From an uncultured Pirellula sp. (GTDB taxonomy: Bacteria; Planctomycetota; Planctomycetia; Pirellulales; Pirellulaceae), in assembly GCA_903892355.1 (NCBI GenBank), contig CAITIE010000011.1:1-64000 (forward strand): a DNA stretch of 64,000 nt. The letters are read 5' to 3'. Numbering within the stretch: the first letter of the stretch is position 1; each line of letters opens with the position of its first letter. This document shows, one piece after another, positions 1-64,000 of this stretch. The translations under genes and the position numbers were made by a program. The notes beneath the pieces were generated by a model, which was given only the letters and a program-made list of their open reading frames with translations, searched no databases and was not told the DNA's origin.

Positions 1-347
1 ACCTTACGGCTCTTCTGGGCCTCCACCGGCCTTGTGCCGATAGAGATGGGCAGGCTTCAATCATCGCAATGTTCGGCCTCCACCGGCCTTGTGCCGGTGG
101 AGCCATGACTGGCAGCTACCCATCGCGTCCCCCTCCCCACTCTCCGCTTGGGGCTTCGCCCCACGCGAAAGGCTCGGATTTAGTGCAGCGAAGCGTGTAG
201 CTGCCAGTTGTTGCTCCCACCGGGATAAACACGGTGGAAAGCGAATTAGGTTCTTCGTTCTTGGGGCTGGAGCTTGGGAGAATGAAAAATGGAAGATGGA
301 GAATGGAGGCAAAGAAGTGCCGTCCGTCATTCCTCGCACCTAGTCCC

Positions 348-1484
348 TTAATTCACCCAGACCTTCCCAGTCGATGTCGCATCTTGTTCATACGATGCGA
401 TCTGTTCGAGCGTCAAGTCCTCGGCAGCGCGTTCCCAGCGCGGGTCCGTATACCACGCCACCGTTTTTGCGATGGTCGTTTCAAAGTCCCAGGTGGGGGA
501 CCATCCCAGCATGTGGAAGGCCTTGTCAGTCGCCAAGTTCAATTTGGACGCTTCATGAGGCGCATTCGGGTCAGAGCCATCGACCCATTCTCCAGGGACA
601 TGCTTTAACACCTCCTCGACGACTTGTGCGACCGTTCGGTTGCTATCAAGAGCCGGTCCGAAATTGAATCCGGAAGCCAGATCCCGTGCAGGGAATCGAG
701 CGATCGATGCGTTGTGCAAATTCGCCGCCAGCCACAGGTACCCAGAAATCGGCTCCAGGACATGTTGCCAGGGTCGCGTCGCGAGCTTGTTCCGGATCGG
801 GATGATTTCTCCCGCGTTCAAGGCTTTAAAGACATCGGGGATGATCCGATCTTTGGCCCAATCTCCACCCCCGATCACATTGCCGGCTCGCGCCGAAGCG
901 ATCCGAAATTTAGACGTGTCTGAAAGGAACGAGCGACGGTAGGCAGCAGTGACCAGTTCCGCGCAACCTTTGGAGGCGCTGTAGGGATCGTAGCCACCCA
1001 TGGCGTCTTCTTCGCGGTAGGCGTGGAGCCATTCGCGGTTCTCGTAGCATTTATCGGTGGTGACGATGACGCAGGTGCATGGGTGATCAGCGACGCGGAT
1101 GGCGTCGAGCACGTGGACGGTTCCCATGACGTTGGTGGCGAAAGTTTCCACCGGGATGTCAAACGAGAGTCGCACGAGAGGTTGGGCCGCGAGGTGGAAG
1201 ACAAAATCGGGGCGAACCCGTTCGATGGTTTCAATCAGCAGTTTGCGATTGGCAACATCCCCGCGGGTATCCGACGCTATACGGGTTCCGAGGTTGAGGA
1301 GGTCAAAGAGGCGTTCGTGGGGTTGCGGATCGAGGGCGTAGCCATGGACCTGGGCGCCGAACCGAAGAAGCCACTGCGTGAGCCAGCTTCCTTTGAATCC
1401 GGTGTGGCCGGTGACCAGCACCGAGGCGTTTTGAAAGACGGAGCCAAACATGGCGAGGTAGGGGGCGTAAGGGTTGGGTAACAA
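348..1484 (-). CDS. rfbG: CDP-glucose 4,6-dehydratase (extended SDR)
   Basis: ORF 378 aa; VLVTGHTGFKGSWLTQWLLRFGAQVHGYAL, HLAAQPLVRLSF, VIVTTDKCYENREW, YSASKGCAE typical of RfbG-type SDR. An internal start at MFGSVFQ is possible. Confidence 0.88.
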   Translation of the reverse strand: MLPNPYAPYLAMFGSVFQNASVLVTGHTGFKGSWLTQWLLRFGAQVHGYALDPQPHERLFDLLNLGTRIASDTRGDVANRKLLIETIERVRPDFVFHLAAQPLVRLSFDIPVETFATNVMGTVHVLDAIRVADHPCTCVIVTTDKCYENREWLHAYREEDAMGGYDPYSASKGCAELVTAAYRRSFLSDTSKFRIASARAGNVIGGGDWAKDRIIPDVFKALNAGEIIPIRNKLATRPWQHVLEPISGYLWLAANLHNASIARFPARDLASGFNFGPALDSNRTVAQVVEEVLKHVPGEWVDGSDPNAPHEASKLNLATDKAFHMLGWSPTWDFETTIAKTVAWYTDPRWERAAEDLTLEQIASYEQDATSTGKVWVN

Positions 1485-1908
1485 AAACGGCTAACAGCGA
1501 AGTTTAGCACAGAAATCGTGGTTGGCCGAAACACGGAGGCACAGAGATCACGGAGATTTTGAGGGGGGCGGTTCCGTCAGCGAGTCTTGATCCGCCGAGT
1601 GGGCCTTAGCCCCGGTTTATTGGGTTTACCAAGGGTCTGAACAGCCGAAAACCGCGGCTAACGCCGACCGGCTGATCGTTGGAAAGTGTTAAGTGAAACC
1701 GGTTTTGTAGTGGATCTTGCGAAAGATCCCGACATCGCGACCTCCCAACGATTCTCTAATGGGCAAATATTTTTTTTCTCAATATAGGCCAAAATGCTTG
1801 ACTGTTCCGTTTAGTCCGTTTATGCTGACGGGAATGCATGTATTCCGGGTGGATTTTGAGAGCCCACGTGCATCTCGGTACACGTCCGAATTTCAAGGGG
1901 ATTCATCA

Positions 1909-2640
1909 ATGAGTAAAGTGTTGATTTGTGCGGCGTCTTTGCTGTGCCTTTTTTCTGGTTTCAGCCAAGCGGCAGTTGTAAATTTCACAACCACGACTCT
2001 AACCGGAGCTTACAGTGGTAATTTTGGCAAGATTACGGGTGGTGACCCCAGTGTTTTTCAGCAAACTTTCAATTTCTCAGGACCTGCGAGTTTGTTGTCG
2101 GCAAGCGCCCCATATCAGGATCAGCTCAAGTCGACTGCAACCAATCCGAATGGAGGGGCTGCCGTAGGTTACGGAGTCGGTACAGTAAGCGCCTCAGTCG
2201 CTTTCAAGAACAATCTTGGTTTTCAAGTCGCTATTTCCTCGACGGTAGATACCAATGATTTTACCCAGGTTTGGACCTCGGGTACCTTCTCCTTTGTTGT
2301 GGATACTACCACAAACTACTCCTTCACCTCCGCCGCCGGCAATACATCGGGAAATTTGGACTCGGCACAGAATTACATCACTCTTAAGAATGGGGCATTG
2401 GTGATGGGTGCTTCCGGGTCGCTAACCGCGGGCACGACTTACACTGTAGAGTTCATGAGCTACGCCTCGATGACGCAAAGCCCTACAAGCTTCAACCAAG
2501 GAGGTAAGACAGCTTACCTCGAGTCGCAGTTGGATTTTACGGGAACTACCCCTCCAGTCGTTCCTGAGCCTGCCTCGATGGCGGTTTTTGGTATGCTTGG
2601 GTTCGCGGGTTTCGCTGCACGTCGATTTCGGAAGAAGTAG
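1909..2640 (+). CDS. PEP-CTERM sorting domain-containing secreted protein
   Basis: C-terminus VVPEPASMAVFGMLGFAGFAARRFRKK (PEP motif, TM helix, basic tail). Signal peptide begins at MSKVLICAASLLCLFSGFSQAA; the ORF extends upstream to 1717 but 1909 is the more likely start. Confidence 0.85.
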   Translation: MSKVLICAASLLCLFSGFSQAAVVNFTTTTLTGAYSGNFGKITGGDPSVFQQTFNFSGPASLLSASAPYQDQLKSTATNPNGGAAVGYGVGTVSASVAFKNNLGFQVAISSTVDTNDFTQVWTSGTFSFVVDTTTNYSFTSAAGNTSGNLDSAQNYITLKNGALVMGASGSLTAGTTYTVEFMSYASMTQSPTSFNQGGKTAYLESQLDFTGTTPPVVPEPASMAVFGMLGFAGFAARRFRKK

Positions 2641-2681
2641 TCAGACGAAGCGTTTCTGGCCTTTGTAGTAGTGACATTAAC

Positions 2682-2717
2682 AGACCCTCGAATTTTTTCG
2701 AGGGTCTTTTCGTTTTT
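2682..2717 (+). terminator. Rho-independent terminator after the PEP-CTERM gene
   Basis: AGACCCTCGA-attttt-TCGAGGGTCT, then TTTCGTTTTT. Confidence 0.8.
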
Positions 2718-3279
2718 GAAGGCTTAGCCGTTCTTTTCGATAAAACCAAATTCTTTTGGATACACACTCCACCCCTCTTCGCAACAATGTGAATAATCGG
2801 CAAAGCTTTCCTGGTTCTCACCCATTTCGGGGGACCGCAAACTTTACTGCCAAGTTTTCCGTCTTAAGATTTAGGGCGTTTTGTACGCACCATCTTCGAA
2901 GTCACGCTCCTTCGGAGCGTCCTCTTTTCAGAATCGCCCTATCGCGGTGAATCGGATCGCACTTATTCGTGCCACCGACGTGGACGAAGGTTTATTCGGG
3001 TCCGGCAAAAGGGGCTATCCGGCTGGAGGCTAAGCTGCAAGCTGTATTTTTGAGCGGCGTCGCGCTGGCGGCCGGTTTTGAAACAGGCTGGAGGCGTTAG
3101 GCTGTAGGCTAGAAGTTTAGTAGCCGCCGCAAGCGTGGAGCCAGAACCCGCGGCTAGCGGGGATTAATTTTGGTGAGTTGGGCTTTGCACCAATCTAACC
3201 CGGCCGCCGTCGTTCAATCAAAGCTTTCAATGCAAATTAGTTCACTGACGTTTTGTTGCTGGTCGCCAAACTTCCAATC

Positions 3280-4377
3280 ATGCAATTCATCGATCTGAAA
3301 ACTCAATACCAACAACTCAAGCCAGGGATCGACGCGGCGATCCAAGGAGTCCTCAGTCACGGCCAGTTCATCATGGGGCCAGAGATCAAAGAACTCGAAC
3401 GCGTTCTCGCAGAGTACGTCCAAGCAACACACTGCATCTCCGTTGCCAGTGGAACCGACAGTCTAGAGATCGCTCTTCGTGCACTCGACATTGGCCCAGG
3501 GGATGAGGTCCTCACCATTCCATTCACTTGGATCAGTTCCAGCGAGGTCGTCTTACTCGTCGGCGCCACACCCGTTTTCATTGATATTGAACCATCCACT
3601 TACAACATCGATGTCGAGCAGATCGAATCGAAAATCACGCCGCGAACCAAAGCGATCCTCGCGGTGAGCTTGTTCGGGCAAATGCCGGATTATCAACGGA
3701 TCAACGCGATCGCGGCCAAGCACAACATCGCCGTGATCGAGGATGCCGCACAGAGTTTTGGCGCTAGCCAACATGGAAAACGTAGTTGTGGTGCGACCGC
3801 GATCGCAAGTACCAGCTTTTTTCCGGCGAAACCCCTTGGCTGTTACGGCGACGGTGGCGCGCTCTTCACGTCCAACGATGCATTGGCGGAGCGATTCATG
3901 GCCATCCGTAACCATGGCGGCCTCAAGAGGCATCACCATACCTTGGTCGGGATGAACGGCCGGTTCGATACCTTGCAAGCGGCTGTCTTGTTGGCGAAGT
4001 GGCCCACCTTTGCATGGGAGGTGGAACAGCGGAACGCGATCGGTGCTCGATACTCCCGATTGTTGGCCGATGTCTGCATCGTTCCCGAGGTTGCCCCTGG
4101 GAACACACACGTCTATGCCCAGTATACGATCCGCGTCCCTAACCGAGACGCCCTTGCTACTCACCTGCAATCCCAAGGTATTCCCACGGCAGTCTACTAC
4201 CCGAAATGCCTGCATGAACAACCGGTTTTTGAACCGTTAGGTTATCGGTGGGGTGATTTTCCAGAGTCCGAAAAAGCATCGCGCGAAGTGTTGAGCTTGC
4301 CCATGCATCCGTTCCTCAGTGAATCCGACCAAGACCGAGTCGTCGCCGCCCTTCGAGACTTTTTCCGCGCGAACTAA
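3280..4377 (+). CDS. DegT/DnrJ/EryC1/StrS family sugar aminotransferase (WbpE-like)
   Basis: MQFIDLKTQYQQLKPGIDAAIQGVLSHGQFIMGPEIKELE, VIEDAAQSFGA, SFFPAKPLGCYGDGGA. ORF opens at 3253; MQF at 3280 preferred. Confidence 0.88.
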   Translation: MQFIDLKTQYQQLKPGIDAAIQGVLSHGQFIMGPEIKELERVLAEYVQATHCISVASGTDSLEIALRALDIGPGDEVLTIPFTWISSSEVVLLVGATPVFIDIEPSTYNIDVEQIESKITPRTKAILAVSLFGQMPDYQRINAIAAKHNIAVIEDAAQSFGASQHGKRSCGATAIASTSFFPAKPLGCYGDGGALFTSNDALAERFMAIRNHGGLKRHHHTLVGMNGRFDTLQAAVLLAKWPTFAWEVEQRNAIGARYSRLLADVCIVPEVAPGNTHVYAQYTIRVPNRDALATHLQSQGIPTAVYYPKCLHEQPVFEPLGYRWGDFPESEKASREVLSLPMHPFLSESDQDRVVAALRDFFRAN

Positions 4378-4382
4378 ACTCC

Positions 4383-6104
4383 ATGAACGAACACACCATC
4401 CGCGATGTCGCATTGATCGGTGGAGGATATTGGGGCAAGAACCTTGCTCGAAACCTCCATGCACTCGGCGTCCTGCACACCTTGTGCGACACCCACGAGC
4501 AGACACTCCGTAATTTCAGCATCGGCTACGAGGGGGTTGCGAAGACCACCTCGGTCGATGCCGTTCTCCAAGATGATTCCGTTACCAAGGTATTCATCGC
4601 CGCCCCGGCTGCACTGCACTATACGCTTGCGAAATCCGCATTGCTGCATGGCAAAGACGTCTTCGTAGAAAAGCCGTTGTGCTTGACCGTACTCGAAGCC
4701 GAAGAACTGGTCGCTTTAAGCAGTCGATTGGAGAGGATCTTGATGGTGGGGCATTTGCTCCAATACCATCCGTGTGTCCAGAAGATCAAAGAGCTAATCG
4801 CCAGCGGCGAATTAGGGCGATTGCAATACATCACTTCCAATCGGCTGAACCTTGGCAAAATCCGACGCGAAGAAAACGCGTTGTGGAGTTTTGCCCCGCA
4901 CGATTTGTCCGTCATCCTGTCCTTGGTAGGGGATCGCTTGCCCGTTTCGTTGCAATGCACCGGTGGAGGCTGGTTAACCCCTGGTGTTGCCGATACCACC
5001 TTGACCTCGATGCGATTCGATGGTGAGGTGCTGGCTCATGTTTTCGTGAGTTGGTTGAATCCGTTCAAGGAGCAGAAACTGACCGTGGTCGGATCGCATG
5101 GAATGGTGGTTTTCGATGATACGCTGGACTGGGATAAAAAGCTGGTGATGTATCGGCATCAAATCGCTTGGCAGGATGGACTCATTCCGACTGCCGGGAA
5201 AGTGATTGGCGAACCTGTTGAGGTTGTGACGTCCGAGCCATTACGCAATGAATGCGAACACTTTATTGAGTGTTGTGCGCAACGGCGACAACCGCGCACC
5301 GATGGAAAAGAGGGGTTGCAAGTGCTCAGGGTGCTGGCGATGGCCCAAACGAGTCTCGATGCTGCCGGGAGATCCGTCAGCGTACGTGATATTGCGTCTG
5401 CACCCGCGGCGGTGTACTACGCGCACCCCAGCGCGATCGTTGACGAGGGTGCGACGATCGGAAAGGGGAGCAAGATTTGGCATTTTAGTCATATCAGTTC
5501 CGGGGCAAAACTGGGCGAAGATTGCAATCTTGGCCAAAACGTTTTTGTCGCTTCTGGGGTGACTATGGGGCGAAACGTCAAGGTTCAAAACAACGTGTCG
5601 ATTTACGCGGGCACGGAAGTGCATGACGACGTGTTTCTGGGACCGTCGTGTGTTTTGACCAATGTCACCAACCCGCGGAGCCAAGTGGTCCGCAGGAACA
5701 TTTATGAGAAGACGGTTCTGCGGCGTGGTGCGACAATCGGCGCGAATGCGACGATTGTTTGTGGGGTGGATTTAGGTCGGTACAGTTTTGTGGCAGCTGG
5801 AGCTGTCGTCACGGACGATGTGCCGGATTATGGCATGGTGAAAGGGGTTCCGGCGAGGTTCTCCGGCTGGATGAGTCGGCACGGGCATGTATTGAGTTTT
5901 GATGCGACCGGGATGGCGATATGCCCGGAGTCGGGGTTGGAGTATCGGATTGAAGTCGCGGAGGGTGTTGCTTCGGTGCATTGCGTGACTATTCCGGAGG
6001 ATGCACCGTTGCCTGAGGGTTTGCGTATTGGAAGTCGTTCGTACGACACAGTGCGTGCGGAAAATCGACATCGGGATGATCGCCCATCGAAACCCCAAGC
6101 GTAA
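4383..6104 (+). CDS. Fusion of Gfo/Idh/MocA oxidoreductase (WbpB/WlbA-like) and left-handed beta-helix N-acyltransferase (WbpD/WlbB-like)
   Basis: N-terminus VALIGGGYWGKNLARNLHALGVLHTLCD, VFVEKPLCLTVLEAEELV; C-terminus HPSAIVDEGATIGKGSKIWHFSHISSGAKLGEDCNLGQNVFVASGV...NVSIYAGTEVHDDVFLGPSCVLTNV. Confidence 0.88.
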   Translation: MNEHTIRDVALIGGGYWGKNLARNLHALGVLHTLCDTHEQTLRNFSIGYEGVAKTTSVDAVLQDDSVTKVFIAAPAALHYTLAKSALLHGKDVFVEKPLCLTVLEAEELVALSSRLERILMVGHLLQYHPCVQKIKELIASGELGRLQYITSNRLNLGKIRREENALWSFAPHDLSVILSLVGDRLPVSLQCTGGGWLTPGVADTTLTSMRFDGEVLAHVFVSWLNPFKEQKLTVVGSHGMVVFDDTLDWDKKLVMYRHQIAWQDGLIPTAGKVIGEPVEVVTSEPLRNECEHFIECCAQRRQPRTDGKEGLQVLRVLAMAQTSLDAAGRSVSVRDIASAPAAVYYAHPSAIVDEGATIGKGSKIWHFSHISSGAKLGEDCNLGQNVFVASGVTMGRNVKVQNNVSIYAGTEVHDDVFLGPSCVLTNVTNPRSQVVRRNIYEKTVLRRGATIGANATIVCGVDLGRYSFVAAGAVVTDDVPDYGMVKGVPARFSGWMSRHGHVLSFDATGMAICPESGLEYRIEVAEGVASVHCVTIPEDAPLPEGLRIGSRSYDTVRAENRHRDDRPSKPQA

Positions 6105-6640
6105 GCGAAATCATCGGAGCCCTCAGCGTGAGCGCCGGGTGGAGGGACGTACCGAATTGGTAGCCGCGATGTTTCGATATTGACTTGCATCGTAGGAGTA
6201 GAAAACCGGATTTCACGCGAAGACGCGAAGACGCGAAGGGGAACCTGGGTACGAAGGACGAGTTTTTTGGATGAGTAGTTCATGCAGTTGAAACCCCCAA
6301 GCGTGAGCGAAATCATCGGAGCCCTCAGCGTGAGCGCCGGGTGGTGGCACGTACCGAATTGGTAGTGGCGATGTTTCGATCGTGACTTGTATCGTAGGAA
6401 TAGAAAACCGGATTTCACGCGAAGACGCGAAGACGCGAAGGGGAACCTGGGTACGACGGAAGAGTTTTTAGGGTTAGTAGTTCATGCAGTTTAAACCCCA
6501 AGCGTGAGCGAAATCATCGGAGCCCTCAGCGTGAGCGCCGGGTGGTGGGACGTACCGAAGTGGTAGCCGCGGCGTGTCGATCATGACTAGTATCGGAAGT
6601 GTCGGGCTCCAGCGTGCGGTTGCCACTTGCTTACACGCGT
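6092..6640. repeat. Three tandem ~200-bp copies of a dispersed intergenic repeat
   Basis: CCCCAAGCGTRAGCGAAATCATCGGAGCCCTCAGCGTGAGCGCCGGGTGG recurs at ~6095, ~6295 and ~6496. Two copies contain GAAAACCGGATTTCACGCGAAGACGCGAAGACGCGAAGGGGAACCTGGGTACGA. Confidence 0.9.
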
Positions 6641-6727
6641 GACTCGGACGGCTATTAGCCCGATGTTCTGTAAATCAATGATTCGGATTGGTATTATTAT
6701 CGTTCTTCGAATGGAAATAACTTCTCC

Positions 6728-8008
6728 ATGATTGCCATCGTTGGGCTTGGATACGTCGGGTTGCCCCTTTCCCTGCAATTCTGTTCGAAGGGACAGCAGG
6801 TTTTGGGGTTGGACATCGACCCAGAGAAAGTAGAAAACCTACAGCGCGGGGAAAGCTACATCCATCACATCCCTGGTTCCACGGTCGCAGAGCATGTCCA
6901 AAGTGGACGATTCCAGGCAAGTAACACTTTTTCGCGGGTGAGCGAATGCGAGGCGGTGATCATTTGCGTTCCGACGCCACTGAACAAGAATCGCGAACCC
7001 GATATCTCCTACATTTTGTCGACGGGTAGATCGATCGCGCCACACTTGCGACCAGGAATGTTGGTCGTGCTCGAGTCGACCACATATCCGGGAACGACGG
7101 ATGAAGATCTTCGGGAAGTTCTCGAATCCGGGTCAGGTTTGGTTGCTGGAAAAGACTTTCACCTCGCCTTTTCGCCAGAGCGGGAGGATCCAGGGAATCC
7201 GAACAGCGTCGTGGAGAAAATACCGAAGGTGGTTGGAGGGTATACCCCTGAATGCTTGAAGGCAGCTACATCGCTCTACCAGAGCGCTCTCAATAGTGTT
7301 GTACCTGTATCCAGTTGTCGGGCCGCCGAGGCGACCAAACTGCTTGAAAACATCTTCCGCAGCGTCAATATTGCGCTCGTGAATGAACTCAAGATCGTTT
7401 ACGAAGCGATGGGGATTGATATTTGGGAAATCATCGCGGCGGCGAAGACGAAACCGTTTGGGTACATGGCGTTTTACCCCGGGCCTGGCCTGGGTGGGCA
7501 TTGCATACCCATTGATCCGTTTTACTTGACGTGGAAAGCGAGAGAGTACCAAAAATCGACACGCTTCATTGAACTCGCTGGCGAAGTGAATGTGTCGATG
7601 CCGGACTACGTCGTGTTGAAATTGACGGAAGCCTTGAACGCTAGACGCAAACCCGTGAATGGCAGCCGGATTCTGCTCGTCGGTTTGGCGTACAAGGCAG
7701 AGGTGGACGACGCACGCGAGTCCCCTGGTTATACGTTGATGGATAAATTGAAGGAACGCGGTGCTGAACTCGCGTACTATGACCCTTATATTCCGACGAT
7801 TCGACCCAGTCGAGAGCATGGGCATTGGGCGGGAATGGAGTGTGTTCCATGGAGCGAGGTCGAGATTCGCAAGTATGATGCTGTGTTGATCGCCACTGCC
7901 CACAAGGTGGTCAATTACACGGAATTATCGCAATGGGCCGAGTTGATCGTAGACACACGGAACGCGATGCAGGGGATCGTGGGATCTGCCGAAATCGTCA
8001 AGGCTTAG
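6728..8008 (+). CDS. wbpA: Nucleotide sugar dehydrogenase (UDP-N-acetylglucosamine 6-dehydrogenase, WbpA-like)
   Basis: MIAIVGLGYVGLPLSLQFCSKGQQVLGLDID; VLESTTYPGTTDE; FYPGPGLGGHCIPIDPFYLTWKA; GLAYKAEVDDARESP. Confidence 0.88.
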   Translation: MIAIVGLGYVGLPLSLQFCSKGQQVLGLDIDPEKVENLQRGESYIHHIPGSTVAEHVQSGRFQASNTFSRVSECEAVIICVPTPLNKNREPDISYILSTGRSIAPHLRPGMLVVLESTTYPGTTDEDLREVLESGSGLVAGKDFHLAFSPEREDPGNPNSVVEKIPKVVGGYTPECLKAATSLYQSALNSVVPVSSCRAAEATKLLENIFRSVNIALVNELKIVYEAMGIDIWEIIAAAKTKPFGYMAFYPGPGLGGHCIPIDPFYLTWKAREYQKSTRFIELAGEVNVSMPDYVVLKLTEALNARRKPVNGSRILLVGLAYKAEVDDARESPGYTLMDKLKERGAELAYYDPYIPTIRPSREHGHWAGMECVPWSEVEIRKYDAVLIATAHKVVNYTELSQWAELIVDTRNAMQGIVGSAEIVKA

Positions 8009-8033
8009 GTAGGAAATAGGCTAGGAAACACCG

Positions 8034-8894
8034 ATGCAATTCATTGCCAAAGTTCTGAGGAAGCTGAGATTGGCCCGTTACTTCAACCAGCGGGTTTCGC
8101 TGTTTGAAAATGGAAGGGTGTTTAAGGTTCCGCTCCTGGGAGACCTCGGGTATGGCAATTTGAGTTTAACAGAACCCTGGATGACGTCGTTGTTTAAGCG
8201 ATTGTCCTCGATCTTTGAAGAAGATGGATTTGTTTTCGTCGACGTCGGCGTGAATATCGGGCAGACATTGCTCAAATTGCGTAGTGCATTTCCGGATGCT
8301 CGGTATGTTGGATTCGAGCCAAATCCAACTTGCGTGTATTATGTCAATGCACTCATTGATGCGAACGCCTTTCAAAACGTAAGCGTCTATCCCGTTGGGA
8401 TTTCGGGTAAGGCGACGGTGCTGAGTCTAAATCTCTACGGCGATCAGAACGATGATAGTGCGGCATCGCTGATCGAGAATTTTCGTCCCGATCAGCGTGT
8501 TTATCGATCGATTCATGTGCCAGTGTTCCCGGTTGACATGCTCACGATTCCAGAGCGGATCGGTTTCCTCAAGATCGACGTTGAGGGAGCAGAGTTGGAT
8601 GTGCTGCAAGGGTTTGCACCTCAATTACGGGATTTTCGCCCTGTTGTATTAACGGAGATCTTGCCGGTATACAACGACGAAAACGTTGCTCGGTTGGAGC
8701 GTCAGGAGACCATAGAGCGTTTGATGCGTGATTTAGGCTATCGATGCTACCGAGTGATGCATCCGAATGGGAATTTCGCGGAACTCGTTCCCATCGACAG
8801 CATAGGAATACACTCGAAGGTGGAATGGTCTGATTATCTTTGGGTGCCGGATGATCGAGATACGAGGATTCGCGAGTGGTTTGCCATCAAGTGA
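8034..8894 (+). CDS. FkbM family methyltransferase
   Basis: FVFVDVGVNIGQTLLKLRSAFPDARYVGFEPNP, GFLKIDVEGAELDVLQG. Confidence 0.85.
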   Translation: MQFIAKVLRKLRLARYFNQRVSLFENGRVFKVPLLGDLGYGNLSLTEPWMTSLFKRLSSIFEEDGFVFVDVGVNIGQTLLKLRSAFPDARYVGFEPNPTCVYYVNALIDANAFQNVSVYPVGISGKATVLSLNLYGDQNDDSAASLIENFRPDQRVYRSIHVPVFPVDMLTIPERIGFLKIDVEGAELDVLQGFAPQLRDFRPVVLTEILPVYNDENVARLERQETIERLMRDLGYRCYRVMHPNGNFAELVPIDSIGIHSKVEWSDYLWVPDDRDTRIREWFAIK

Positions 8895-10218
8895 TTTTGA
8901 AGGCGAATCTAAAAATAGATTGAGTAGCTTTTTGTCGGCTATCCGGGAATCCCGATTGATTTACGAGCGGTTGGGCAATCAGCGATTTTTAAAATCGGTC
9001 CTTGCGGTGTCGTCGGGAAATTTTTTAGGGGCAGGAACGCAGATTTTCTTCGCTCCGATACTGGGGCGGATTTATACACCCTACGATTACGGGTTGTTGG
9101 GTGCCTACCTCGGTGTTGCCGCTTTGTTGGTTGGCTTAGGAAATTGGCAGTACTCTCAAGCGATAGTCGTCGAGCGGAGTGATCGCAATGCGGTCGTACT
9201 TTTTGCGGGATGCCTATTGGCCACCTCGATTACAGCTATCCTTTCTGGTGTTGTATCGATCTTAGTGATTTCGATGGCGGATCGATTTGGGATAATCGGC
9301 AACCGTTGGTGGTATGCGATGTTGCCTGTGTCTGCATTGGTCGCAGGATGGACAGGTGCATTAGCGGCGATGGCCAACCGAAAGGGACTGTACGGTCGCA
9401 TCGGTGCGATCATGTTTTTACCAGGGTTGGTCACCGCTGTTCTGTCGGTACTGCTAGGATTGTATTTTAAGGACGGAGTTGGACTTTTTGTAAGTTATCT
9501 CGTTGGGCAGTTGCTTGCGCTCTGGATGTATTGGGTTGTTGTTCGTTCGCCGTTTGGGAAAGGTGTTCGAGTTACATACCCTAGGATGATGGCAATGATG
9601 CGCAAGCATCATCGCTTTGCGTTGTTCACGACTCCAACTGGTTTTCTGACGACCGTTGCATTCAATTCACCCGTGTACGTATTGGCTGCAAGTGGCGCAA
9701 CCAATGCGATCGGTTTGTTTTCGCGAGCGAATCAGTTGTTGATGATGCCGATCCAGTTGATCGGGAATTCGATCGCGATTGTTTTTCAGCGAGAAGCAGC
9801 GATTCAGTATCAGGACCAGGGAACCTGTTGGGCGATATTTAAGAAGACTTTGGCGACACTGCTTGCGATTGGCATTGTGCCTACGGTGATATTGGCAGCG
9901 ATTGCACCGCAATTATTCACGTTGGTACTCGGTCCGAATTGGACGGATGCGGGCAACTATGCAAGGATCCTTGCACCGATGTTGCTTTTGCGAACGGTAT
10001 GTAGTCCGTTATCAACAGTGTTCTATATCGCAGGCAAGCAAAAAGAGGATTTTCTGCTTTCGATCGCGACATCGCTATTAATGTTCGCTTGCATCGCAGT
10101 GGGGTACGCGATGTTCGGGACACCCATCGCTGTTGTCGCCGGATTCTCGGTGGGGTATTCGATCGCGTACTTGGTATACATCGTGCGTTCGGCTCAGCAC
10201 TGCGTGAGGCGGACGTAA
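8851..10218 (+). CDS. Oligosaccharide flippase / polysaccharide biosynthesis membrane protein (Wzx-like)
   Basis: Polytopic protein; FLKSVLAVSSGNFLGAGTQIFFAPILGRIYTPYDYG typical of MATE/Wzx proteins. Exact start uncertain (overlaps the upstream gene). Confidence 0.8.
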   Translation: MIEIRGFASGLPSSDFEGESKNRLSSFLSAIRESRLIYERLGNQRFLKSVLAVSSGNFLGAGTQIFFAPILGRIYTPYDYGLLGAYLGVAALLVGLGNWQYSQAIVVERSDRNAVVLFAGCLLATSITAILSGVVSILVISMADRFGIIGNRWWYAMLPVSALVAGWTGALAAMANRKGLYGRIGAIMFLPGLVTAVLSVLLGLYFKDGVGLFVSYLVGQLLALWMYWVVVRSPFGKGVRVTYPRMMAMMRKHHRFALFTTPTGFLTTVAFNSPVYVLAASGATNAIGLFSRANQLLMMPIQLIGNSIAIVFQREAAIQYQDQGTCWAIFKKTLATLLAIGIVPTVILAAIAPQLFTLVLGPNWTDAGNYARILAPMLLLRTVCSPLSTVFYIAGKQKEDFLLSIATSLLMFACIAVGYAMFGTPIAVVAGFSVGYSIAYLVYIVRSAQHCVRRT

Positions 10219-10219
10219 G

Positions 10220-10858
10220 ATGCCGACGCTGGAAAGTCTTTGGACACTGCCGTATCGGATATTGCGTAGGCCTCTCGAGTTGCTCCCGTGCTTTCGATTT
10301 GACCGAGAGACGCGTTTCACGCAAACGCCAGCTACGATTGAGGCATGGATTTCCCAGAACGTCTTCGGACGCAATCGCGGGCCTTATTGGCCAGTTCATC
10401 CATCGAGTTGCGTCATCGGTTGGCGAAGTATTCTGGTCGGAATCGAAACATCACCAGGCTTAATGCCCGGTTGCTATATCCAGGGGATTGGTACGATTCA
10501 GATTGGGGACTATACCCAGGTTGCGAGCAATGTTGGTATTATTAGCGCGAATCATGATCTGCATGATAGTCGGGTGCATCATGCTGAGCGTGTGGAGATT
10601 GGCTCCTATTGTTGGATTGGTATGGGCGCGGTTGTTTTGCCCGGAGTGACGTTAGGGGATTTCACCATCGTCGGTGCCAATGCTGTCGTAACCAAGAGTT
10701 TTCCGGACGGTCATTGTGTCGTCGCCGGAAACCCTGCAAAGAAGATTCGAGAGCTCGATCGCTCAAAGTGCCAGCGGTATACAAGTCCACATGAATACCA
10801 TGGGTTCATCCGAAAAGATCGGTTTCCCGAGTATCGGGCACGGTATCTTCATGTTTAG
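10220..10858 (+). CDS. Acyltransferase, left-handed beta-helix (WbbJ/LbH family)
   Basis: GTIQIGDYTQVASNVGIISANHDLHDSR...WIGMGAVVLPGVTLGDFTIVGANAVVTKSFPDGHCVVAGNPAKKIR. Confidence 0.82.
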   Translation: MPTLESLWTLPYRILRRPLELLPCFRFDRETRFTQTPATIEAWISQNVFGRNRGPYWPVHPSSCVIGWRSILVGIETSPGLMPGCYIQGIGTIQIGDYTQVASNVGIISANHDLHDSRVHHAERVEIGSYCWIGMGAVVLPGVTLGDFTIVGANAVVTKSFPDGHCVVAGNPAKKIRELDRSKCQRYTSPHEYHGFIRKDRFPEYRARYLHV

Positions 10859-10942
10859 GGATCTCGCGTTTGCACGAACGCCTTTGCCTTTAGGGTTGGG
10901 ATTGGAAATCCTGATGCTTCACCATGGTGAGATCGGGCACTC

Positions 10943-11587
10943 ATGATCACAATAATCGATTACGGCACGGGGAATATTCGCGCGATCGAGAATATGCTTC
11001 GGGTATTGGGGCATGAATCGAGGATATCCGGGGTGCCTGAGGAAGTCGCCAGTGCATCAAAGATCATCTTGCCTGGCGTTGGGCACTTCGATTACGGGAT
11101 GCGGCAATTGAGGAGCAGTGGCTTGATTGATGTCCTGGATGAAGCCGCTACGTCCAGGCAGATTCCGGTGTTGGGTATTTGTTTAGGGGCTCAGTTGCTC
11201 ACGCGTCGTAGTGATGAGGGGACCGAACCAGGTCTGGGTTGGGTTTCCGCGGAGACGCGACGTTTTGATCGATCACGGTTGGCGGACTCGCTTCGGATAC
11301 CGCATATGGGTTGGGCGGACACAGGGTATCAAGCGGGACATCCTTTGTTTGATGGATTTAATGAAACGCCGCGGTTCTACTACGTACACTCGTACCACAT
11401 GGTGTGCGATGATCCCGTAAACGAGCTTTGCCACGCGGTGCATGGGTATCGCTTTGTCAGTGGAATTGCCAAGGATAATATTCTCGGCGTGCAATTTCAC
11501 CCGGAAAAGAGCCACCGGTTTGGGAAACGTATTTTGGATAATTTCGCGAAGTGGATTCCGTCACGGCGAGTTGGTGAGCAAGCATGA
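10943..11587 (+). CDS. hisH: HisH-like glutamine amidotransferase subunit (HisH2 type)
   Basis: MITIIDYGTGNIRAIENMLRVLG; catalytic Cys in VLGICLGAQLL; GVQFHPEKS. Confidence 0.9.
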   Translation: MITIIDYGTGNIRAIENMLRVLGHESRISGVPEEVASASKIILPGVGHFDYGMRQLRSSGLIDVLDEAATSRQIPVLGICLGAQLLTRRSDEGTEPGLGWVSAETRRFDRSRLADSLRIPHMGWADTGYQAGHPLFDGFNETPRFYYVHSYHMVCDDPVNELCHAVHGYRFVSGIAKDNILGVQFHPEKSHRFGKRILDNFAKWIPSRRVGEQA

Positions 11588-12384
11588 AGCGTATGCGCGT
11601 GATCCCAACGCTGTTGCTGGACCGGAACGGCGGTTTGGTTAAATCGGTACGATTTGGAAAGAGAACGTACATCGGTGATCCGATCAATGCGGTTCGTATT
11701 TTCAACGAAAAGGAAGTCGATGAGTTGATACTGTTGGATATCGATGCGACAGTCGACTCCAAGGGTCCTAACTATGCGGTTATTGAAGACATCGTAAGTG
11801 AAGCCTTCATGCCAGTAGCGTTCGGTGGTGGGATTTGTTCGGTCGAGCAGATGGCGACCATATTGCGGAGTGGTGTTGAGAAGGTTGTGTTGAATGCGGC
11901 ACCGCACGGTAATCCTTCATTGATCGGTGAGGCGGTTGCGAGATTTGGTAGTCAGAGCGTCGTTGGTGGGATCGACGTTAAGAAATCGCTTTTTGGGAAA
12001 TACAGCGTGTTTACCCATTCTGGGAAAAGGAATCTTGGCAAGTCCCCAACGGAGATTGCCATGCAATTCGAACGAAGTGGGGTTGGCGAATTGATGGTGT
12101 ATTCCATCGATCGCGACGGAACGCGAGTGGGTTATGATATCCCGTTGTTACAAGGGGTGGCGAGCGGCGTCGGAGTTCCAGTAATTGCGTGTGGTGGCGC
12201 CGGAACGCTGGATGATTTTATTGAGGCGCATGAGGTAGCAGGTTGCTCAGCGGTTGCTGCGGGTAGTATGTTCGTTTACCAGAGTTCCACTCAAGGTGTA
12301 TTGATCAATTACCCAACTCGCGATCAGTTGGATGACCACGTCTTTTCTAGATTGCAATGCAACCTGGAGTCACGAACGCTCTAG
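11584..12384 (+). CDS. hisF: HisF-like cyclase subunit (AglZ/HisF2 type)
   Basis: VIPTLLLDRNGGLVKSVRFGKRTYIGDPINAVRIFNEKEVDELILLDIDAT; MVYSIDRDGTRVGYDIPLL. ATG overlaps the hisH stop (ATGA). Confidence 0.9.
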   Translation: MKRMRVIPTLLLDRNGGLVKSVRFGKRTYIGDPINAVRIFNEKEVDELILLDIDATVDSKGPNYAVIEDIVSEAFMPVAFGGGICSVEQMATILRSGVEKVVLNAAPHGNPSLIGEAVARFGSQSVVGGIDVKKSLFGKYSVFTHSGKRNLGKSPTEIAMQFERSGVGELMVYSIDRDGTRVGYDIPLLQGVASGVGVPVIACGGAGTLDDFIEAHEVAGCSAVAAGSMFVYQSSTQGVLINYPTRDQLDDHVFSRLQCNLESRTL

Positions 12385-12398
12385 TTTCCGGGGGTCGT

Positions 12399-13574
12399 AT
12401 GACGCATGGTTGTTTAAACGAAGTGATCGTACCTGGCCAGCCTGGGTACCGAATTTGTGCCAAAACGATAATGGATACGTCGGATCGGCGGATTTCGTTT
12501 GATCCCGAGGGGGTATCGAATCACTACCGAGAGTATCTGGAGCAGGAACGCTACTATGTTGTTCGTGGTCCAGAGGGAGCCGAACGGCTTCAGGACATGG
12601 CTCGATACATAACCAGCCAGGGAGCGGGTAAGAAGTACGACTGCATTTTGGGCCTAAGCGGCGGTGTCGATAGCACTTATCTATGCTTGCTCGCAAAGCA
12701 GCTTGGCCTGAAACCACTGGTTGTGCATTTCGACAATGGGTGGAACTCGGAGTTGGCTGTCAACAATATCGAGAATACCGTTCGACGCCTAGGGTTTGAT
12801 CTCTACACCTACGTCTGCGACTGGATGGAGTTTCGAGAGTTGCAACGTTCGTATTTCGCAGCGAATGTCGTCGACATCGAGGTTTTGACGGATCATGCGT
12901 TCATGGCGACGCTGTATCAGCAGGCGTTAAAGCATCGGATAAAGTTTGTTTTAGGCGGGATGAACTGCGTGACTGAGGCGATACTTCCGGGCGACTGGAT
13001 TTACAACAAGAATGATTTGGTGAATCTTAAGGGGATACAGGATCGGTTTGGTTCAACACGATTTTCAAGGCTTCGTTCCTATCCGACGATGGGGCCTGAT
13101 CGGCGGCTCTACATCCAGCGAGCTCTCGGAATCGAGGTTTTGAGTCCCTTGAATTGGATTGATTATCGGTACGATCGAGTCAAAGAGCAGATCAAGGCGG
13201 AGCTGGGCTGGCGGGACTATGGCGGGAAGCATTACGAATCTGTTTTCACTCGTTTCTACCAAGGCTACATCCTGCCGAAGAAGTTCAAGTTCGATAAGCG
13301 TCGTGCGCACTACTCCACGTTGATTTGCTCGGGGCAGATGAGTCGAGAGGAAGCGCTGGCTCGTATCGAGGAACCTGGGTATCGCGAAGAGCAATGCAAG
13401 CAGGATCTTCCCTTTGTTCTTAAGAAGCTCGGATTTTCAAGGGATGAGTTTGATCAATATATCCATACACCGAGGGTCGAGCATTCCGTATACGGTGTGG
13501 AGCGAGGGTTGCATGCTCGGTATCCTTGGTTGGGTTGGATGAAGCGTTTGGTAAGGAAAGTGATCCCTAAGTAG
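12399..13574 (+). CDS. wbpG: N-acetyl sugar amidotransferase (WbpG/PseA-like)
   Basis: KKYDCILGLSGGVDSTYLCLLAKQLGLKPLVVHFDNGWNSELAVNNIENTVRRLGFDL (PP-loop SGGVDS), NKNDLVNLKGIQDRFG; directly follows HisH/HisF. ORF opens at 12357. Confidence 0.85.
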   Translation: MTHGCLNEVIVPGQPGYRICAKTIMDTSDRRISFDPEGVSNHYREYLEQERYYVVRGPEGAERLQDMARYITSQGAGKKYDCILGLSGGVDSTYLCLLAKQLGLKPLVVHFDNGWNSELAVNNIENTVRRLGFDLYTYVCDWMEFRELQRSYFAANVVDIEVLTDHAFMATLYQQALKHRIKFVLGGMNCVTEAILPGDWIYNKNDLVNLKGIQDRFGSTRFSRLRSYPTMGPDRRLYIQRALGIEVLSPLNWIDYRYDRVKEQIKAELGWRDYGGKHYESVFTRFYQGYILPKKFKFDKRRAHYSTLICSGQMSREEALARIEEPGYREEQCKQDLPFVLKKLGFSRDEFDQYIHTPRVEHSVYGVERGLHARYPWLGWMKRLVRKVIPK

Positions 13575-13749
13575 CCCGCATAGAGTCGTTGTCGATCTCA
13601 CTCTCTTGCACACACAACATGCGAGTGGATGTGAGAATTGTAACCTGCGGTTTGGGATGATAAGTCGCCGTCGATAACGTATCGCCAGTCTTGGGCACGC
13701 AACGCTTATCAGCCTAGAGTTCCTGTTTCCCATTTCGCGATAAAGATCT

Positions 13750-14928
13750 TTGAACGTTCAATTTCTAGAGGGCAAAGAAACGGTCCTCGTAATTTCGCCA
13801 CAGCCATGGGCGGGGTTCAAGGTTTCCAAGCATCACTATGCGATGGAGTTGGCTCGTCAGGGGAATCGAGTAGTATTCCTCGACCCTCCTGCAACGCATC
13901 GAGAGATGAGAGGTATTGAGCGTGTCACGGAAAATTTTGACGGTGGATCGCTGGAGGTTGTCCGGTACAGGACATGGTTTCCCTACAACATAAAATTCCA
14001 TTCCCGTCGTTTCTACGATGTTGGAATGCGAGTGCAAGCACAACGAATTCGGAAATTCATTGGGACACACTTCTCAGTGGTTTGGGATTTCGATGAAAGT
14101 TATCAGTTTAATAATCTCCGTTGGTTTGGTGCTGGGGCCAAGATATTCCACCCTGTCGATCAAGTAACGCCGGGTAGGCACGACACTAAGAATGCGGATG
14201 TGATTCTTTCGGTTGCAGCATCGATCGCTGAGCGATTTGAGGCGAGTATCCTGCCGAAACTGATCGTGCCGCATGGTTTATGTCGTGAGTACGAAGAGTA
14301 TGGTGCGAGAAAACTGCGTGAGGGCCAATCGGGTGCGAGCATGGAGCGAACTGGTGGACAGCGTTTAAAAGTCGGGTATGCGGGAAATCTGTTAGCGAAG
14401 GCTGTTGATCGACCGGTATTTCTGGAATTGATAGCGAACCATCCAGAGGTGGATTTTGAGTTGTTCGGTCCGTATGAGTCGAAGGAAGTTCAACCCGCGT
14501 TTATCCAAGAGTGGGTTGCTGCCTTAAAAAGGCATCCCAACGTTCACTTGCATGGCCTCGTCCACCCACAGAGGATCATTGAGTTAGCGCCGACGATCGA
14601 TATGTGGCTTGTTTGCTACGACGTCGGCTTGGATCATAACGGTGGCGCCAATAGTCATAAGATTCTCGAGTATTTGGCAACCGGGAGCCCGGTTGTTTCG
14701 AACCGTATCGGCGCGTATACCGACGTAGACCTTGTCGCAATGCCGTCGACTGCGAGTAACCGCGATCTGCTGCATGTATTCCACGAGGTAGTGGGCAATA
14801 AATCTCATTGGAGTTCGGTTGCGACGAAAAGGCGAATTGAGTTTGCGCTCAAGCACACCTACCGAAGCCACTTGCGGACAATCGAATCTTTTGTAAACAC
14901 CAGTATCGATGGTCGGCATCCCAGATAA
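13750..14928 (+). CDS. Glycosyltransferase family 1/GT4-like
   Basis: VLVISPQPWAGFKVSKHHYAMELARQGNRVVFLDPP...YAGNLLAKAVDRPVFLELIANHPEVDFELFGP...HKILEYLATGSPVVSNRI. TTG start at 13750. Confidence 0.75.
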   Translation: MNVQFLEGKETVLVISPQPWAGFKVSKHHYAMELARQGNRVVFLDPPATHREMRGIERVTENFDGGSLEVVRYRTWFPYNIKFHSRRFYDVGMRVQAQRIRKFIGTHFSVVWDFDESYQFNNLRWFGAGAKIFHPVDQVTPGRHDTKNADVILSVAASIAERFEASILPKLIVPHGLCREYEEYGARKLREGQSGASMERTGGQRLKVGYAGNLLAKAVDRPVFLELIANHPEVDFELFGPYESKEVQPAFIQEWVAALKRHPNVHLHGLVHPQRIIELAPTIDMWLVCYDVGLDHNGGANSHKILEYLATGSPVVSNRIGAYTDVDLVAMPSTASNRDLLHVFHEVVGNKSHWSSVATKRRIEFALKHTYRSHLRTIESFVNTSIDGRHPR

Positions 14929-16105
14929 TTCATACAAAGCTCGTCCGTCGGAGAAGGAGGCGGTAGCTTTTGTGCAGTACACATCGCCTGCGGTTTACCC
15001 GCCGATCATGAATGCGGCCCAAACGTTTCATACTCGCGGCTATGTTGTGTATTTATGGGGTATCCAAGCGTTTGGCGATGCTCAGGGTATGAAGATGCCT
15101 ACGAAAGAGGGTTTGTATCTGTGGCTGATGAGAGGGTGTCGTCCTGGGGTTTGGCAAAAAGTACACTATTTAAGATTTGTGCTCAATTGCGTGGTGTATT
15201 CGTTGTGGTACCGTCCCAAGGTTGTTTACTGCTCGGATCTTTGGTCGTATCCCATCGGTTGGATTCTGTATCGGCTTTTTGGATTTAAAGTGATTGCTCA
15301 CGAGCATGACACACCGGCTGCAAGCGGACGAGCAGCAACCGGGATTTGTATTGCAGCACGCTGTCGACTCTTTCCTCGCGTACCCGTAGTCTTTCCCCAA
15401 GTGCAGCGAGCGGAAAAGGTTTCGCGTGATATCGGGGTTGGCAAACGCTATATCGTTTGGAATTGTCCACGAAGGGACGAGATCTGTGGACGCGGCAGCA
15501 ATCCTGCGAAATCAGAGATCACGCTCTGGTACCATGGCTCCGTGGTTCCGAGTCAGTTTCCAAAGACGATCGTGGATGCAATCGTATTATTGCCGAGGAA
15601 TTACCGCTTGAAATTCGCGGGATATGAAACCATTGGGAACCTGGGATACATCGGCGATTTCTTGGATTATGCCAAGGCGCAGGGGGTTGCTCAGCGGGTA
15701 GAGTACCTTGGGACGATTCCAACTCGGACTGAGTTGTTTGAACGGGCTTCCGAGTGCGATATCGGCCTCGCGCTTTTTGATCGCGAGTTTCGCGAACCGA
15801 TGGTTGGGGCGTCGAATAAGCCCTTTGATTATCTAGCCTGCGGTTTGGGTGTTTTGGCAAATGGAACCGAGGAGTGGCGATCCTTTTTCCAGGAAGTACC
15901 CAGCGTGATCCATTGCGATCCATCCGATGCGAAAAGTATGGCAGGGGTTTTAGTAGAGATTCAATCGGATCCAAATCGGCTTGCCCTAGCAAGAGAACTC
16001 GGTACGAAGAGAATGCTCAGCGATTGGAATTACGAGAGTCAATTTGAAAAGGTGCTTACTGAGATTGAAACACCGCCAAAGTCTCAGAGGCTGCATTTAC
16101 GATAG
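14909..16105 (+). CDS. Glycosyltransferase (GT4-like)
   Basis: SPAVYPPIMNAAQTFHTRGYVVYLWG...VIAHEHDTPA...ERASECDIGLALFDREFREPMVGASNKPFDYLACGLGVLAN. Confidence 0.72.
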   Translation: MVGIPDNSYKARPSEKEAVAFVQYTSPAVYPPIMNAAQTFHTRGYVVYLWGIQAFGDAQGMKMPTKEGLYLWLMRGCRPGVWQKVHYLRFVLNCVVYSLWYRPKVVYCSDLWSYPIGWILYRLFGFKVIAHEHDTPAASGRAATGICIAARCRLFPRVPVVFPQVQRAEKVSRDIGVGKRYIVWNCPRRDEICGRGSNPAKSEITLWYHGSVVPSQFPKTIVDAIVLLPRNYRLKFAGYETIGNLGYIGDFLDYAKAQGVAQRVEYLGTIPTRTELFERASECDIGLALFDREFREPMVGASNKPFDYLACGLGVLANGTEEWRSFFQEVPSVIHCDPSDAKSMAGVLVEIQSDPNRLALARELGTKRMLSDWNYESQFEKVLTEIETPPKSQRLHLR

Positions 16106-16129
16106 TGATGCGAAGGATTCGCACGATTC

Positions 16130-17362
16130 TTGTCCAGTAGACAGATGCTCTCGATTCTCACCAGTCATCCAATCCAGTACCAAGTTCCATTGTGGCGTGC
16201 GATTCAACAGCGGGGAATTGCAAACAAGGTTTGGTTTCTTACCGATCACGGGCTGCGTAACTCACTCGATCGTGAGTTTGGGGTTCAATTCGCGTGGGAC
16301 GTTGATTTGCTTGGTGGGTATGAGCACGAATTTCTGTCACTGCACCAACCGGTGGATATGTCGAGGTTTCGCGGGGTTCGGCTCAAGGAAGACTTGGGTC
16401 TGAGGTTGAAATCGGTAAAGGCAACCCATCTTTGGGTGGAAGGATGGCGGTACCAGGCTTTCTGGCAAGCGACCCAATATGCAACGAAAGCTGGCGTGCG
16501 AATCGTCATGAGAGGCGAGACGAATGCGCTCGGGCGGCGGGGAGTTGCCAAAAGAATGGCGAGGAAGTTGTTTCTGCGGCCGTTATTGGCAAAGGTAGAT
16601 TCCTTTCTTTGCATTGGTACGCAGAATCGGCGATTCTATGAGCAGCATGGGGTTTCCTCGAATCGAATGTTGATGGCACCGTATTGTGTGGACAACGATT
16701 ATTTTGTTTCGGTGGCTGAGCGCCTACGACCAGAACGAGCGCGACTTCGGGCGAAGTGGGGGATTGCGGACGACGCAGTGGTGGTGCTGTTTTGCGGCAA
16801 GTTCATTGAGAAAAAGCATCCGATGCATTTGGTCGACGCGGCAAGGCTATTGATGCCTGAGTGTCCGAAACTTCACTTGCTGTTTGTGGGTGGTGGAGAC
16901 CAAGGTGGCCAGTTGCGTGAGAGTCTTTCCGTGGTTTACGATCAGGAACTCGGTGGTGGGCACGACGCATCCGTGAAGGAGGGAATGCCACGAGCGACGT
17001 TCGCGGGGTTCCTCAATCAGAGTCAAGTTCCCGAAGCGTATGCGGTGGCCGACATGCTGGTATTGCCGAGCGATCATGGTGAGACGTGGGGGTTGGTGGT
17101 GAACGAGGCCATGGCGAGTGGCATTCCTGCGGTGGTTAGCGATCAAGTAGGGTGCGCCGTCGATTTACCTCAAGTGCTCGACCCGAAGTTGGTGTATCGA
17201 TTTGGGGACATTGAGGGATTGAAGCGTGCCATCCAGCACTGCGATAAGTCTCGATTCTCGAGAGAAGCAGTTCGAGTCGTCGCGGGTCGTTGCCATTTGA
17301 TGCACACTGTGTGTGCGATTGAGGCAGTGCTCTATGGCCAGAGCGGTACGCTTCGGGATTAG
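16130..17362 (+). CDS. Glycosyltransferase family 4
   Basis: MLSILTSHPIQYQVPLWRAI...VVVLFCGKFIEKKHPMHLVDAARLL...VPEAYAVADMLVLPSDHGETWGLVVNEAMASGIPAVVSD. Confidence 0.85.
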   Translation: MSSRQMLSILTSHPIQYQVPLWRAIQQRGIANKVWFLTDHGLRNSLDREFGVQFAWDVDLLGGYEHEFLSLHQPVDMSRFRGVRLKEDLGLRLKSVKATHLWVEGWRYQAFWQATQYATKAGVRIVMRGETNALGRRGVAKRMARKLFLRPLLAKVDSFLCIGTQNRRFYEQHGVSSNRMLMAPYCVDNDYFVSVAERLRPERARLRAKWGIADDAVVVLFCGKFIEKKHPMHLVDAARLLMPECPKLHLLFVGGGDQGGQLRESLSVVYDQELGGGHDASVKEGMPRATFAGFLNQSQVPEAYAVADMLVLPSDHGETWGLVVNEAMASGIPAVVSDQVGCAVDLPQVLDPKLVYRFGDIEGLKRAIQHCDKSRFSREAVRVVAGRCHLMHTVCAIEAVLYGQSGTLRD

Positions 17363-18440
17363 GAGTGGTGGGGAACCGGTGACGAGTATCAATCTACATC
17401 CCACGAATCATCCTGACCGACTCGATCGCATTGTGATTGTCGGGAATGGTGGAGATTGCCATGTTGGGGCTCATTTCATGGAGGCGGCAGATCTTTTGGG
17501 GTGGACGTCCGAATTGGTGGACATTGAGCAGATTCCCTGTTCAAAGTGGCAGCTTCGAATTTATTGGAGGCTGTTAGGTCGTCGGGACCCGCGAGCGAGA
17601 GCGCTAGGGAAGCGTCTGTTGAGCACGTGTGATCGTGTTAAGCCAGATTGGGTGGTTGTGACTGGCCGAATCCCGCTCGATGGACCAACGATTCGCCGGG
17701 TAAAACAGCGAGGTATCCGGATTGCGAACTTCATGACCGATGATCCATGGAATCCAAAGTACCGCTGTCGATGGTTGCTGGACGCGTTGGCGGAATACGA
17801 TACAGTGTTTTCACCCAGAAAAGCGAATCTAGAGGATTTTCAACAAATATCGCCGAGTTTAGCGTCGTACCTTCCGTTCGCTTACAGTTCGAGTAAACAT
17901 GAGACGAAGGGTACCGGGGACGATATCCGCGAAGATCTCGGCGATGTGTTGTTTGTCGGTGGGGCCGATTCGGATCGGGTCGCTTATGCTCGGGCATTTC
18001 GACAGTCAGGAATGCGGGTAGTGCTTTTTGGGGGGCATTGGGACCGCTATCCGGATTTGATCGAATCATGGCAGGGCTTGGCGGATTTGAATACGATACG
18101 AGATGCTTGTTCTCGCTGTAAAATCACATTGGTTCTTCCACGGCACGCCAATCGAGATGGTCATGCGATGAGGTCCTATGAGTCAGCGGCATCGCGAGGG
18201 TGTATTCTGGCTGAAGACACCGACGATCATCGGGCTATGTATGGTATTGGGATTGGAGGAGAAATGCTATTTCGCGGATTGGCTGATATGGTGCAGAAAG
18301 CACGCCAGCTGGTAAACGATGACGGGGCTAGACGGTCCCGGAGACACGCAGTTTTTTCTCGAATCGTGGAGGAGGGGCGTAACACCTATTGCGATCGCTT
18401 GAAAACCATGGGAGCGAGCCTTTCTCGTTTGGATAGCTGA
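17334..18440 (+). CDS. CgeB-like glycosyltransferase family protein
   Basis: RIVIVGNGGDCHVGAHFMEAADLLGW...NFMTDDPWNPKYRCRWLLDALAEYDTVFSPRKANLEDFQQ...RDACSRCKITLVLPRHANRDGHAMRSYESAASRGCILAEDTDDH. ORF opens at 17313. Confidence 0.7.
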   Translation: MARAVRFGIRSGGEPVTSINLHPTNHPDRLDRIVIVGNGGDCHVGAHFMEAADLLGWTSELVDIEQIPCSKWQLRIYWRLLGRRDPRARALGKRLLSTCDRVKPDWVVVTGRIPLDGPTIRRVKQRGIRIANFMTDDPWNPKYRCRWLLDALAEYDTVFSPRKANLEDFQQISPSLASYLPFAYSSSKHETKGTGDDIREDLGDVLFVGGADSDRVAYARAFRQSGMRVVLFGGHWDRYPDLIESWQGLADLNTIRDACSRCKITLVLPRHANRDGHAMRSYESAASRGCILAEDTDDHRAMYGIGIGGEMLFRGLADMVQKARQLVNDDGARRSRRHAVFSRIVEEGRNTYCDRLKTMGASLSRLDS

Positions 18441-18441
18441 G

Positions 18442-19971
18442 ATGCCGTTTCCATCAGTAACCTCAACAGCTGCCCCGAACTCACCGACAGTTCATCCGAA
18501 CCGAGGGGCAGGGGGAATTGTTCCCGCGGTATTCCCGCACCTTTACTGGGGTGTGTTAGCGGCAATCCTGGGATATTGCTACTTGAAGGCGGAAGAAACG
18601 GATGGGATCGTTCTTGTATTAGCGACGACGCTTGTGGTCCTATCGGCGATTCCATTATTCATATATTTGCGATTTCCCGAAAAGCACTCGGTGATCCCGG
18701 TATTCGCCTTTAACTCGCTGTATTACGGCCTCGCCTTCGGAATCGTTTCGTTCTTTTCCTTCGAACGAAAGTTTGAGCCCTTCCGCGAGGTTGGGAAACT
18801 CCAGTTTGCCCTAGGTGTTGTTATCCTGGGAGTGATCTCCCAGATGATTGGATACAAGCTAATCTCAATTCGCCTTCGCCAAAAAAGGCATATCGTTCGC
18901 AAGTCGATGGAGTTGACGCAAGAGGAACTAAGGGTCATCGGATGGGTTTTTACCGCAGGCGCCTTAGTCGCGATGGCTTTTGTTGATATTCTTCGAATTC
19001 CAACCTTCGGACAGTTGATACGACTGTTCTCTTTGGCTGGACCGTCCATTCTTTTTTACATGTTTCTTAAGAGGAAGCTGAGTCCGCTTGAGGCTTTTCT
19101 TTTTTTCGCGACAACTCTCTATTTGGTGTGGCAAGGATTCTTGACCGGGTCCTTTGCCGAGGGATTGCGATTCGGACTTATCTTAAGCCTTGTTGCATTG
19201 GTTTCGAAGCGGTTCTATATCTTTGTCTTATTGGTGGTTGTTTTTGGATCGCTCCTTTTTTTGATTAATCCCATCAAGATGCAGTACCGAAATCGAACAT
19301 GGTTTTCGAACGACGGTGGGCAGTTAACCTCCTTAGAAAAATCGGAGATTCTTATCGATTGCATCGTTCGGCACTGGGGTAGTAATCGAGAAGACGTTTC
19401 GTTTGTGACAGGTAATAAGGGGACCATCGATCGGCTAAATCAAATGGGGCTATTATTGGCCGTGGTCTCTAAGACGCCCTCGAGCGTTCCTTACTGGTAT
19501 GGTGAAACCATCTACGACATCATACCTAGTATGGTGCCACGCATTCTATGGCCAGGAAAGCCTATCAAGCGGTTTGGGAATGACTTTGGGCAACGGTACG
19601 GACTGCTGCACCATAGAGACAAAGCGACATCATTGAATCTACCGTGGGTTGTAGAGCTCTATGCAAATTTCGGATCCGTTGGAATTTTGGTCGGAATGTT
19701 CGTTATTGGATTGGCGTTTGGTTACATTGAGAATGTTTTGCTCAATAGAGATGTCGAAACGGGTACTGAAGTACTTTTGATTGGATTGTTTGCCCCATTG
19801 AGTTTTCCGGAATCGAATATCTCGCTTCTTTGGGGGGGGATTATTTTGGGATGGATTGCGATCCTTTCGACTGCCAAAATCTTTAAAGTCTTGGATCTCT
19901 TCCAGAGACGGAGGTTTGAGAGAAGGCTTGTAAGATTGAAGCAATTAGATCGTTCCCGACAGAAAATATGA
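18442..19971 (+). CDS. O-antigen polymerase-like membrane protein (Wzy-like)
   Basis: ~509 aa polytopic protein in an EPS gene cluster; VPRILWPGKPIKRFGNDFGQRYGL typical of Wzy-type oligosaccharide repeat polymerases. Confidence 0.65.
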   Translation: MPFPSVTSTAAPNSPTVHPNRGAGGIVPAVFPHLYWGVLAAILGYCYLKAEETDGIVLVLATTLVVLSAIPLFIYLRFPEKHSVIPVFAFNSLYYGLAFGIVSFFSFERKFEPFREVGKLQFALGVVILGVISQMIGYKLISIRLRQKRHIVRKSMELTQEELRVIGWVFTAGALVAMAFVDILRIPTFGQLIRLFSLAGPSILFYMFLKRKLSPLEAFLFFATTLYLVWQGFLTGSFAEGLRFGLILSLVALVSKRFYIFVLLVVVFGSLLFLINPIKMQYRNRTWFSNDGGQLTSLEKSEILIDCIVRHWGSNREDVSFVTGNKGTIDRLNQMGLLLAVVSKTPSSVPYWYGETIYDIIPSMVPRILWPGKPIKRFGNDFGQRYGLLHHRDKATSLNLPWVVELYANFGSVGILVGMFVIGLAFGYIENVLLNRDVETGTEVLLIGLFAPLSFPESNISLLWGGIILGWIAILSTAKIFKVLDLFQRRRFERRLVRLKQLDRSRQKI

Positions 19972-20990
19972 CTTGTTTGCAGCATTATCAGCGCAAGCGT
20001 AGGCCGCATGCGAACTACAGTTTGGAGTTCATCTTCCAGGATGTTCGCGAGCGGCTCAGATCAAAACAACCCATCGACCTAATCGTTGCGCCCTACTTGA
20101 GCAAGGGAGTTTTCCGTCGTATTGGGATTGTCCTACACGCTTGGTGGTGTCAGCGTGGGATCATGCATGTGACCGGTGACATTAATTTCGCGGCGATACT
20201 CCTCAGGCCACGCTCCAGTGTATTAACGATACTCGACTGTGGTTTTGCAACGCGACGTGGGGCCATTACACGTACCCTGCTAAAGTTTTTCTGGCTCGAT
20301 TTGCCCGTTTCCCGAATGCGGTACATCACCACCATTTCCGAGTTCTCTAAGCAAGAAATAATACGACTGACCGGTTGTGCAGAAGAGAGAATCACCGTGA
20401 TTCCTGTGGCAATCTCGGACCAATTCGTTCCCGCGCCGAGGCGGTTACGAGAGGATGAACTCCCTCGAGTTTTGGTGGTTGGAACCGCTCGCAATAAAAA
20501 TATCCAGCGGATCGCTGAAGCGCTAAAAGGGATTCGTTGTCGGCTTCGCATTATCGGTGAACCCTCGACGGACGATCTCGCCGCGTTGAAAGTCAACGGT
20601 ATCGACTTTGAGAACGCAGTGGATTTGAGTTCGGCTCAGATTGTCGACGCGTATCGGCAGTGCGATCTATTGCTGTTCCCCTCCACGTACGAGGGGTTTG
20701 GAATGCCGATCCTCGAGGCGCAAGCGACTGGACGTCCCGTGGTAACAAGCAATGTTGCATCCATGCCTGATGTTGCTGGTGATGCTGCTTGTTTGGTCGA
20801 CCCATTTTCAACGGATGCGATACGGGATGGAGTCCTCAGGGTGATTGATGACGCCGATTATCGCGAGGAACTAGTTCGGCGGGGGTTCGAGAACGTGAAG
20901 AGATTTCACCCCGATGTGATCGCCGACGTATACTATTCGCTTTACCGTAAAATCGAAGATAGCCTGGTAGGCCGGAGTGGGCGAGGTTGA
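19968..20990 (+). CDS. Glycosyltransferase family 4
   Basis: ITTISEFSKQEIIRLTGCAEERITVIPVAISDQF...YRQCDLLLFPSTYEGFGMPILEAQATGRPVVTSNVASMPDVAGDAACLVDPF. Confidence 0.9.
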   Translation: MTCLQHYQRKRRPHANYSLEFIFQDVRERLRSKQPIDLIVAPYLSKGVFRRIGIVLHAWWCQRGIMHVTGDINFAAILLRPRSSVLTILDCGFATRRGAITRTLLKFFWLDLPVSRMRYITTISEFSKQEIIRLTGCAEERITVIPVAISDQFVPAPRRLREDELPRVLVVGTARNKNIQRIAEALKGIRCRLRIIGEPSTDDLAALKVNGIDFENAVDLSSAQIVDAYRQCDLLLFPSTYEGFGMPILEAQATGRPVVTSNVASMPDVAGDAACLVDPFSTDAIRDGVLRVIDDADYREELVRRGFENVKRFHPDVIADVYYSLYRKIEDSLVGRSGRG

Positions 20991-22114
20991 GGATACTGCA
21001 TGCAGTAAGAGATTTGGATGCGCGATCCGGTGGGCCATCCCGATCTGTCACCGCTACCGCAGAGTACCTGTCACGCGAAGGAGTCGAGTGTGGTGTTCTC
21101 TACTCACGTCATAAGGGTGAGGTTTTCTACCGCGCTGGGAAAGTTGAGCGATTTGCTCGGCATGAGATTCCGGGTAAGGTGAGTGCAAGCAACCTGGATG
21201 CCGTGCTTTGCGACCGACAGATCGACGTGTTGCACATCCACGGAATTTGGACACGCTGGTTGCATCATGCGTGCGTCAATGCTTCGCGCCGATCGATACC
21301 TTATGCGATCGCACCACGCGGAATGTTAGAGCCTTGGGCAATGAAGCAGAAGTGGCTCAAGAAACGATTAGCGTGGTGGGCCTATCAACGACGTGACTTG
21401 CAATCCGCAGCGCGTATTCATGCCACCTCGGAACTCGAGAAACAGGCGATTGAGGCTTTGGGGATAAAGACAACCTGTGTTGTCATTCCAAACGGTGTGG
21501 AGATTCCAGAATCGGTTGCCGTACAACCCAAATCGCACGACTCCGGCAAGCGGCGAGTTTTGTTCCTGTCCCGGCTGCATCCCAAAAAGGGAGCGGACTT
21601 GCTGGTCGAGGCTTGGGCTCGCGTGCACCCTGTCGGATGGGAATGCGTGATTGCGGGTCCTGACGATTCCGGGTACGCCAACGAGATACAACGATTGATC
21701 GCGAAGTATCGATTGGAAGGATCGGTCACGGTGGCTCCGGAGATCGAGGATCAAGAAAAGTGGCAGGCTTATCGAGAGTCAAGTCTATTCGTATTGCCGT
21801 CGCACAGTGAAAATTTTGGATTGGTGGTCGCAGAAGCTTTCGGGGCCGGTTTGCCAGTGATCACGACGACGAAGACGCCTTGGGCAAGGGTGAACACCGA
21901 CATGAGTGGTTGGTGTGTGGAGGATACGATCGACGCAATCGCTTCGGCACTCCGTGAAGCGACGGGTTTCGATCCCCAAGTTTTAAGCGAAATGGGTGCG
22001 AGGGGACGCGCCGTGGTGGAACGCGAGTACTCGTGGGGAGCAACCGCGACCAAACTAAAGTGCATGTACCAAGCGATGGGCGATGCAAGAGCAGAGCGAA
22101 GCGGCTCTGTTTAG
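20987..22114 (+). CDS. Glycosyltransferase family 4
   Basis: MRILHAVRDLDARSGGPSRSVTATAEYLSREG...HIHGIWTRW...IAPRGMLEPWAMKQKWLKKRLAW...YRESSLFVLPSHSENFGLVVAEAFGAGLPVITT. Confidence 0.9.
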   Translation: MRILHAVRDLDARSGGPSRSVTATAEYLSREGVECGVLYSRHKGEVFYRAGKVERFARHEIPGKVSASNLDAVLCDRQIDVLHIHGIWTRWLHHACVNASRRSIPYAIAPRGMLEPWAMKQKWLKKRLAWWAYQRRDLQSAARIHATSELEKQAIEALGIKTTCVVIPNGVEIPESVAVQPKSHDSGKRRVLFLSRLHPKKGADLLVEAWARVHPVGWECVIAGPDDSGYANEIQRLIAKYRLEGSVTVAPEIEDQEKWQAYRESSLFVLPSHSENFGLVVAEAFGAGLPVITTTKTPWARVNTDMSGWCVEDTIDAIASALREATGFDPQVLSEMGARGRAVVEREYSWGATATKLKCMYQAMGDARAERSGSV

Positions 22115-22170
22115 GGTGCTGACTGCGGTTTTTTTACAGGCCGATTGCTAATAGCGAAACCGATCCAATT

Positions 22171-23916
22171 ATGACAATCATCCTAGGACTGAACGCATAT
22201 CATGGGGATGCATCCGCGGCGCTGGTGCGCGATGGTGTTTTGCTGTCGGCGGTGGAGGAGGAGCGGTTCAATCGGATCAAGCATTGGGCAGGGTTCCCGA
22301 TCGAGTCGATTCGATATTGCCTAGAAAATGCTGGGATCGGGATTGGGGATGTCGACCACGTGGCGATCTCGTTCAATCCTAAAGCCAACCTCGCACGGCG
22401 GCTCGGGTATGTGTTTAGCCATTTGCCATCTGCGAGTGCCATCCTCGATCGACTCAAGAGGCAATCGCGTGTTCTGAGTTTGGAGGATCAACTCGCGAGT
22501 GGGCTGGGGGTAGCCCGTTCGGCGATTCGGGCCCAGTTTCATCGGATCGAACATCACCAAACCCACGTTGCCGCCGGGTTCTTGATCTCCCCGTTCGACG
22601 AGGCAGCGGTGCTGTCGATCGACGGCATGGGAGATTTTACCAGCACGATGACCGCTCACGCCAAAGGATGCAATTGGCAGGAGTTGAGCCGTGTCTACTA
22701 TCCTCACTCGTTGGGTTTCCTCTACACGGCCATCACCATGTACTTGGGATTCCCGTACTATGGCGATGAGTACAAGGTGATGGGGTTGGCACCGTATGGG
22801 GAACCGGAGTTTGTTGAGTTCTTCCGACGCATGATTCGGCCGGTCGGGGATACCTTTGAATTGAATCTCGATTACTTCACGCACCATCGTCATGGGATCA
22901 AAATGAAGTGGAATGACGGGGCGCCGATCATTGAACCGTTTTCCAGCGATCGGTTGGTCAAGGAACTAGGCCCAGCGCGGGGCAAAGGAGAGGAGTTGAC
23001 CTCGCGGCATGACAACATCGCAAAATCACTCCAGGTGGTCACCGAGGAAATCATAATTCACTTGCTCGAGCGGTTGCATGAAAGGACCAAGAGCGAGAAT
23101 GTCTGTATGACTGGAGGTTGCGCCATGAACTCGGTGGCCAATGGCAAAATCACCAGTCGGACACCGTTTAAGAACGTCTATGTCCCTGCGGGTGCTGCGG
23201 ACAATGGTACCGCGTTCGGTGCCGCCTTCTACGTTTGGAATCAGCGATTAGGGAAGCCAAGAGCGTTTGTGCAGGATCACGCGTATTTGGGCTATGAAGC
23301 GAGCGACGCCGAGTGCTTGTCAGCGATCCAGGCGTCGGGTTTGCCTTACGAGGAATTGGGAGAGGAAGCGTTAGTCGATCGAACCACCGATTTGATCTTG
23401 GATGGAAAGGTGGTCGGCTGGTTCCAGGGCCGCATGGAGTTCGGAGCCAGGGCACTTGGGAATCGTTCGTTGATTGCGGACCCTCGGCGAACCGACATGC
23501 GGGATATCATCAACTTGCGGATTAAGTTCCGCGAGAAATTCCGGCCGTTTGCACCGAGCATCTTGGAGGAGCATGTTGGTGAGTGGTTTGATATTTGTGA
23601 GCACGCGCCGTACATGGAGAAGGTGCTTCCCATCCGTCCCGAGAAGCGAGCGTTGATTCCTGCGGTCACGCATGTGGATGGAAGTGGTCGATTGCAATCG
23701 GTGTCGGCGAAAACGAATCCTTTGTACCATCGGCTCATCTCGCGGTTTTACGAGAAAACGGGGGTACCTATTCTGCTCAACACGTCGCTTAATGAGAACG
23801 AGCCGATCGTTCGGATCCCTTCTGAAGCGATATCTTGTTTTCTTCGCACGGATATGGACGTACTGGTGTTAGGGAATCGAATTGTTTCACGAGGAGGTAG
23901 GAAAAAGGGATCATGA
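22171..23916 (+). CDS. Carbamoyltransferase (NodU/CmcH family)
   Basis: MTIILGLNAYHGDASAALVRDGVLLSAVEEERFNRIKHWAGFP; HHQTHVAAGFLISPFDEAAVLSIDGMGD; GRMEFGARALGNRSLIADPR. Confidence 0.94.
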   Translation: MTIILGLNAYHGDASAALVRDGVLLSAVEEERFNRIKHWAGFPIESIRYCLENAGIGIGDVDHVAISFNPKANLARRLGYVFSHLPSASAILDRLKRQSRVLSLEDQLASGLGVARSAIRAQFHRIEHHQTHVAAGFLISPFDEAAVLSIDGMGDFTSTMTAHAKGCNWQELSRVYYPHSLGFLYTAITMYLGFPYYGDEYKVMGLAPYGEPEFVEFFRRMIRPVGDTFELNLDYFTHHRHGIKMKWNDGAPIIEPFSSDRLVKELGPARGKGEELTSRHDNIAKSLQVVTEEIIIHLLERLHERTKSENVCMTGGCAMNSVANGKITSRTPFKNVYVPAGAADNGTAFGAAFYVWNQRLGKPRAFVQDHAYLGYEASDAECLSAIQASGLPYEELGEEALVDRTTDLILDGKVVGWFQGRMEFGARALGNRSLIADPRRTDMRDIINLRIKFREKFRPFAPSILEEHVGEWFDICEHAPYMEKVLPIRPEKRALIPAVTHVDGSGRLQSVSAKTNPLYHRLISRFYEKTGVPILLNTSLNENEPIVRIPSEAISCFLRTDMDVLVLGNRIVSRGGRKKGS

Positions 23917-24668
23917 AGCGAGTCGTGAATTCAATTCTAAGAAAGTTTGGAGTGGAGGCGCATGGCATTGGCTATTTGGAGAAGCTTTCACGATCGAGTT
24001 TCAAAAATGATGCCTTCGAGGTGCAACAGAGCCTGTTTTCGGAGATAAGTAGTGGTCGCAAGGGAGAGGGAATCATCGTCGATGTGGGTGCGAATCGAGG
24101 TGGAACAGCTCTTCGCTATTTAGAGTTTAGTGACAAGGCTAAGATTCACTGCTTTGAGCCGACCCCTACCCACTTAGAGACACTACGAGAGAGGTTTCAT
24201 GGAAGCCCAAGAGTTCATGTGCATGAGTGCGGATTAGGTTCCATTCCTGGCACGATGACGATGCATATCAATCGCATGCAAGATACGAACTCATTGCTTG
24301 AGTCGACGCTCATAGGAGCTACATCTGACAAGAGTTGTGAAACCGTTGGTGAAATCGAGATTGAGATACGAACGCTTAATGATGAATGTCGTCGACTCGG
24401 ACTGGGAGCGATTGATCTGTTAAAGTTGGATGTGCAGGGGTTTGAACTCGAAGTTTTGCGCGGGGCTAGTGGCTTGTTGAATGATCGGAAGATCCAAGTG
24501 ATTTATACGGAAACATATTTCAAGCCACAGTATCACAAGCAACCGCTCTTTTGGGATGTTGGGGCCTATCTTGCTGACTTCGGTTTTTCGCTCGTCGATT
24601 TTTATGATTTGTATTACAACGACAAGCAGGTCCTGTGGGGGGACGCGATCTTCCGTTTAACGGAATAG
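23913..24668 (+). CDS. FkbM family methyltransferase
   Basis: IIVDVGANRGGTALRYLEFSDKAKIHCFEPTPTHLETL; IDLLKLDVQGFELEVLRGA. Confidence 0.88.
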   Translation: MKRVVNSILRKFGVEAHGIGYLEKLSRSSFKNDAFEVQQSLFSEISSGRKGEGIIVDVGANRGGTALRYLEFSDKAKIHCFEPTPTHLETLRERFHGSPRVHVHECGLGSIPGTMTMHINRMQDTNSLLESTLIGATSDKSCETVGEIEIEIRTLNDECRRLGLGAIDLLKLDVQGFELEVLRGASGLLNDRKIQVIYTETYFKPQYHKQPLFWDVGAYLADFGFSLVDFYDLYYNDKQVLWGDAIFRLTE

Positions 24669-24697
24669 TGCTTCCGGGGCGTTCGCTGGATTTCTCA

Positions 24698-25612
24698 ATG
24701 AATCACTCCAAAATACCAGATCGCTATGTTTGGGCTGACCTTCCGAGAGGAGGACTCGGCAATAAGCTTTTCGTTTGGGGCAACGCATATGTTGTTGCCG
24801 AGCGTAATCAAGTTCCACTGGTTGTTACCGGATGGAATAACCCCTTTGGTTTTCGTACCTTTTTAAAGGGAGGGGGGATTCGACGGTATGGTGCACTGTT
24901 TAGAAACTCTGGGGTTAAAAGGTCTCGGCTTCGAGAGTGGGAGAAATCAATCCAAGAGACTTTGGAAGAGCCCGCGCTTGAGACGCACCTGAAGATTGGT
25001 AGCAGGGCTCTGTTTTCTAAATTACCACCATGGCAAGACTGGTTCCAACCGTTGATTCCGTATCGGTCGATGGTGGTGCAAGGGTTTCATGCGATATTGA
25101 GCGAACGCGTTAAGGCAGAGACGAGTGGTTTGATTGGATCGCCCATTGCCATTCATGTTCGGCTTGGTGATTTCCGAAGGGTTGGCGTACACGAAGATTT
25201 CGCGAAGGTTGGGAACGCTAGAACGCCGATGGGTTATTTTTGTCGACTCGTCGAACGCATTCGTGACACGATAGGTTGGGATGCACCTGTCCGTATTTAT
25301 TCGGATGGTAGGAATAGTGAGTTGCAAGATCTACTTCGTATGCGTAACGTAACCAGAGCGAGAGATCGCAATCCCGTTCTTGATATGGTTGAAATGTCTC
25401 TTAGCAAGGTACTTATTCTGAGTGCGGGTAGTAGTTTCTCGCAGTGGGCGGCGTTTCTAGGTACCCAACCAGTGATAGCCCATTTTGAGCATTTTCATCA
25501 TCGAATTCGCGAACCATCGACAACCGTTTTTGAGGGGATTGCGAATCCGTACGAAGGAGAGTGGGATCCACTTTTGATTCGCAACTTAGTAGAAGAACTT
25601 CAGCGTGCATAA
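24698..25612 (+). CDS. GT11-like glycosyltransferase (alpha-1,2-fucosyltransferase-like)
   Basis: PRGGLGNKLFVWGNAYVVAERNQ (GGLGNQLF-like), IAIHVRLGDFRRVG (HxRxGD motif), LSAGSSFSQWAAFLG. ORF opens at 24635. Confidence 0.65.
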   Translation: MNHSKIPDRYVWADLPRGGLGNKLFVWGNAYVVAERNQVPLVVTGWNNPFGFRTFLKGGGIRRYGALFRNSGVKRSRLREWEKSIQETLEEPALETHLKIGSRALFSKLPPWQDWFQPLIPYRSMVVQGFHAILSERVKAETSGLIGSPIAIHVRLGDFRRVGVHEDFAKVGNARTPMGYFCRLVERIRDTIGWDAPVRIYSDGRNSELQDLLRMRNVTRARDRNPVLDMVEMSLSKVLILSAGSSFSQWAAFLGTQPVIAHFEHFHHRIREPSTTVFEGIANPYEGEWDPLLIRNLVEELQRA

Positions 25613-25647
25613 GCACAAAGTCGCTGGTTCGCATTGGACACTGGGTC

Positions 25648-27282
25648 ATGAGAGGGGTTAACTACGCGACGAGATGGGATTTTTATCTGCTTGGGATCCC
25701 AAGCATCGCATTGTCGCCATTGTTGTATTCGCAGGGGACGTTTTTGTGGGGGAAGCAGCACCTGCAATTTTTTCCCCTCGCGATTGCGGCGGTTTGTTAT
25801 TTTGTCGCGACGGAATGGGATCCGGCGGTAGCAGTCGAACCACGAAAGCAGGCCTATGCCAAGATCCTTTCTTGGATGGTGATGGCGTTAGTTGTGGTAA
25901 GTTCGCTGCTATATAGTTCGTGGCTGGCGCATGCCACGATGGTGCTAGCCCTCTTTACCTGGGCCTTGGGGCGTGTCGGCAACTTGTCGCTGTTAAGATT
26001 GATCGGCATTTGTGGTTTGGTCGCCATCACGATTCCGTTCCCCTTTGGTGGCGATCAAGCGTTGATCGAATGGCTGCAAAAGGCGTCGTCGCTCGCTTGT
26101 AGTCGCATGATGGATGTTTTAGGGATCGTCCACGTTCGAAGCGGCAATATCATGGAGATCACCGCAAAACCATTGTTTGTGGAAGAGGCCTGCAGCGGAG
26201 TTGATAGCCAGTATGCATTGATGGCCGTAGCGGGTGTGTTGCTCCTCATTGGACGAGCGAGTTTGTGGGTTTCCATTGCGACGATCGTGACCGTTCCGAT
26301 TTGGGCCATCTTAGGAAATATCCTCCGGATTTTCGCCATCGTTCTCGGGCTCGAGTATTGGAACCTCGACCTTTCCGAGGGGACCAAGCACACGTTGCTC
26401 GGGTTAGTTTGTTTTTCGATGGCGGCTTGGGCACATTGGAGTTCCGTCCAGTTTCTCAATTTCCTTGAGACGTTTCGGAGTTCCGATCGAACCGAAGAGA
26501 CGACAGCAACCACACACGAGCAGTCGCCCGAAACATCGATCGCGTTGTATCCAGGTGTACTCCCATTTGCCGCATGCTGTGGTTTGCTTCTATTTGCGCC
26601 GTTCGGATGGTTCTTGATTGTTGGAAACCGAGTGCAAAGTGTTATTCCCTCGATGGGGCGGGAGTTCGTAGAGACGTTTCCAGGGAGAGATGCAGCGTTT
26701 GCCAGGGGGCGAGGAACTGTCGTTGGATTCGAAACACAAAGCCGGTCACGCGATGATTTGCAGGGGCAGTTTTCACGTAGTTGGAGGCTTGCGACGGCAC
26801 GAGGGCTTGAGATCATCTCGCTCGACATGCCATTCCGTGGTTGGCATCCCTTGTGGGGCTGCTACGAGCTTGGGGGGTGGAATATTACGTCGAAGGATTT
26901 GGTATCGAGCCCTGGAGGCAACGCTGGATCAGAATGGCCGATCTACGAGGCGATACTTGCAAATGATTTTGGTGAGCACGCGGTTTTGCACTTCGTCCTA
27001 TTCGATCGCAGCGGGACTCCTTACATCCATGAAAACACGCGAATGTTTCTAGCTGAAAGAGATCGAAAGTATCGGACCCTATTTCAGGAAGTGATGGCGT
27101 TGTCGAATCAACTCCAAGGGGATCGATTGCCTATCACCTACCAATTGCAGATGCTTTCCAAGTCGGACGAGCCGTTCAGTCAGTCTGAGGTGCTCGCCCT
27201 GCGGGATCAATTTTTGAAAATGCGAGATCGGGCGATGAGCGAGTTAACTCCTGCCCTGCAATCATTGCCAAATGGCTTCTGA
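25648..27282 (+). CDS. Exosortase with C-terminal EpsI-like domain (exosortase U-like)
   Basis: Polytopic N-terminus; Cys in VEEACSGVDSQYAL, Arg in GNILRIFAIV, His in GTKHTLLGL; C-terminus MPFRGWHPLWGCYELGGWNI. ORF opens at 25561; ATG at 25648 preferred. Confidence 0.85.
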   Translation: MRGVNYATRWDFYLLGIPSIALSPLLYSQGTFLWGKQHLQFFPLAIAAVCYFVATEWDPAVAVEPRKQAYAKILSWMVMALVVVSSLLYSSWLAHATMVLALFTWALGRVGNLSLLRLIGICGLVAITIPFPFGGDQALIEWLQKASSLACSRMMDVLGIVHVRSGNIMEITAKPLFVEEACSGVDSQYALMAVAGVLLLIGRASLWVSIATIVTVPIWAILGNILRIFAIVLGLEYWNLDLSEGTKHTLLGLVCFSMAAWAHWSSVQFLNFLETFRSSDRTEETTATTHEQSPETSIALYPGVLPFAACCGLLLFAPFGWFLIVGNRVQSVIPSMGREFVETFPGRDAAFARGRGTVVGFETQSRSRDDLQGQFSRSWRLATARGLEIISLDMPFRGWHPLWGCYELGGWNITSKDLVSSPGGNAGSEWPIYEAILANDFGEHAVLHFVLFDRSGTPYIHENTRMFLAERDRKYRTLFQEVMALSNQLQGDRLPITYQLQMLSKSDEPFSQSEVLALRDQFLKMRDRAMSELTPALQSLPNGF

Positions 27283-28864
27283 GTCAGCATCCGGATTGAT
27301 GAATACAAGATCGCAGTATTGGGAATGGAGCAAACCGTCGCTCGTGCTGGCGATCGTGACTGCGCTGTTCGCTTTGGCGAGCGTCTACACGCAGCGTCGC
27401 ATTCAGGGGTACTATCGAGGCATTGTCTCGTCGACCTTGGAGAACGTAGCGGACAGGACCCCAGTAAGTATCGCTGAAATCCAGCGTGCCGAGCTTGCGA
27501 ACAAGCGGTTGGGGCAGCAGGCATCCGACCCATCCGAGTTGCAATTCTCGGCCGCGAAATTGGCCAACGATGCATCGATGATGCATGCATCACGGGCGAT
27601 AGCGTTTCGAGAGGAGGGAGAATTGCAACGGTTCGTCGAAGAAATGGAGCGAAGCCGAATGGCTACGCGTCGAACGGTGGATTCGATGCGTCGGCTGGGG
27701 AAAATGAATGGAACCATGGCCGCAGGCGCAAGGCTATGGTTGCTGGGAGAGAGTGTTCCAAGCGGCCCGCTCATGGAAGTGGATTGGCATTCCTACTGGA
27801 TTGAGACCAGATCGCAGGCGCTCCAAGCGATTGCGGATTCGGAGACGGATGAGGCGTTGGCGTTGAATGCTATTCGACTGAGTGCATTGAGCACACTGTC
27901 GACCGCTATGGATTTAACCGCCGGTGAAGGGGGGAAGGATCGCGCCCATCGCCGTGGTGAGGTGGAGAACGCATTGAACGAGGTGGCGACGGTAGCGGAT
28001 TTGGATCCTCGATGTTTCATGATACGGATCGAGGGGATGGAATGCTTGGAGCCTGGGCAAGGCGTTCTGATCGCACGGTCCCGGTTTAAGGATTTGTTGG
28101 CGGGTGAAGGCGAAATCCACGGGTTGGATGGCAGGCAACGCGAGATGGAAAGGATTGATTCGGTATTTGTGTCCCTCCTTGTATTGGATAGTACGGACGA
28201 AGCATTTGCGTATGCGATGAATCAATTGGCGGCAAGGACGCTTGTGGATCCCGAAGCACTCCGCGCCGTGCTCACTCAATCCGTGATGAGAGCCATCGGT
28301 CGCGCCTATTGGTTTCCGAGTGGGGAGGCGACTACGAATTCGAAGCGGATTGCGGGGCTCATCAAAGGGTTGTTTGTGCTGGGGATCAAGTATCCACAGG
28401 CCTTAGAGCTCGTAGATCGAATCGTATTTTTACCTGGTTCGGATGCCGTTGCAGGCGAATTGGGTGAAGCCCTTTCGCGGGAGAGTGGTGCGGGGATAGC
28501 CACTGGCATCGATTGGTTGCGAGACCGGTTTGTTTTACGTGAAAACGTGGGTGGGGATACGAACCGTGCATCCTTGGTTGGAGTCGACGATGAATTGGCG
28601 GTGCCCATGCTCGGATTCATCGGATACATGATCCGCGAGAAGCAAGGTGGATCTGATGTTGCTATCCGCGTGATCGATGAGATGGCACGAAATTGGCCAT
28701 GGATTGGGGAATTGAGGGTTGCGCAGGCCATGCTGGCGACGGAGTTAGGACGCGATGACCAAGCCATTGCGATTTTGGCGGAATTGAATGAAAAGATTCC
28801 GGACAATGCACAAATACAGAACATGCTCGTGCAGGCCTACGAGCGGGCGTTGAAAAAAAGATGA
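27272..28864 (+). CDS. Membrane-anchored helical/TPR-like protein, function unknown
   Basis: N-terminal TM (LVLAIVTALFALASVYT), then alpha-helical repeats ending RVAQAMLATELGRDDQAIAILAELNEKIPDNAQIQNMLVQAYERAL. Overlaps the exosortase stop. Confidence 0.65.
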   Translation: MASESASGLMNTRSQYWEWSKPSLVLAIVTALFALASVYTQRRIQGYYRGIVSSTLENVADRTPVSIAEIQRAELANKRLGQQASDPSELQFSAAKLANDASMMHASRAIAFREEGELQRFVEEMERSRMATRRTVDSMRRLGKMNGTMAAGARLWLLGESVPSGPLMEVDWHSYWIETRSQALQAIADSETDEALALNAIRLSALSTLSTAMDLTAGEGGKDRAHRRGEVENALNEVATVADLDPRCFMIRIEGMECLEPGQGVLIARSRFKDLLAGEGEIHGLDGRQREMERIDSVFVSLLVLDSTDEAFAYAMNQLAARTLVDPEALRAVLTQSVMRAIGRAYWFPSGEATTNSKRIAGLIKGLFVLGIKYPQALELVDRIVFLPGSDAVAGELGEALSRESGAGIATGIDWLRDRFVLRENVGGDTNRASLVGVDDELAVPMLGFIGYMIREKQGGSDVAIRVIDEMARNWPWIGELRVAQAMLATELGRDDQAIAILAELNEKIPDNAQIQNMLVQAYERALKKR

Positions 28865-29628
28865 CACGTGTTTCCATCATCACCGCAGTGTACAACCGCG
28901 TTTCAACGATTGAATGCGCGTTGCAATCCATTCGGTCTCAGAAAAATGCTGAGATTGAATTGATCGTCGTGGATGGGATGTCCAACGACGGTACCGCGGA
29001 GGTTTTGGAACGGAATCGATCGCGGATCGATACGTTGATCCAAGAACCGGACGATGGTATTTATGATGCGCTGAACAAGGGATTGGAGGCAGCGAGCGGA
29101 GATGTTGTGGGGTTTCTCCACGCAGACGATTTTTTCGCAAGCGATAGCGTGATCCAAAGTGTCGTCGGCCAGTTTGACGGATCGGAATGCGACGGAGTCT
29201 ACGGGGATCTGTTGTATGTTTCCGCGGAAGATCCGAGAAAAGTGATTCGGTACTGGCGAGCGGGGCACTTTAGCCAGGGGACGCTTCGGTGGGGATGGAT
29301 GCCACCTCACCCCACGGTCTATCTGAGACGAGATGCTTATCGGATGCTTGGCGGTTTCCGAACCGATCTACAGATTGCGGCGGACTATGAGATTCTGGTG
29401 AGGATGTTTGCGAAGCATCGGCTCAAGATGCGGTACCTCGAGGAGATCCTTGTGAAGATGCGGGTAGGTGGGAAGAGCAACGCATCGCTCCGGAATCGGA
29501 TGCTCGCGAATCGGGAAGACCGAAGGGCTTGGGCGATCAATGGCATGCGACCGCCAACGGGGTTACGGTTTACGAAACCGTTGCGCAAGTTGTCGCAGTA
29601 CTGGCGGCGTCCGAGTCGTGGAGGGTAG
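28861..29628 (+). CDS. Glycosyltransferase family 2
   Basis: MTRVSIITAVYNRVSTIECALQSIRSQKNAEIELIVVDGMSNDGTAEVLERN; DDGIYDALNKGLEAASGDVVGFLHADD. Confidence 0.93.
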   Translation: MTRVSIITAVYNRVSTIECALQSIRSQKNAEIELIVVDGMSNDGTAEVLERNRSRIDTLIQEPDDGIYDALNKGLEAASGDVVGFLHADDFFASDSVIQSVVGQFDGSECDGVYGDLLYVSAEDPRKVIRYWRAGHFSQGTLRWGWMPPHPTVYLRRDAYRMLGGFRTDLQIAADYEILVRMFAKHRLKMRYLEEILVKMRVGGKSNASLRNRMLANREDRRAWAINGMRPPTGLRFTKPLRKLSQYWRRPSRGG

Positions 29629-29845
29629 GAGTCGCATTTGGCTCGCGACTGTGCCCAAAAATGGTTTGTGGCTCGGGCGTTTGCGCCGGCCTATTCGCGA
29701 AGCGATGTTTGGTGAAACCATTATTTCACGAACACTTCATGAGAACGGGGCGTGGACCTGCCGGTTTTCACTCCGACAATTTGACGTAGTGGATTATAGT
29801 GTCTGGTACTCGCTCGTGACAAACTGAATGAGATTTGGCCTCTGC

Positions 29846-29891
29846 CGTGCTGGCTGTGTTGAAGCCGGCACGATTGCTTGGACCCGCAATC
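29846..29891 (+). promoter_or_regulatory. Two adjacent hairpins upstream of the asnB-like gene
   Basis: CGTGCTGGCT-gtgttga-AGCCGGCACG (one G:U), followed directly by GATTGC-ttggaccc-GCAATC. Confidence 0.4.
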
Positions 29892-29996
29892 AAGAAATAC
29901 GATTCGACCGTCGAGAAAATCGCCCGTGCTTGATAGTTTGACTCTAATTACCGTTCGTGCACTGCGTGCGCGATCCTATGACGCTGGGAGAAAACC

Positions 29997-31820
29997 ATGT
30001 GCGGCATAGGGGGGATCATCGACCGTTCGACGGCAGGTGCGGCAACGGTGCGTTCGCGCTGTGAGCGGATGGCGACTGCGATGGTGCATCGTGGCCCGGA
30101 CGATTTCGGATCGTACTACGATGTCGACCAAGGTGTGGGTTTGGTGCACCGCCGATTGTCGATTATCGATTTGTCGGAGGCTGGCCATCAGCCGATGGCG
30201 ACAGCGGATGGTCGCTACACCATTGTGTTCAATGGCGAAATCTACAATTACGGGAAACTGCGAGAGGATTTGCAAGGCCAGGGGGAGGTTTTTGTCGGGC
30301 ACTCCGATACCGAGGTATTGCTTCGATGGTATCAGCGAGAAGGAATTGCGTGCCTCGATCGCATTGAAGGGATGTATGCATTTGCGGTTTGGGATCATGT
30401 TTCCAAGTCTCTTACGATCGCGCGAGGTCCATTCGGAATCAAGCCGCTGTATTATTGGGAACAAGGGGACAGTTTCGCGTTTGCGTCTGAGGTTCGGGCG
30501 TTGTTGGAAGCGGATTTAGGACCTCGCGAATTATCGGCGGCGGGTGCGCTCGGTTATTTCATGCATGGGTCACTCCAAGAGCCCGACACACTGATTCAGG
30601 GGGTGAGGATGTTGCCCGCGGGATCGTGGCTGGAATGGAAGGGTGGCGAAGTAAGGGTTCGAAACGACTGGGCGCCAAAGTTTCCGTCGGAGCGAATCTT
30701 TGATCGGGAGCGGGCGGTTCGAATAACGAGCGAGGCGCTCGAGGAGAGTGTCGAGCGCCATTTCGTGAGCGATGTTCCGGTCGGGATCTTTCTGAGTGGA
30801 GGATTGGATTCGACGGCGTTATTGGCGTTGGCAAAACGTTTGGGAAAGCGTGAAATTCATACGTTTTGCATCTCTTTTGATGAGTCCGACTACAACGAAG
30901 GGGATGTTGCTGCCCGGACAGCAGCGCATTTTGGTGCGGTTCATCATGAGTGGCGATTGAAATCGGGTGAAGCAAAGGCATTGTTGGCGGAGTTTAAAGA
31001 TTCCATCGACCAACCGAGTGTGGACGGCTTCAATACGTTTTGCGTCTCACGATTTGCCAGCCGCTGCGGTTTGAAAGTGGTTCTCTCTGGATTAGGGGGG
31101 GACGAGGTCTTCGGCAGTTATCCATCGTTCAGCCTAGTTCCACGGATGCAATCGTGGCATCGTCGGTTAGGGATGCCTTTGGTTCGCGGCTTGTTCGGTT
31201 CTGCATGTCGGTTCGCGCCTGCGTATACCTCCTTGGCACGTTTCGGTAGGTTTCTTGAAACCGATGGAAGTGGTCTCGAAGCCTATCAAGCCGTTCGGTC
31301 GATCTACTCTGAAGAGGACGCCGCTGAATTGGTGAAGCGATACGGTGGGGAAGTGTCGAGCGATGAATCGAGCGGGGCATTGGAATTTGACGGAATCAGC
31401 GAGCTAGGATGCGCTGACCAAGTTTCCTATTTCGAGCTCACCCGTTACATGTTGAATCAGTTGCTGCGAGATTCCGATGTGATGAGCATGGCGCATGGAT
31501 TGGAACTGCGCGTGCCCTTCGTGGACCGGCAGCTCTTTCATACCCTTGCCACGATCGCACCAGAAATTCGGATCAGTCCGAATAAGGATCTGCTGGTCGA
31601 AGCGGTTCCGGAGATTCCTGATTGGGTAAGGAATCAGCCAAAGCGCGGTTTTTCTTTTCCCTTTGCCCAGTGGATTGGCGAGTCTTGGAAAAGTGATTTT
31701 GAGGAGATCCGGCGCGGTTTGCCCGACGGTTCCACGAAGTGGTATCACGTTTGGGCGGTTTTTGTATTCGAGGAATTTTTGGCACGGAATAACGTTAGCG
31801 TCCCGTCGACCCGCGTTTAG
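29997..31820 (+). CDS. asnB: Asparagine synthase (glutamine-hydrolysing) / amidotransferase
   Basis: MCGIGGIIDRS (Cys2 nucleophile), MVHRGPDDFGSY, FNGEIYNYGKLRE, VGIFLSGGLDSTALLALAK, GLGGDEVFGSYPSF. Confidence 0.92.
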   Translation: MCGIGGIIDRSTAGAATVRSRCERMATAMVHRGPDDFGSYYDVDQGVGLVHRRLSIIDLSEAGHQPMATADGRYTIVFNGEIYNYGKLREDLQGQGEVFVGHSDTEVLLRWYQREGIACLDRIEGMYAFAVWDHVSKSLTIARGPFGIKPLYYWEQGDSFAFASEVRALLEADLGPRELSAAGALGYFMHGSLQEPDTLIQGVRMLPAGSWLEWKGGEVRVRNDWAPKFPSERIFDRERAVRITSEALEESVERHFVSDVPVGIFLSGGLDSTALLALAKRLGKREIHTFCISFDESDYNEGDVAARTAAHFGAVHHEWRLKSGEAKALLAEFKDSIDQPSVDGFNTFCVSRFASRCGLKVVLSGLGGDEVFGSYPSFSLVPRMQSWHRRLGMPLVRGLFGSACRFAPAYTSLARFGRFLETDGSGLEAYQAVRSIYSEEDAAELVKRYGGEVSSDESSGALEFDGISELGCADQVSYFELTRYMLNQLLRDSDVMSMAHGLELRVPFVDRQLFHTLATIAPEIRISPNKDLLVEAVPEIPDWVRNQPKRGFSFPFAQWIGESWKSDFEEIRRGLPDGSTKWYHVWAVFVFEEFLARNNVSVPSTRV

Positions 31821-32091
31821 GGCTGGTCCGATAGGGGGCTTGATTGCCCCGGCGAATGACGATTGCGCGACGTACGCAGACTTTGGATTCCTCCATCGAA
31901 AACAATTGTCTGGTCACGGGCGAATGCGAGATTTCGCCATCGGCGGATCTTCGTCGTTTCTTAATCGACGCATCAGAATCGGGCGTCGAATCGTTAAATG
32001 CTGCAAAATCGAGGGCTTTGACCCTTGACGATGCGAGTTGTCACCTGAGAACATAAAGGTAACTTCAAAGAGAATAATGAATATAAGTACC

Positions 32092-34512
32092 ATGGATAAA
32101 CCAAATCCTCAGGCAGGCTTCGACGACTTGGGCGGGGGCTACAAAGCCATGAGTCCCCAGGGGGGCTACGACGATAACGCGTTGCCTTCGCTCGACGTCT
32201 ACGGGGCCTTATGGCGTCGGAAGTCGGTGGTTGTTCTATTGGCCATTGTTGGTGCTGGAATTGCAGCATTGCTTTATTCCCAGGCGACACCGACGTATGC
32301 GTCCGTACTCAGATTGATGCTGTTTATGCAGGCACCGCCGAGTGTGATCAATGGGGAAGTGATTCCCCAGCAAGTCGCTTTGGAGAAGCAGAGATATCTA
32401 CTAACGAGCCAACCGGTGCTCACGTCTGCGATTCAGAATGGGCAATTGGACAAGCTTCCAACGTTTGCCGGCTCGGACGGCCCGCTTGGTCAACTGCGTG
32501 GGATGCTCAAGGTTGCACCCGTCGGAAAAGATTTATCCTCGGACTCGTTGGAGGTACGTTGCGAGGGTGGCAACAAAGAAGACTTGCCCGGGATCCTAAA
32601 CCAAGTCGTCAATTCCTACGTCTCGACCATCGGGAAAGATTCTGAAGCGTCAGGGCAGGAATCGGTGGAACTGATTGAACGCCTGCAGCAATCGCTGGTG
32701 GAGGATCAGCAGGAAGCTCAGTCTCGGTACTACACGATTCTCAAAGAGTTGAACTTGTCTGCCGAGAACGATAAAGGGCGTTGGGTCAATCCCTACGTTG
32801 CAGAGATCGATAAACTGCGATTGCAAAGGGACGAATCTATCCAGGAGTTCCGCAGGTCGGATCAGCTGCTCGAAGAGGTTCGTATCGCGGTCGATCCGGA
32901 CAACAAGCGAGAGGAGTTGCTCAAACTGGCCATCGTCGAGGCGAAGAAGTACTTCAATGTGAACGGTAAGGATGCTTCGGATTTGGATCCTTTGACGATT
33001 GAGGATCGGCAGCGCTTGGTTCGTTACGAACAGAGGCTGGAAGCAGTTACGACCGAGGTGGTGACGTTGGAGGCCGAAAAAGAAGAAACTGCCAAGCGAT
33101 ACGGTGCGAGGCACCCACGCGTTGAAGACGCAGAGACTCGGTACAAGTCGGCACTGGCCACCAAGAATCGGCTCAGCGAGGAATATGAGTCGATGAAATC
33201 GACGCTCGGCGATAATGAAGAGTTGTCCCGAAAGAGTGAGGCATTGCTTCAAGATGTGCGGTCTCGCGATCAAGAGACACTGCAGCTGTATACCGCCGCA
33301 TTGCTCAATCAACGAGAGCGAGCCAAATACACCTTGGACAAGCTCTCGGAGGATATCACCGACCTAAGCGAGAAATCGAATCAAATTGCAGGAGATATCA
33401 CCGAACTCAACATGCTCCGCGATCAGATCGACGAGCGTCGTGAAAGCGTCACACAAATCCTTGAGAAGCTATCCGCAATGCGCGTTGTGTCAGGGAATTA
33501 CTCAACGACCAAGGTGAAGATCATCGACGAGGCGTCCTCGCCTGAGCAAGTGTATCCGAAGCTGTGGAAATTTCTCGCTGTTGGGCTGTTCGTTGGAGGG
33601 TTGCTCGGTGCATGTTTGGCGGTCTTGATCGACCATTCTGATTTGGCATTCCGTACACCGATCGATATTCAGGAGAGTCTTAACGTCCCGGTGATTTGCA
33701 AGGTGCCTCGCATTCGCAAGGGGCGTGTCAGCAAGGATTTTGCGGGGTCACCGATGTTGATCACCGCATACAACTCGACCTCTTCGGTTTCGGAAACTTT
33801 CCGCGCTGCAAGGACTTCGTTGCTGTTTTCTGCGGCGCAGTCGGGTAGCAAGGTATTCATGTTCACGAGCCCATCGCCTGGGGACGGCAAATCGACCACC
33901 ATCGCAAACTTGGCGATATCCCTTGCCCAAACCAACAAGCGTGTCTGCCTCGTCGACGCGGATTACCGCCGGCCTCGAGTGCAACAGAATTTCGGAGTGC
34001 AGTTCGAACCAGGTGGCATGCAGTACCTGCTGGGCGAATCGACTCTGGACGAAGCGCTCCGGCCGTGCGAGTTCCAAAACAACCTCACGTTGCTAACCAC
34101 CGGTGGTCGCCCGAAGAATCCCGGCGAGTTGGTAGCCTCCAACGGTTTTGCCGACATGATTACCGAACTGAGATCGCGGTTCGACATTGTGCTTATCGAC
34201 TCGCCTCCCGTGATTCCCGTCGCTGACGCAACCAGTCTCTCCGCGGTCGTTGATGGAATCGTCCTCGTGCTTCGTATTCGACGTGGTGTGATCCTTTCAG
34301 CCAGGAAAGCGAAAGAACGCCTCGACATGGTGCAAGCAAACCTAATGGGGGTAATCGTCAACGGGATGGACGAGAACATTTACTACAACGAATACGGCAC
34401 CTACTACCGAGGCGCGTATTACAGCGGCTACAACTATGGCCGCTACTACGATCGCCAGTACTCGGATTACTCGGACCGGCCGCGGACTGAGAAGCCAGCG
34501 AAACGGGTTTAG
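32092..34512 (+). CDS. wzc: Polysaccharide biosynthesis tyrosine autokinase (Wzc-like BY-kinase)
   Basis: Wzz domain; coiled coil; Walker A SPSPGDGKSTTIANLAISLAQ, A' VCLVDADYRRP, Walker B IVLIDSPPV; Tyr-rich tail YYNEYGTYYRGAYYSGYNYGRYYDRQYSDY. ORF opens at 32038; start uncertain. Confidence 0.9.
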   Translation: MDKPNPQAGFDDLGGGYKAMSPQGGYDDNALPSLDVYGALWRRKSVVVLLAIVGAGIAALLYSQATPTYASVLRLMLFMQAPPSVINGEVIPQQVALEKQRYLLTSQPVLTSAIQNGQLDKLPTFAGSDGPLGQLRGMLKVAPVGKDLSSDSLEVRCEGGNKEDLPGILNQVVNSYVSTIGKDSEASGQESVELIERLQQSLVEDQQEAQSRYYTILKELNLSAENDKGRWVNPYVAEIDKLRLQRDESIQEFRRSDQLLEEVRIAVDPDNKREELLKLAIVEAKKYFNVNGKDASDLDPLTIEDRQRLVRYEQRLEAVTTEVVTLEAEKEETAKRYGARHPRVEDAETRYKSALATKNRLSEEYESMKSTLGDNEELSRKSEALLQDVRSRDQETLQLYTAALLNQRERAKYTLDKLSEDITDLSEKSNQIAGDITELNMLRDQIDERRESVTQILEKLSAMRVVSGNYSTTKVKIIDEASSPEQVYPKLWKFLAVGLFVGGLLGACLAVLIDHSDLAFRTPIDIQESLNVPVICKVPRIRKGRVSKDFAGSPMLITAYNSTSSVSETFRAARTSLLFSAAQSGSKVFMFTSPSPGDGKSTTIANLAISLAQTNKRVCLVDADYRRPRVQQNFGVQFEPGGMQYLLGESTLDEALRPCEFQNNLTLLTTGGRPKNPGELVASNGFADMITELRSRFDIVLIDSPPVIPVADATSLSAVVDGIVLVLRIRRGVILSARKAKERLDMVQANLMGVIVNGMDENIYYNEYGTYYRGAYYSGYNYGRYYDRQYSDYSDRPRTEKPAKRV

Positions 34513-34589
34513 GCTGTCTGTTCGCTGGTAAATCGCTTTGGTTCTTTCGGAAAAAGAATGCCTGAAACCAGTTACTCAAGATCCGTCCT

Positions 34590-34638
<49 letters not shown>

Positions 34639-34740
34639 AAATCGAAATCGTAATCTTAATCGGATGCTATAGCGTACTTTCGGGTTCGGAGATGGTTTTG
34701 AATTTTATCGCTATTGGATTTTGATGATCAGCGAATAGTA

Positions 34741-34806
34741 GGAGTAGGAGCACGAGCAGGAGCAGGAGCACGAGCACGAGCACGAGCACGAGATGGAGAT
34801 GGAGCA
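34741..34806. repeat. Hexanucleotide tandem array (GAGCAC/GAGCAG)n, inverted relative to 34607-34638
   Basis: GGAGTAGGAGCACGAGCAGGAGCAGGAGCACGAGCACGAGCACGAGCACGAGATGGAGATGGAGCAGGGG. Confidence 0.9.
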
Positions 34807-34879
34807 GGGGAGTGGGGTTATCAATCCTGAGAGGATGGCTTTTGCATGCTCCACCCCCTGATGAACCGACTTGAAAGAG

Positions 34880-34903
34880 CGCGACCTTAAGGTCGCGTTT
34901 TTC
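34880..34903 (+). terminator. Rho-independent terminator-like palindrome
   Basis: Perfect 18-nt palindrome CGCGACCTTAAGGTCGCG followed by TTTTTC. Confidence 0.65.
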
Positions 34904-35203
34904 GTTGGTAGGTTGGCAATTTCACAGTTGAGGTTCGCGCTTTAGTCGGGAGTTGCGGAGACTCGGCGAATCGAGTATTCCGGCCCCGCCATGCTTTCGG
35001 GGGAAGGGTTGTATCGATCGTAGGGGCATGGGGGGCCGAGCGGCGGAAGGTACTTTGTGAATTTTGCGTGTGGGCTGCATGTTGGCGGGTTCGACCAAGG
35101 GGCGGGCGAGTACTCTAATGGAGTGCGCAATCACCTCCATCCAGGTTGGGATCGCGCTTGCTGTGCGAGCTTCATGAATTGAAGATTTCCTGAGACCTAT
35201 TGT

Positions 35204-36868
35204 GTGATCATGGCTGGATTTTTGTTGTTGGTGTTTTCCGGGATTTTCGCCCACGGGTGGCTTCTGCTGCAGTTCTTTAGAGAGCGATGGGGATCGAATG
35301 ATGGTCTGTTCGTACCCGTTGCGATTCTCGTGGCCGCGGTATTGATTTGGCTTCGTCGGAAGGATTTTTTCGCTCGCAAAATCGATGATGTCGAGGATAG
35401 CGTCCGGTACCAGAGGGTTCGAGGAACGGTGGGAGTCGCCGGTGTCGTGGGACTACTCTGCGCTGGACTCGCGCTGCTGAGCAATGTGCTTGGTTCTACC
35501 CATTTGGGTTGGACCTCGTTCCTCATGTTCGCAGGGCTTCTTGCCTATCTGTTGTATGGCAAGTACGGCTATGCGGGAGTTGTTCCTGTTTTGGTGTTGT
35601 TGTATTTCATCAAGCCGATCCCCGATGCATTCGATCCGTGGGTGCAATTAGGGTTTCAGTGGGCGTCGAGCAGGATGGCCGGAGTGATCCTCGATTTCCT
35701 CGGCGTCTTCTACTACTACGAAGGAGTGGTACTGGGACTGGTCAGTCAGGACGGACTTGCTGTCGCAGCGTGCAACGGTGTGCGGTCGCTGGTTCCGGCG
35801 GTTTTCGTCGCTATCGCCTGGGGCATTGGTTGTCGGTATCACTGGTTCCGAACCTTTGTGAACGTATGCCAGACGCTTTGTTGGGTGGTGCTGTTCAATG
35901 CAATTCGTATTGCAGTGCTGCTGTGGAACCAAGATCGCGGTGGGGATTGGATAGAGAGTTGGTTCGCAACCAGTGTCATCGAGGTTGCTTCGCTGGCACT
36001 CATCCTATTCTTTGCGTGGAGCAGTGACCAATTATTTGCGAGCATCATCGAGCCATCGACCAATGCACTCCCTGACGGGGTGATCGATCCGGGGCTCAAG
36101 GACGTCGACTCCAAGCCTGTGGTTGCGTTATCGGGATGGGTCGCGATTGTTGGAGTGGTATTCTTGTTGGTCGGATTCGTAGCGATCCGTTGTAGTGCGA
36201 TGTACCCGTGGCATGGAGATCTACTTAGGGAACGGCTATCGTCGATCCAGTTGCCAGGCGAGATCGAAGGGTGGGAAGTTGTCGAGAGCTCATCCTCGGT
36301 CCCTCCTGCAAAGCCATTTGTGTTTTTTCCTGAGTTTGGTTCGACGACTCGAGATTGGGTTTTGGAACGCGAAGGGCGTAGGATGCAATTGCAGATCGCC
36401 GGTCCGAGTCAAACGTATCCTGGGTTGGGATGGTTTTGGAAATGGACTGGCTGGGACATGGGGCCAGTAAGCTACCACGAGGCGGATTCGTCGACGAAAA
36501 CATCGCGGAAATACGCACTGTTAGAATTAACCCGGTTACCCGGTGAAGCCGGAGCGGTGGTGGGTGGCGGACTTGGACCTGGCGGGGCGAATATTCCGCA
36601 GGGAAGCATTTTTGGCGTGAGCGACAACATCGGTGAGTTCCTGGGGAACGCAGTCAAGTACGGTGTCGGGGCGAGTTCGCTCGATGCGGTTGCCACGCAG
36701 ACACAGGGAGTGCCTGTGGGAGCGATTTCCCTCTACCGCAAGTCGGCCCGAAAGCTTGATCCCGAGCAGATCGAGGAGTTGAAGAAGGTGTTTGAGTGGA
36801 TTTTGGATCGCGTCCACTCGAATCCAACGGACGGGATGCCCAAGCCAACATCATCATCAAACGGTTGA
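35204..36868 (+). CDS. Exosortase-like protein with EpsI-like C-terminal domain; catalytic His not found
   Basis: Polytopic; VAACNGVRSLVPAVFVAIAWG and LFNAIRIAVLLWN match the exosortase Cys and Arg motifs; EpsI-like tail GEIEGWEVVESSS. GTG at 35204 or ATG at 35210. Confidence 0.78.
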   Translation: MIMAGFLLLVFSGIFAHGWLLLQFFRERWGSNDGLFVPVAILVAAVLIWLRRKDFFARKIDDVEDSVRYQRVRGTVGVAGVVGLLCAGLALLSNVLGSTHLGWTSFLMFAGLLAYLLYGKYGYAGVVPVLVLLYFIKPIPDAFDPWVQLGFQWASSRMAGVILDFLGVFYYYEGVVLGLVSQDGLAVAACNGVRSLVPAVFVAIAWGIGCRYHWFRTFVNVCQTLCWVVLFNAIRIAVLLWNQDRGGDWIESWFATSVIEVASLALILFFAWSSDQLFASIIEPSTNALPDGVIDPGLKDVDSKPVVALSGWVAIVGVVFLLVGFVAIRCSAMYPWHGDLLRERLSSIQLPGEIEGWEVVESSSSVPPAKPFVFFPEFGSTTRDWVLEREGRRMQLQIAGPSQTYPGLGWFWKWTGWDMGPVSYHEADSSTKTSRKYALLELTRLPGEAGAVVGGGLGPGGANIPQGSIFGVSDNIGEFLGNAVKYGVGASSLDAVATQTQGVPVGAISLYRKSARKLDPEQIEELKKVFEWILDRVHSNPTDGMPKPTSSSNG

Positions 36869-36914
36869 TGAATACCATGTTCGTGAACCCGATCTAACGC
36901 TTGATCCGAAAACC

Positions 36915-38525
36915 ATGTTTCATTTTCTTCGCGAGCTTCCGATACTAATCTTACGAGCTATCTCCGATGGCATCGAATGGTTGCTCGTCGCCATGTGGAA
37001 GCCATTCCAGCGAGAGAGTGACGATGAGGTGCTCCCGTGGCACAAAACTGCCGTGCTATTGCCCTTGTTGATTCCATACTGGTTGTTTCGATTGGCCTTG
37101 GGCGCGTTGTCCTTTCCGATCCGGGCCTTCTTCCTGCCGTCAGAGCGGCGAAAGCATTATCTTCGCGGGATTCCGGCGATGCTCTTGGGAACTGGGGTAA
37201 CGATAGGTTTGGTTGGCTACTTTTTCGTGCACGATCGCGTGATCGGTCGGTATATCAACCGCGCCCGGGGGGAGTTGGTTCGGAATGATATTGAAAAGAG
37301 TATCGAGTATGGTCGCCGACTGGTCTCGGAGCGTTCTGCATTAAACACCGAGGGTAAGTTTCTCTACTCTGTTTCTTTAGCGCAGCAGGGATCTGATGAA
37401 GGTTCGAATGCGGTGTTGGAGGAGATCGCACCCGACAATGTACCTGGATTTATGCCGGCGCATCAAATGCGGGCGATGGAGTTTGGACGATTGCTCACAT
37501 CGGGTGCGGAACCGCGCGAGGAGTTGCTGCAAAAGATGCTGTGGCATTTGGAGCAGAGTGGCGAAGCACGGGACGAGCGGATGCATGGACTTTGGGCGAC
37601 GTACTATGAGTTGAGCGGAGAAACGTCCAAGGCGATTTCGAGGCTTGAGAAGGCTGGGAAGACGAACCCGGCGTTCTTCGTGAAGCTTTCCGAAATCTAT
37701 CGTGAAGATGGCGATGAAGCTATGGAAAAGCGAGCCCTCGGCGACGCTGCTCAAGGGTACTCCGATCGATTGCGGGAGAACCCTCTGTCAAAGAATATCC
37801 GAGTTCAGTTAGCGCTGACGTTGGCGAGGCTTAAGCGTTGGGGGGATGCGGAATCGGTGTTGGTGAATGGAGTGCAGCTGCACCGCGATAAAGAAACCTT
37901 AGAAAAACTCGCCGACTTTTATCTGATGCGTTTGAAGGAGGAAACCGATTCGGATGCCATTGGGGCCGAACAAATCGATTTGCTGTTGCGGGCGTTGCGA
38001 GTCGACGTCAATCATTTCCGCACGTATGCGTTTCTTGCGAAGTTGTTCGACGCCTCGCGCAGCGAAGAGGAATTGAGAGACCTGAAGGAATTGCTAGAGG
38101 AACGAGTGGTAGATGGTGGGAATGCTGCTCTTGCGCATTTCGGTTTGGGGTGTTGGTTTTTAATGCAGCGGTCCAATGATCAAGGGCAATGGCATTTGAA
38201 GCAAGCGATGGCACTCGATCCGATTTTTGTGCTCGCCTGCAATAATCTGGCGTTTGCGTACACCCTTTCGGAACCGAAGCGGCTCGATGAGTCGCTTGCG
38301 CTCGTGAAGGCGGCGGTCGACGTTGCACCGGAATCGAACGGTACACTGGAAATGCTGGGGACGGTACAGCTGGAGCGTGGTGAGTTGGATAGCGCCGTGG
38401 AGACGTTGTTGCGGGTCGTGACTGAAAAGGGAGATAATAAGGGGGTACATGCCAAACTCGCCCGAGCGTATCGCGAACTTGGTGAGCTCGAGAACGCTGA
38501 AAAGCATGAAGCGTTGAGCAAGTGA
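36915..38525 (+). CDS. Membrane-anchored TPR protein
   Basis: TM segments (VLLPLLIPYWLFRLALG; GTGVTIGLVGYFFV), then TPRs (NLAFAYTLSEPKRLDESLALVKAAVDVAPESNGTLEMLGTVQLERGELDSAVETLLRVV). ORF opens at 36792. Confidence 0.78.
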   Translation: MFHFLRELPILILRAISDGIEWLLVAMWKPFQRESDDEVLPWHKTAVLLPLLIPYWLFRLALGALSFPIRAFFLPSERRKHYLRGIPAMLLGTGVTIGLVGYFFVHDRVIGRYINRARGELVRNDIEKSIEYGRRLVSERSALNTEGKFLYSVSLAQQGSDEGSNAVLEEIAPDNVPGFMPAHQMRAMEFGRLLTSGAEPREELLQKMLWHLEQSGEARDERMHGLWATYYELSGETSKAISRLEKAGKTNPAFFVKLSEIYREDGDEAMEKRALGDAAQGYSDRLRENPLSKNIRVQLALTLARLKRWGDAESVLVNGVQLHRDKETLEKLADFYLMRLKEETDSDAIGAEQIDLLLRALRVDVNHFRTYAFLAKLFDASRSEEELRDLKELLEERVVDGGNAALAHFGLGCWFLMQRSNDQGQWHLKQAMALDPIFVLACNNLAFAYTLSEPKRLDESLALVKAAVDVAPESNGTLEMLGTVQLERGELDSAVETLLRVVTEKGDNKGVHAKLARAYRELGELENAEKHEALSK

Positions 38526-38571
38526 TGGATACCCAGCGAACGATAAAGTCAACGGAGCCAATGCGGAAGCA

Positions 38572-40458
38572 GTGATGTCACGGGAAGCGATTCGAGAGTT
38601 CTTAGAGCGGATGTGGAAGGGGATCTGCGAGCCATTTGTATGGTTTGCGGAGTACCTGGAGGCATTCAAGCACCGGTCTCTGCCCACCGACACTGTGGAT
38701 TCCGATCGGTCGACTCTTACGGGCAGTGTCGATGGGGAGGTGGAAGGTGAGCGACCTCGAAACGTGCGGGAGTACGTTCGACATTGGATCCAAATAGCCA
38801 GGAATGCTTGGCGTCGATTCATGGACCCGTTAGGTTCGGAGCATCTGGCGAGTGAGGATGGGCTCGAAACGTCGGTCACGATGAAAGATCGTTTGACCGA
38901 ATACAAATCGCAGTTGAAGCATCAGTTTGGGATCGAAGGGAACGAGATCGACCAACCAGAAGGCTCGGAGAAGGCCGACCCAACGCAACCTCGGGGGCTC
39001 GTTGGGATACTTTGGAGGCGTGTTTCGAGTTTTTGGAATTGGTTGACGTGGAGCAATCTTCAAGCATTCGTGCAATTGCATCGCCGCGAGAGTTTACTGG
39101 CGATTCCTGTCGTGCTGCTGCCCGGATTTCTGGCTTTGGTGGCCTTGACGCAATATTGGACTCGGACTGGTACCACAACGCGTTATGCGAAGGAGATGGC
39201 CGAGGCGGTAAAGGATGAAGAGTGGGGGCGTACAGCGAATCTGGGGAAGCGGTTACTGCAAGCGGCGGGACCGAGAGCCGTCGAGTGGACGTATGCGTTT
39301 GGTCAGGGACTCGCGGGAATCTCCATGCCGGTTGAAGCGGATTTGGTGTTCGAAGCCATCGCGCCCGACAACGACATCGGTTATCCGCGAGCGCATCAAA
39401 AGCGAGCCAAATGGTGGGCAGAGCGGTTCCGCGTTAGCCAGAACTCCGAGTATTTAACGCGCCTGCAGTGGCATCTGGTGCAGTCAGGTCAGCATCGCGA
39501 CGAAAAGTTGTACTTGATTGCGGCGGAGTACAACACGCTCATGGGTCGCTACGTGGATGCGTTGGTGCAAACCGAGCGGGCCGCTCAGTTGAACCCGATC
39601 CATTATTTTGATCTGGCCGATCTTTATCGGACGTTGGGAAATCGCGACGGAGGGATTCGAGCGATCCAGTTGGGCAAGTCCGAGTTTGCCAAGCGATTGG
39701 CGGCAGACCCTTTGAATGAAAGAGATCGGGTTTCGCTGGCAAAGGCATTGGCCAAGCAATCGCAGTACGATGAGGCCGAGCGATTGCTCCGCACGGGGAT
39801 CGATTTGCAAGATACTCAGGGGTTGCACCGCGCGCTCGGTGAGATCTATGGCATTTGGTTCGATCAGCAACAAGGCAAGCCGAACACCAAAATGGAATCG
39901 CAGTTAGGCCTTTTGGAGAAGGGACTCCGCGAGGATGGTGGATCTGCATCGCTCTATGACCGATTGCTGGGGATGTACGGGGCTGCGAATGAGGCGCAAA
40001 AGGAAACGGTGCGTCGCGTTGTGGAGCCTCTTTGCGAGAGTGGGCCTAATCCAGCGATGGCAATTTTCGCCATGAGCAGCATGCGGATCATGGACAATGA
40101 TTTTGTCGAGGCGGAGAGGTTGTTGCATCGTGCGTTGGCGTTGAAGCCAGACCTTGCCGCCGCGAAGAACAACCTTGCCTATCTGCTGCTGACGCAGTAT
40201 CCCGAACGGAATACAGAGGCGCTAAGGTTGGCATTGGAAGCGGTGGGAACGGCGCCTAGCGAAGCAAGTTTTCGGGAGACTCTGGGTTCCGCTCAATTAC
40301 GAAACGGTGATTTTGTGGGTGCTATCGTTGAATTGGAGAAGGCGTTACCGGCGGCCAGAAATAAGAAGTTGGTTCACGCGAAATTGGCCGAGGCCTATGA
40401 AAGCCTTGGGAAAAAAGAAATAGCAGAAGGACACCGTAAAGAAGCGGATGGACGATAG
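38572..40458 (+). CDS. Membrane-anchored TPR protein, paralogue of the preceding gene
   Basis: TM (LLAIPVVLLPGFLALVALTQY), TPRs (NNLAYLLLTQYPERNTEALRLALEAVGTAPSEASFRETLGSAQLRNGDFVGAIVELEKAL); shares IAPDN and WHLxQSGxxRDE motifs with 36915-38525. Confidence 0.8.
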   Translation: MMSREAIREFLERMWKGICEPFVWFAEYLEAFKHRSLPTDTVDSDRSTLTGSVDGEVEGERPRNVREYVRHWIQIARNAWRRFMDPLGSEHLASEDGLETSVTMKDRLTEYKSQLKHQFGIEGNEIDQPEGSEKADPTQPRGLVGILWRRVSSFWNWLTWSNLQAFVQLHRRESLLAIPVVLLPGFLALVALTQYWTRTGTTTRYAKEMAEAVKDEEWGRTANLGKRLLQAAGPRAVEWTYAFGQGLAGISMPVEADLVFEAIAPDNDIGYPRAHQKRAKWWAERFRVSQNSEYLTRLQWHLVQSGQHRDEKLYLIAAEYNTLMGRYVDALVQTERAAQLNPIHYFDLADLYRTLGNRDGGIRAIQLGKSEFAKRLAADPLNERDRVSLAKALAKQSQYDEAERLLRTGIDLQDTQGLHRALGEIYGIWFDQQQGKPNTKMESQLGLLEKGLREDGGSASLYDRLLGMYGAANEAQKETVRRVVEPLCESGPNPAMAIFAMSSMRIMDNDFVEAERLLHRALALKPDLAAAKNNLAYLLLTQYPERNTEALRLALEAVGTAPSEASFRETLGSAQLRNGDFVGAIVELEKALPAARNKKLVHAKLAEAYESLGKKEIAEGHRKEADGR

Positions 40459-40649
40459 ATTACAGGTTCTGTTATGTGTTCTGTGGGAAATGTATAGCTT
40501 AAGTTAAGGCTCGGTTAAGAAGGAACATTCTTTATTTTGCGGTGTTTGGGAGGTTTGCGCTGGATGGCGGACCGTTTTTCCGTTCACTCAACACATCCGG
40601 CGTTTAGTTCGACCTGAAGAATGTTTACTACCATCCGGTTTGTTTCATC

Positions 40650-41471
40650 ATGAGATTGTTTGTTGCGAGTTGTCTTTCTTTGTTAGCGTTGTGTGCCTTG
40701 CAATCAAAAGGCGAGGCCGAGATTGTGCTTACAACGTCGACTTACACTCAGAACTTCGATTCATTGGGTATCAACGCGACTGCCAACGCTTTTAGCTCTA
40801 CAGTGGGAACCATTTCACCGATTCCAAATTTAACCAGTTGGGATGGAGCGAAGGTCGGAGGTAACGGTACAACGAGCGTCGCCATGTCGATTAGCGACGG
40901 AAACTCCACTTCTGGAGGGATGTACAGTTTTGGTGCTGCAAGCGGTGCGGATCGTGCTTTGGGCGTGATTGCATCAGGAACAAACATCATGGGGTTTGGG
41001 TTCCAATTGCGGAATAACACTGGCACAACGATCACTGGGTTGGATATATCGTTCACACAGGAGAATTGGCGGTCTTCCACAACGTCTCAGAACACGGTTA
41101 CTGCGGGTTGGGCATTAGGCTCAGGGTCCATTACCTCTGCCAATTACATCACTGCGGTTGGGTTTAATGCAGTCTCGGGTTTGAACTTAGTTGGTCCTGC
41201 AGCGGTTGCTACAAATGGGGCTTTGAATGGAAACGATGTAGCAAATCAGGTAGCAAGGTCGGCTTCGATTACTGGGCTCACGCTCGCACAAGGGGACAGT
41301 ATCTTTTTCCGTTGGGTTGACGCAAACGATACGGGCAATGATGCGGGACTTGCCATTGACAATTTTTCATTGACCGCATTTTCATCATCAGCTGTTCCAG
41401 AACCTGCGACCCTTTCACTCCTGGGGGTCGCGATCGGACTCGGTGCCGTTGCTCGCTATCGTCGCAAATAG
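40650..41471 (+). CDS. PEP-CTERM sorting domain-containing secreted protein
   Basis: Signal peptide MRLFVASCLSLLALCALQSKGEAE; C-terminus AVPEPATLSLLGVAIGLGAVARYRRK. Confidence 0.9.
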   Translation: MRLFVASCLSLLALCALQSKGEAEIVLTTSTYTQNFDSLGINATANAFSSTVGTISPIPNLTSWDGAKVGGNGTTSVAMSISDGNSTSGGMYSFGAASGADRALGVIASGTNIMGFGFQLRNNTGTTITGLDISFTQENWRSSTTSQNTVTAGWALGSGSITSANYITAVGFNAVSGLNLVGPAAVATNGALNGNDVANQVARSASITGLTLAQGDSIFFRWVDANDTGNDAGLAIDNFSLTAFSSSAVPEPATLSLLGVAIGLGAVARYRRK

Positions 41472-41510
41472 ACAACGCTGAGACTTCCGTCGTTTGTTGA
41501 TCAAACGAAA

Positions 41511-41542
41511 AAGGCCACCCGCGAAAACGGGTGGCCTTTTTC
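41511..41542 (+). terminator. Rho-independent terminator after the PEP-CTERM gene
   Basis: AAGGCCACCCG-cgaaaa-CGGGTGGCCTTTTTC. Confidence 0.85.
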
Positions 41543-41689
41543 ATTTCAGGGAAGCAAGAATATTGTTTTAGCGAAAGCGTATCGTCGTTGGTTTGACGGT
41601 TTCGTTTTCATGGTCAGTGAAGCAACGCTCCTGTTCATCATCGATCCAATTGCTTGAAGAGTGATGCTCGGGGCTGTAGCGAAGGGCTA

Positions 41690-42589
41690 TTCGTGTGGGT
41701 TCGATGCTCGCTCGAGCGGGGAATGAAACGCAGTTGGACCTTTTTGCAGGCAAGGAGGAACAGCAGCGAGTGCTAGTGCGAATGTAAACGATTCGACGAT
41801 CGGGCGTTGGAAAAAGGTATTGATCGCGAAAATGCTGATGACCAGAACCAATGTCAGTTGCATGAGCATTTCGCAGAACCGACGCAGTCCTGTTTCGAAA
41901 TTCGTTTCCGGAGCCTACGACTGAAGATGTTCGCCAATTTTCCCCAGTTCTGTCTCGGAGCCTGTCTTTGCGACCAGGACGCGTGCTGTTCCGCTGATGA
42001 CGTGTGTTCCTTCGTAGACGCAGACGTTCGGCTGGGGGACTTCTGGCGATTGTTCTCCGGTCGTTATAAAGGCCTCCTTTTCAGCGGGGTAGCTTTCGCC
42101 GGTCAGTTCCGATTCGTCGATGAACAAGTCCCTGGCTTCGAGGAGAAGTCCATCTCCGGGGATGGCGTCGCCGGCATTGAGCAAGATTACATCGCCAGCA
42201 ACGACTCGGTCGGAGGGTAGTTCGACTGCGTTGCCATTTCGCAGGACGGTACTGTGGGTTTGACTCACCTCGAGGAGGGCTGCCAATGCATGGGCCGCGC
42301 GGCGTTCTTGCCAGAATCCCATCAGCGTGCTCATCGCGATCACCCCGAATACGATCAGGGCATCAAGTCGATCTCCGAGGGACGCCGAGATCGACATCGC
42401 CACCAATAGCAGAAGCACAAGCGGGCTTCGAAATTGTCTTAAGAAGAGTCGGAGGTCGCTGTCTCGAGCGTGGAGCGAAGCCCCCTTGCGGGATTGGGCG
42501 AGCCTCCGGGATGCTTCGGCTCCCGAAAGTCCCTCCGGTGATGATTGCAACCGGTCAAAAGCGGCCTCTGGAGTTGCAGCCAATAGCAT
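41690..42589 (-). pseudogene. Truncated, frameshifted P-type (MgtA-like) cation-transporting ATPase remnant
   Basis: ORF 41915..42589 encodes the N-terminus (DALIVFGVIAMSTLMGFWQERRAAHALAALLEVSQTHSTVLRNG...VVAGDVILLNAGDAIPGDGLLLEARDLFIDESELTGES). A different frame continues MLMQLTLVLVISIFAINTFFQRPIVESFTFALALAAV (ORF 41687..41869), then homology ends before the DKTGT phosphorylation motif. Confidence 0.85.
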
Positions 42590-42628
42590 AGGGCTTGGGG
42601 AGGTGGCTTTAGGTTTTCCGCTGTTATA

Positions 42629-43633
42629 TCACCGCGATGGCTTGCTCTCATTTCCTGTGGCCTTGAGCATCGCGAGATCGTGGTCAACCATGATTCCTGC
42701 GAGTTCGGCGAGGCTCGTTTGCGGTACCCATCCTAGCTTATCTTTGGCATGCGTGGCATCGCCGAGCAGGTTTTCTGGGTCGGCTGGTCGAGCGAACCTG
42801 GGATCGAGTCGATAGTATTGACGCCAATCGAGTCCGACATGTTCGAATGCGAGTTGCATGAAGTCGCGGACCGTATGGGAGCGTCCGGTTGCTAGCACAT
42901 AATCGTCAGGCTCTTCTTGTTGGAGCATGCGCCACATGGCATCCACAAACTCTGCGGCATAACCCCAATCGCGAGCGGAATCGATGGAGCCCATTAGCAA
43001 CTCCCGTTGCAGGCCCATCTTGATCCTCGCGGCGGCCAAGCTGATTTTCCGTGTTACGAAATTTTCGGCTCGCCGGGGACTCTCGTGGTTGAAGCAGATC
43101 GCATTGCAGAAATAGAGTCCGTGCGATTGCCGATAGATCTTGACCATCTGCGTCGCAAACGCCTTGGCCGCACCGTAGGGAGAATTTGGATTCATCGGCG
43201 TATGTTCATTCTGTGGAATGACGGCTGGCGTCCCAAATATCTCGCGGCTACTGGCGTGCACGAAGCGGGGTGGAGACGGCTGGTCACGAAGGATTTCGAG
43301 GATGCGCAGCGTTCCGATAGCGGTCAATTCGCAGGTGCTTTCGGGGATTTCAAAGCTGATCCCGACGTGAGATTGCCCGGCGAGATGATAGAACTCGGTC
43401 GGTTGTACCCGCGTGATAATTCGACGGAGGGACGTGACATCCGATAAATCGGAGTAGTGCAGAAACAGGCGTTTGCGATAGACCGACTCATCGCGGTATT
43501 GCTGGTCGATGCGAGGTCGTTCAAGTGTGCTGCTGCGTCGAACGATGCCATGGACCTCGTACCCCTTGCTCAGCAGCAGCTCGGATAGATACGATCCATC
43601 TTGGCCGGTAATACCGGTGATCAATGCACGCAT
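42629..43633 (-). CDS. GDP-mannose 4,6-dehydratase-like SDR (paralogue 2)
   Basis: [77 protein letters not shown]. Confidence 0.85.
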   Translation of the reverse strand: MRALITGITGQDGSYLSELLLSKGYEVHGIVRRSSTLERPRIDQQYRDESVYRKRLFLHYSDLSDVTSLRRIITRVQPTEFYHLAGQSHVGISFEIPESTCELTAIGTLRILEILRDQPSPPRFVHASSREIFGTPAVIPQNEHTPMNPNSPYGAAKAFATQMVKIYRQSHGLYFCNAICFNHESPRRAENFVTRKISLAAARIKMGLQRELLMGSIDSARDWGYAAEFVDAMWRMLQQEEPDDYVLATGRSHTVRDFMQLAFEHVGLDWRQYYRLDPRFARPADPENLLGDATHAKDKLGWVPQTSLAELAGIMVDHDLAMLKATGNESKPSR

Positions 43634-43728
43634 GTGCAAACCCTGAAATTAATTGATGTATCCATGGTGGATGGAGCGAGTCGCCCTTAGACCTTAATTC
43701 TTTCGAAGGGATGAATACGGTCGAGCGA

Positions 43729-44742
43729 TCAGACGCTAAACGAGTTGCTGTGAAGTTCTCTCTGAGCCAGTTCCAGGTCGTGTTCGACCATGATTCGAGC
43801 CAGTTCGCGAGCGTCTGTTGCGGGTGACCAGCCAAGTTTTGATTTCGCTTTGCTGGGATCGCCGAGGAGCAAATCGACTTCGGCTGGGCGGAAGTACCTC
43901 GGATCGATTTCCACAAACTTGTCCCATTCCAGGTCGAGTTCGCCGAATACCATGTCTAGGAATTCGCGGATCGAATACGTCTCGCCGGTGGCGACGACGA
44001 AGTCATCGGGTTCGCTGTGTTGCAGCATCAGCCACATCGCTTCGACGTAGTCCTTCGCGTATCCCCAATCCCGTTTCGAGTCGAGATTTCCGAGGTAGAG
44101 TTTCTTTTGCAATCCGAGCTTGATCCGAGTCGCGGCCCGTGTAATTTTTCGGGTGACGAAGGTTTCGCCGCGTCGAGGGGATTCGTGGTTGAAGAGAATG
44201 CCGTTGCTAGCAAACAGCCCGTAGCTGCGTCGGTAGTTGACGGTTTGGAAGAATGCGTAGACCTTCGCGCACGCGTATGGGCTTTGCGGGTTGAACGGGG
44301 TGGTTTCGCTTTGGGGCGTTTCTAAGACAGCGCCATACATCTCGGACGAGCTCGCTTGGTAAACCCGTGTCTGTTTGCGCTTGTTGAGGATGCGGGCTGC
44401 TTCGAGGACATTGAGGGCGCCGACACCGTCAGTCATCAACGTGTACACCGGCTGATCGAACGAAACCCGAACGTGGCTCTGCGCTCCTAGGTTGTAGATT
44501 TCGTCCGGTTCGAGTTCCAGCACCAGGTTGGTGAGTGCTTGACCGTCGGTCAAATCGCCGTAGTGGAGAAGCAATCGCGGGTTTTCGTGGATATCTTTGT
44601 AGAGGTGGTCGATCCGGCCGGTGGTGAAGCTGCTGCTGCGACGCACAAGTCCGTGAACGGTGTAGCCTTTATTGAGTAAGAGCTCTGCCAAGTAGGAGCC
44701 GTCTTGGCCGGTGATGCCGGTGATGAGTGCAGATTTGGTCAT
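43729..44742 (-). CDS. gmd: GDP-mannose 4,6-dehydratase
   Basis: [107 protein letters not shown]. Confidence 0.95.
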
Positions 44743-44875
44743 TGTTTCTTCGGGTTGGTGCCGTCTCTTGAAAAGGTTGGGTTTGGTGCCAATGCTCGGT
44801 GGGATGGATTGTGGGCGGTTGTTTTGGGAGTGCTAGGTCGCTCGATGGCTGCTGTTAGCGTACTTAATCGATGAT

Positions 44876-45853
44876 TTACTGACTACGGAGATTGCCGTTA
44901 GAGAGCCCGGTTAAAAAGTCTTCATAGGCGAGTTTCAGGCCCTCTCCTAGTTCGATGGTTGGGGTCCAACCGGTTGCTTGCATGAGCGATGTGTCGGTCA
45001 GCTTTCGCGGGGTCCCATCGGGTTTGGAGGGATCCGTCAAAATCTGCCCTTGGTAACCGATGGTTCGAGCCACGAGGTTCGCAAGTTCCAGGATGGAGAT
45101 GTCCGTGCTGGACCCGACATTCACCCAGTCCGGAGGATTATGGATCGAGATCAGATGTAGCAACGCATCCGCAAGGTCGTCGACATACAGGAATTCGCGA
45201 CGTGGTTTACCGGTGCCCCAGATGGAGATTGTTTCTGCACCGTTGATCTTGGCTTCGTGGAATCGGCGAATTAAACCTGGGATCACGTGGCTGTGGTTGG
45301 GGTGGTAGTTATCCCCTGTGCCATACAAATTGGTGGGCATCGCGGAATGGAATAACACACCATACTGTTTGCGATAGTACTGGCAGAGTTTCAGTCCCAC
45401 GATCTTGGCGAGCGCGTAGGCCTCGTTGGTTTCCTCAAGAGGCGATGTCAGCAAGTACTCTTCGCGGATCGGTTGTGGAGCCATGCGAGGGTAGATGCAG
45501 GTTGAGCCTAGGTAGAGAAATCGTTTGACCCCGAGTTCGTATGCGGCGGTGATGGTCGCTATCGCCATCTGAACGTTTTCTGAGAGGAACTCGACCGGGT
45601 AGGTCGCGTTTGCAATGATACCTCCGACGCGGGAGGCCGCGAAAACGATGGCGTCTGGGCGGTTCGCCTCGAGGAAGGCGCGAACGTCGCTCTCCCTCGT
45701 CAGATCCAATTGTTCCCTTGGAGCTGTGATAACCTGGATGTGAGGGTGCTTGCGGGCCAACAAGCGGCAGAACGCGGAGCCGACCATTCCCCGATGGCCG
45801 GTCACAAAGATCTTTTGGTAGGGGAGTTCCATGATTGAGCCTGTGTTTGTCAC
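44876..45853 (-). CDS. fcl: GDP-L-fucose synthase
   Basis: KIFVTGHRGMVGSAFCRLL, VGGIIANATYPVEFLSENVQMA, LGSTCIYPRMAPQPIREEYLLTSPLEETNEAYALAKI, MPTNLYGTGDNYHPNHSHVIPGLIRRFHEA. Confidence 0.95.
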   Translation of the reverse strand: MTNTGSIMELPYQKIFVTGHRGMVGSAFCRLLARKHPHIQVITAPREQLDLTRESDVRAFLEANRPDAIVFAASRVGGIIANATYPVEFLSENVQMAIATITAAYELGVKRFLYLGSTCIYPRMAPQPIREEYLLTSPLEETNEAYALAKIVGLKLCQYYRKQYGVLFHSAMPTNLYGTGDNYHPNHSHVIPGLIRRFHEAKINGAETISIWGTGKPRREFLYVDDLADALLHLISIHNPPDWVNVGSSTDISILELANLVARTIGYQGQILTDPSKPDGTPRKLTDTSLMQATGWTPTIELGEGLKLAYEDFLTGLSNGNLRSQ

Positions 45854-46155
45854 CGCGAAACACTCGAATAGCGGATCGCTCTCCGGTCCAGTTTAATTCC
45901 CCGTGGGAACGCGACAATGTTGGGGCATTCCAATGTGCAATCCGGTCGAGGAAACGCTGAGTCCGTGAAACTTCTGTCCCAATGCAGCTTGAGGATATGG
46001 TTTTTAAAGGTTGAACCAAAATCGATACCTCGGACAATACGAATTTTCGGCCTTCGGTACAATATCCGTTGTGATGGGGCCGAGAAGGTCTCGTTTTGTG
46101 CGGAAAAAACAGGGTTATTCGCAGAACTTAACGTCAAAACGAAAAGATTGAGTGC

Positions 46156-46530
46156 ATGGAAATCTATCCGGTTGGTTTGGAGAAGACCGATTCCCGCTGT
46201 TTGCGAATCACCTGGAGCGACGGCCAAATTCTGGATATCCCGTTTGGCAAGTTGCGGGGAGCGTGTCCGTGCGCAACCTGCAAGGAGAAGAAAAAGGGGG
46301 AAGCCGCTCGGCCGAAGAGCAGTCTCAGCATTTTGTCTGCCGCCGAAGCGGTACCGCTCGATATTGCCCAGATGCGGCCCGTTGGAAATTACGCCTACAA
46401 TGTCGCTTTTTCGGATGGGCACAGTTCGGGTCTGTTTACAATAGAGCTATTGCGAGGGTTGGGGGAAGCGACGGTCACTGTGGCTTCCGATTCCGCCAAC
46501 TCTGTACCCGAGATGCGTTCGAATACGTGA
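46156..46530 (+). CDS. DUF971 (gamma-butyrobetaine hydroxylase-like N-terminal) domain protein
   Basis: RCLRITWSDGQILDIPFGKLRGACPCATCKEKKKGEA...VGNYAYNVAFSDGHSSGLFTIELLRGL. Confidence 0.85.
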   Translation: MEIYPVGLEKTDSRCLRITWSDGQILDIPFGKLRGACPCATCKEKKKGEAARPKSSLSILSAAEAVPLDIAQMRPVGNYAYNVAFSDGHSSGLFTIELLRGLGEATVTVASDSANSVPEMRSNT

Positions 46531-46613
46531 GATGGGCCGTCGGGAACGACTGCGTGTTCTTCTGTGTTTCGAGTGGGCCTCGCGAGTACTCTTGGATCTA
46601 CGAGAAGCTCTTG

Positions 46614-47105
46614 ATGCGTTCACGAACAGTCGGTTCTACTTCGTCAATCAATCCGCCTCGTTCCGAAATCGAGTCGGGGCTCGATTTGCTGGTTGTGGGT
46701 TGGCAAGAGCGAGTAGCGCTCCCCGAATTTTCGCTCGAAGGAGTGGCTTGCAAACTGGACTCAGGGGCTGCGATTTCTTCCTTGCATGTTCAGAGCCTGC
46801 GGTATGTGCGTCGAGCAGGTTGGGACTGGGTGCAGTTTGAGATTGGAACCGAGTTCGGCTTGCTCGATTCTCTGATGCTCTGTGAGTCTCGTCTTTCTGG
46901 AATGAAGCGGATTCAATCGTCGAGCGGACACCTGACGGTTCGGCCCGTGGTGGAGACCATGCTTTCTCTCGGTGGTTTTCACTGGGCAGTGGAGTTGACG
47001 TTAACGTGCCGCAAGCAGATGCAGTTTCCGCTGCTCGTGGGGCGCAATGCGATTGAGGGACGCTGTTTGATCGACTGCGGCCGGACATTCCTCGCGTCGA
47101 GATAG
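46614..47105 (+). CDS. Putative ATP-dependent zinc protease / retropepsin-like (RimK-associated) domain protein
   Basis: VVGWQERVALPEFSLEGVACKLDSGAAISSLHV...MQFPLLVGRNAIEGRCLIDCGRTFLASR. Long ORF 46152..47105 trimmed to the homologous part. Confidence 0.75.
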   Translation: MRSRTVGSTSSINPPRSEIESGLDLLVVGWQERVALPEFSLEGVACKLDSGAAISSLHVQSLRYVRRAGWDWVQFEIGTEFGLLDSLMLCESRLSGMKRIQSSSGHLTVRPVVETMLSLGGFHWAVELTLTCRKQMQFPLLVGRNAIEGRCLIDCGRTFLASR

Positions 47106-47205
47106 ACGCTAACCGATGGCTTTCGTCTCTCCCCCTCCGCGTCCCCGCGCCTCCGCGTGAACCAAAAGCCGTTACCCAATTCCTGAATATTACTGTCGGC
47201 TGAGG

Positions 47206-47305
47206 AGGAATGGGCAGTGGGCAGTGGGGAATGGGGAATGGGGAATGAGGAATGGAGAATGGAGAATGGAGAATGGGGAATGGAAAATGGAAAATGGAAA
47301 ATAGG
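47206..47305. repeat. Heptanucleotide tandem array (GGGAATG / GGAGAATG / GGAAAATG)
   Basis: GGGCAGTGGGCAGTGGGGAATGGGGAATGGGGAATGAGGAATGGAGAATGGAGAATGGAGAATGGGGAATGGAAAATGGAAAATGGAAAAT between convergent genes. Confidence 0.93.
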
Positions 47306-47309
47306 GCGG

Positions 47310-48434
47310 TCATGCTCGCTGTAGCTGTTTCAGTGTCCAATCGGCCAGTTCGTTGAGAACCGGGTCGGGGTGGTCCAGGAATGGCAAGATCGCTTGGGCT
47401 GCATCTTGATTCCGCGTGTTGGCGGCGACGATCATCGCGTTTCGCTGCATGCCTGCCAAGCGTGTGCGCCAGAACGGCGTGTGTCGGAATTGTTTGCGAA
47501 AATCCTCGTCCGAAAGGGTCAGCCAAAAGATCGGATCTGTTTTTTGGGACCAATTCGACGGTCGTAACGGTTCCGCGACGTGTGCGTCACGTTTTCGATT
47601 CCACGGGCAAACGGTTTGGCATGCATCGCATCCGAATAACCAGTCCTGGATACCCTGCCGCTTTTCTAGCGGGATAGGGCCGCGATGCTCGATGGTCCAG
47701 TAGCTGATACAGCGAGTTGCATCTAAGACACGAGGTTTCACGAACGCCTCGGTCGGGCACGCATCTAGGCATGCGGTGCATGAGCCGCAATGGTCGCTAT
47801 TGCCCTCGGTGAATCCTTTACGTCCTGTTTCCTCGGAACCTTCTGTTTCCTCGGAACCTAAATCGGCTTGGGCAAGAACGGCTGCCAGGAAAAAGTAGCT
47901 ACCAAGTTTCCGGTTGAGGAGCAGCGTGTTTTTCCCGATCCATCCGAGGTTGGCTCGAGCGGCAAAGTACCGTTCTAGCAGCGGAGCGGTATCGACGACG
48001 CCCCGTGTGACTGTGCCCGGAAACATCGTTTGGATGGACTTGACCAGGATTCGAAGGCGATCGTGGATCCAGTCGTGGTAATCGATGGAACCAGAAGCAT
48101 AAGACGCGATGGTGCCGGCGGAGCGATTATTAGGTGCCGATTCTCCGACGCTCGTGTTGCCGGTAGTTTTGCGAGGAGTGGTTCTCGGATGCGAAGCATA
48201 GGGGAGCGCCAGCATCATGAGCGACTTGCAACCAGGCAACACGCCTTCGGGATGTCGGTAGGCATCCAAGCGAGATGCGATGTAGTCCATCGATCCCGCG
48301 TAGCCATTTTCAACCCAGGATTGAAGGTGGTCGAACTCTGTCGTCCCTTTGGCTGGGACAAATCCAATCACCTCGAATCCTAACTCGGCGGCTTGATCGC
48401 GAAGCTGTTGCCGAGCTAATTGCTGCAGGATCAT
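47310..48434 (-). CDS. queG: Epoxyqueuosine reductase
   Basis: LGFEVIGFVPAK, GVVDTAPLLERYFAARANLGWIGKNTLLLN, CGSCTACLDACPTEAF, FGCDACQTVCPWNRK. ORF opens at 48518; MILQQ at 48434 preferred. Confidence 0.92.
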   Translation of the reverse strand: MILQQLARQQLRDQAAELGFEVIGFVPAKGTTEFDHLQSWVENGYAGSMDYIASRLDAYRHPEGVLPGCKSLMMLALPYASHPRTTPRKTTGNTSVGESAPNNRSAGTIASYASGSIDYHDWIHDRLRILVKSIQTMFPGTVTRGVVDTAPLLERYFAARANLGWIGKNTLLLNRKLGSYFFLAAVLAQADLGSEETEGSEETGRKGFTEGNSDHCGSCTACLDACPTEAFVKPRVLDATRCISYWTIEHRGPIPLEKRQGIQDWLFGCDACQTVCPWNRKRDAHVAEPLRPSNWSQKTDPIFWLTLSDEDFRKQFRHTPFWRTRLAGMQRNAMIVAANTRNQDAAQAILPFLDHPDPVLNELADWTLKQLQRA

Positions 48435-48544
48435 TCGTAGGATCAGAGAGTAGTGTAAGGGGTTCAGGTGTCGAGACGAAGCGATGCTAGTTGATCTCGG
48501 CGTGTGTGTTTCGCTCAATCATCTCAATCAGTACGTGCGATGCT

Positions 48545-49102
48545 TCAACGCTGTACGCCGATCGCGAGCACCACCGAAGGTGCGGTTTCGTTGTGAGTTG
48601 GGTCCCGATGGTGATCTGCGAGCGCGGCGTTGGACGATGCTTCACCAAGGTTATGGGAATCGGCTCCGGGCAACGGGAGTGCTTTCGCGGGGCAATCGGC
48701 TAACGAAAGGCGAAGCTTCTCCTCAAGTTGTACTTTATCCGAGCGTTCCGGGTCTACCTGAGTCCAGCTTTCACGAAAGAGCTTGCTACTAAGGCGACGT
48801 AGGAGTTTTTGGTTATCGTCGTACCACTCGACACGCACGGTCGAGGTTTGGGGATCTCTCAAGGGCCGGCGCGAGAGGGATTCGCGATCTTCGATCAAGC
48901 ACCACGCGCGAACGCGAAATTTTCCGGTTTCCGGCGAAACGTGATAAAAGATGACTTGGTCGTAGACATGTCGGCCTACGGGATCGAAAAAGTGGTTCAA
49001 TTCAATCATATCCACTTGTTCTTCGATGATCCGGTGCCCCTTTGGGACACTGGCGCCGCAAAGCAATACGATCCACAAGACGATGTTCGATACGGTCGCC
49101 AT
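48545..49102 (-). CDS. Conserved hypothetical protein
   Basis: ORF 199 aa; N-terminal hydrophobic segment (MATVSNIVLWIVLLCGASVPKGH); no family recognised. Confidence 0.5.
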   Translation of the reverse strand: MATVSNIVLWIVLLCGASVPKGHRIIEEQVDMIELNHFFDPVGRHVYDQVIFYHVSPETGKFRVRAWCLIEDRESLSRRPLRDPQTSTVRVEWYDDNQKLLRRLSSKLFRESWTQVDPERSDKVQLEEKLRLSLADCPAKALPLPGADSHNLGEASSNAALADHHRDPTHNETAPSVVLAIGVQR

Positions 49103-49714
49103 GATCACAACCTCCGCAAGAAATCCAAGTCGAGCGAAATCCAAATCAATGGTTCGACGCCGAAGGAAAGGCGGGTCGTGGGGCTCGGGATGGGCCGAGA
49201 GCTACATCGAGGAATGCGCTGTTCTGAGAGAGGTTGCGAGAGCAACAGCGATTGTATCGTGGAGTGGATTCCTCGAGTTTCGGTCGGTCGTTATCTCATA
49301 AGCTCCATTTCCTGCAAAAGGCCAAAGGCCCGAGTCAGAAAGGTCTGAGGCTGAAAACGCACTCGGAGCCTCTCATCACCATTCCTAGCCAGAATCGATG
49401 GTTCACGAAACTGCAACCACAACCGTTTTCGGGGGACTTGGAACGCTGTGAGGATGGACGTTCTTGGTCTCGGTCGTGATTGCGAGACAGGCTTGCTAAC
49501 AAGTATCGGTCTCTGGTTCAAGATTAGTTCAGGGTATTTCGCAGTCAATAGAAATAAGTGGTTTTAATTGTCGGTGATGCCGTCAGGGTGGAGGTTGCAC
49601 GGGGCTGGACAATTAACCGGCAGGGGATTTTCTCCGAAGGCTCTCTTACCTATCGTTTGATGGGTCTGATGGTTTGGGCGGGGATACGTACGCACATCGT
49701 TTAAGGTGGATTTT

Positions 49715-50923
49715 ATGGCGATTCGAACTGGCGTGGGAGCAACAGGTTGCAGTCTTAAGTGGTCCGGTCGTTCTTTGGTTCGGAGGAGTATCGTGAGCAT
49801 GCTCGCCCTCGCACCGATCACTGGAATGCACGAGCTATCCGGATGGGGGATTGCTCCAGCATTCGCGCAGGAGCCAGAGGGTGTAGCGTCCGAGAAGGTT
49901 GCCGTTAGTTCATCGGATCGCCAAGCGATGATTGATCGAGCGGTTGGATTTTTGCGAAAGAGCCAAGCCGAAGATGGCTCGTTCAGTAGCCAAGGGGGCC
50001 CGGGAGTAACAGGATTGGTGGTCGCGTCGGCGTTGTCAGTAGGAGTGACAGCATCAGACCCTGTGGTTGCGAAGGGGTTGGCCTACCTTGTCGCGACACG
50101 TCGGGAGGATGGTGGGCTCTATGCCAAGGGATCTCGGCACGCAAACTATGAGACGTGTTTGGCCATGATGGCTTTGGATCGGGCCAATGCGGATGGGAAG
50201 TACGATGAGTTGATCGCAGGAGCGCAGCGATTTGTGAAATCGGCCCAGTGGGATGAAGGGGAGGGGCTCAAGCCTGAGGACCCGGCATTTGGAGGTGCTG
50301 GATACGGTAGCAAATCGCGTCCCGACTTATCGAATACTTCTTTCTTCATCGACGCCCTTCGTTCGACGGGGGTGCCGGAGGATGATCCGGCGATTGCTCG
50401 AGCGCTCGCATTTGTGAATCGATGCCAGAACTTGGAGTCACCTGCCAACAACACGCCATTCGCTCCACTTCTCAATGACGGTGGATTTTATTACACGCCG
50501 GCGGCGGGTGGGGACTCGATGGCGGGCAAGGACGAGGCGACGGGAGGATTGCGATCGTACGCATCGATGACCTATGCGGGACTCAAGAGCATGGTCTACG
50601 CGGGGGTTTCCAAAGAGGATTATCGCGTCAAAGCGGCGCAGAAGTTTTTATCTCGTAACTACTCTGTCTCGATGAATCCGGGGATGGGAGCAGCAGGTTT
50701 GTATTATTACCTGCACACGATGGCGAAAGCCCTCGACATGATCGGAGAGCCGGTCTTTGACACCGAGCAAGGCAAGAAGGCTTGGAAGCAGGACATCCTA
50801 GTTCAATTGCAATCCACTCAAAAAGAAGACGGTTCGTGGACGAATCCTGAAGCGCGATGGATGGAAGGAGACCCGAACTTGGTAACCGGATATGCGCTGC
50901 TAACGTTGTCTTATTTGAAGTAG
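49715..50923 (+). CDS. Prenyltransferase/squalene oxidase repeat-containing protein
   Basis: QT/QW-like repeats: FLRKSQAEDGSFSSQGGPGVTGLVVASALSVGV, YLVATRREDGGLYAKGSRHANYETCLAMMAL, DILVQLQSTQKEDGSWTNPEARWMEGDPNLVTGYALLTLSYLK. ORF opens at 49706. Confidence 0.83.
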   Translation: MAIRTGVGATGCSLKWSGRSLVRRSIVSMLALAPITGMHELSGWGIAPAFAQEPEGVASEKVAVSSSDRQAMIDRAVGFLRKSQAEDGSFSSQGGPGVTGLVVASALSVGVTASDPVVAKGLAYLVATRREDGGLYAKGSRHANYETCLAMMALDRANADGKYDELIAGAQRFVKSAQWDEGEGLKPEDPAFGGAGYGSKSRPDLSNTSFFIDALRSTGVPEDDPAIARALAFVNRCQNLESPANNTPFAPLLNDGGFYYTPAAGGDSMAGKDEATGGLRSYASMTYAGLKSMVYAGVSKEDYRVKAAQKFLSRNYSVSMNPGMGAAGLYYYLHTMAKALDMIGEPVFDTEQGKKAWKQDILVQLQSTQKEDGSWTNPEARWMEGDPNLVTGYALLTLSYLK

Positions 50924-51048
50924 CTAGGAACAAGCTCGGTGTTTACCGCAGCGCGACCTGATACGTCACGCTGTAGGATAACGATAAAGTACCAGGTGCC
51001 TGCGACCCGCTTATTGGGGCCATGCCTACGTGACGTGTATTAAAGAAT

Positions 51049-51063
51049 CAGCCCAAAGGGCTG
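51049..51063 (-). terminator. Weak hairpin between convergent genes, possible terminator of the - strand PEP-CTERM pair
   Basis: CAGCCC-ttt-GGGCTG followed on the - strand by ATTCTTTAA. Confidence 0.35.
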
Positions 51064-51086
51064 TTGAACGCCCGGAAGAAATAGAG

Positions 51087-51752
51087 CTAAGCGGTTGGCT
51101 TGACGATACGTTTGCGGCGTCGAAGTTTGAGGGCGCCGAATGACGCCGCGACGAGCCCTAGGACGATCGAAGAAGGCTCGGGCACAGCGGACGCATTGAA
51201 GTAGACCAAAAAATTGGCTGCTTGAGTTCCTGTTATCTGCGAAGGAGCGGTGAAGGTGCTACTAGCATCACCAACCAGCCAGAAATCCAAGCCCCCTTGG
51301 TTCGCGAGGATATCACGCATTCCAGTACCTGTTGCATCGCTCAATGCGAATGGTGCTGTCGTTCCAGACGGAGGAGGAAGTCCGGGAAGGAAGATGGACT
51401 GAACGGACGTTCCGTTGGTGTTACTGAAACGCATCCCCGTATCGAACATCTTGCCATTCGAGAGCGCGTTCTCAAAGCTAACGTTTCCACGACCCCCGTA
51501 AAGTGCAACGCTTGTTGCTCCTCGAATGGCAACGCCAGCGTACATTGAAGTGAATTTTGCTGCTGCGTTAACGTCCGGGTTCGAACCCGCTCCTGAGAAG
51601 GTGCTTAATCGTCCGAGATAAATGGCACGGACGGTATTCGTCTCTGCTAAACCCGACTGTTGAGCGGCACCGGTACCAAAATAGTAGTCCGCGCGTGTAA
51701 CTCCGGAAAGGGATACGCAAGCAAAGATCAAGCAAGCAGTCAACCTAAGCAT
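51087..51752 (-). CDS. PEP-CTERM sorting domain-containing secreted protein
   Basis: Signal peptide MLRLTACLIFACVSLSGVTRA; C-terminus AVPEPSSIVLGLVAASFGALKLRRRKRIVKPTA. ORF opens at 51800. Confidence 0.82.
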   Translation of the reverse strand: MLRLTACLIFACVSLSGVTRADYYFGTGAAQQSGLAETNTVRAIYLGRLSTFSGAGSNPDVNAAAKFTSMYAGVAIRGATSVALYGGRGNVSFENALSNGKMFDTGMRFSNTNGTSVQSIFLPGLPPPSGTTAPFALSDATGTGMRDILANQGGLDFWLVGDASSTFTAPSQITGTQAANFLVYFNASAVPEPSSIVLGLVAASFGALKLRRRKRIVKPTA

Positions 51753-52437
51753 GGGTTTGTCTCCGCAGAAGGCGTCGGGTTCTTGCTCTTCGTAATGCAA
51801 GGAACCCGAAAGTCAGACCGCTCACAGCGATGGCAGAAGTCGGCTCTGGAACCGCTTCTAGTTCTAAAGTTGCCGTGAATACAATCGTCTCAAAAATGAT
51901 GTTGAAATTGGAATCAAAATACCAGTACTCGAACGAGTCCGGGTTCGCGAAATCTTGGATTGTCGGGCTTACGAGCCAAGCATCAATGCGACCTTGCGAG
52001 TCACTCGCAATGATGCTGGCAAGCGCCGTTCCCTCAGTTGGAGTCAAACTTACCCAGCCCGACTGACGTTCGTCCACGCCGAAAGATGGTGGAACTTCGG
52101 ATTCAAATTTGAGCGAGGTGCTCACTGTGGGTCCAAAAATAAGTGAGAACTCGGGGAACGATGCATTGTAGGCAGCCAAAACCAATTTCGGTGCGGCGGC
52201 GCCGAATGCATTGGACGGAAGTTCAATCCATGTACGCAATCGAGCTTGGGTGTAGGACGGGGCCGCCGGACCCATTTGAAACGTTCCGACTTTCGATGCA
52301 GCACCTGTTCCAGCGAACGTCTTGTAACCGTCTTGGTTGACGGTCGAGGAAATAACGGCAGCCCCGGAACTCGAGCCCAGCACTGCGAAAACGCAGACGC
52401 TCGCCAAAAAGAGTATGTGGAACCTGCTGGAAACCAT
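51745..52437 (-). CDS. PEP-CTERM sorting domain-containing secreted protein
   Basis: Signal peptide MVSSRFHILFLASVCVFAVLGSSSGAA; C-terminus AVPEPTSAIAVSGLTFGFLALRRARTRRLLRRQTHA. Confidence 0.83.
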   Translation of the reverse strand: MVSSRFHILFLASVCVFAVLGSSSGAAVISSTVNQDGYKTFAGTGAASKVGTFQMGPAAPSYTQARLRTWIELPSNAFGAAAPKLVLAAYNASFPEFSLIFGPTVSTSLKFESEVPPSFGVDERQSGWVSLTPTEGTALASIIASDSQGRIDAWLVSPTIQDFANPDSFEYWYFDSNFNIIFETIVFTATLELEAVPEPTSAIAVSGLTFGFLALRRARTRRLLRRQTHA

Positions 52438-52870
52438 GGCTGCCCATCTAGATGTAATGTGCGCGAAATCAGCGACATCCGATTCGCTTGCACTCCCTAT
52501 CAGTTACCCAATTTAACAACCCAGGTACCTACAGCAAGCAAAATGAGAAGCTTCGGGGCAATTAAGGTGAAGAAATTTAAAAAATTCTGTTCGGAGGATT
52601 GGACGGGGCTGCAATCGGGTGCTAACGGCTTCTGTCGCGATGGGTTTTTCCAGGATTTCGTTGGCTTTCCATCAAAACCGAGCGATTCGGAATACCAGAA
52701 TCATTGATTACCCGACTATTTGACGGCTGGCATGCTGCCTACTCTGAACCCTCGGGCCGTGACTGTTTCTTTCATTCGCCTTCCTGGATTCGCCCGTCCA
52801 GTCGCGAAATCCAGCCCTGCTAGGGCGTGGATAAAGCGGAATAACAATCGCATCGTCGATATCCGAGGGC

Positions 52871-52930
52871 AGCGGATTGGTGTAGGGCGGATTGGTGTAG
52901 GGCGGATTGGTATAGGGCGGATTGGTATAG
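52871..52930. repeat. 15-bp tandem repeat, 4 copies
   Basis: (RGCGGATTGGTRTAG)x4. Confidence 0.95.
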
Positions 52931-52999
52931 GGAGGTATCGGGCCTACGGGCTAATGGGGCGGCTCGGTTTGGGCTGGTGCTATTCGTAATACTCCAGTG

Positions 53000-53899
53000 T
53001 TATTCGTAATACTGTTGAACTTTGCGATGCAGAAACTGAAGGGATTCCTCCATTTCCTCCATGCCGTTCATCCCGTCTTCGATGCTGATCCATCCGGTAT
53101 AACCGACACCCCGGAGCAGCTTGAAGATCGCGTCGTAGTCGTTGAGGCCTTTTCCGGTGACTCCGTGCATGAGAATTTTGGAGTAGCCAGCGCTTCCTTC
53201 GGCGTGTTTGAGTTCGTCGAGGGTTGCGCCTGGGACCAAGTAGCGATCGCTCGCGTGCATGCTCACGACCCGATCGATTACTTTTTCCAAGAGTTTTACA
53301 GGATCGTCGCCGGCAACCACGGCATTGCTCGGGTCATACTGAACCCCGAAATGAGGGGTGCGTGGAATGCGATCGAGCAGTTCGAGGAAGACGTCTTGTT
53401 TCTGGGCGAACTCTGCGTAGAGCCAAAAACCGTCCTTGTAATGGTTCTCGAGACCCAGGATCACGTCGTGTTTGATAGCGGTATCGATGCATTCTATGAT
53501 GGCTGACGACGCGTAGTTCAGCCCGTCATCGCGATTCACCTCGGGCCACCTTTGGCCGCTGAGAACCCTGCAAACGGTGCCAGGACCACCCAGTCGAGCA
53601 GCGACCGCGATCATCGACTTCTGGTAGTCGATGGCGCTGCGGCGTTTGGCCGGATCGGGGTGGGTAAAGTCTGGGGAACAGCAGAGCATCGGCATCACGA
53701 ATCCGGCTGCTTCGATGGCCCGGCGAACGCTGTCTAAATACACGTCCTGAGTGTTGATCAGAAAGCCTTCGTACATTTCCAGCCCGTCGGCGGACAGGCT
53801 TTTTGCCATTTCGATCCAATCGAAAACCGACATGCTTCGCTCGAAGGAGATCGTCTCCAGGTAGCACTTGGGAAAGGCGCTAATCTGAGGCTTTTTCAT
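53000..53899 (-). CDS. Sugar phosphate isomerase/epimerase (xylose isomerase-like TIM barrel)
   Basis: MKKPQISAFPKCYLETI...LSADGLEMYEGFL...LGLENHYKD...FGVQYDPSNAVVAGDDPVKLLEKVIDRVVSMHASDR...GWISIEDGMNG. ORF opens at 53944. Confidence 0.85.
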   Translation of the reverse strand: MKKPQISAFPKCYLETISFERSMSVFDWIEMAKSLSADGLEMYEGFLINTQDVYLDSVRRAIEAAGFVMPMLCCSPDFTHPDPAKRRSAIDYQKSMIAVAARLGGPGTVCRVLSGQRWPEVNRDDGLNYASSAIIECIDTAIKHDVILGLENHYKDGFWLYAEFAQKQDVFLELLDRIPRTPHFGVQYDPSNAVVAGDDPVKLLEKVIDRVVSMHASDRYLVPGATLDELKHAEGSAGYSKILMHGVTGKGLNDYDAIFKLLRGVGYTGWISIEDGMNGMEEMEESLQFLHRKVQQYYE

Positions 53900-54388
53900 G
53901 GTTTTTTCATTTCCGGTGAATGCAGAGGTCTGCTCCAAGGCCATTGGACTGAGAGGGCATGCAAATCTCTTGGTGCACTTGCAGCAGCGTTAATCGCGGG
54001 CCGGCGTTGCCGGATGCTAGTCGAATCCTCCCGGATGCGTGGCTAATTGTGCCTTACCAGGGTTGTTCCCAGCGTGGCCGCCGGGGTTTAGGGTAACCCG
54101 GTTGCAGTGGGGCAACCCAGAAGAACGGCCAAATCCGGAAATATGGGGCTTTCAGATGCTTGTACCAAGCAGCGATTAGAAAGCCTCTTAAAACGGCCGT
54201 CAATCTGCATCCTTTACTTTCGGGTGGTAAGGATTTTTACCCCAATTGCCGGATAATCCCTCCAGCCCCCCTAAAACGCTTGTATTTACAGCATCGCCGA
54301 CTATAATCACGGAACGTCTGGCCAGTTGTTGGCCATACGCATCATGATCAGCTTACACCGAGTTAAACGCACTAGAGTCACCTGAACT

Positions 54389-55537
54389 ATGCGAACACGA
54401 ATCCTCACTGCATTGATGGTCAGCCTCTCCTCGGGATTGGCTTGGGCCCAAAACGCTTTGGTAGACATTCCGTCACCAACGCGCGTCGGGTTGGAATTGG
54501 TTGCAGCACAAACAGCGCTGTCACCTCAAGGCAACGAACTCAGTCAAAATCAGTGGGTTCGTATCACGGCCTCTGGTTCGATTCGGGGTTCGGTCGTTGC
54601 CATCGCCGGCGATGAGCATGTCAAGCAACCCAAGATGACCGTAATGTTGGTCAGCGAAGGCCAAGTGGTTGCGACGGATGAAACCGATGTCGACGGCGAC
54701 TTTATGATCGAGAAAGGGAAGCCCGGCGTTTACTCGCTCGTGGTTCAAGGCCAAAGCCAGTTGGCTGTGTACTCGTTGACGGTTCTCGATGCGGAGACGG
54801 GATCGCATTTGCCAGAACGCGTCGAGGTACGCACCATTGCTCCTGCGTCGCCACGCATCGCTGAATTGATTCGTAGCAACACGATCCCAGCAAACATCGA
54901 CGGGGGTAAAATCGCTAACGATCCTCTCGGCGACAAACGTGCGTTCCAAGATTCTTGCGAAGTGGTTATCGACCAGCAGGGCGGCATCGGTGGAACTCTC
55001 TCTCGCCCAAATGCCAACGTCGATCTCAGTCAAACCCTCGTCTACCTCACTGTGGATGGCCGTGAAGTGATGCGGACCCGTGCAGCTAGCAACGGTTCCT
55101 ATCGTTTCGACGGTGTTGAACCCGGATCGTATGGGCTGGTAGCTTCCGGTCCTCAAGGTATCGCTGCCCTTGGCTTCTGTGCGATTGAAAGCAAGGACGA
55201 AAAAGCAGTCGGTGGCTTGAATAGCTCGAAGGGCTCCATGCTCGTCGGCATTCGCTCGCGACATGCCTGCCGCCGGCTGAACGTTGAGTTGGCAGATCCT
55301 AACTGCTACGCTCCTGCGGAAATCGTTGCCGCCGAAGAATGTGTCGAAGAAGTCGCTTGTGCTCCAATGATGGGTTGCGGTTGCGGCGGTGGTGGTGGCG
55401 GCGGCGGCGGTGGCGGGATCGGTGCCGGTGGAAATGGTCTGTTCGGCCTCGCTGCTCTTGGTGGTTTGATCGGTGTGGGCATTGCTGCCGCAAACAACGA
55501 TAACAACAACGAAACCGTCTCGGCGATAGCTCCGTAA
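54389..55537 (+). CDS. Secreted protein with carboxypeptidase-regulatory-like repeats and Gly-rich C-terminus
   Basis: Signal peptide MRTRILTALMVSLSSGLAWAQ; Ig-like segments TDVDGDFMIEKGKPGVYSLVVQG and ASNGSYRFDGVEPGSYGLVASG; CGCGGGGGGGGGGGIGAGGNGLFGLAALGGLIGVGIAAANNDNNNE. Confidence 0.75.
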   Translation: MRTRILTALMVSLSSGLAWAQNALVDIPSPTRVGLELVAAQTALSPQGNELSQNQWVRITASGSIRGSVVAIAGDEHVKQPKMTVMLVSEGQVVATDETDVDGDFMIEKGKPGVYSLVVQGQSQLAVYSLTVLDAETGSHLPERVEVRTIAPASPRIAELIRSNTIPANIDGGKIANDPLGDKRAFQDSCEVVIDQQGGIGGTLSRPNANVDLSQTLVYLTVDGREVMRTRAASNGSYRFDGVEPGSYGLVASGPQGIAALGFCAIESKDEKAVGGLNSSKGSMLVGIRSRHACRRLNVELADPNCYAPAEIVAAEECVEEVACAPMMGCGCGGGGGGGGGGGIGAGGNGLFGLAALGGLIGVGIAAANNDNNNETVSAIAP

Positions 55538-55566
55538 TTCGGCCTTGTGAATCCAAACATCTCCAA

Positions 55567-55600
55567 GAGGTGGCGAGCAATCGCCACCTCTTTTTATTTC
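55567..55600 (+). terminator. Rho-independent terminator
   Basis: GAGGTGGCGA-gcaa-TCGCCACCTC then TTTTTATTTC. Confidence 0.88.
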
Positions 55601-55910
55601 TAAGCCTCGCTTTTCCATCGTGTTTTTGGAGATGCGAGGGTTGCTCGGTGTGCTTCCAGGCGGCGAACCCTGGGCAAACTCTTTTTCTGACGATCAATGC
55701 CGCCCGAGTGCCAGGTTGCTGCGCTTGTTGACACTGTTCACGACTTAAGAGGACTCGCGCGTATGCGTATACCTAAGATCTTGGTACCATAGTCAGGATT
55801 GAATCCGATCCCACTTTGTATCCAAGAGGTCGGATCCGAAAATTCAGCGATAGCCTCCCCGCTCTCGGTTTGCAAAGCGAGAGCTCAACGCAATCCATCA
55901 GTAAACTTCT

Positions 55911-56828
55911 ATGAAAATCCTCACCCGTGGTTTTTCGTCCTTACTTTCCGCTTCTGCAGTTTCGTTGCTGGCATGCGGATTGTTCATCTCCCTACACGCT
56001 GTCCCTCTCAACGCGCAGGACGATGCGGCGTCAAAGGCAAACGCCGCAGGACCTGGGACCCGGCCGGCGAGTGCCGTGTACCCGCTCGATGGTGTTGTTG
56101 ATTCCATGGGGTCGGTATGGGTTGTCGATCGCAATGCGCCCGGTGTTTGGAAATACGCTGACTCGAAACTGGAACTCGCTATTCCTGGAGACAAAAAGTT
56201 TCGCAAGCCTCTCAATGCGGCGCGCTGCATTGCCGTGTCTCCGACGGGTGAACTGACCGTTGGCGATCCTGCAACACGAGAAATCTATCGCAGAGACGCG
56301 AATGGGAATATGGTACCGACCGTATCCGGGTTGATCGGTATTCCGATGGATCTCGCTTACGCAAGCAACGGAACGTTGTACATCGCCGATGTCGAACGCC
56401 GTGTCGTTTGGAAGCAGTCGTCTGCGTCTGACAAACCCGAGGTTTTCGCAAATGTGAATCCGCGTGGGTTGTTTGTGGATAGCGAAGATCGTCTGTGGGT
56501 TGTTTCGCAAGACGAGAAGCAATTGCTGCGGATTGACGCTCAAGGCAAGCAGGAAGTGATTGTTGGGGAACGCCTTTTCGAATTTCCCCATCAAGTTGTG
56601 GTCGATTCCAAAGGGCAAGCGTGGGTTACCGACGGATATAAAAAGGCGTTGTGGCTCATCAAGCCGAATGAGAAGCCGCAGATCGCGGTTTCGGGTGAAC
56701 CGCTTCAAAACCCCGTAGGTCTTTTTTTACTTAACGACGAACCGGTCGTTGTGGACCCGCACTCCCAGGCGGTTTTCAAGTTCCAAGGCTCTCAACTGGA
56801 ACTGTGGTTTCGAATTGAGAAGCCATAG
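55911..56828 (+). CDS. Secreted NHL/SMP-30-like beta-propeller protein
   Basis: Signal peptide; repeated blades (VSPTGELTVGDPATREIYRRDANG, YASNGTLYIADVERRVVWKQ, DSEDRLWVVSQDEKQLLRIDAQG, DSKGQAWVTDGYKKALWLI). Confidence 0.75.
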   Translation: MKILTRGFSSLLSASAVSLLACGLFISLHAVPLNAQDDAASKANAAGPGTRPASAVYPLDGVVDSMGSVWVVDRNAPGVWKYADSKLELAIPGDKKFRKPLNAARCIAVSPTGELTVGDPATREIYRRDANGNMVPTVSGLIGIPMDLAYASNGTLYIADVERRVVWKQSSASDKPEVFANVNPRGLFVDSEDRLWVVSQDEKQLLRIDAQGKQEVIVGERLFEFPHQVVVDSKGQAWVTDGYKKALWLIKPNEKPQIAVSGEPLQNPVGLFLLNDEPVVVDPHSQAVFKFQGSQLELWFRIEKP

Positions 56829-56886
56829 TCGGTAAAGCAACCGTCTGTAAAGCTTCAGTCGGTAACGCTGCAGTCGGTAACGCTGC
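56827..56886. repeat. 15-bp tandem repeat, 4 degenerate copies, starting in the stop codon of the beta-propeller gene
   Basis: AGTCGGTAAAGCAAC / CGTCTGTAAAGCTTC / AGTCGGTAACGCTGC / AGTCGGTAACGCTGC. Confidence 0.9.
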
Positions 56887-56939
56887 AGTCATCGTCGACG
56901 TTTTTTGTTTAGTTCTCATGGAATGTGTGCGAGCGTTGA

Positions 56940-58424
56940 GTGGCCAGCAATAACGATCAGGACGATGAACTCGAGGAAGTTGATTCGATTGGCCGCTTCG
57001 CGAATGCCATTGTGGTTACGGTCGAAGGCTTGGGAACCAATCTTGTCGGTTGTTATGGCAATGCATTAACACCCACGCCATCGTTGGATCGTTTTGCATC
57101 TCAATCGCTGGTGGCCGACCAGTTCTGGATGGATGGGCTCGATCCTGTCGAGGTCTTGAAGTCGATGTGGAGTGGATTGCATTGCCGCGAACGAGCGGGA
57201 TTGCGGGGTGGAGAGAATGCCTCGAAAGAGAAGATCACTATCCCCGGGCTGTTCGTGACCGATGATCCTCGCGTCTATGAAGCGGCACTCGAGTACGTCG
57301 ACGGTGAGGTGCAGCTTGTCGAAATCGCGTATACGGTCGAAACGCGGTTTTCCTCGTTGGTTTCGGATGCGTTGAATCAATGGATTCCCAAGTTGGAAAA
57401 ATACCCGTGGTTATGGATCCATTCACGCGGGCTCCGAGGACCCTGGGATGCGCCGTATGAGTTGCGACTGGCGATGTGTGACGAAGGAGATCCGCAACCT
57501 CCCAGCGATGTCGAACCACCGGTGCGAATCGTTGATAGTAGTACCGATCCGGACGAGATATTCGGCTGGGCATGCGGAGCCGGGGGACAAGCCATCGCGA
57601 TGGACGAGGTTTGGGGTTTACTGACCGACGCGATCCAAGAGTTAGGATTCGAGGCGAGCGCGATGGTGATTTTGGCTGGGGTTCAAGGTTACCCGCTCGG
57701 TGAGCATGGAATGGTGGGGATGCCTGAGGGTGGAGGGGACCTCGAGGTATCAGCGACAAACCGACCCCATGCAGCGATGCCCCATGCAGCGATGCCCCAT
57801 GCAGCGATGCCCCATGGAGCTATGCCCCATGCAGCTATGTACGCGGAGCGTCTGCACTGTCCATTGATCATTCGCCCTGGAGATCAGCTTCCGCTCAGCA
57901 TTCGCTTTTCGCAATTTGTGCAACCTCACCATCTCGCGGGTTTGCTGGAGGATTGGATCGAAGGAAGTGCCTGGATCGATGGCGAGGCTGCCAGTGAGGT
58001 AGGTAGTGATGATCGGCCGTCCAACCTGCGGTCTTCCAACCTGTTGGGAAGTAGTGAGGTTGCGAACGATGGATGGACGCTCTCACAAATGATTCACGGG
58101 TCGGGAGTGGACCGTTTGAAATGGTTGCCGTTCCAACGCTGTGCCTTTGCATGGGGGGAGTACGAGGCGGCGCTGATGTTGCCGAGTTGGTCGGCTCGTT
58201 TTTCTGCCTTGGAACCCAATGGAGTGCTTGAGGCCGCGATCGAACTGTATGCCATGCCGGACGATCGTTGGCAGCAAAACGAAATCTCGGCCAGAGCGCC
58301 TTCAATCGTCGATGCGATGAATTCACTTCTTAATGCTTGGATGCAGACGGATGTCCATAGTAGGGACCGTCTCGCTGAATTACTATGGACCGTCGATGAA
58401 GCCTTGCTGACACCCATTCGTTGA
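56940..58424 (+). CDS. Sulfatase/alkaline-phosphatase-superfamily-like protein, apparently degenerate
   Basis: NAIVVTVEGLGTNLVGCYGNALTPTPSLDRFASQSLVADQFW resembles the sulfatase N-terminus; LGFEASAMVILAGVQGYPLGEHGMVG resembles TxxDHGxxLGEHG; ERLHCPLIIRPGDQ. GTG start. Confidence 0.65.
   Translation: MASNNDQDDELEEVDSIGRFANAIVVTVEGLGTNLVGCYGNALTPTPSLDRFASQSLVADQFWMDGLDPVEVLKSMWSGLHCRERAGLRGGENASKEKITIPGLFVTDDPRVYEAALEYVDGEVQLVEIAYTVETRFSSLVSDALNQWIPKLEKYPWLWIHSRGLRGPWDAPYELRLAMCDEGDPQPPSDVEPPVRIVDSSTDPDEIFGWACGAGGQAIAMDEVWGLLTDAIQELGFEASAMVILAGVQGYPLGEHGMVGMPEGGGDLEVSATNRPHAAMPHAAMPHAAMPHGAMPHAAMYAERLHCPLIIRPGDQLPLSIRFSQFVQPHHLAGLLEDWIEGSAWIDGEAASEVGSDDRPSNLRSSNLLGSSEVANDGWTLSQMIHGSGVDRLKWLPFQRCAFAWGEYEAALMLPSWSARFSALEPNGVLEAAIELYAMPDDRWQQNEISARAPSIVDAMNSLLNAWMQTDVHSRDRLAELLWTVDEALLTPIR
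57765..57839 (+). repeat. In-frame 15-bp tandem repeat encoding (PHAAM)5
   Basis: CCCCATGCAGCGATG x3, CCCCATGGAGCTATG, CCCCATGCAGCTATG. Confidence 0.97.
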
Positions 58425-58472
58425 TGCGGCGGAATTTGAAGCGGCACCACGTCTACTTTTGCAGGATCTTTC

Positions 58473-59861
58473 ATGGCTTTTAGCCCCCAATCGGACAATC
58501 CATCAACTGTGGACGATGCGTTGGCAGCGTGCAATCGATCATTGACTCCGAGTTCGAGCGGACCGATGGCGAGCGTAACGATGCAGCGCGCTACGTTGCA
58601 TCCGAACGTATTCCGCAAGCGGCTACTATCGATCGATGGAAATCCCGGTCCTGGAGATTGGGTGGCAGTTTACCGAGTTGAGCCAGAGCCGACCCGAAAT
58701 ATGGATCGGCAACAGAGCCGAGATCAGCCGGTCGGCGGTCGGCCTCCGAGGCGTGATGATCGGACGGTTCAGGAAACGCCGTCGGTGGCTCCGACGATTT
58801 TTGGCTATGGGATTTACAATCCCAAGGCCGAAGTGGCGGTGCGATTGTATTCGTGGCAATCGCAGTTGCCCGACGATGCGTTTTGGGATGGATTGATCGA
58901 TAGTGCTATCGCGTTTCGGCACGATACCTTGAAGTTGCCAGACACCACCAACGCCTACCGTGTCATCCATGGAGAAGCGGATGGTTTTCCGGGGCTCGTG
59001 GTCGATCGTTACGGAGACTGCTTGAGCGCAGAAGCGTTCAGCATGGGCATGTACCAACGCGCCAATCAGGTATTAGCGCGTATGGAGAGCAAACTAGGTA
59101 CTCGGCATCGCCGTATCCAGCCATCGCCTCAATTCCTGAGTCAAGAAGGGGCGATTGTGGATGCCGTTTCTTCGTCCGATTTGCCGGAATACGCCACCAT
59201 TTCCGAAAACAATGTCAAGTATCGGATCCATTTCGGGACAGGACACAAAACAGGTTTCTTTTGCGATCAGCGGGATAACCGAGTGATGTTGGCGCAGCAT
59301 TCCCGAGGAAAGAGCGTGCTGGACCTCTGCTGTTACACGGGAGGTTTTTCGGTTGCTGCGGCGACGGCTGGCGAAGCGACCGAAGTGACGGGTGTGGATC
59401 TCGATGAGGAAGCCCTGGCGACCGCGAAAAAGAATGCTGCGATCAATCATGCCAAGGTTCGGTTTGTGCACGCCGATGCGTTTGCTTACATGCGGGATAT
59501 GCTTCGCAATCGCAAGCAGTTTGACATCGTGGTGCTTGACCCGCCAAAACTCATTCGCTCCCGAGCCGAATTGGAGGAGGGGAGTCACAAGCACTTTGAC
59601 CTGAATCGACTCGCACTGCAGTTGGTGAAGAGAGGTGGGTTGCTGTTGACCTGTTCCTGCGCTGGCCTGCTCAGTGCGGATGCGTTCCAGCAAATTGTTC
59701 AATCGGCCGCGAGATCGGGTGGATTCGATGAGAACGGCAAGCGGATACCTGGGCGGACAGTGCAGGTGTTTGAGTCGCGAAGTGCGGCACCCGATCACCC
59801 TGTGGCGATGCATTGTCCCGAGACAGGGTATCTCAAGGCCTTCTGGGCTAGGGTGTTGTAG
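58473..59861 (+). CDS. rlmI: Class I SAM-dependent rRNA methyltransferase (RlmI-like)
   Basis: YRVIHGEADGFPGLVVDRYGDCLSAEAFS, FGTGHKTGFFCDQRDNR, VLDLCCYTGGFSVAAA, FDIVVLDPPKLIRSRAEL, LLLTCSCAGLL. Confidence 0.88.
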   Translation: MAFSPQSDNPSTVDDALAACNRSLTPSSSGPMASVTMQRATLHPNVFRKRLLSIDGNPGPGDWVAVYRVEPEPTRNMDRQQSRDQPVGGRPPRRDDRTVQETPSVAPTIFGYGIYNPKAEVAVRLYSWQSQLPDDAFWDGLIDSAIAFRHDTLKLPDTTNAYRVIHGEADGFPGLVVDRYGDCLSAEAFSMGMYQRANQVLARMESKLGTRHRRIQPSPQFLSQEGAIVDAVSSSDLPEYATISENNVKYRIHFGTGHKTGFFCDQRDNRVMLAQHSRGKSVLDLCCYTGGFSVAAATAGEATEVTGVDLDEEALATAKKNAAINHAKVRFVHADAFAYMRDMLRNRKQFDIVVLDPPKLIRSRAELEEGSHKHFDLNRLALQLVKRGGLLLTCSCAGLLSADAFQQIVQSAARSGGFDENGKRIPGRTVQVFESRSAAPDHPVAMHCPETGYLKAFWARVL

Positions 59862-62514
59862 GTAGAGTCAAGTCAACCTCAGGTGGCTGGTTTCGGTCAT
59901 CCTGCAGTTGTAGCAGCAACTTCAAAGCCTCGCTGTACCGTGGGGCTTCTTCGAGGGCCATCAAGCAATACCGTTTGGACCGTGGAAGGTCCCCAGAACG
60001 ATAGAGCGCGTTAGCCAGTCGATAGTAGATGTTGGCTGGGTCGACAGGGTCCATGGTGGCGAGTGCCTCGAGGCCGCGGATCGCTACGTCGTTGTCGAGG
60101 GTCTTTTCCGCGGCGAGTGCTCGCGGGGTTTGCGTATCGCTTCGCATCGGCTGGATGCCTTGCATCCGATCGACCCACTTCGCGACGGATTCCCATTCAT
60201 TCCGCTTCGAATCGATCTCGATCAAACGTAGTAACCCAGATCGAGGTGCCGGCGAGAATTTCTCAAGATTACGAAGGGCCTCGTATTCCTTTTCGGCATC
60301 ATCCATGCCCCGATACGCCGCCGCGAGTTGCGAATAGACCCCCGTTTCCGAATGGTCCTCCGGCCAGAGGGATGCCAACGACTCGGCATCACGTGCAGCA
60401 GCGTTCCATGCTCTCTCCTCGATGGCTTTGTCCACGCGGCGTTTGAGTCCCCAATACGAGTTTGGATGGGAAGTCATCCATGCATCGAGATCTTGAAATT
60501 CCTCTTTGGTCGGTTTTGTGAAGTCGGCATTAGGTGCAAAGGATCTGGCCCGTTCGCGGGCGAACTCGAGAAACTCGGCGTCGAGGTAGGCGAGGGACCC
60601 AGGTTGCCTCGCGAGAGCTTCATCGGCTTTCATGCCGACCGAAAGATCCTCGAGCAATCGACGGAGCCCATCGACGCCCCACCGCTCGATCCAAAACTCA
60701 ACCGCGAGCGACGATGCGTAGTATGCGAACTGCAAATGAAGCGGCGATTTGGGTTGTTGGAATGCGGAACTCAGTTGGGAGATCGGCAAAAGATCGTCGC
60801 TGATCAACATCTCCTGATAGATAGGGTCGAGTCGTTCACCCCATGTCGAATCCCTGCATCGCTCTTCATAAACGGAGATGCCTTCGGAGAGCCATCTCGG
60901 CATTTTGTTTTTCGTTTTCTGCAGTGTCACGACGTGGCAGTATTCATGCCAAAGAACCGACTTCCAATTCGAGTCGACTTGCAACGCCGAAGGGGAGTTT
61001 GCTGTGATCAGCCGGCCGAAGCAAACGCCCAGGAACCCTTGGCCTCCCGGCATGCCAAAGGTTCGTATCGCAAATTCTTGTTGGCGAGGGAAAATCTCGA
61101 CAAAGATCGGCTCTTGCAAGGTAACGCCATACTTGGGGACCAGGACTTGTCGGGCGTTTTGGAGCAATTCCACCACATCGCGCCCATACACCTCAGCTTC
61201 GGACTTCTCCATACGAATCACAAAACCCTCTGCTTCGATGGTTGTGAATTGCGACAGTTTCGACTGAAGTTGCTTAAGGTTGAAAATCGAGACATCGTAA
61301 GGATCCGTTTGCCGAATTCCCTCGACCATTTCCCAGCCAGCGGTATCCTCGCCGCTGCGCAAAAGGTCTTGAGCGAGTTGTGTACGAGCGGGAGCATATT
61401 TGCTGTCCATCGTCAGCGCGCGGCGCTGGTACTCAACACCTTCGGCAAAGCGATAGTGCAAGGAGAGGTGTTTGCCGATGGTGTAATCTACTTCCGGATT
61501 GAGCTTCCAGGTTTCCAATCCCTTGCGGCGCGCATTTCCTTCGAGTTCAAATTCACCCCGAAGGTGTGCGATTGCAGCGCGCATCGCCCACATCTTGGGC
61601 TGCGAAGCGTTGACTTGTTCGATCTGATCGAGCAGAACCAATGCCGTCGTGTAGTCCTCGGCATTCATTCGAGATTCGGCCGCGAGCAGAATGCTGGGTA
61701 TGTATGTTGGATTCAGCTCCATGGAACGTTTTAGGTATTCCGTTGCCTTTTCCTCGTCGCTGCTCCATGCCCGAGACGCTAGAAAATAAACTTCTGGATC
61801 GCTCGGATCCAACTCCATCGCTTTCTTGAGCGATTGGGAGGCGACCTGCGCATCGTTTTTATCGAGAGCCATCCGAGCCGTGGCGATGTAAGGCTCTACA
61901 TTTTTGGGATCGGCCTTGATGGCTTGATCGAAACAGATTTTGAGGACTTGTTTCGGGTCCTCGCCCCGCATCAAGAAAAACTCACCGAGAGGTACGAGAT
62001 CGGATCTGTTACTGAACCTCCACGGTGTCCTCTGAATGATGGATTCGATCTCGTCGAGTTGGTCGTCACTCTTTTTGGCCTCGTTGGACCAGAGAAGTAC
62101 TTTGGCACCCAATAATCGTAAACGCAGGCTATCACCGAATCGCTCGAGAGACGACTCGTAAACTTGCTTGGCTTCTTCGATACGTCCAGTGATCAAATAG
62201 CCCTCGATAAGCAAACGCGGCCACGCTTCGTTCCAAACCCGCTTTTCGACCTGTGATTTTGCAAGTTCAATCAGTTCTGAGTACTTGCCTGAGCGCAGCA
62301 TGCTTCGAGCATCATCAAGTTCGTTGGCTGGGCAACGCGCTGCGACGCTGAAGAGCGTCCCGATCATCAGGAGAAGTTGCGCGATGGATCGGCCGACGGA
62401 GTACGCGAAGGTTCCCGAGGGTTGGATTCGTCTTTCAAAGGTCGGACAGACATACCGCCGTGGAGTTGGTACGAAGGAGTTGCATTCGGTGATGTTTTGA
62501 TGCTGGATTTCCAT
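59848..62514 (-). CDS. TPR protein with gluzincin (peptidase MA-like) HExxH domain
   Basis: WHEYCHVVTLQKTKNKMPRWLSEGISVYEERC (HExxH...E), flanked by TPRs (DPKNVEPYIATARMALDKNDAQVASQSLKKAMELDPSDPEVYFLASRAW). ORF opens at 62718 but the extension lies in repeat DNA. Confidence 0.82.
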   Translation of the reverse strand: MEIQHQNITECNSFVPTPRRYVCPTFERRIQPSGTFAYSVGRSIAQLLLMIGTLFSVAARCPANELDDARSMLRSGKYSELIELAKSQVEKRVWNEAWPRLLIEGYLITGRIEEAKQVYESSLERFGDSLRLRLLGAKVLLWSNEAKKSDDQLDEIESIIQRTPWRFSNRSDLVPLGEFFLMRGEDPKQVLKICFDQAIKADPKNVEPYIATARMALDKNDAQVASQSLKKAMELDPSDPEVYFLASRAWSSDEEKATEYLKRSMELNPTYIPSILLAAESRMNAEDYTTALVLLDQIEQVNASQPKMWAMRAAIAHLRGEFELEGNARRKGLETWKLNPEVDYTIGKHLSLHYRFAEGVEYQRRALTMDSKYAPARTQLAQDLLRSGEDTAGWEMVEGIRQTDPYDVSIFNLKQLQSKLSQFTTIEAEGFVIRMEKSEAEVYGRDVVELLQNARQVLVPKYGVTLQEPIFVEIFPRQQEFAIRTFGMPGGQGFLGVCFGRLITANSPSALQVDSNWKSVLWHEYCHVVTLQKTKNKMPRWLSEGISVYEERCRDSTWGERLDPIYQEMLISDDLLPISQLSSAFQQPKSPLHLQFAYYASSLAVEFWIERWGVDGLRRLLEDLSVGMKADEALARQPGSLAYLDAEFLEFARERARSFAPNADFTKPTKEEFQDLDAWMTSHPNSYWGLKRRVDKAIEERAWNAAARDAESLASLWPEDHSETGVYSQLAAAYRGMDDAEKEYEALRNLEKFSPAPRSGLLRLIEIDSKRNEWESVAKWVDRMQGIQPMRSDTQTPRALAAEKTLDNDVAIRGLEALATMDPVDPANIYYRLANALYRSGDLPRSKRYCLMALEEAPRYSEALKLLLQLQDDRNQPPEVDLTLPTTP

Positions 62515-62607
62515 CCACGCATTGTAACGCTTGGGAGTTGCGGATGCTCGCGTCGGATCGCCTGGGAGTACCGAGTTCGCAACCAATTCAGAAAATCCAA
62601 TCCCTGG

Positions 62608-63425
62608 CTCGGGGGGCGTGTCCCACCACCCGGCGCTCACGCTGAGGGTTCCTAAGGAATTCGCTCCGCGAATTGAATCCGAGCCACGCGTGTAAGCAAG
62701 TGGCGACTGGACGCTCAAATCTGCATCCCCCGATACTAGCCATGATCACTACCTCGATACCTGTCACGAGCAAAACATCGTAACCATCACTCCCCCGCGC
62801 ACCTCAACCCGGCGCTCACGCTGAGGGCTCCGACGGGATTCGCTCCGCGAATTCCATCCGAGCCACGCGTGTAAGCAAGTGGCGACTGGACGCTCAAACC
62901 CGCATCCCCCCGATGCTAGCCATGATCATCACCCCAATCTCTGTCACGATCAAAACCTCGCAACGATCACTCCCCCGTGCACCTCAACCCGGCGCTCACG
63001 CTGAGGGCTCCGATGATTTCGCTCACGCTGAGGGCTCCGATTGCATCAACTGCTAACCCTGAAAACTCTATCTTCGTACCCAGCTTCCCCTTCGCGTCTT
63101 CGCGTCTTCGCGTGGAATCCGGTTTTGTATTCACACGATACTAGTCATGATCGAATCATCGCCGCTACCCGTTCGCTACGTCCCACCACCCGGCGCTCAC
63201 GCTGAGGGCTCCGATGATTTCGCCTACGCTGCGGGTTCCGACTGCATCAACTGCTAACCCTAAAAAATTCTATCTTTGTACCCAGCTCCCCCTTCGCGTC
63301 TTCGCGTCTTCGCGTGAAATCCGGTTTTGTATTCATAGGATACTATTCAGGATCGAATCATCGCCGCTACCCATTCGCTACGTCCCACCACCCGGCCCTC
63401 ACGCTGAGGGCTCCGATGAAATCCG
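62608..63425. repeat. Cluster of dispersed repeats, reverse orientation relative to 6092-6640
   Basis: CCCGGCGCTCACGCTGAGGGCTCCGA(TGATTTCGC) recurs at ~62630, ~62808, ~62989, ~63189 and ~63394; two copies of CCCCTTCGCGTCTTCGCGTCTTCGCGTG; a GAATTCxATCCGAGCCACGCGTGTAAGCAAGTGGCGACTGGACGCTCAAA module occurs twice. Confidence 0.9.
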
Positions 63426-64000
63426 CTTTGCGAGAAGGCCGGCGAATAGCCCGATGCAAGCTGGAAAAAAGCAGCCTACCGCAACGACGTACCTTCCGAG
63501 GGCTGGTTCGACCAAGACCACTAGTAACCCTTTAGCCGCCGCGAACAAGACACTAATCCAGAGAAGTATACCGAGCTCAAACGAGGCAATGCGAAAGGAG
63601 TTAGCATTAGGCAGTTGGTGTTCGATGCCGGCGCGTGGTTTGGCTTTGAACACACGTCGTATCGCCAGGATGCCCCCCCATATGGCCAACAGGAAAAGAG
63701 ATATTCGAGAACCTACATCCATGACTGCCCCTCGAACCAGTTGCTCGAGCATACTCCATCCGTTGGATCGCAACCAAAAAATATATTCCCTTGGATGAAG
63801 GAACAAGCTTGAAATAGCGAGACTCTGTAGAGCTTGGTTAGCTTGCTTCGTGTCGGTTCCGTAAATAGCTTCGGATGCGGGGGCCGCTGTTTCCCAAGCT
63901 GTTTTGTTGTAGAGTTCGACCATGCATCGGTAATCGTAGGGCGAGGGACTGAACCCGCCCCTCTCGCGGACCTCGATCAACCGTTGGGCGAGTTCCCGCG
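63399..64000 (-). CDS. C-terminal part of a membrane protein (5' end outside the window)
   Basis: ORF in frame to the window edge (...RELAQRLIEVRERGGFSPSPYDYRCMVELYNKTAWE), with 3 predicted TM stretches; no family recognised with confidence. Confidence 0.55.
   Translation of the reverse strand, partial: RELAQRLIEVRERGGFSPSPYDYRCMVELYNKTAWETAAPASEAIYGTDTKQANQALQSLAISSLFLHPREYIFWLRSNGWSMLEQLVRGAVMDVGSRISLFLLAIWGGILAIRRVFKAKPRAGIEHQLPNANSFRIASFELGILLWISVLFAAAKGLLVVLVEPALGRYVVAVGCFFPACIGLFAGLLAKRISSEPSA

Follow-up and report, generated by a model that had tools for sequence, protein, structure and literature searches.

The window, i.e. the whole 64,000-nucleotide stretch of DNA that was analysed, carries a polysaccharide locus of an uncultured Pirellula sp. 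in which two exosortase genes, each followed by a gene for a TPR protein, are encoded on the same strand. Exosortases are enzymes that trim and sort bacterial surface proteins. The genes and motifs of the locus are the following:

25561..27282, + strand: canonical XrtU-type exosortase, triad intact (XrtU_C NF033780, 110.9 bits against a cut-off of 40; PF09721, 95 bits)
27272..28864, + strand: TPR protein whose gene overlaps that of the canonical exosortase at its end, a parallel exosortase/TPR pair (profile matches)
32038..34512, + strand: Wzc-like polysaccharide chain-length determinant/tyrosine autokinase, the upstream partner (TIGR01007, 149.9 bits against a cut-off of 108.05)
35210..36868, + strand: degenerate exosortase (putative pseudo-exosortase), 8-TM PF09721 domain and C-terminal EpsI/XrtU_C-like domain (PF09721, TIGR04178, AlphaFold)
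35771..35779, + strand: motif 1, C188-N-G190, nucleophile Cys kept (Cys codon 35771-35773; alignment)
35897..35908, + strand: motif 2, N230-A-I-R233, kept (alignment)
35969..35983, + strand: site of motif 3 (HxxxG), reading T254-S-V-I-E258 (T254, 35969-35971; E258, 35981-35983; alignment)
36792..38525, + strand: the constant partner, a TPR protein with membrane segment(s) at its N-terminus (Pfam TPR matches)
38572..40458, + strand: second TPR paralogue, seen beside the first in three genomes only (this one, G008 and G005)
40650..41471, + strand: PEP-CTERM protein, candidate substrate of an active exosortase (PF07589, 23.6 bits against a cut-off of 20.7)

The likely start of the constant TPR partner is ATG 36915, about 46 nt past the exosortase stop, and its orthologue in the genome G008 is 84% identical. 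The PEP-CTERM protein, which scores 28.2 bits in the search of the genome, has a G008 orthologue of 90% identity. PEP-CTERM tails exceed the Pfam cut-off 12 times in the genome, and three of these tails fall within the window (2560-2625, 41391-41465 and 51114-51188). The 690-base gap between the kinase and pseudo-exosortase genes contains low-complexity GCTCGT / ACGAGC repeats in inverted arrangement (34610-34795).

The open reading frame at 35204-36868 (+) is genuine and encodes 554 aa from GTG 35204 or 552 aa from ATG 35210; the latter is the likelier start, and residues of this protein (hereafter the query) are numbered from it. The query matches Pfam PF09721 (Exosortase_EpsH) over residues 19-251 with 67.4 bits (cut-off 25.7) and NCBIfam TIGR04178 (exo_archaeo) with 24.8 bits (cut-off 23). 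It is an exosortase of 8 TM segments to which an EpsI-like domain is fused. Its C-terminal domain resembles XrtU_C only weakly (20.6 bits, under the cut-off of 40), and in the tree the protein falls outside the XrtU clade and joins the B-type exosortases of G015 and G017 (support 100/99); score and position together rule out membership in XrtU.

Three motifs define the exosortase family, namely Cys-x-Gly, Asn-x-x-Arg and His-x-x-x-Gly (PMC1569441). The paralogue at 25561-27282 retains all of them (CSG, NILR, HTLLG). In the query both invariant residues of motif 3 are gone, His being replaced by T254 and Gly by E258, and C188 and R233 are present, which bears out the preliminary description of a protein that keeps Cys and Arg and misses the catalytic His. 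Because the invariant HxxxG is absent, the query is, by the family definition and as judged from its residues, an exosortase homologue and not an active member. The same description had also noted NDG at the N-terminal SHG-like position. As a sign of inactivity this was dropped as not diagnostic, since intact XrtU-type proteins lack SHG too (the 25.6 kb paralogue reads QHLQFFPLA).

An AlphaFold model of the query (pLDDT 82.7, pTM 0.83) was compared, by element order and by mapping residues along the models, with that of a canonical B-type protein (pLDDT 83.3, pTM 0.82). Both show the same succession of elements: the helices, two paired strands ahead of the Cys and, at the C-terminus, an alpha/beta domain. 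C188 precedes helix 194-207, R233 lies in helix 212-242 and T254 in helix 251-283, the order in which C205, R250 and H271 follow one another in the canonical model; T254 is near the start of its helix, as is H271 in helix 268-314. Searches of a PDB copy by sequence and by fold yielded no significant match to a solved structure that could serve as a template for the active site (best fold E 0.18). The weak, non-significant resemblance of the C-terminal domain (model m01341575ca14) to START/PYL-like helix-grip domains, with a best E of 0.18, possibly hints at the fold of EpsI-like domains.

The His is otherwise kept with great regularity. It is present in 28/28 canonical exosortases of our first alignment, and in a control of 95 exosortase frames, mostly an order-level sample, 92 fell outside the clade of the query: 88 had complete CxG, NxxR and HxxxG motifs, 3 lacked only the Gly and 1 with a broken frame was set aside, so that His is kept in 91/91 readable sequences. 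The frame set aside (L119, on contig C93 of G158) breaks past the Cys motif and represents either a pseudogene or an assembly error.

Orthologues of the query were sought in 118 related genomes and found in those of the same genus; a profile search detected the family in the 27 genomes of the genus, and among named genomes a scan pointed to MAGs of Pirellula and of related planctomycetes. With the query, twelve proteins, all from Pirellula MAGs as far as the members are named, form a single clade (type I; support 98/98), sister to the canonical, triad-bearing exosortases of G015/G017. Neither His nor Gly of motif 3 is found in any of the 12, the His column reading T, T, M, V, S, A, S, S, L, F, F and L. 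The loss being common to the 12 orthologues, a local mutation or sequencing error is ruled out as its cause. Beyond motif 3, Cys is retained by 9/12 members and lost in the other three (Phe in G025 and G007, Gly in G011), and Arg is missing from 5/12 (G007, the group of G001a, G010 and G019, and G011). The order of branches indicates one loss of His, followed by at least two losses of Cys and at least three of Arg. A clade-wide loss of His joined by losses of Cys and Arg in orthologues strengthens the suggestion, already made in the preliminary description, that the query is a pseudo-exosortase.

Other columns have become or stayed rigid in the same proteins. Q150, G172 and G190 are fixed in 12/12 members; among the newly fixed columns, G176 is shared by 12/12 type I proteins against 0/28 canonical ones, and P196 by 11/12 against 0/28, a pattern consistent with new constraint on the sequence rather than plain decay. 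The pairwise dN/dS between the query and its G008 orthologue is 0.155, and values within the G010 group range from 0.15 to 0.25 where dS was measurable, compared with 0.14-0.17 for XrtU in the same genomes (simple Nei-Gojobori counts, with dS partly saturated). Since these values are close to those of the XrtU paralogue, the type I gene is judged to be under purifying selection and not drifting.

The neighbourhood of the gene is equally stable. Wherever the flanks of a type I locus could be read (11 loci), the degenerate exosortase follows the tyrosine-kinase/chain-length gene and precedes a TPR gene, the latter being the downstream neighbour on the same strand in 11/11 cases; the twelfth copy (G004) reaches a contig end. 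The link to TPR genes noted in the preliminary description thus extends to the orthologues. Likewise, the locus does hold a canonical exosortase with which the query might be paired: where contigs are long enough, the intact XrtU and its own TPR gene lie about 10 kb upstream of the pseudo-exosortase in the same polysaccharide cluster. XrtU is present in 10/12 carrier genomes, the two lacking a match being the least complete (80 and 83%). Two of the three sister canonical exosortases of G015/G017 are also directly upstream of a TPR gene and accompanied by the same kinase family. In a tree of the TPR proteins, the partners of XrtU are split from those of degenerate and B-type exosortases (100/100), as expected if exosortase and TPR genes had moved as a pair; long branches limit the reading of finer branching.

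Type I is not the only degenerate group in the genus. A second clade of 8 proteins (type II) lies inside the XrtU lineage, the branch uniting XrtU and type II having a support of 100/100:

L168: 3594-5297, type II exosortase
L169: 3646-5355, type II exosortase
L170: 1229-2920, type II exosortase
L174: 2855-4558, type II exosortase
L175: 2818-4584, type II exosortase
L176: 2701-4587, type II exosortase
L177: 2785-4536, type II exosortase
L178: 2311-4056, type II exosortase

The upstream neighbour of type II genes encodes a TgpA-like transglutaminase (four upstream genes were tested by Pfam), and a TPR gene follows the exosortase in 8/8 loci. The residue states form a graded series. Cys, Arg and His are intact, with motif 3 reading HxxxA, in G020 and G023; His is lost in G021, G009, G015 and G017, Cys in G016, and all three residues in G002. 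Forcing types I and II together as a single origin is rejected (p-AU 0.001), and by this comparison of trees type II arose independently. The two types were not encountered together in any genome (12 and 8 of 27), which may reflect subclades or functional exclusion.

Across the family Pirellulaceae, 39/122 sampled exosortases lack the His, a proportion that is no estimate of frequency because the profile used for sampling had itself been built from degenerate sequences. Parsimony counts 8 changes of the His state, at least 4 of which are forced by well-supported branches. His-bearing sequences keep Cys in 83/83 and Arg in 82/83 cases; among the 39 His-less ones, 16 lack Cys and 21 lack Arg. 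The coupling of Cys and Arg loss to His loss is not significant, with only 4 independent contrasts on well-supported branches. Several degenerate copies from other genera adjoin a TPR gene, and contig C351 of G200 repeats the order kinase, exosortase, TPR. On these sequences, decay to a non-cutting form seems to have happened several times in Pirellulaceae. One genome (G049) contains two exosortases with near-intact motifs (L211, L223) and single changes, His to Gln and Arg to Cys, which are either early stages of decay or MAG errors. In the genus g10, degenerate exosortases show Cys to Ser and His to Gln replacements (L261, L265), and the g10 copy whose flank was read (L274 in G309) adjoins a TPR gene.

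How such a protein may work is suggested by the combination of lost residues, retained fold and constant neighbours. We consider it probable that the query is a pseudo-exosortase that neither cleaves nor transfers and is kept as a non-catalytic membrane scaffold together with its TPR partner. The ancestor would have been an active exosortase of the EpsI-fused kind, whose gene shared a polysaccharide locus with that of a TPR partner. The catalytic HxxxG motif would then have been lost once, at the base of the type I clade, after which cleavage or transfer of sorting signals would no longer have been possible, and selection would have kept the protein as a non-catalytic component of the membrane. 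With its 8-TM body and its EpsI-like domain, predicted to be periplasmic, the protein would most likely serve as a scaffold or adaptor holding the TPR partner and possibly also sorting-signal helices at the polysaccharide chain-length/kinase machinery; cutting would be left to the intact XrtU of the same locus. The sequences themselves show that the protein belongs to the fold, which residues it has lost, that its clade has a single origin, that purifying selection acts on it, that its gene neighbours are constant and that other lineages have undergone the same decay; that it is inactive, that it serves as a scaffold and what it binds are what we infer here.

Residual or altered chemistry may nonetheless be considered for the query, as Cys and Arg are present in it and Cys in 9/12 members of the clade. 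It appears unlikely that the query is an active variant, in which Cys188 and Arg233 would still work and the part of the base would fall to another group or to Glu258, a single helical turn away from where the His is missing. The third residue need not be a His, given that ArtA of Haloferax requires Cys173, Arg214 and Arg253 (PMC9263693), and the arrangement of residues is suggestive in some type I proteins: the query and its G008 orthologue combine CxG and NxxR with Glu at the former Gly site, and G001b, G013 and G004 combine Cys and Arg with Asp there. However, the acid does not track the Cys, being present in the Cys-less G025, G007 and G011 and absent from the Cys-bearing G001a, G010, G019 and G014, and was therefore rejected as a general base. 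A compensating His, Lys or Arg was sought at and near the motif 3 site in the 12 aligned type I proteins, and none is conserved. The nucleophile is altogether absent from some orthologues that occupy the same place in the operon, so the locus can function without it. These observations weaken the 'different base' variant envisaged in the preliminary description. The opposite view, that of a functionless gene in decay or of a sequencing or assembly error, could draw on the loss of invariant residues, on the MAG origin of the assembly and on the G005 contigs, which break inside the degenerate exosortase gene; against 11 further copies with open frames, dN/dS well below 1, conserved flanks and newly fixed columns, it is highly improbable.

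A different division of labour would make the query a regulator or subunit of the canonical XrtU, binding sorting signals or the active enzyme and controlling access of substrates, by analogy with iRhoms and rhomboid clients. We regard this as unlikely, even if about 10 kb separates the two genes within a single polysaccharide cluster, in loci long enough to show both, and inactive relatives of intramembrane proteases with such roles exist in the iRhoms (PMC6451368, PMC3149277). It is the TPR gene, and not the active exosortase, that adjoins the pseudo-exosortase throughout; the independent type II copies have a transglutaminase gene as neighbour and lie apart from any active exosortase observed in those loci; and some exosortase occurs in nearly every genome of the genus, which makes co-occurrence weak evidence. 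There is, in our estimate, about an even chance of a broader version of the scaffold reading, according to which EpsI-fused exosortases have become non-catalytic membrane adaptors time and again in Pirellulaceae. Degenerate exosortase and TPR protein would then form a portable module for different envelope pathways (kinase/chain-length in type I, TgpA-like transglutaminase in type II, others elsewhere), a bacterial counterpart of iRhoms.

The Cys-Arg-His triad is the basis on which exosortases are named and classified, and a match to PF09721 or TIGR04178 leads to annotation as a sorting enzyme. The existence of a recurrent class under selection that is devoid of the triad renders this annotation unsafe in Pirellulaceae. 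Such a class also supplies natural separation-of-function variants for a family of which the searched PDB copy yielded no solved structure. It points to a non-catalytic role for two poorly understood parts, the exosortase body and the EpsI-like domain, and allows this role to be tested by setting an active copy against its inactive counterpart within the same locus. Our search of the open literature returned no paper on inactive or pseudo-exosortases, which are thus likely, though not certainly, described here for the first time.

With EpsI-fused members of the exosortase/EpsH family (PF09721, TIGR02602, TIGR04178) the query shares the 8-TM core, the CxG and NxxR motifs, the EpsI-like C-terminal domain and the setting in a polysaccharide locus with TPR and kinase genes; unlike that family, the type I clade lacks HxxxG and has lost Cys and Arg in subgroups. 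With the planctomycete exosortase XrtU (NF033780), of which the paralogue at 25561 is a true member, the query has the weak C-terminal match in common. Archaeosortase A provides a precedent for a third residue other than His (Arg253, PMC9263693), but no Arg is conserved at the third site of type I proteins, in which the Cys is dispensable. iRhom pseudoproteases and MamO are described as relatives of proteases, in the membrane or encoded in an operon, that lost catalysis and gained roles as partners (PMC6451368, PMC4794232). They have unrelated folds and are works-like analogues, not homologues.
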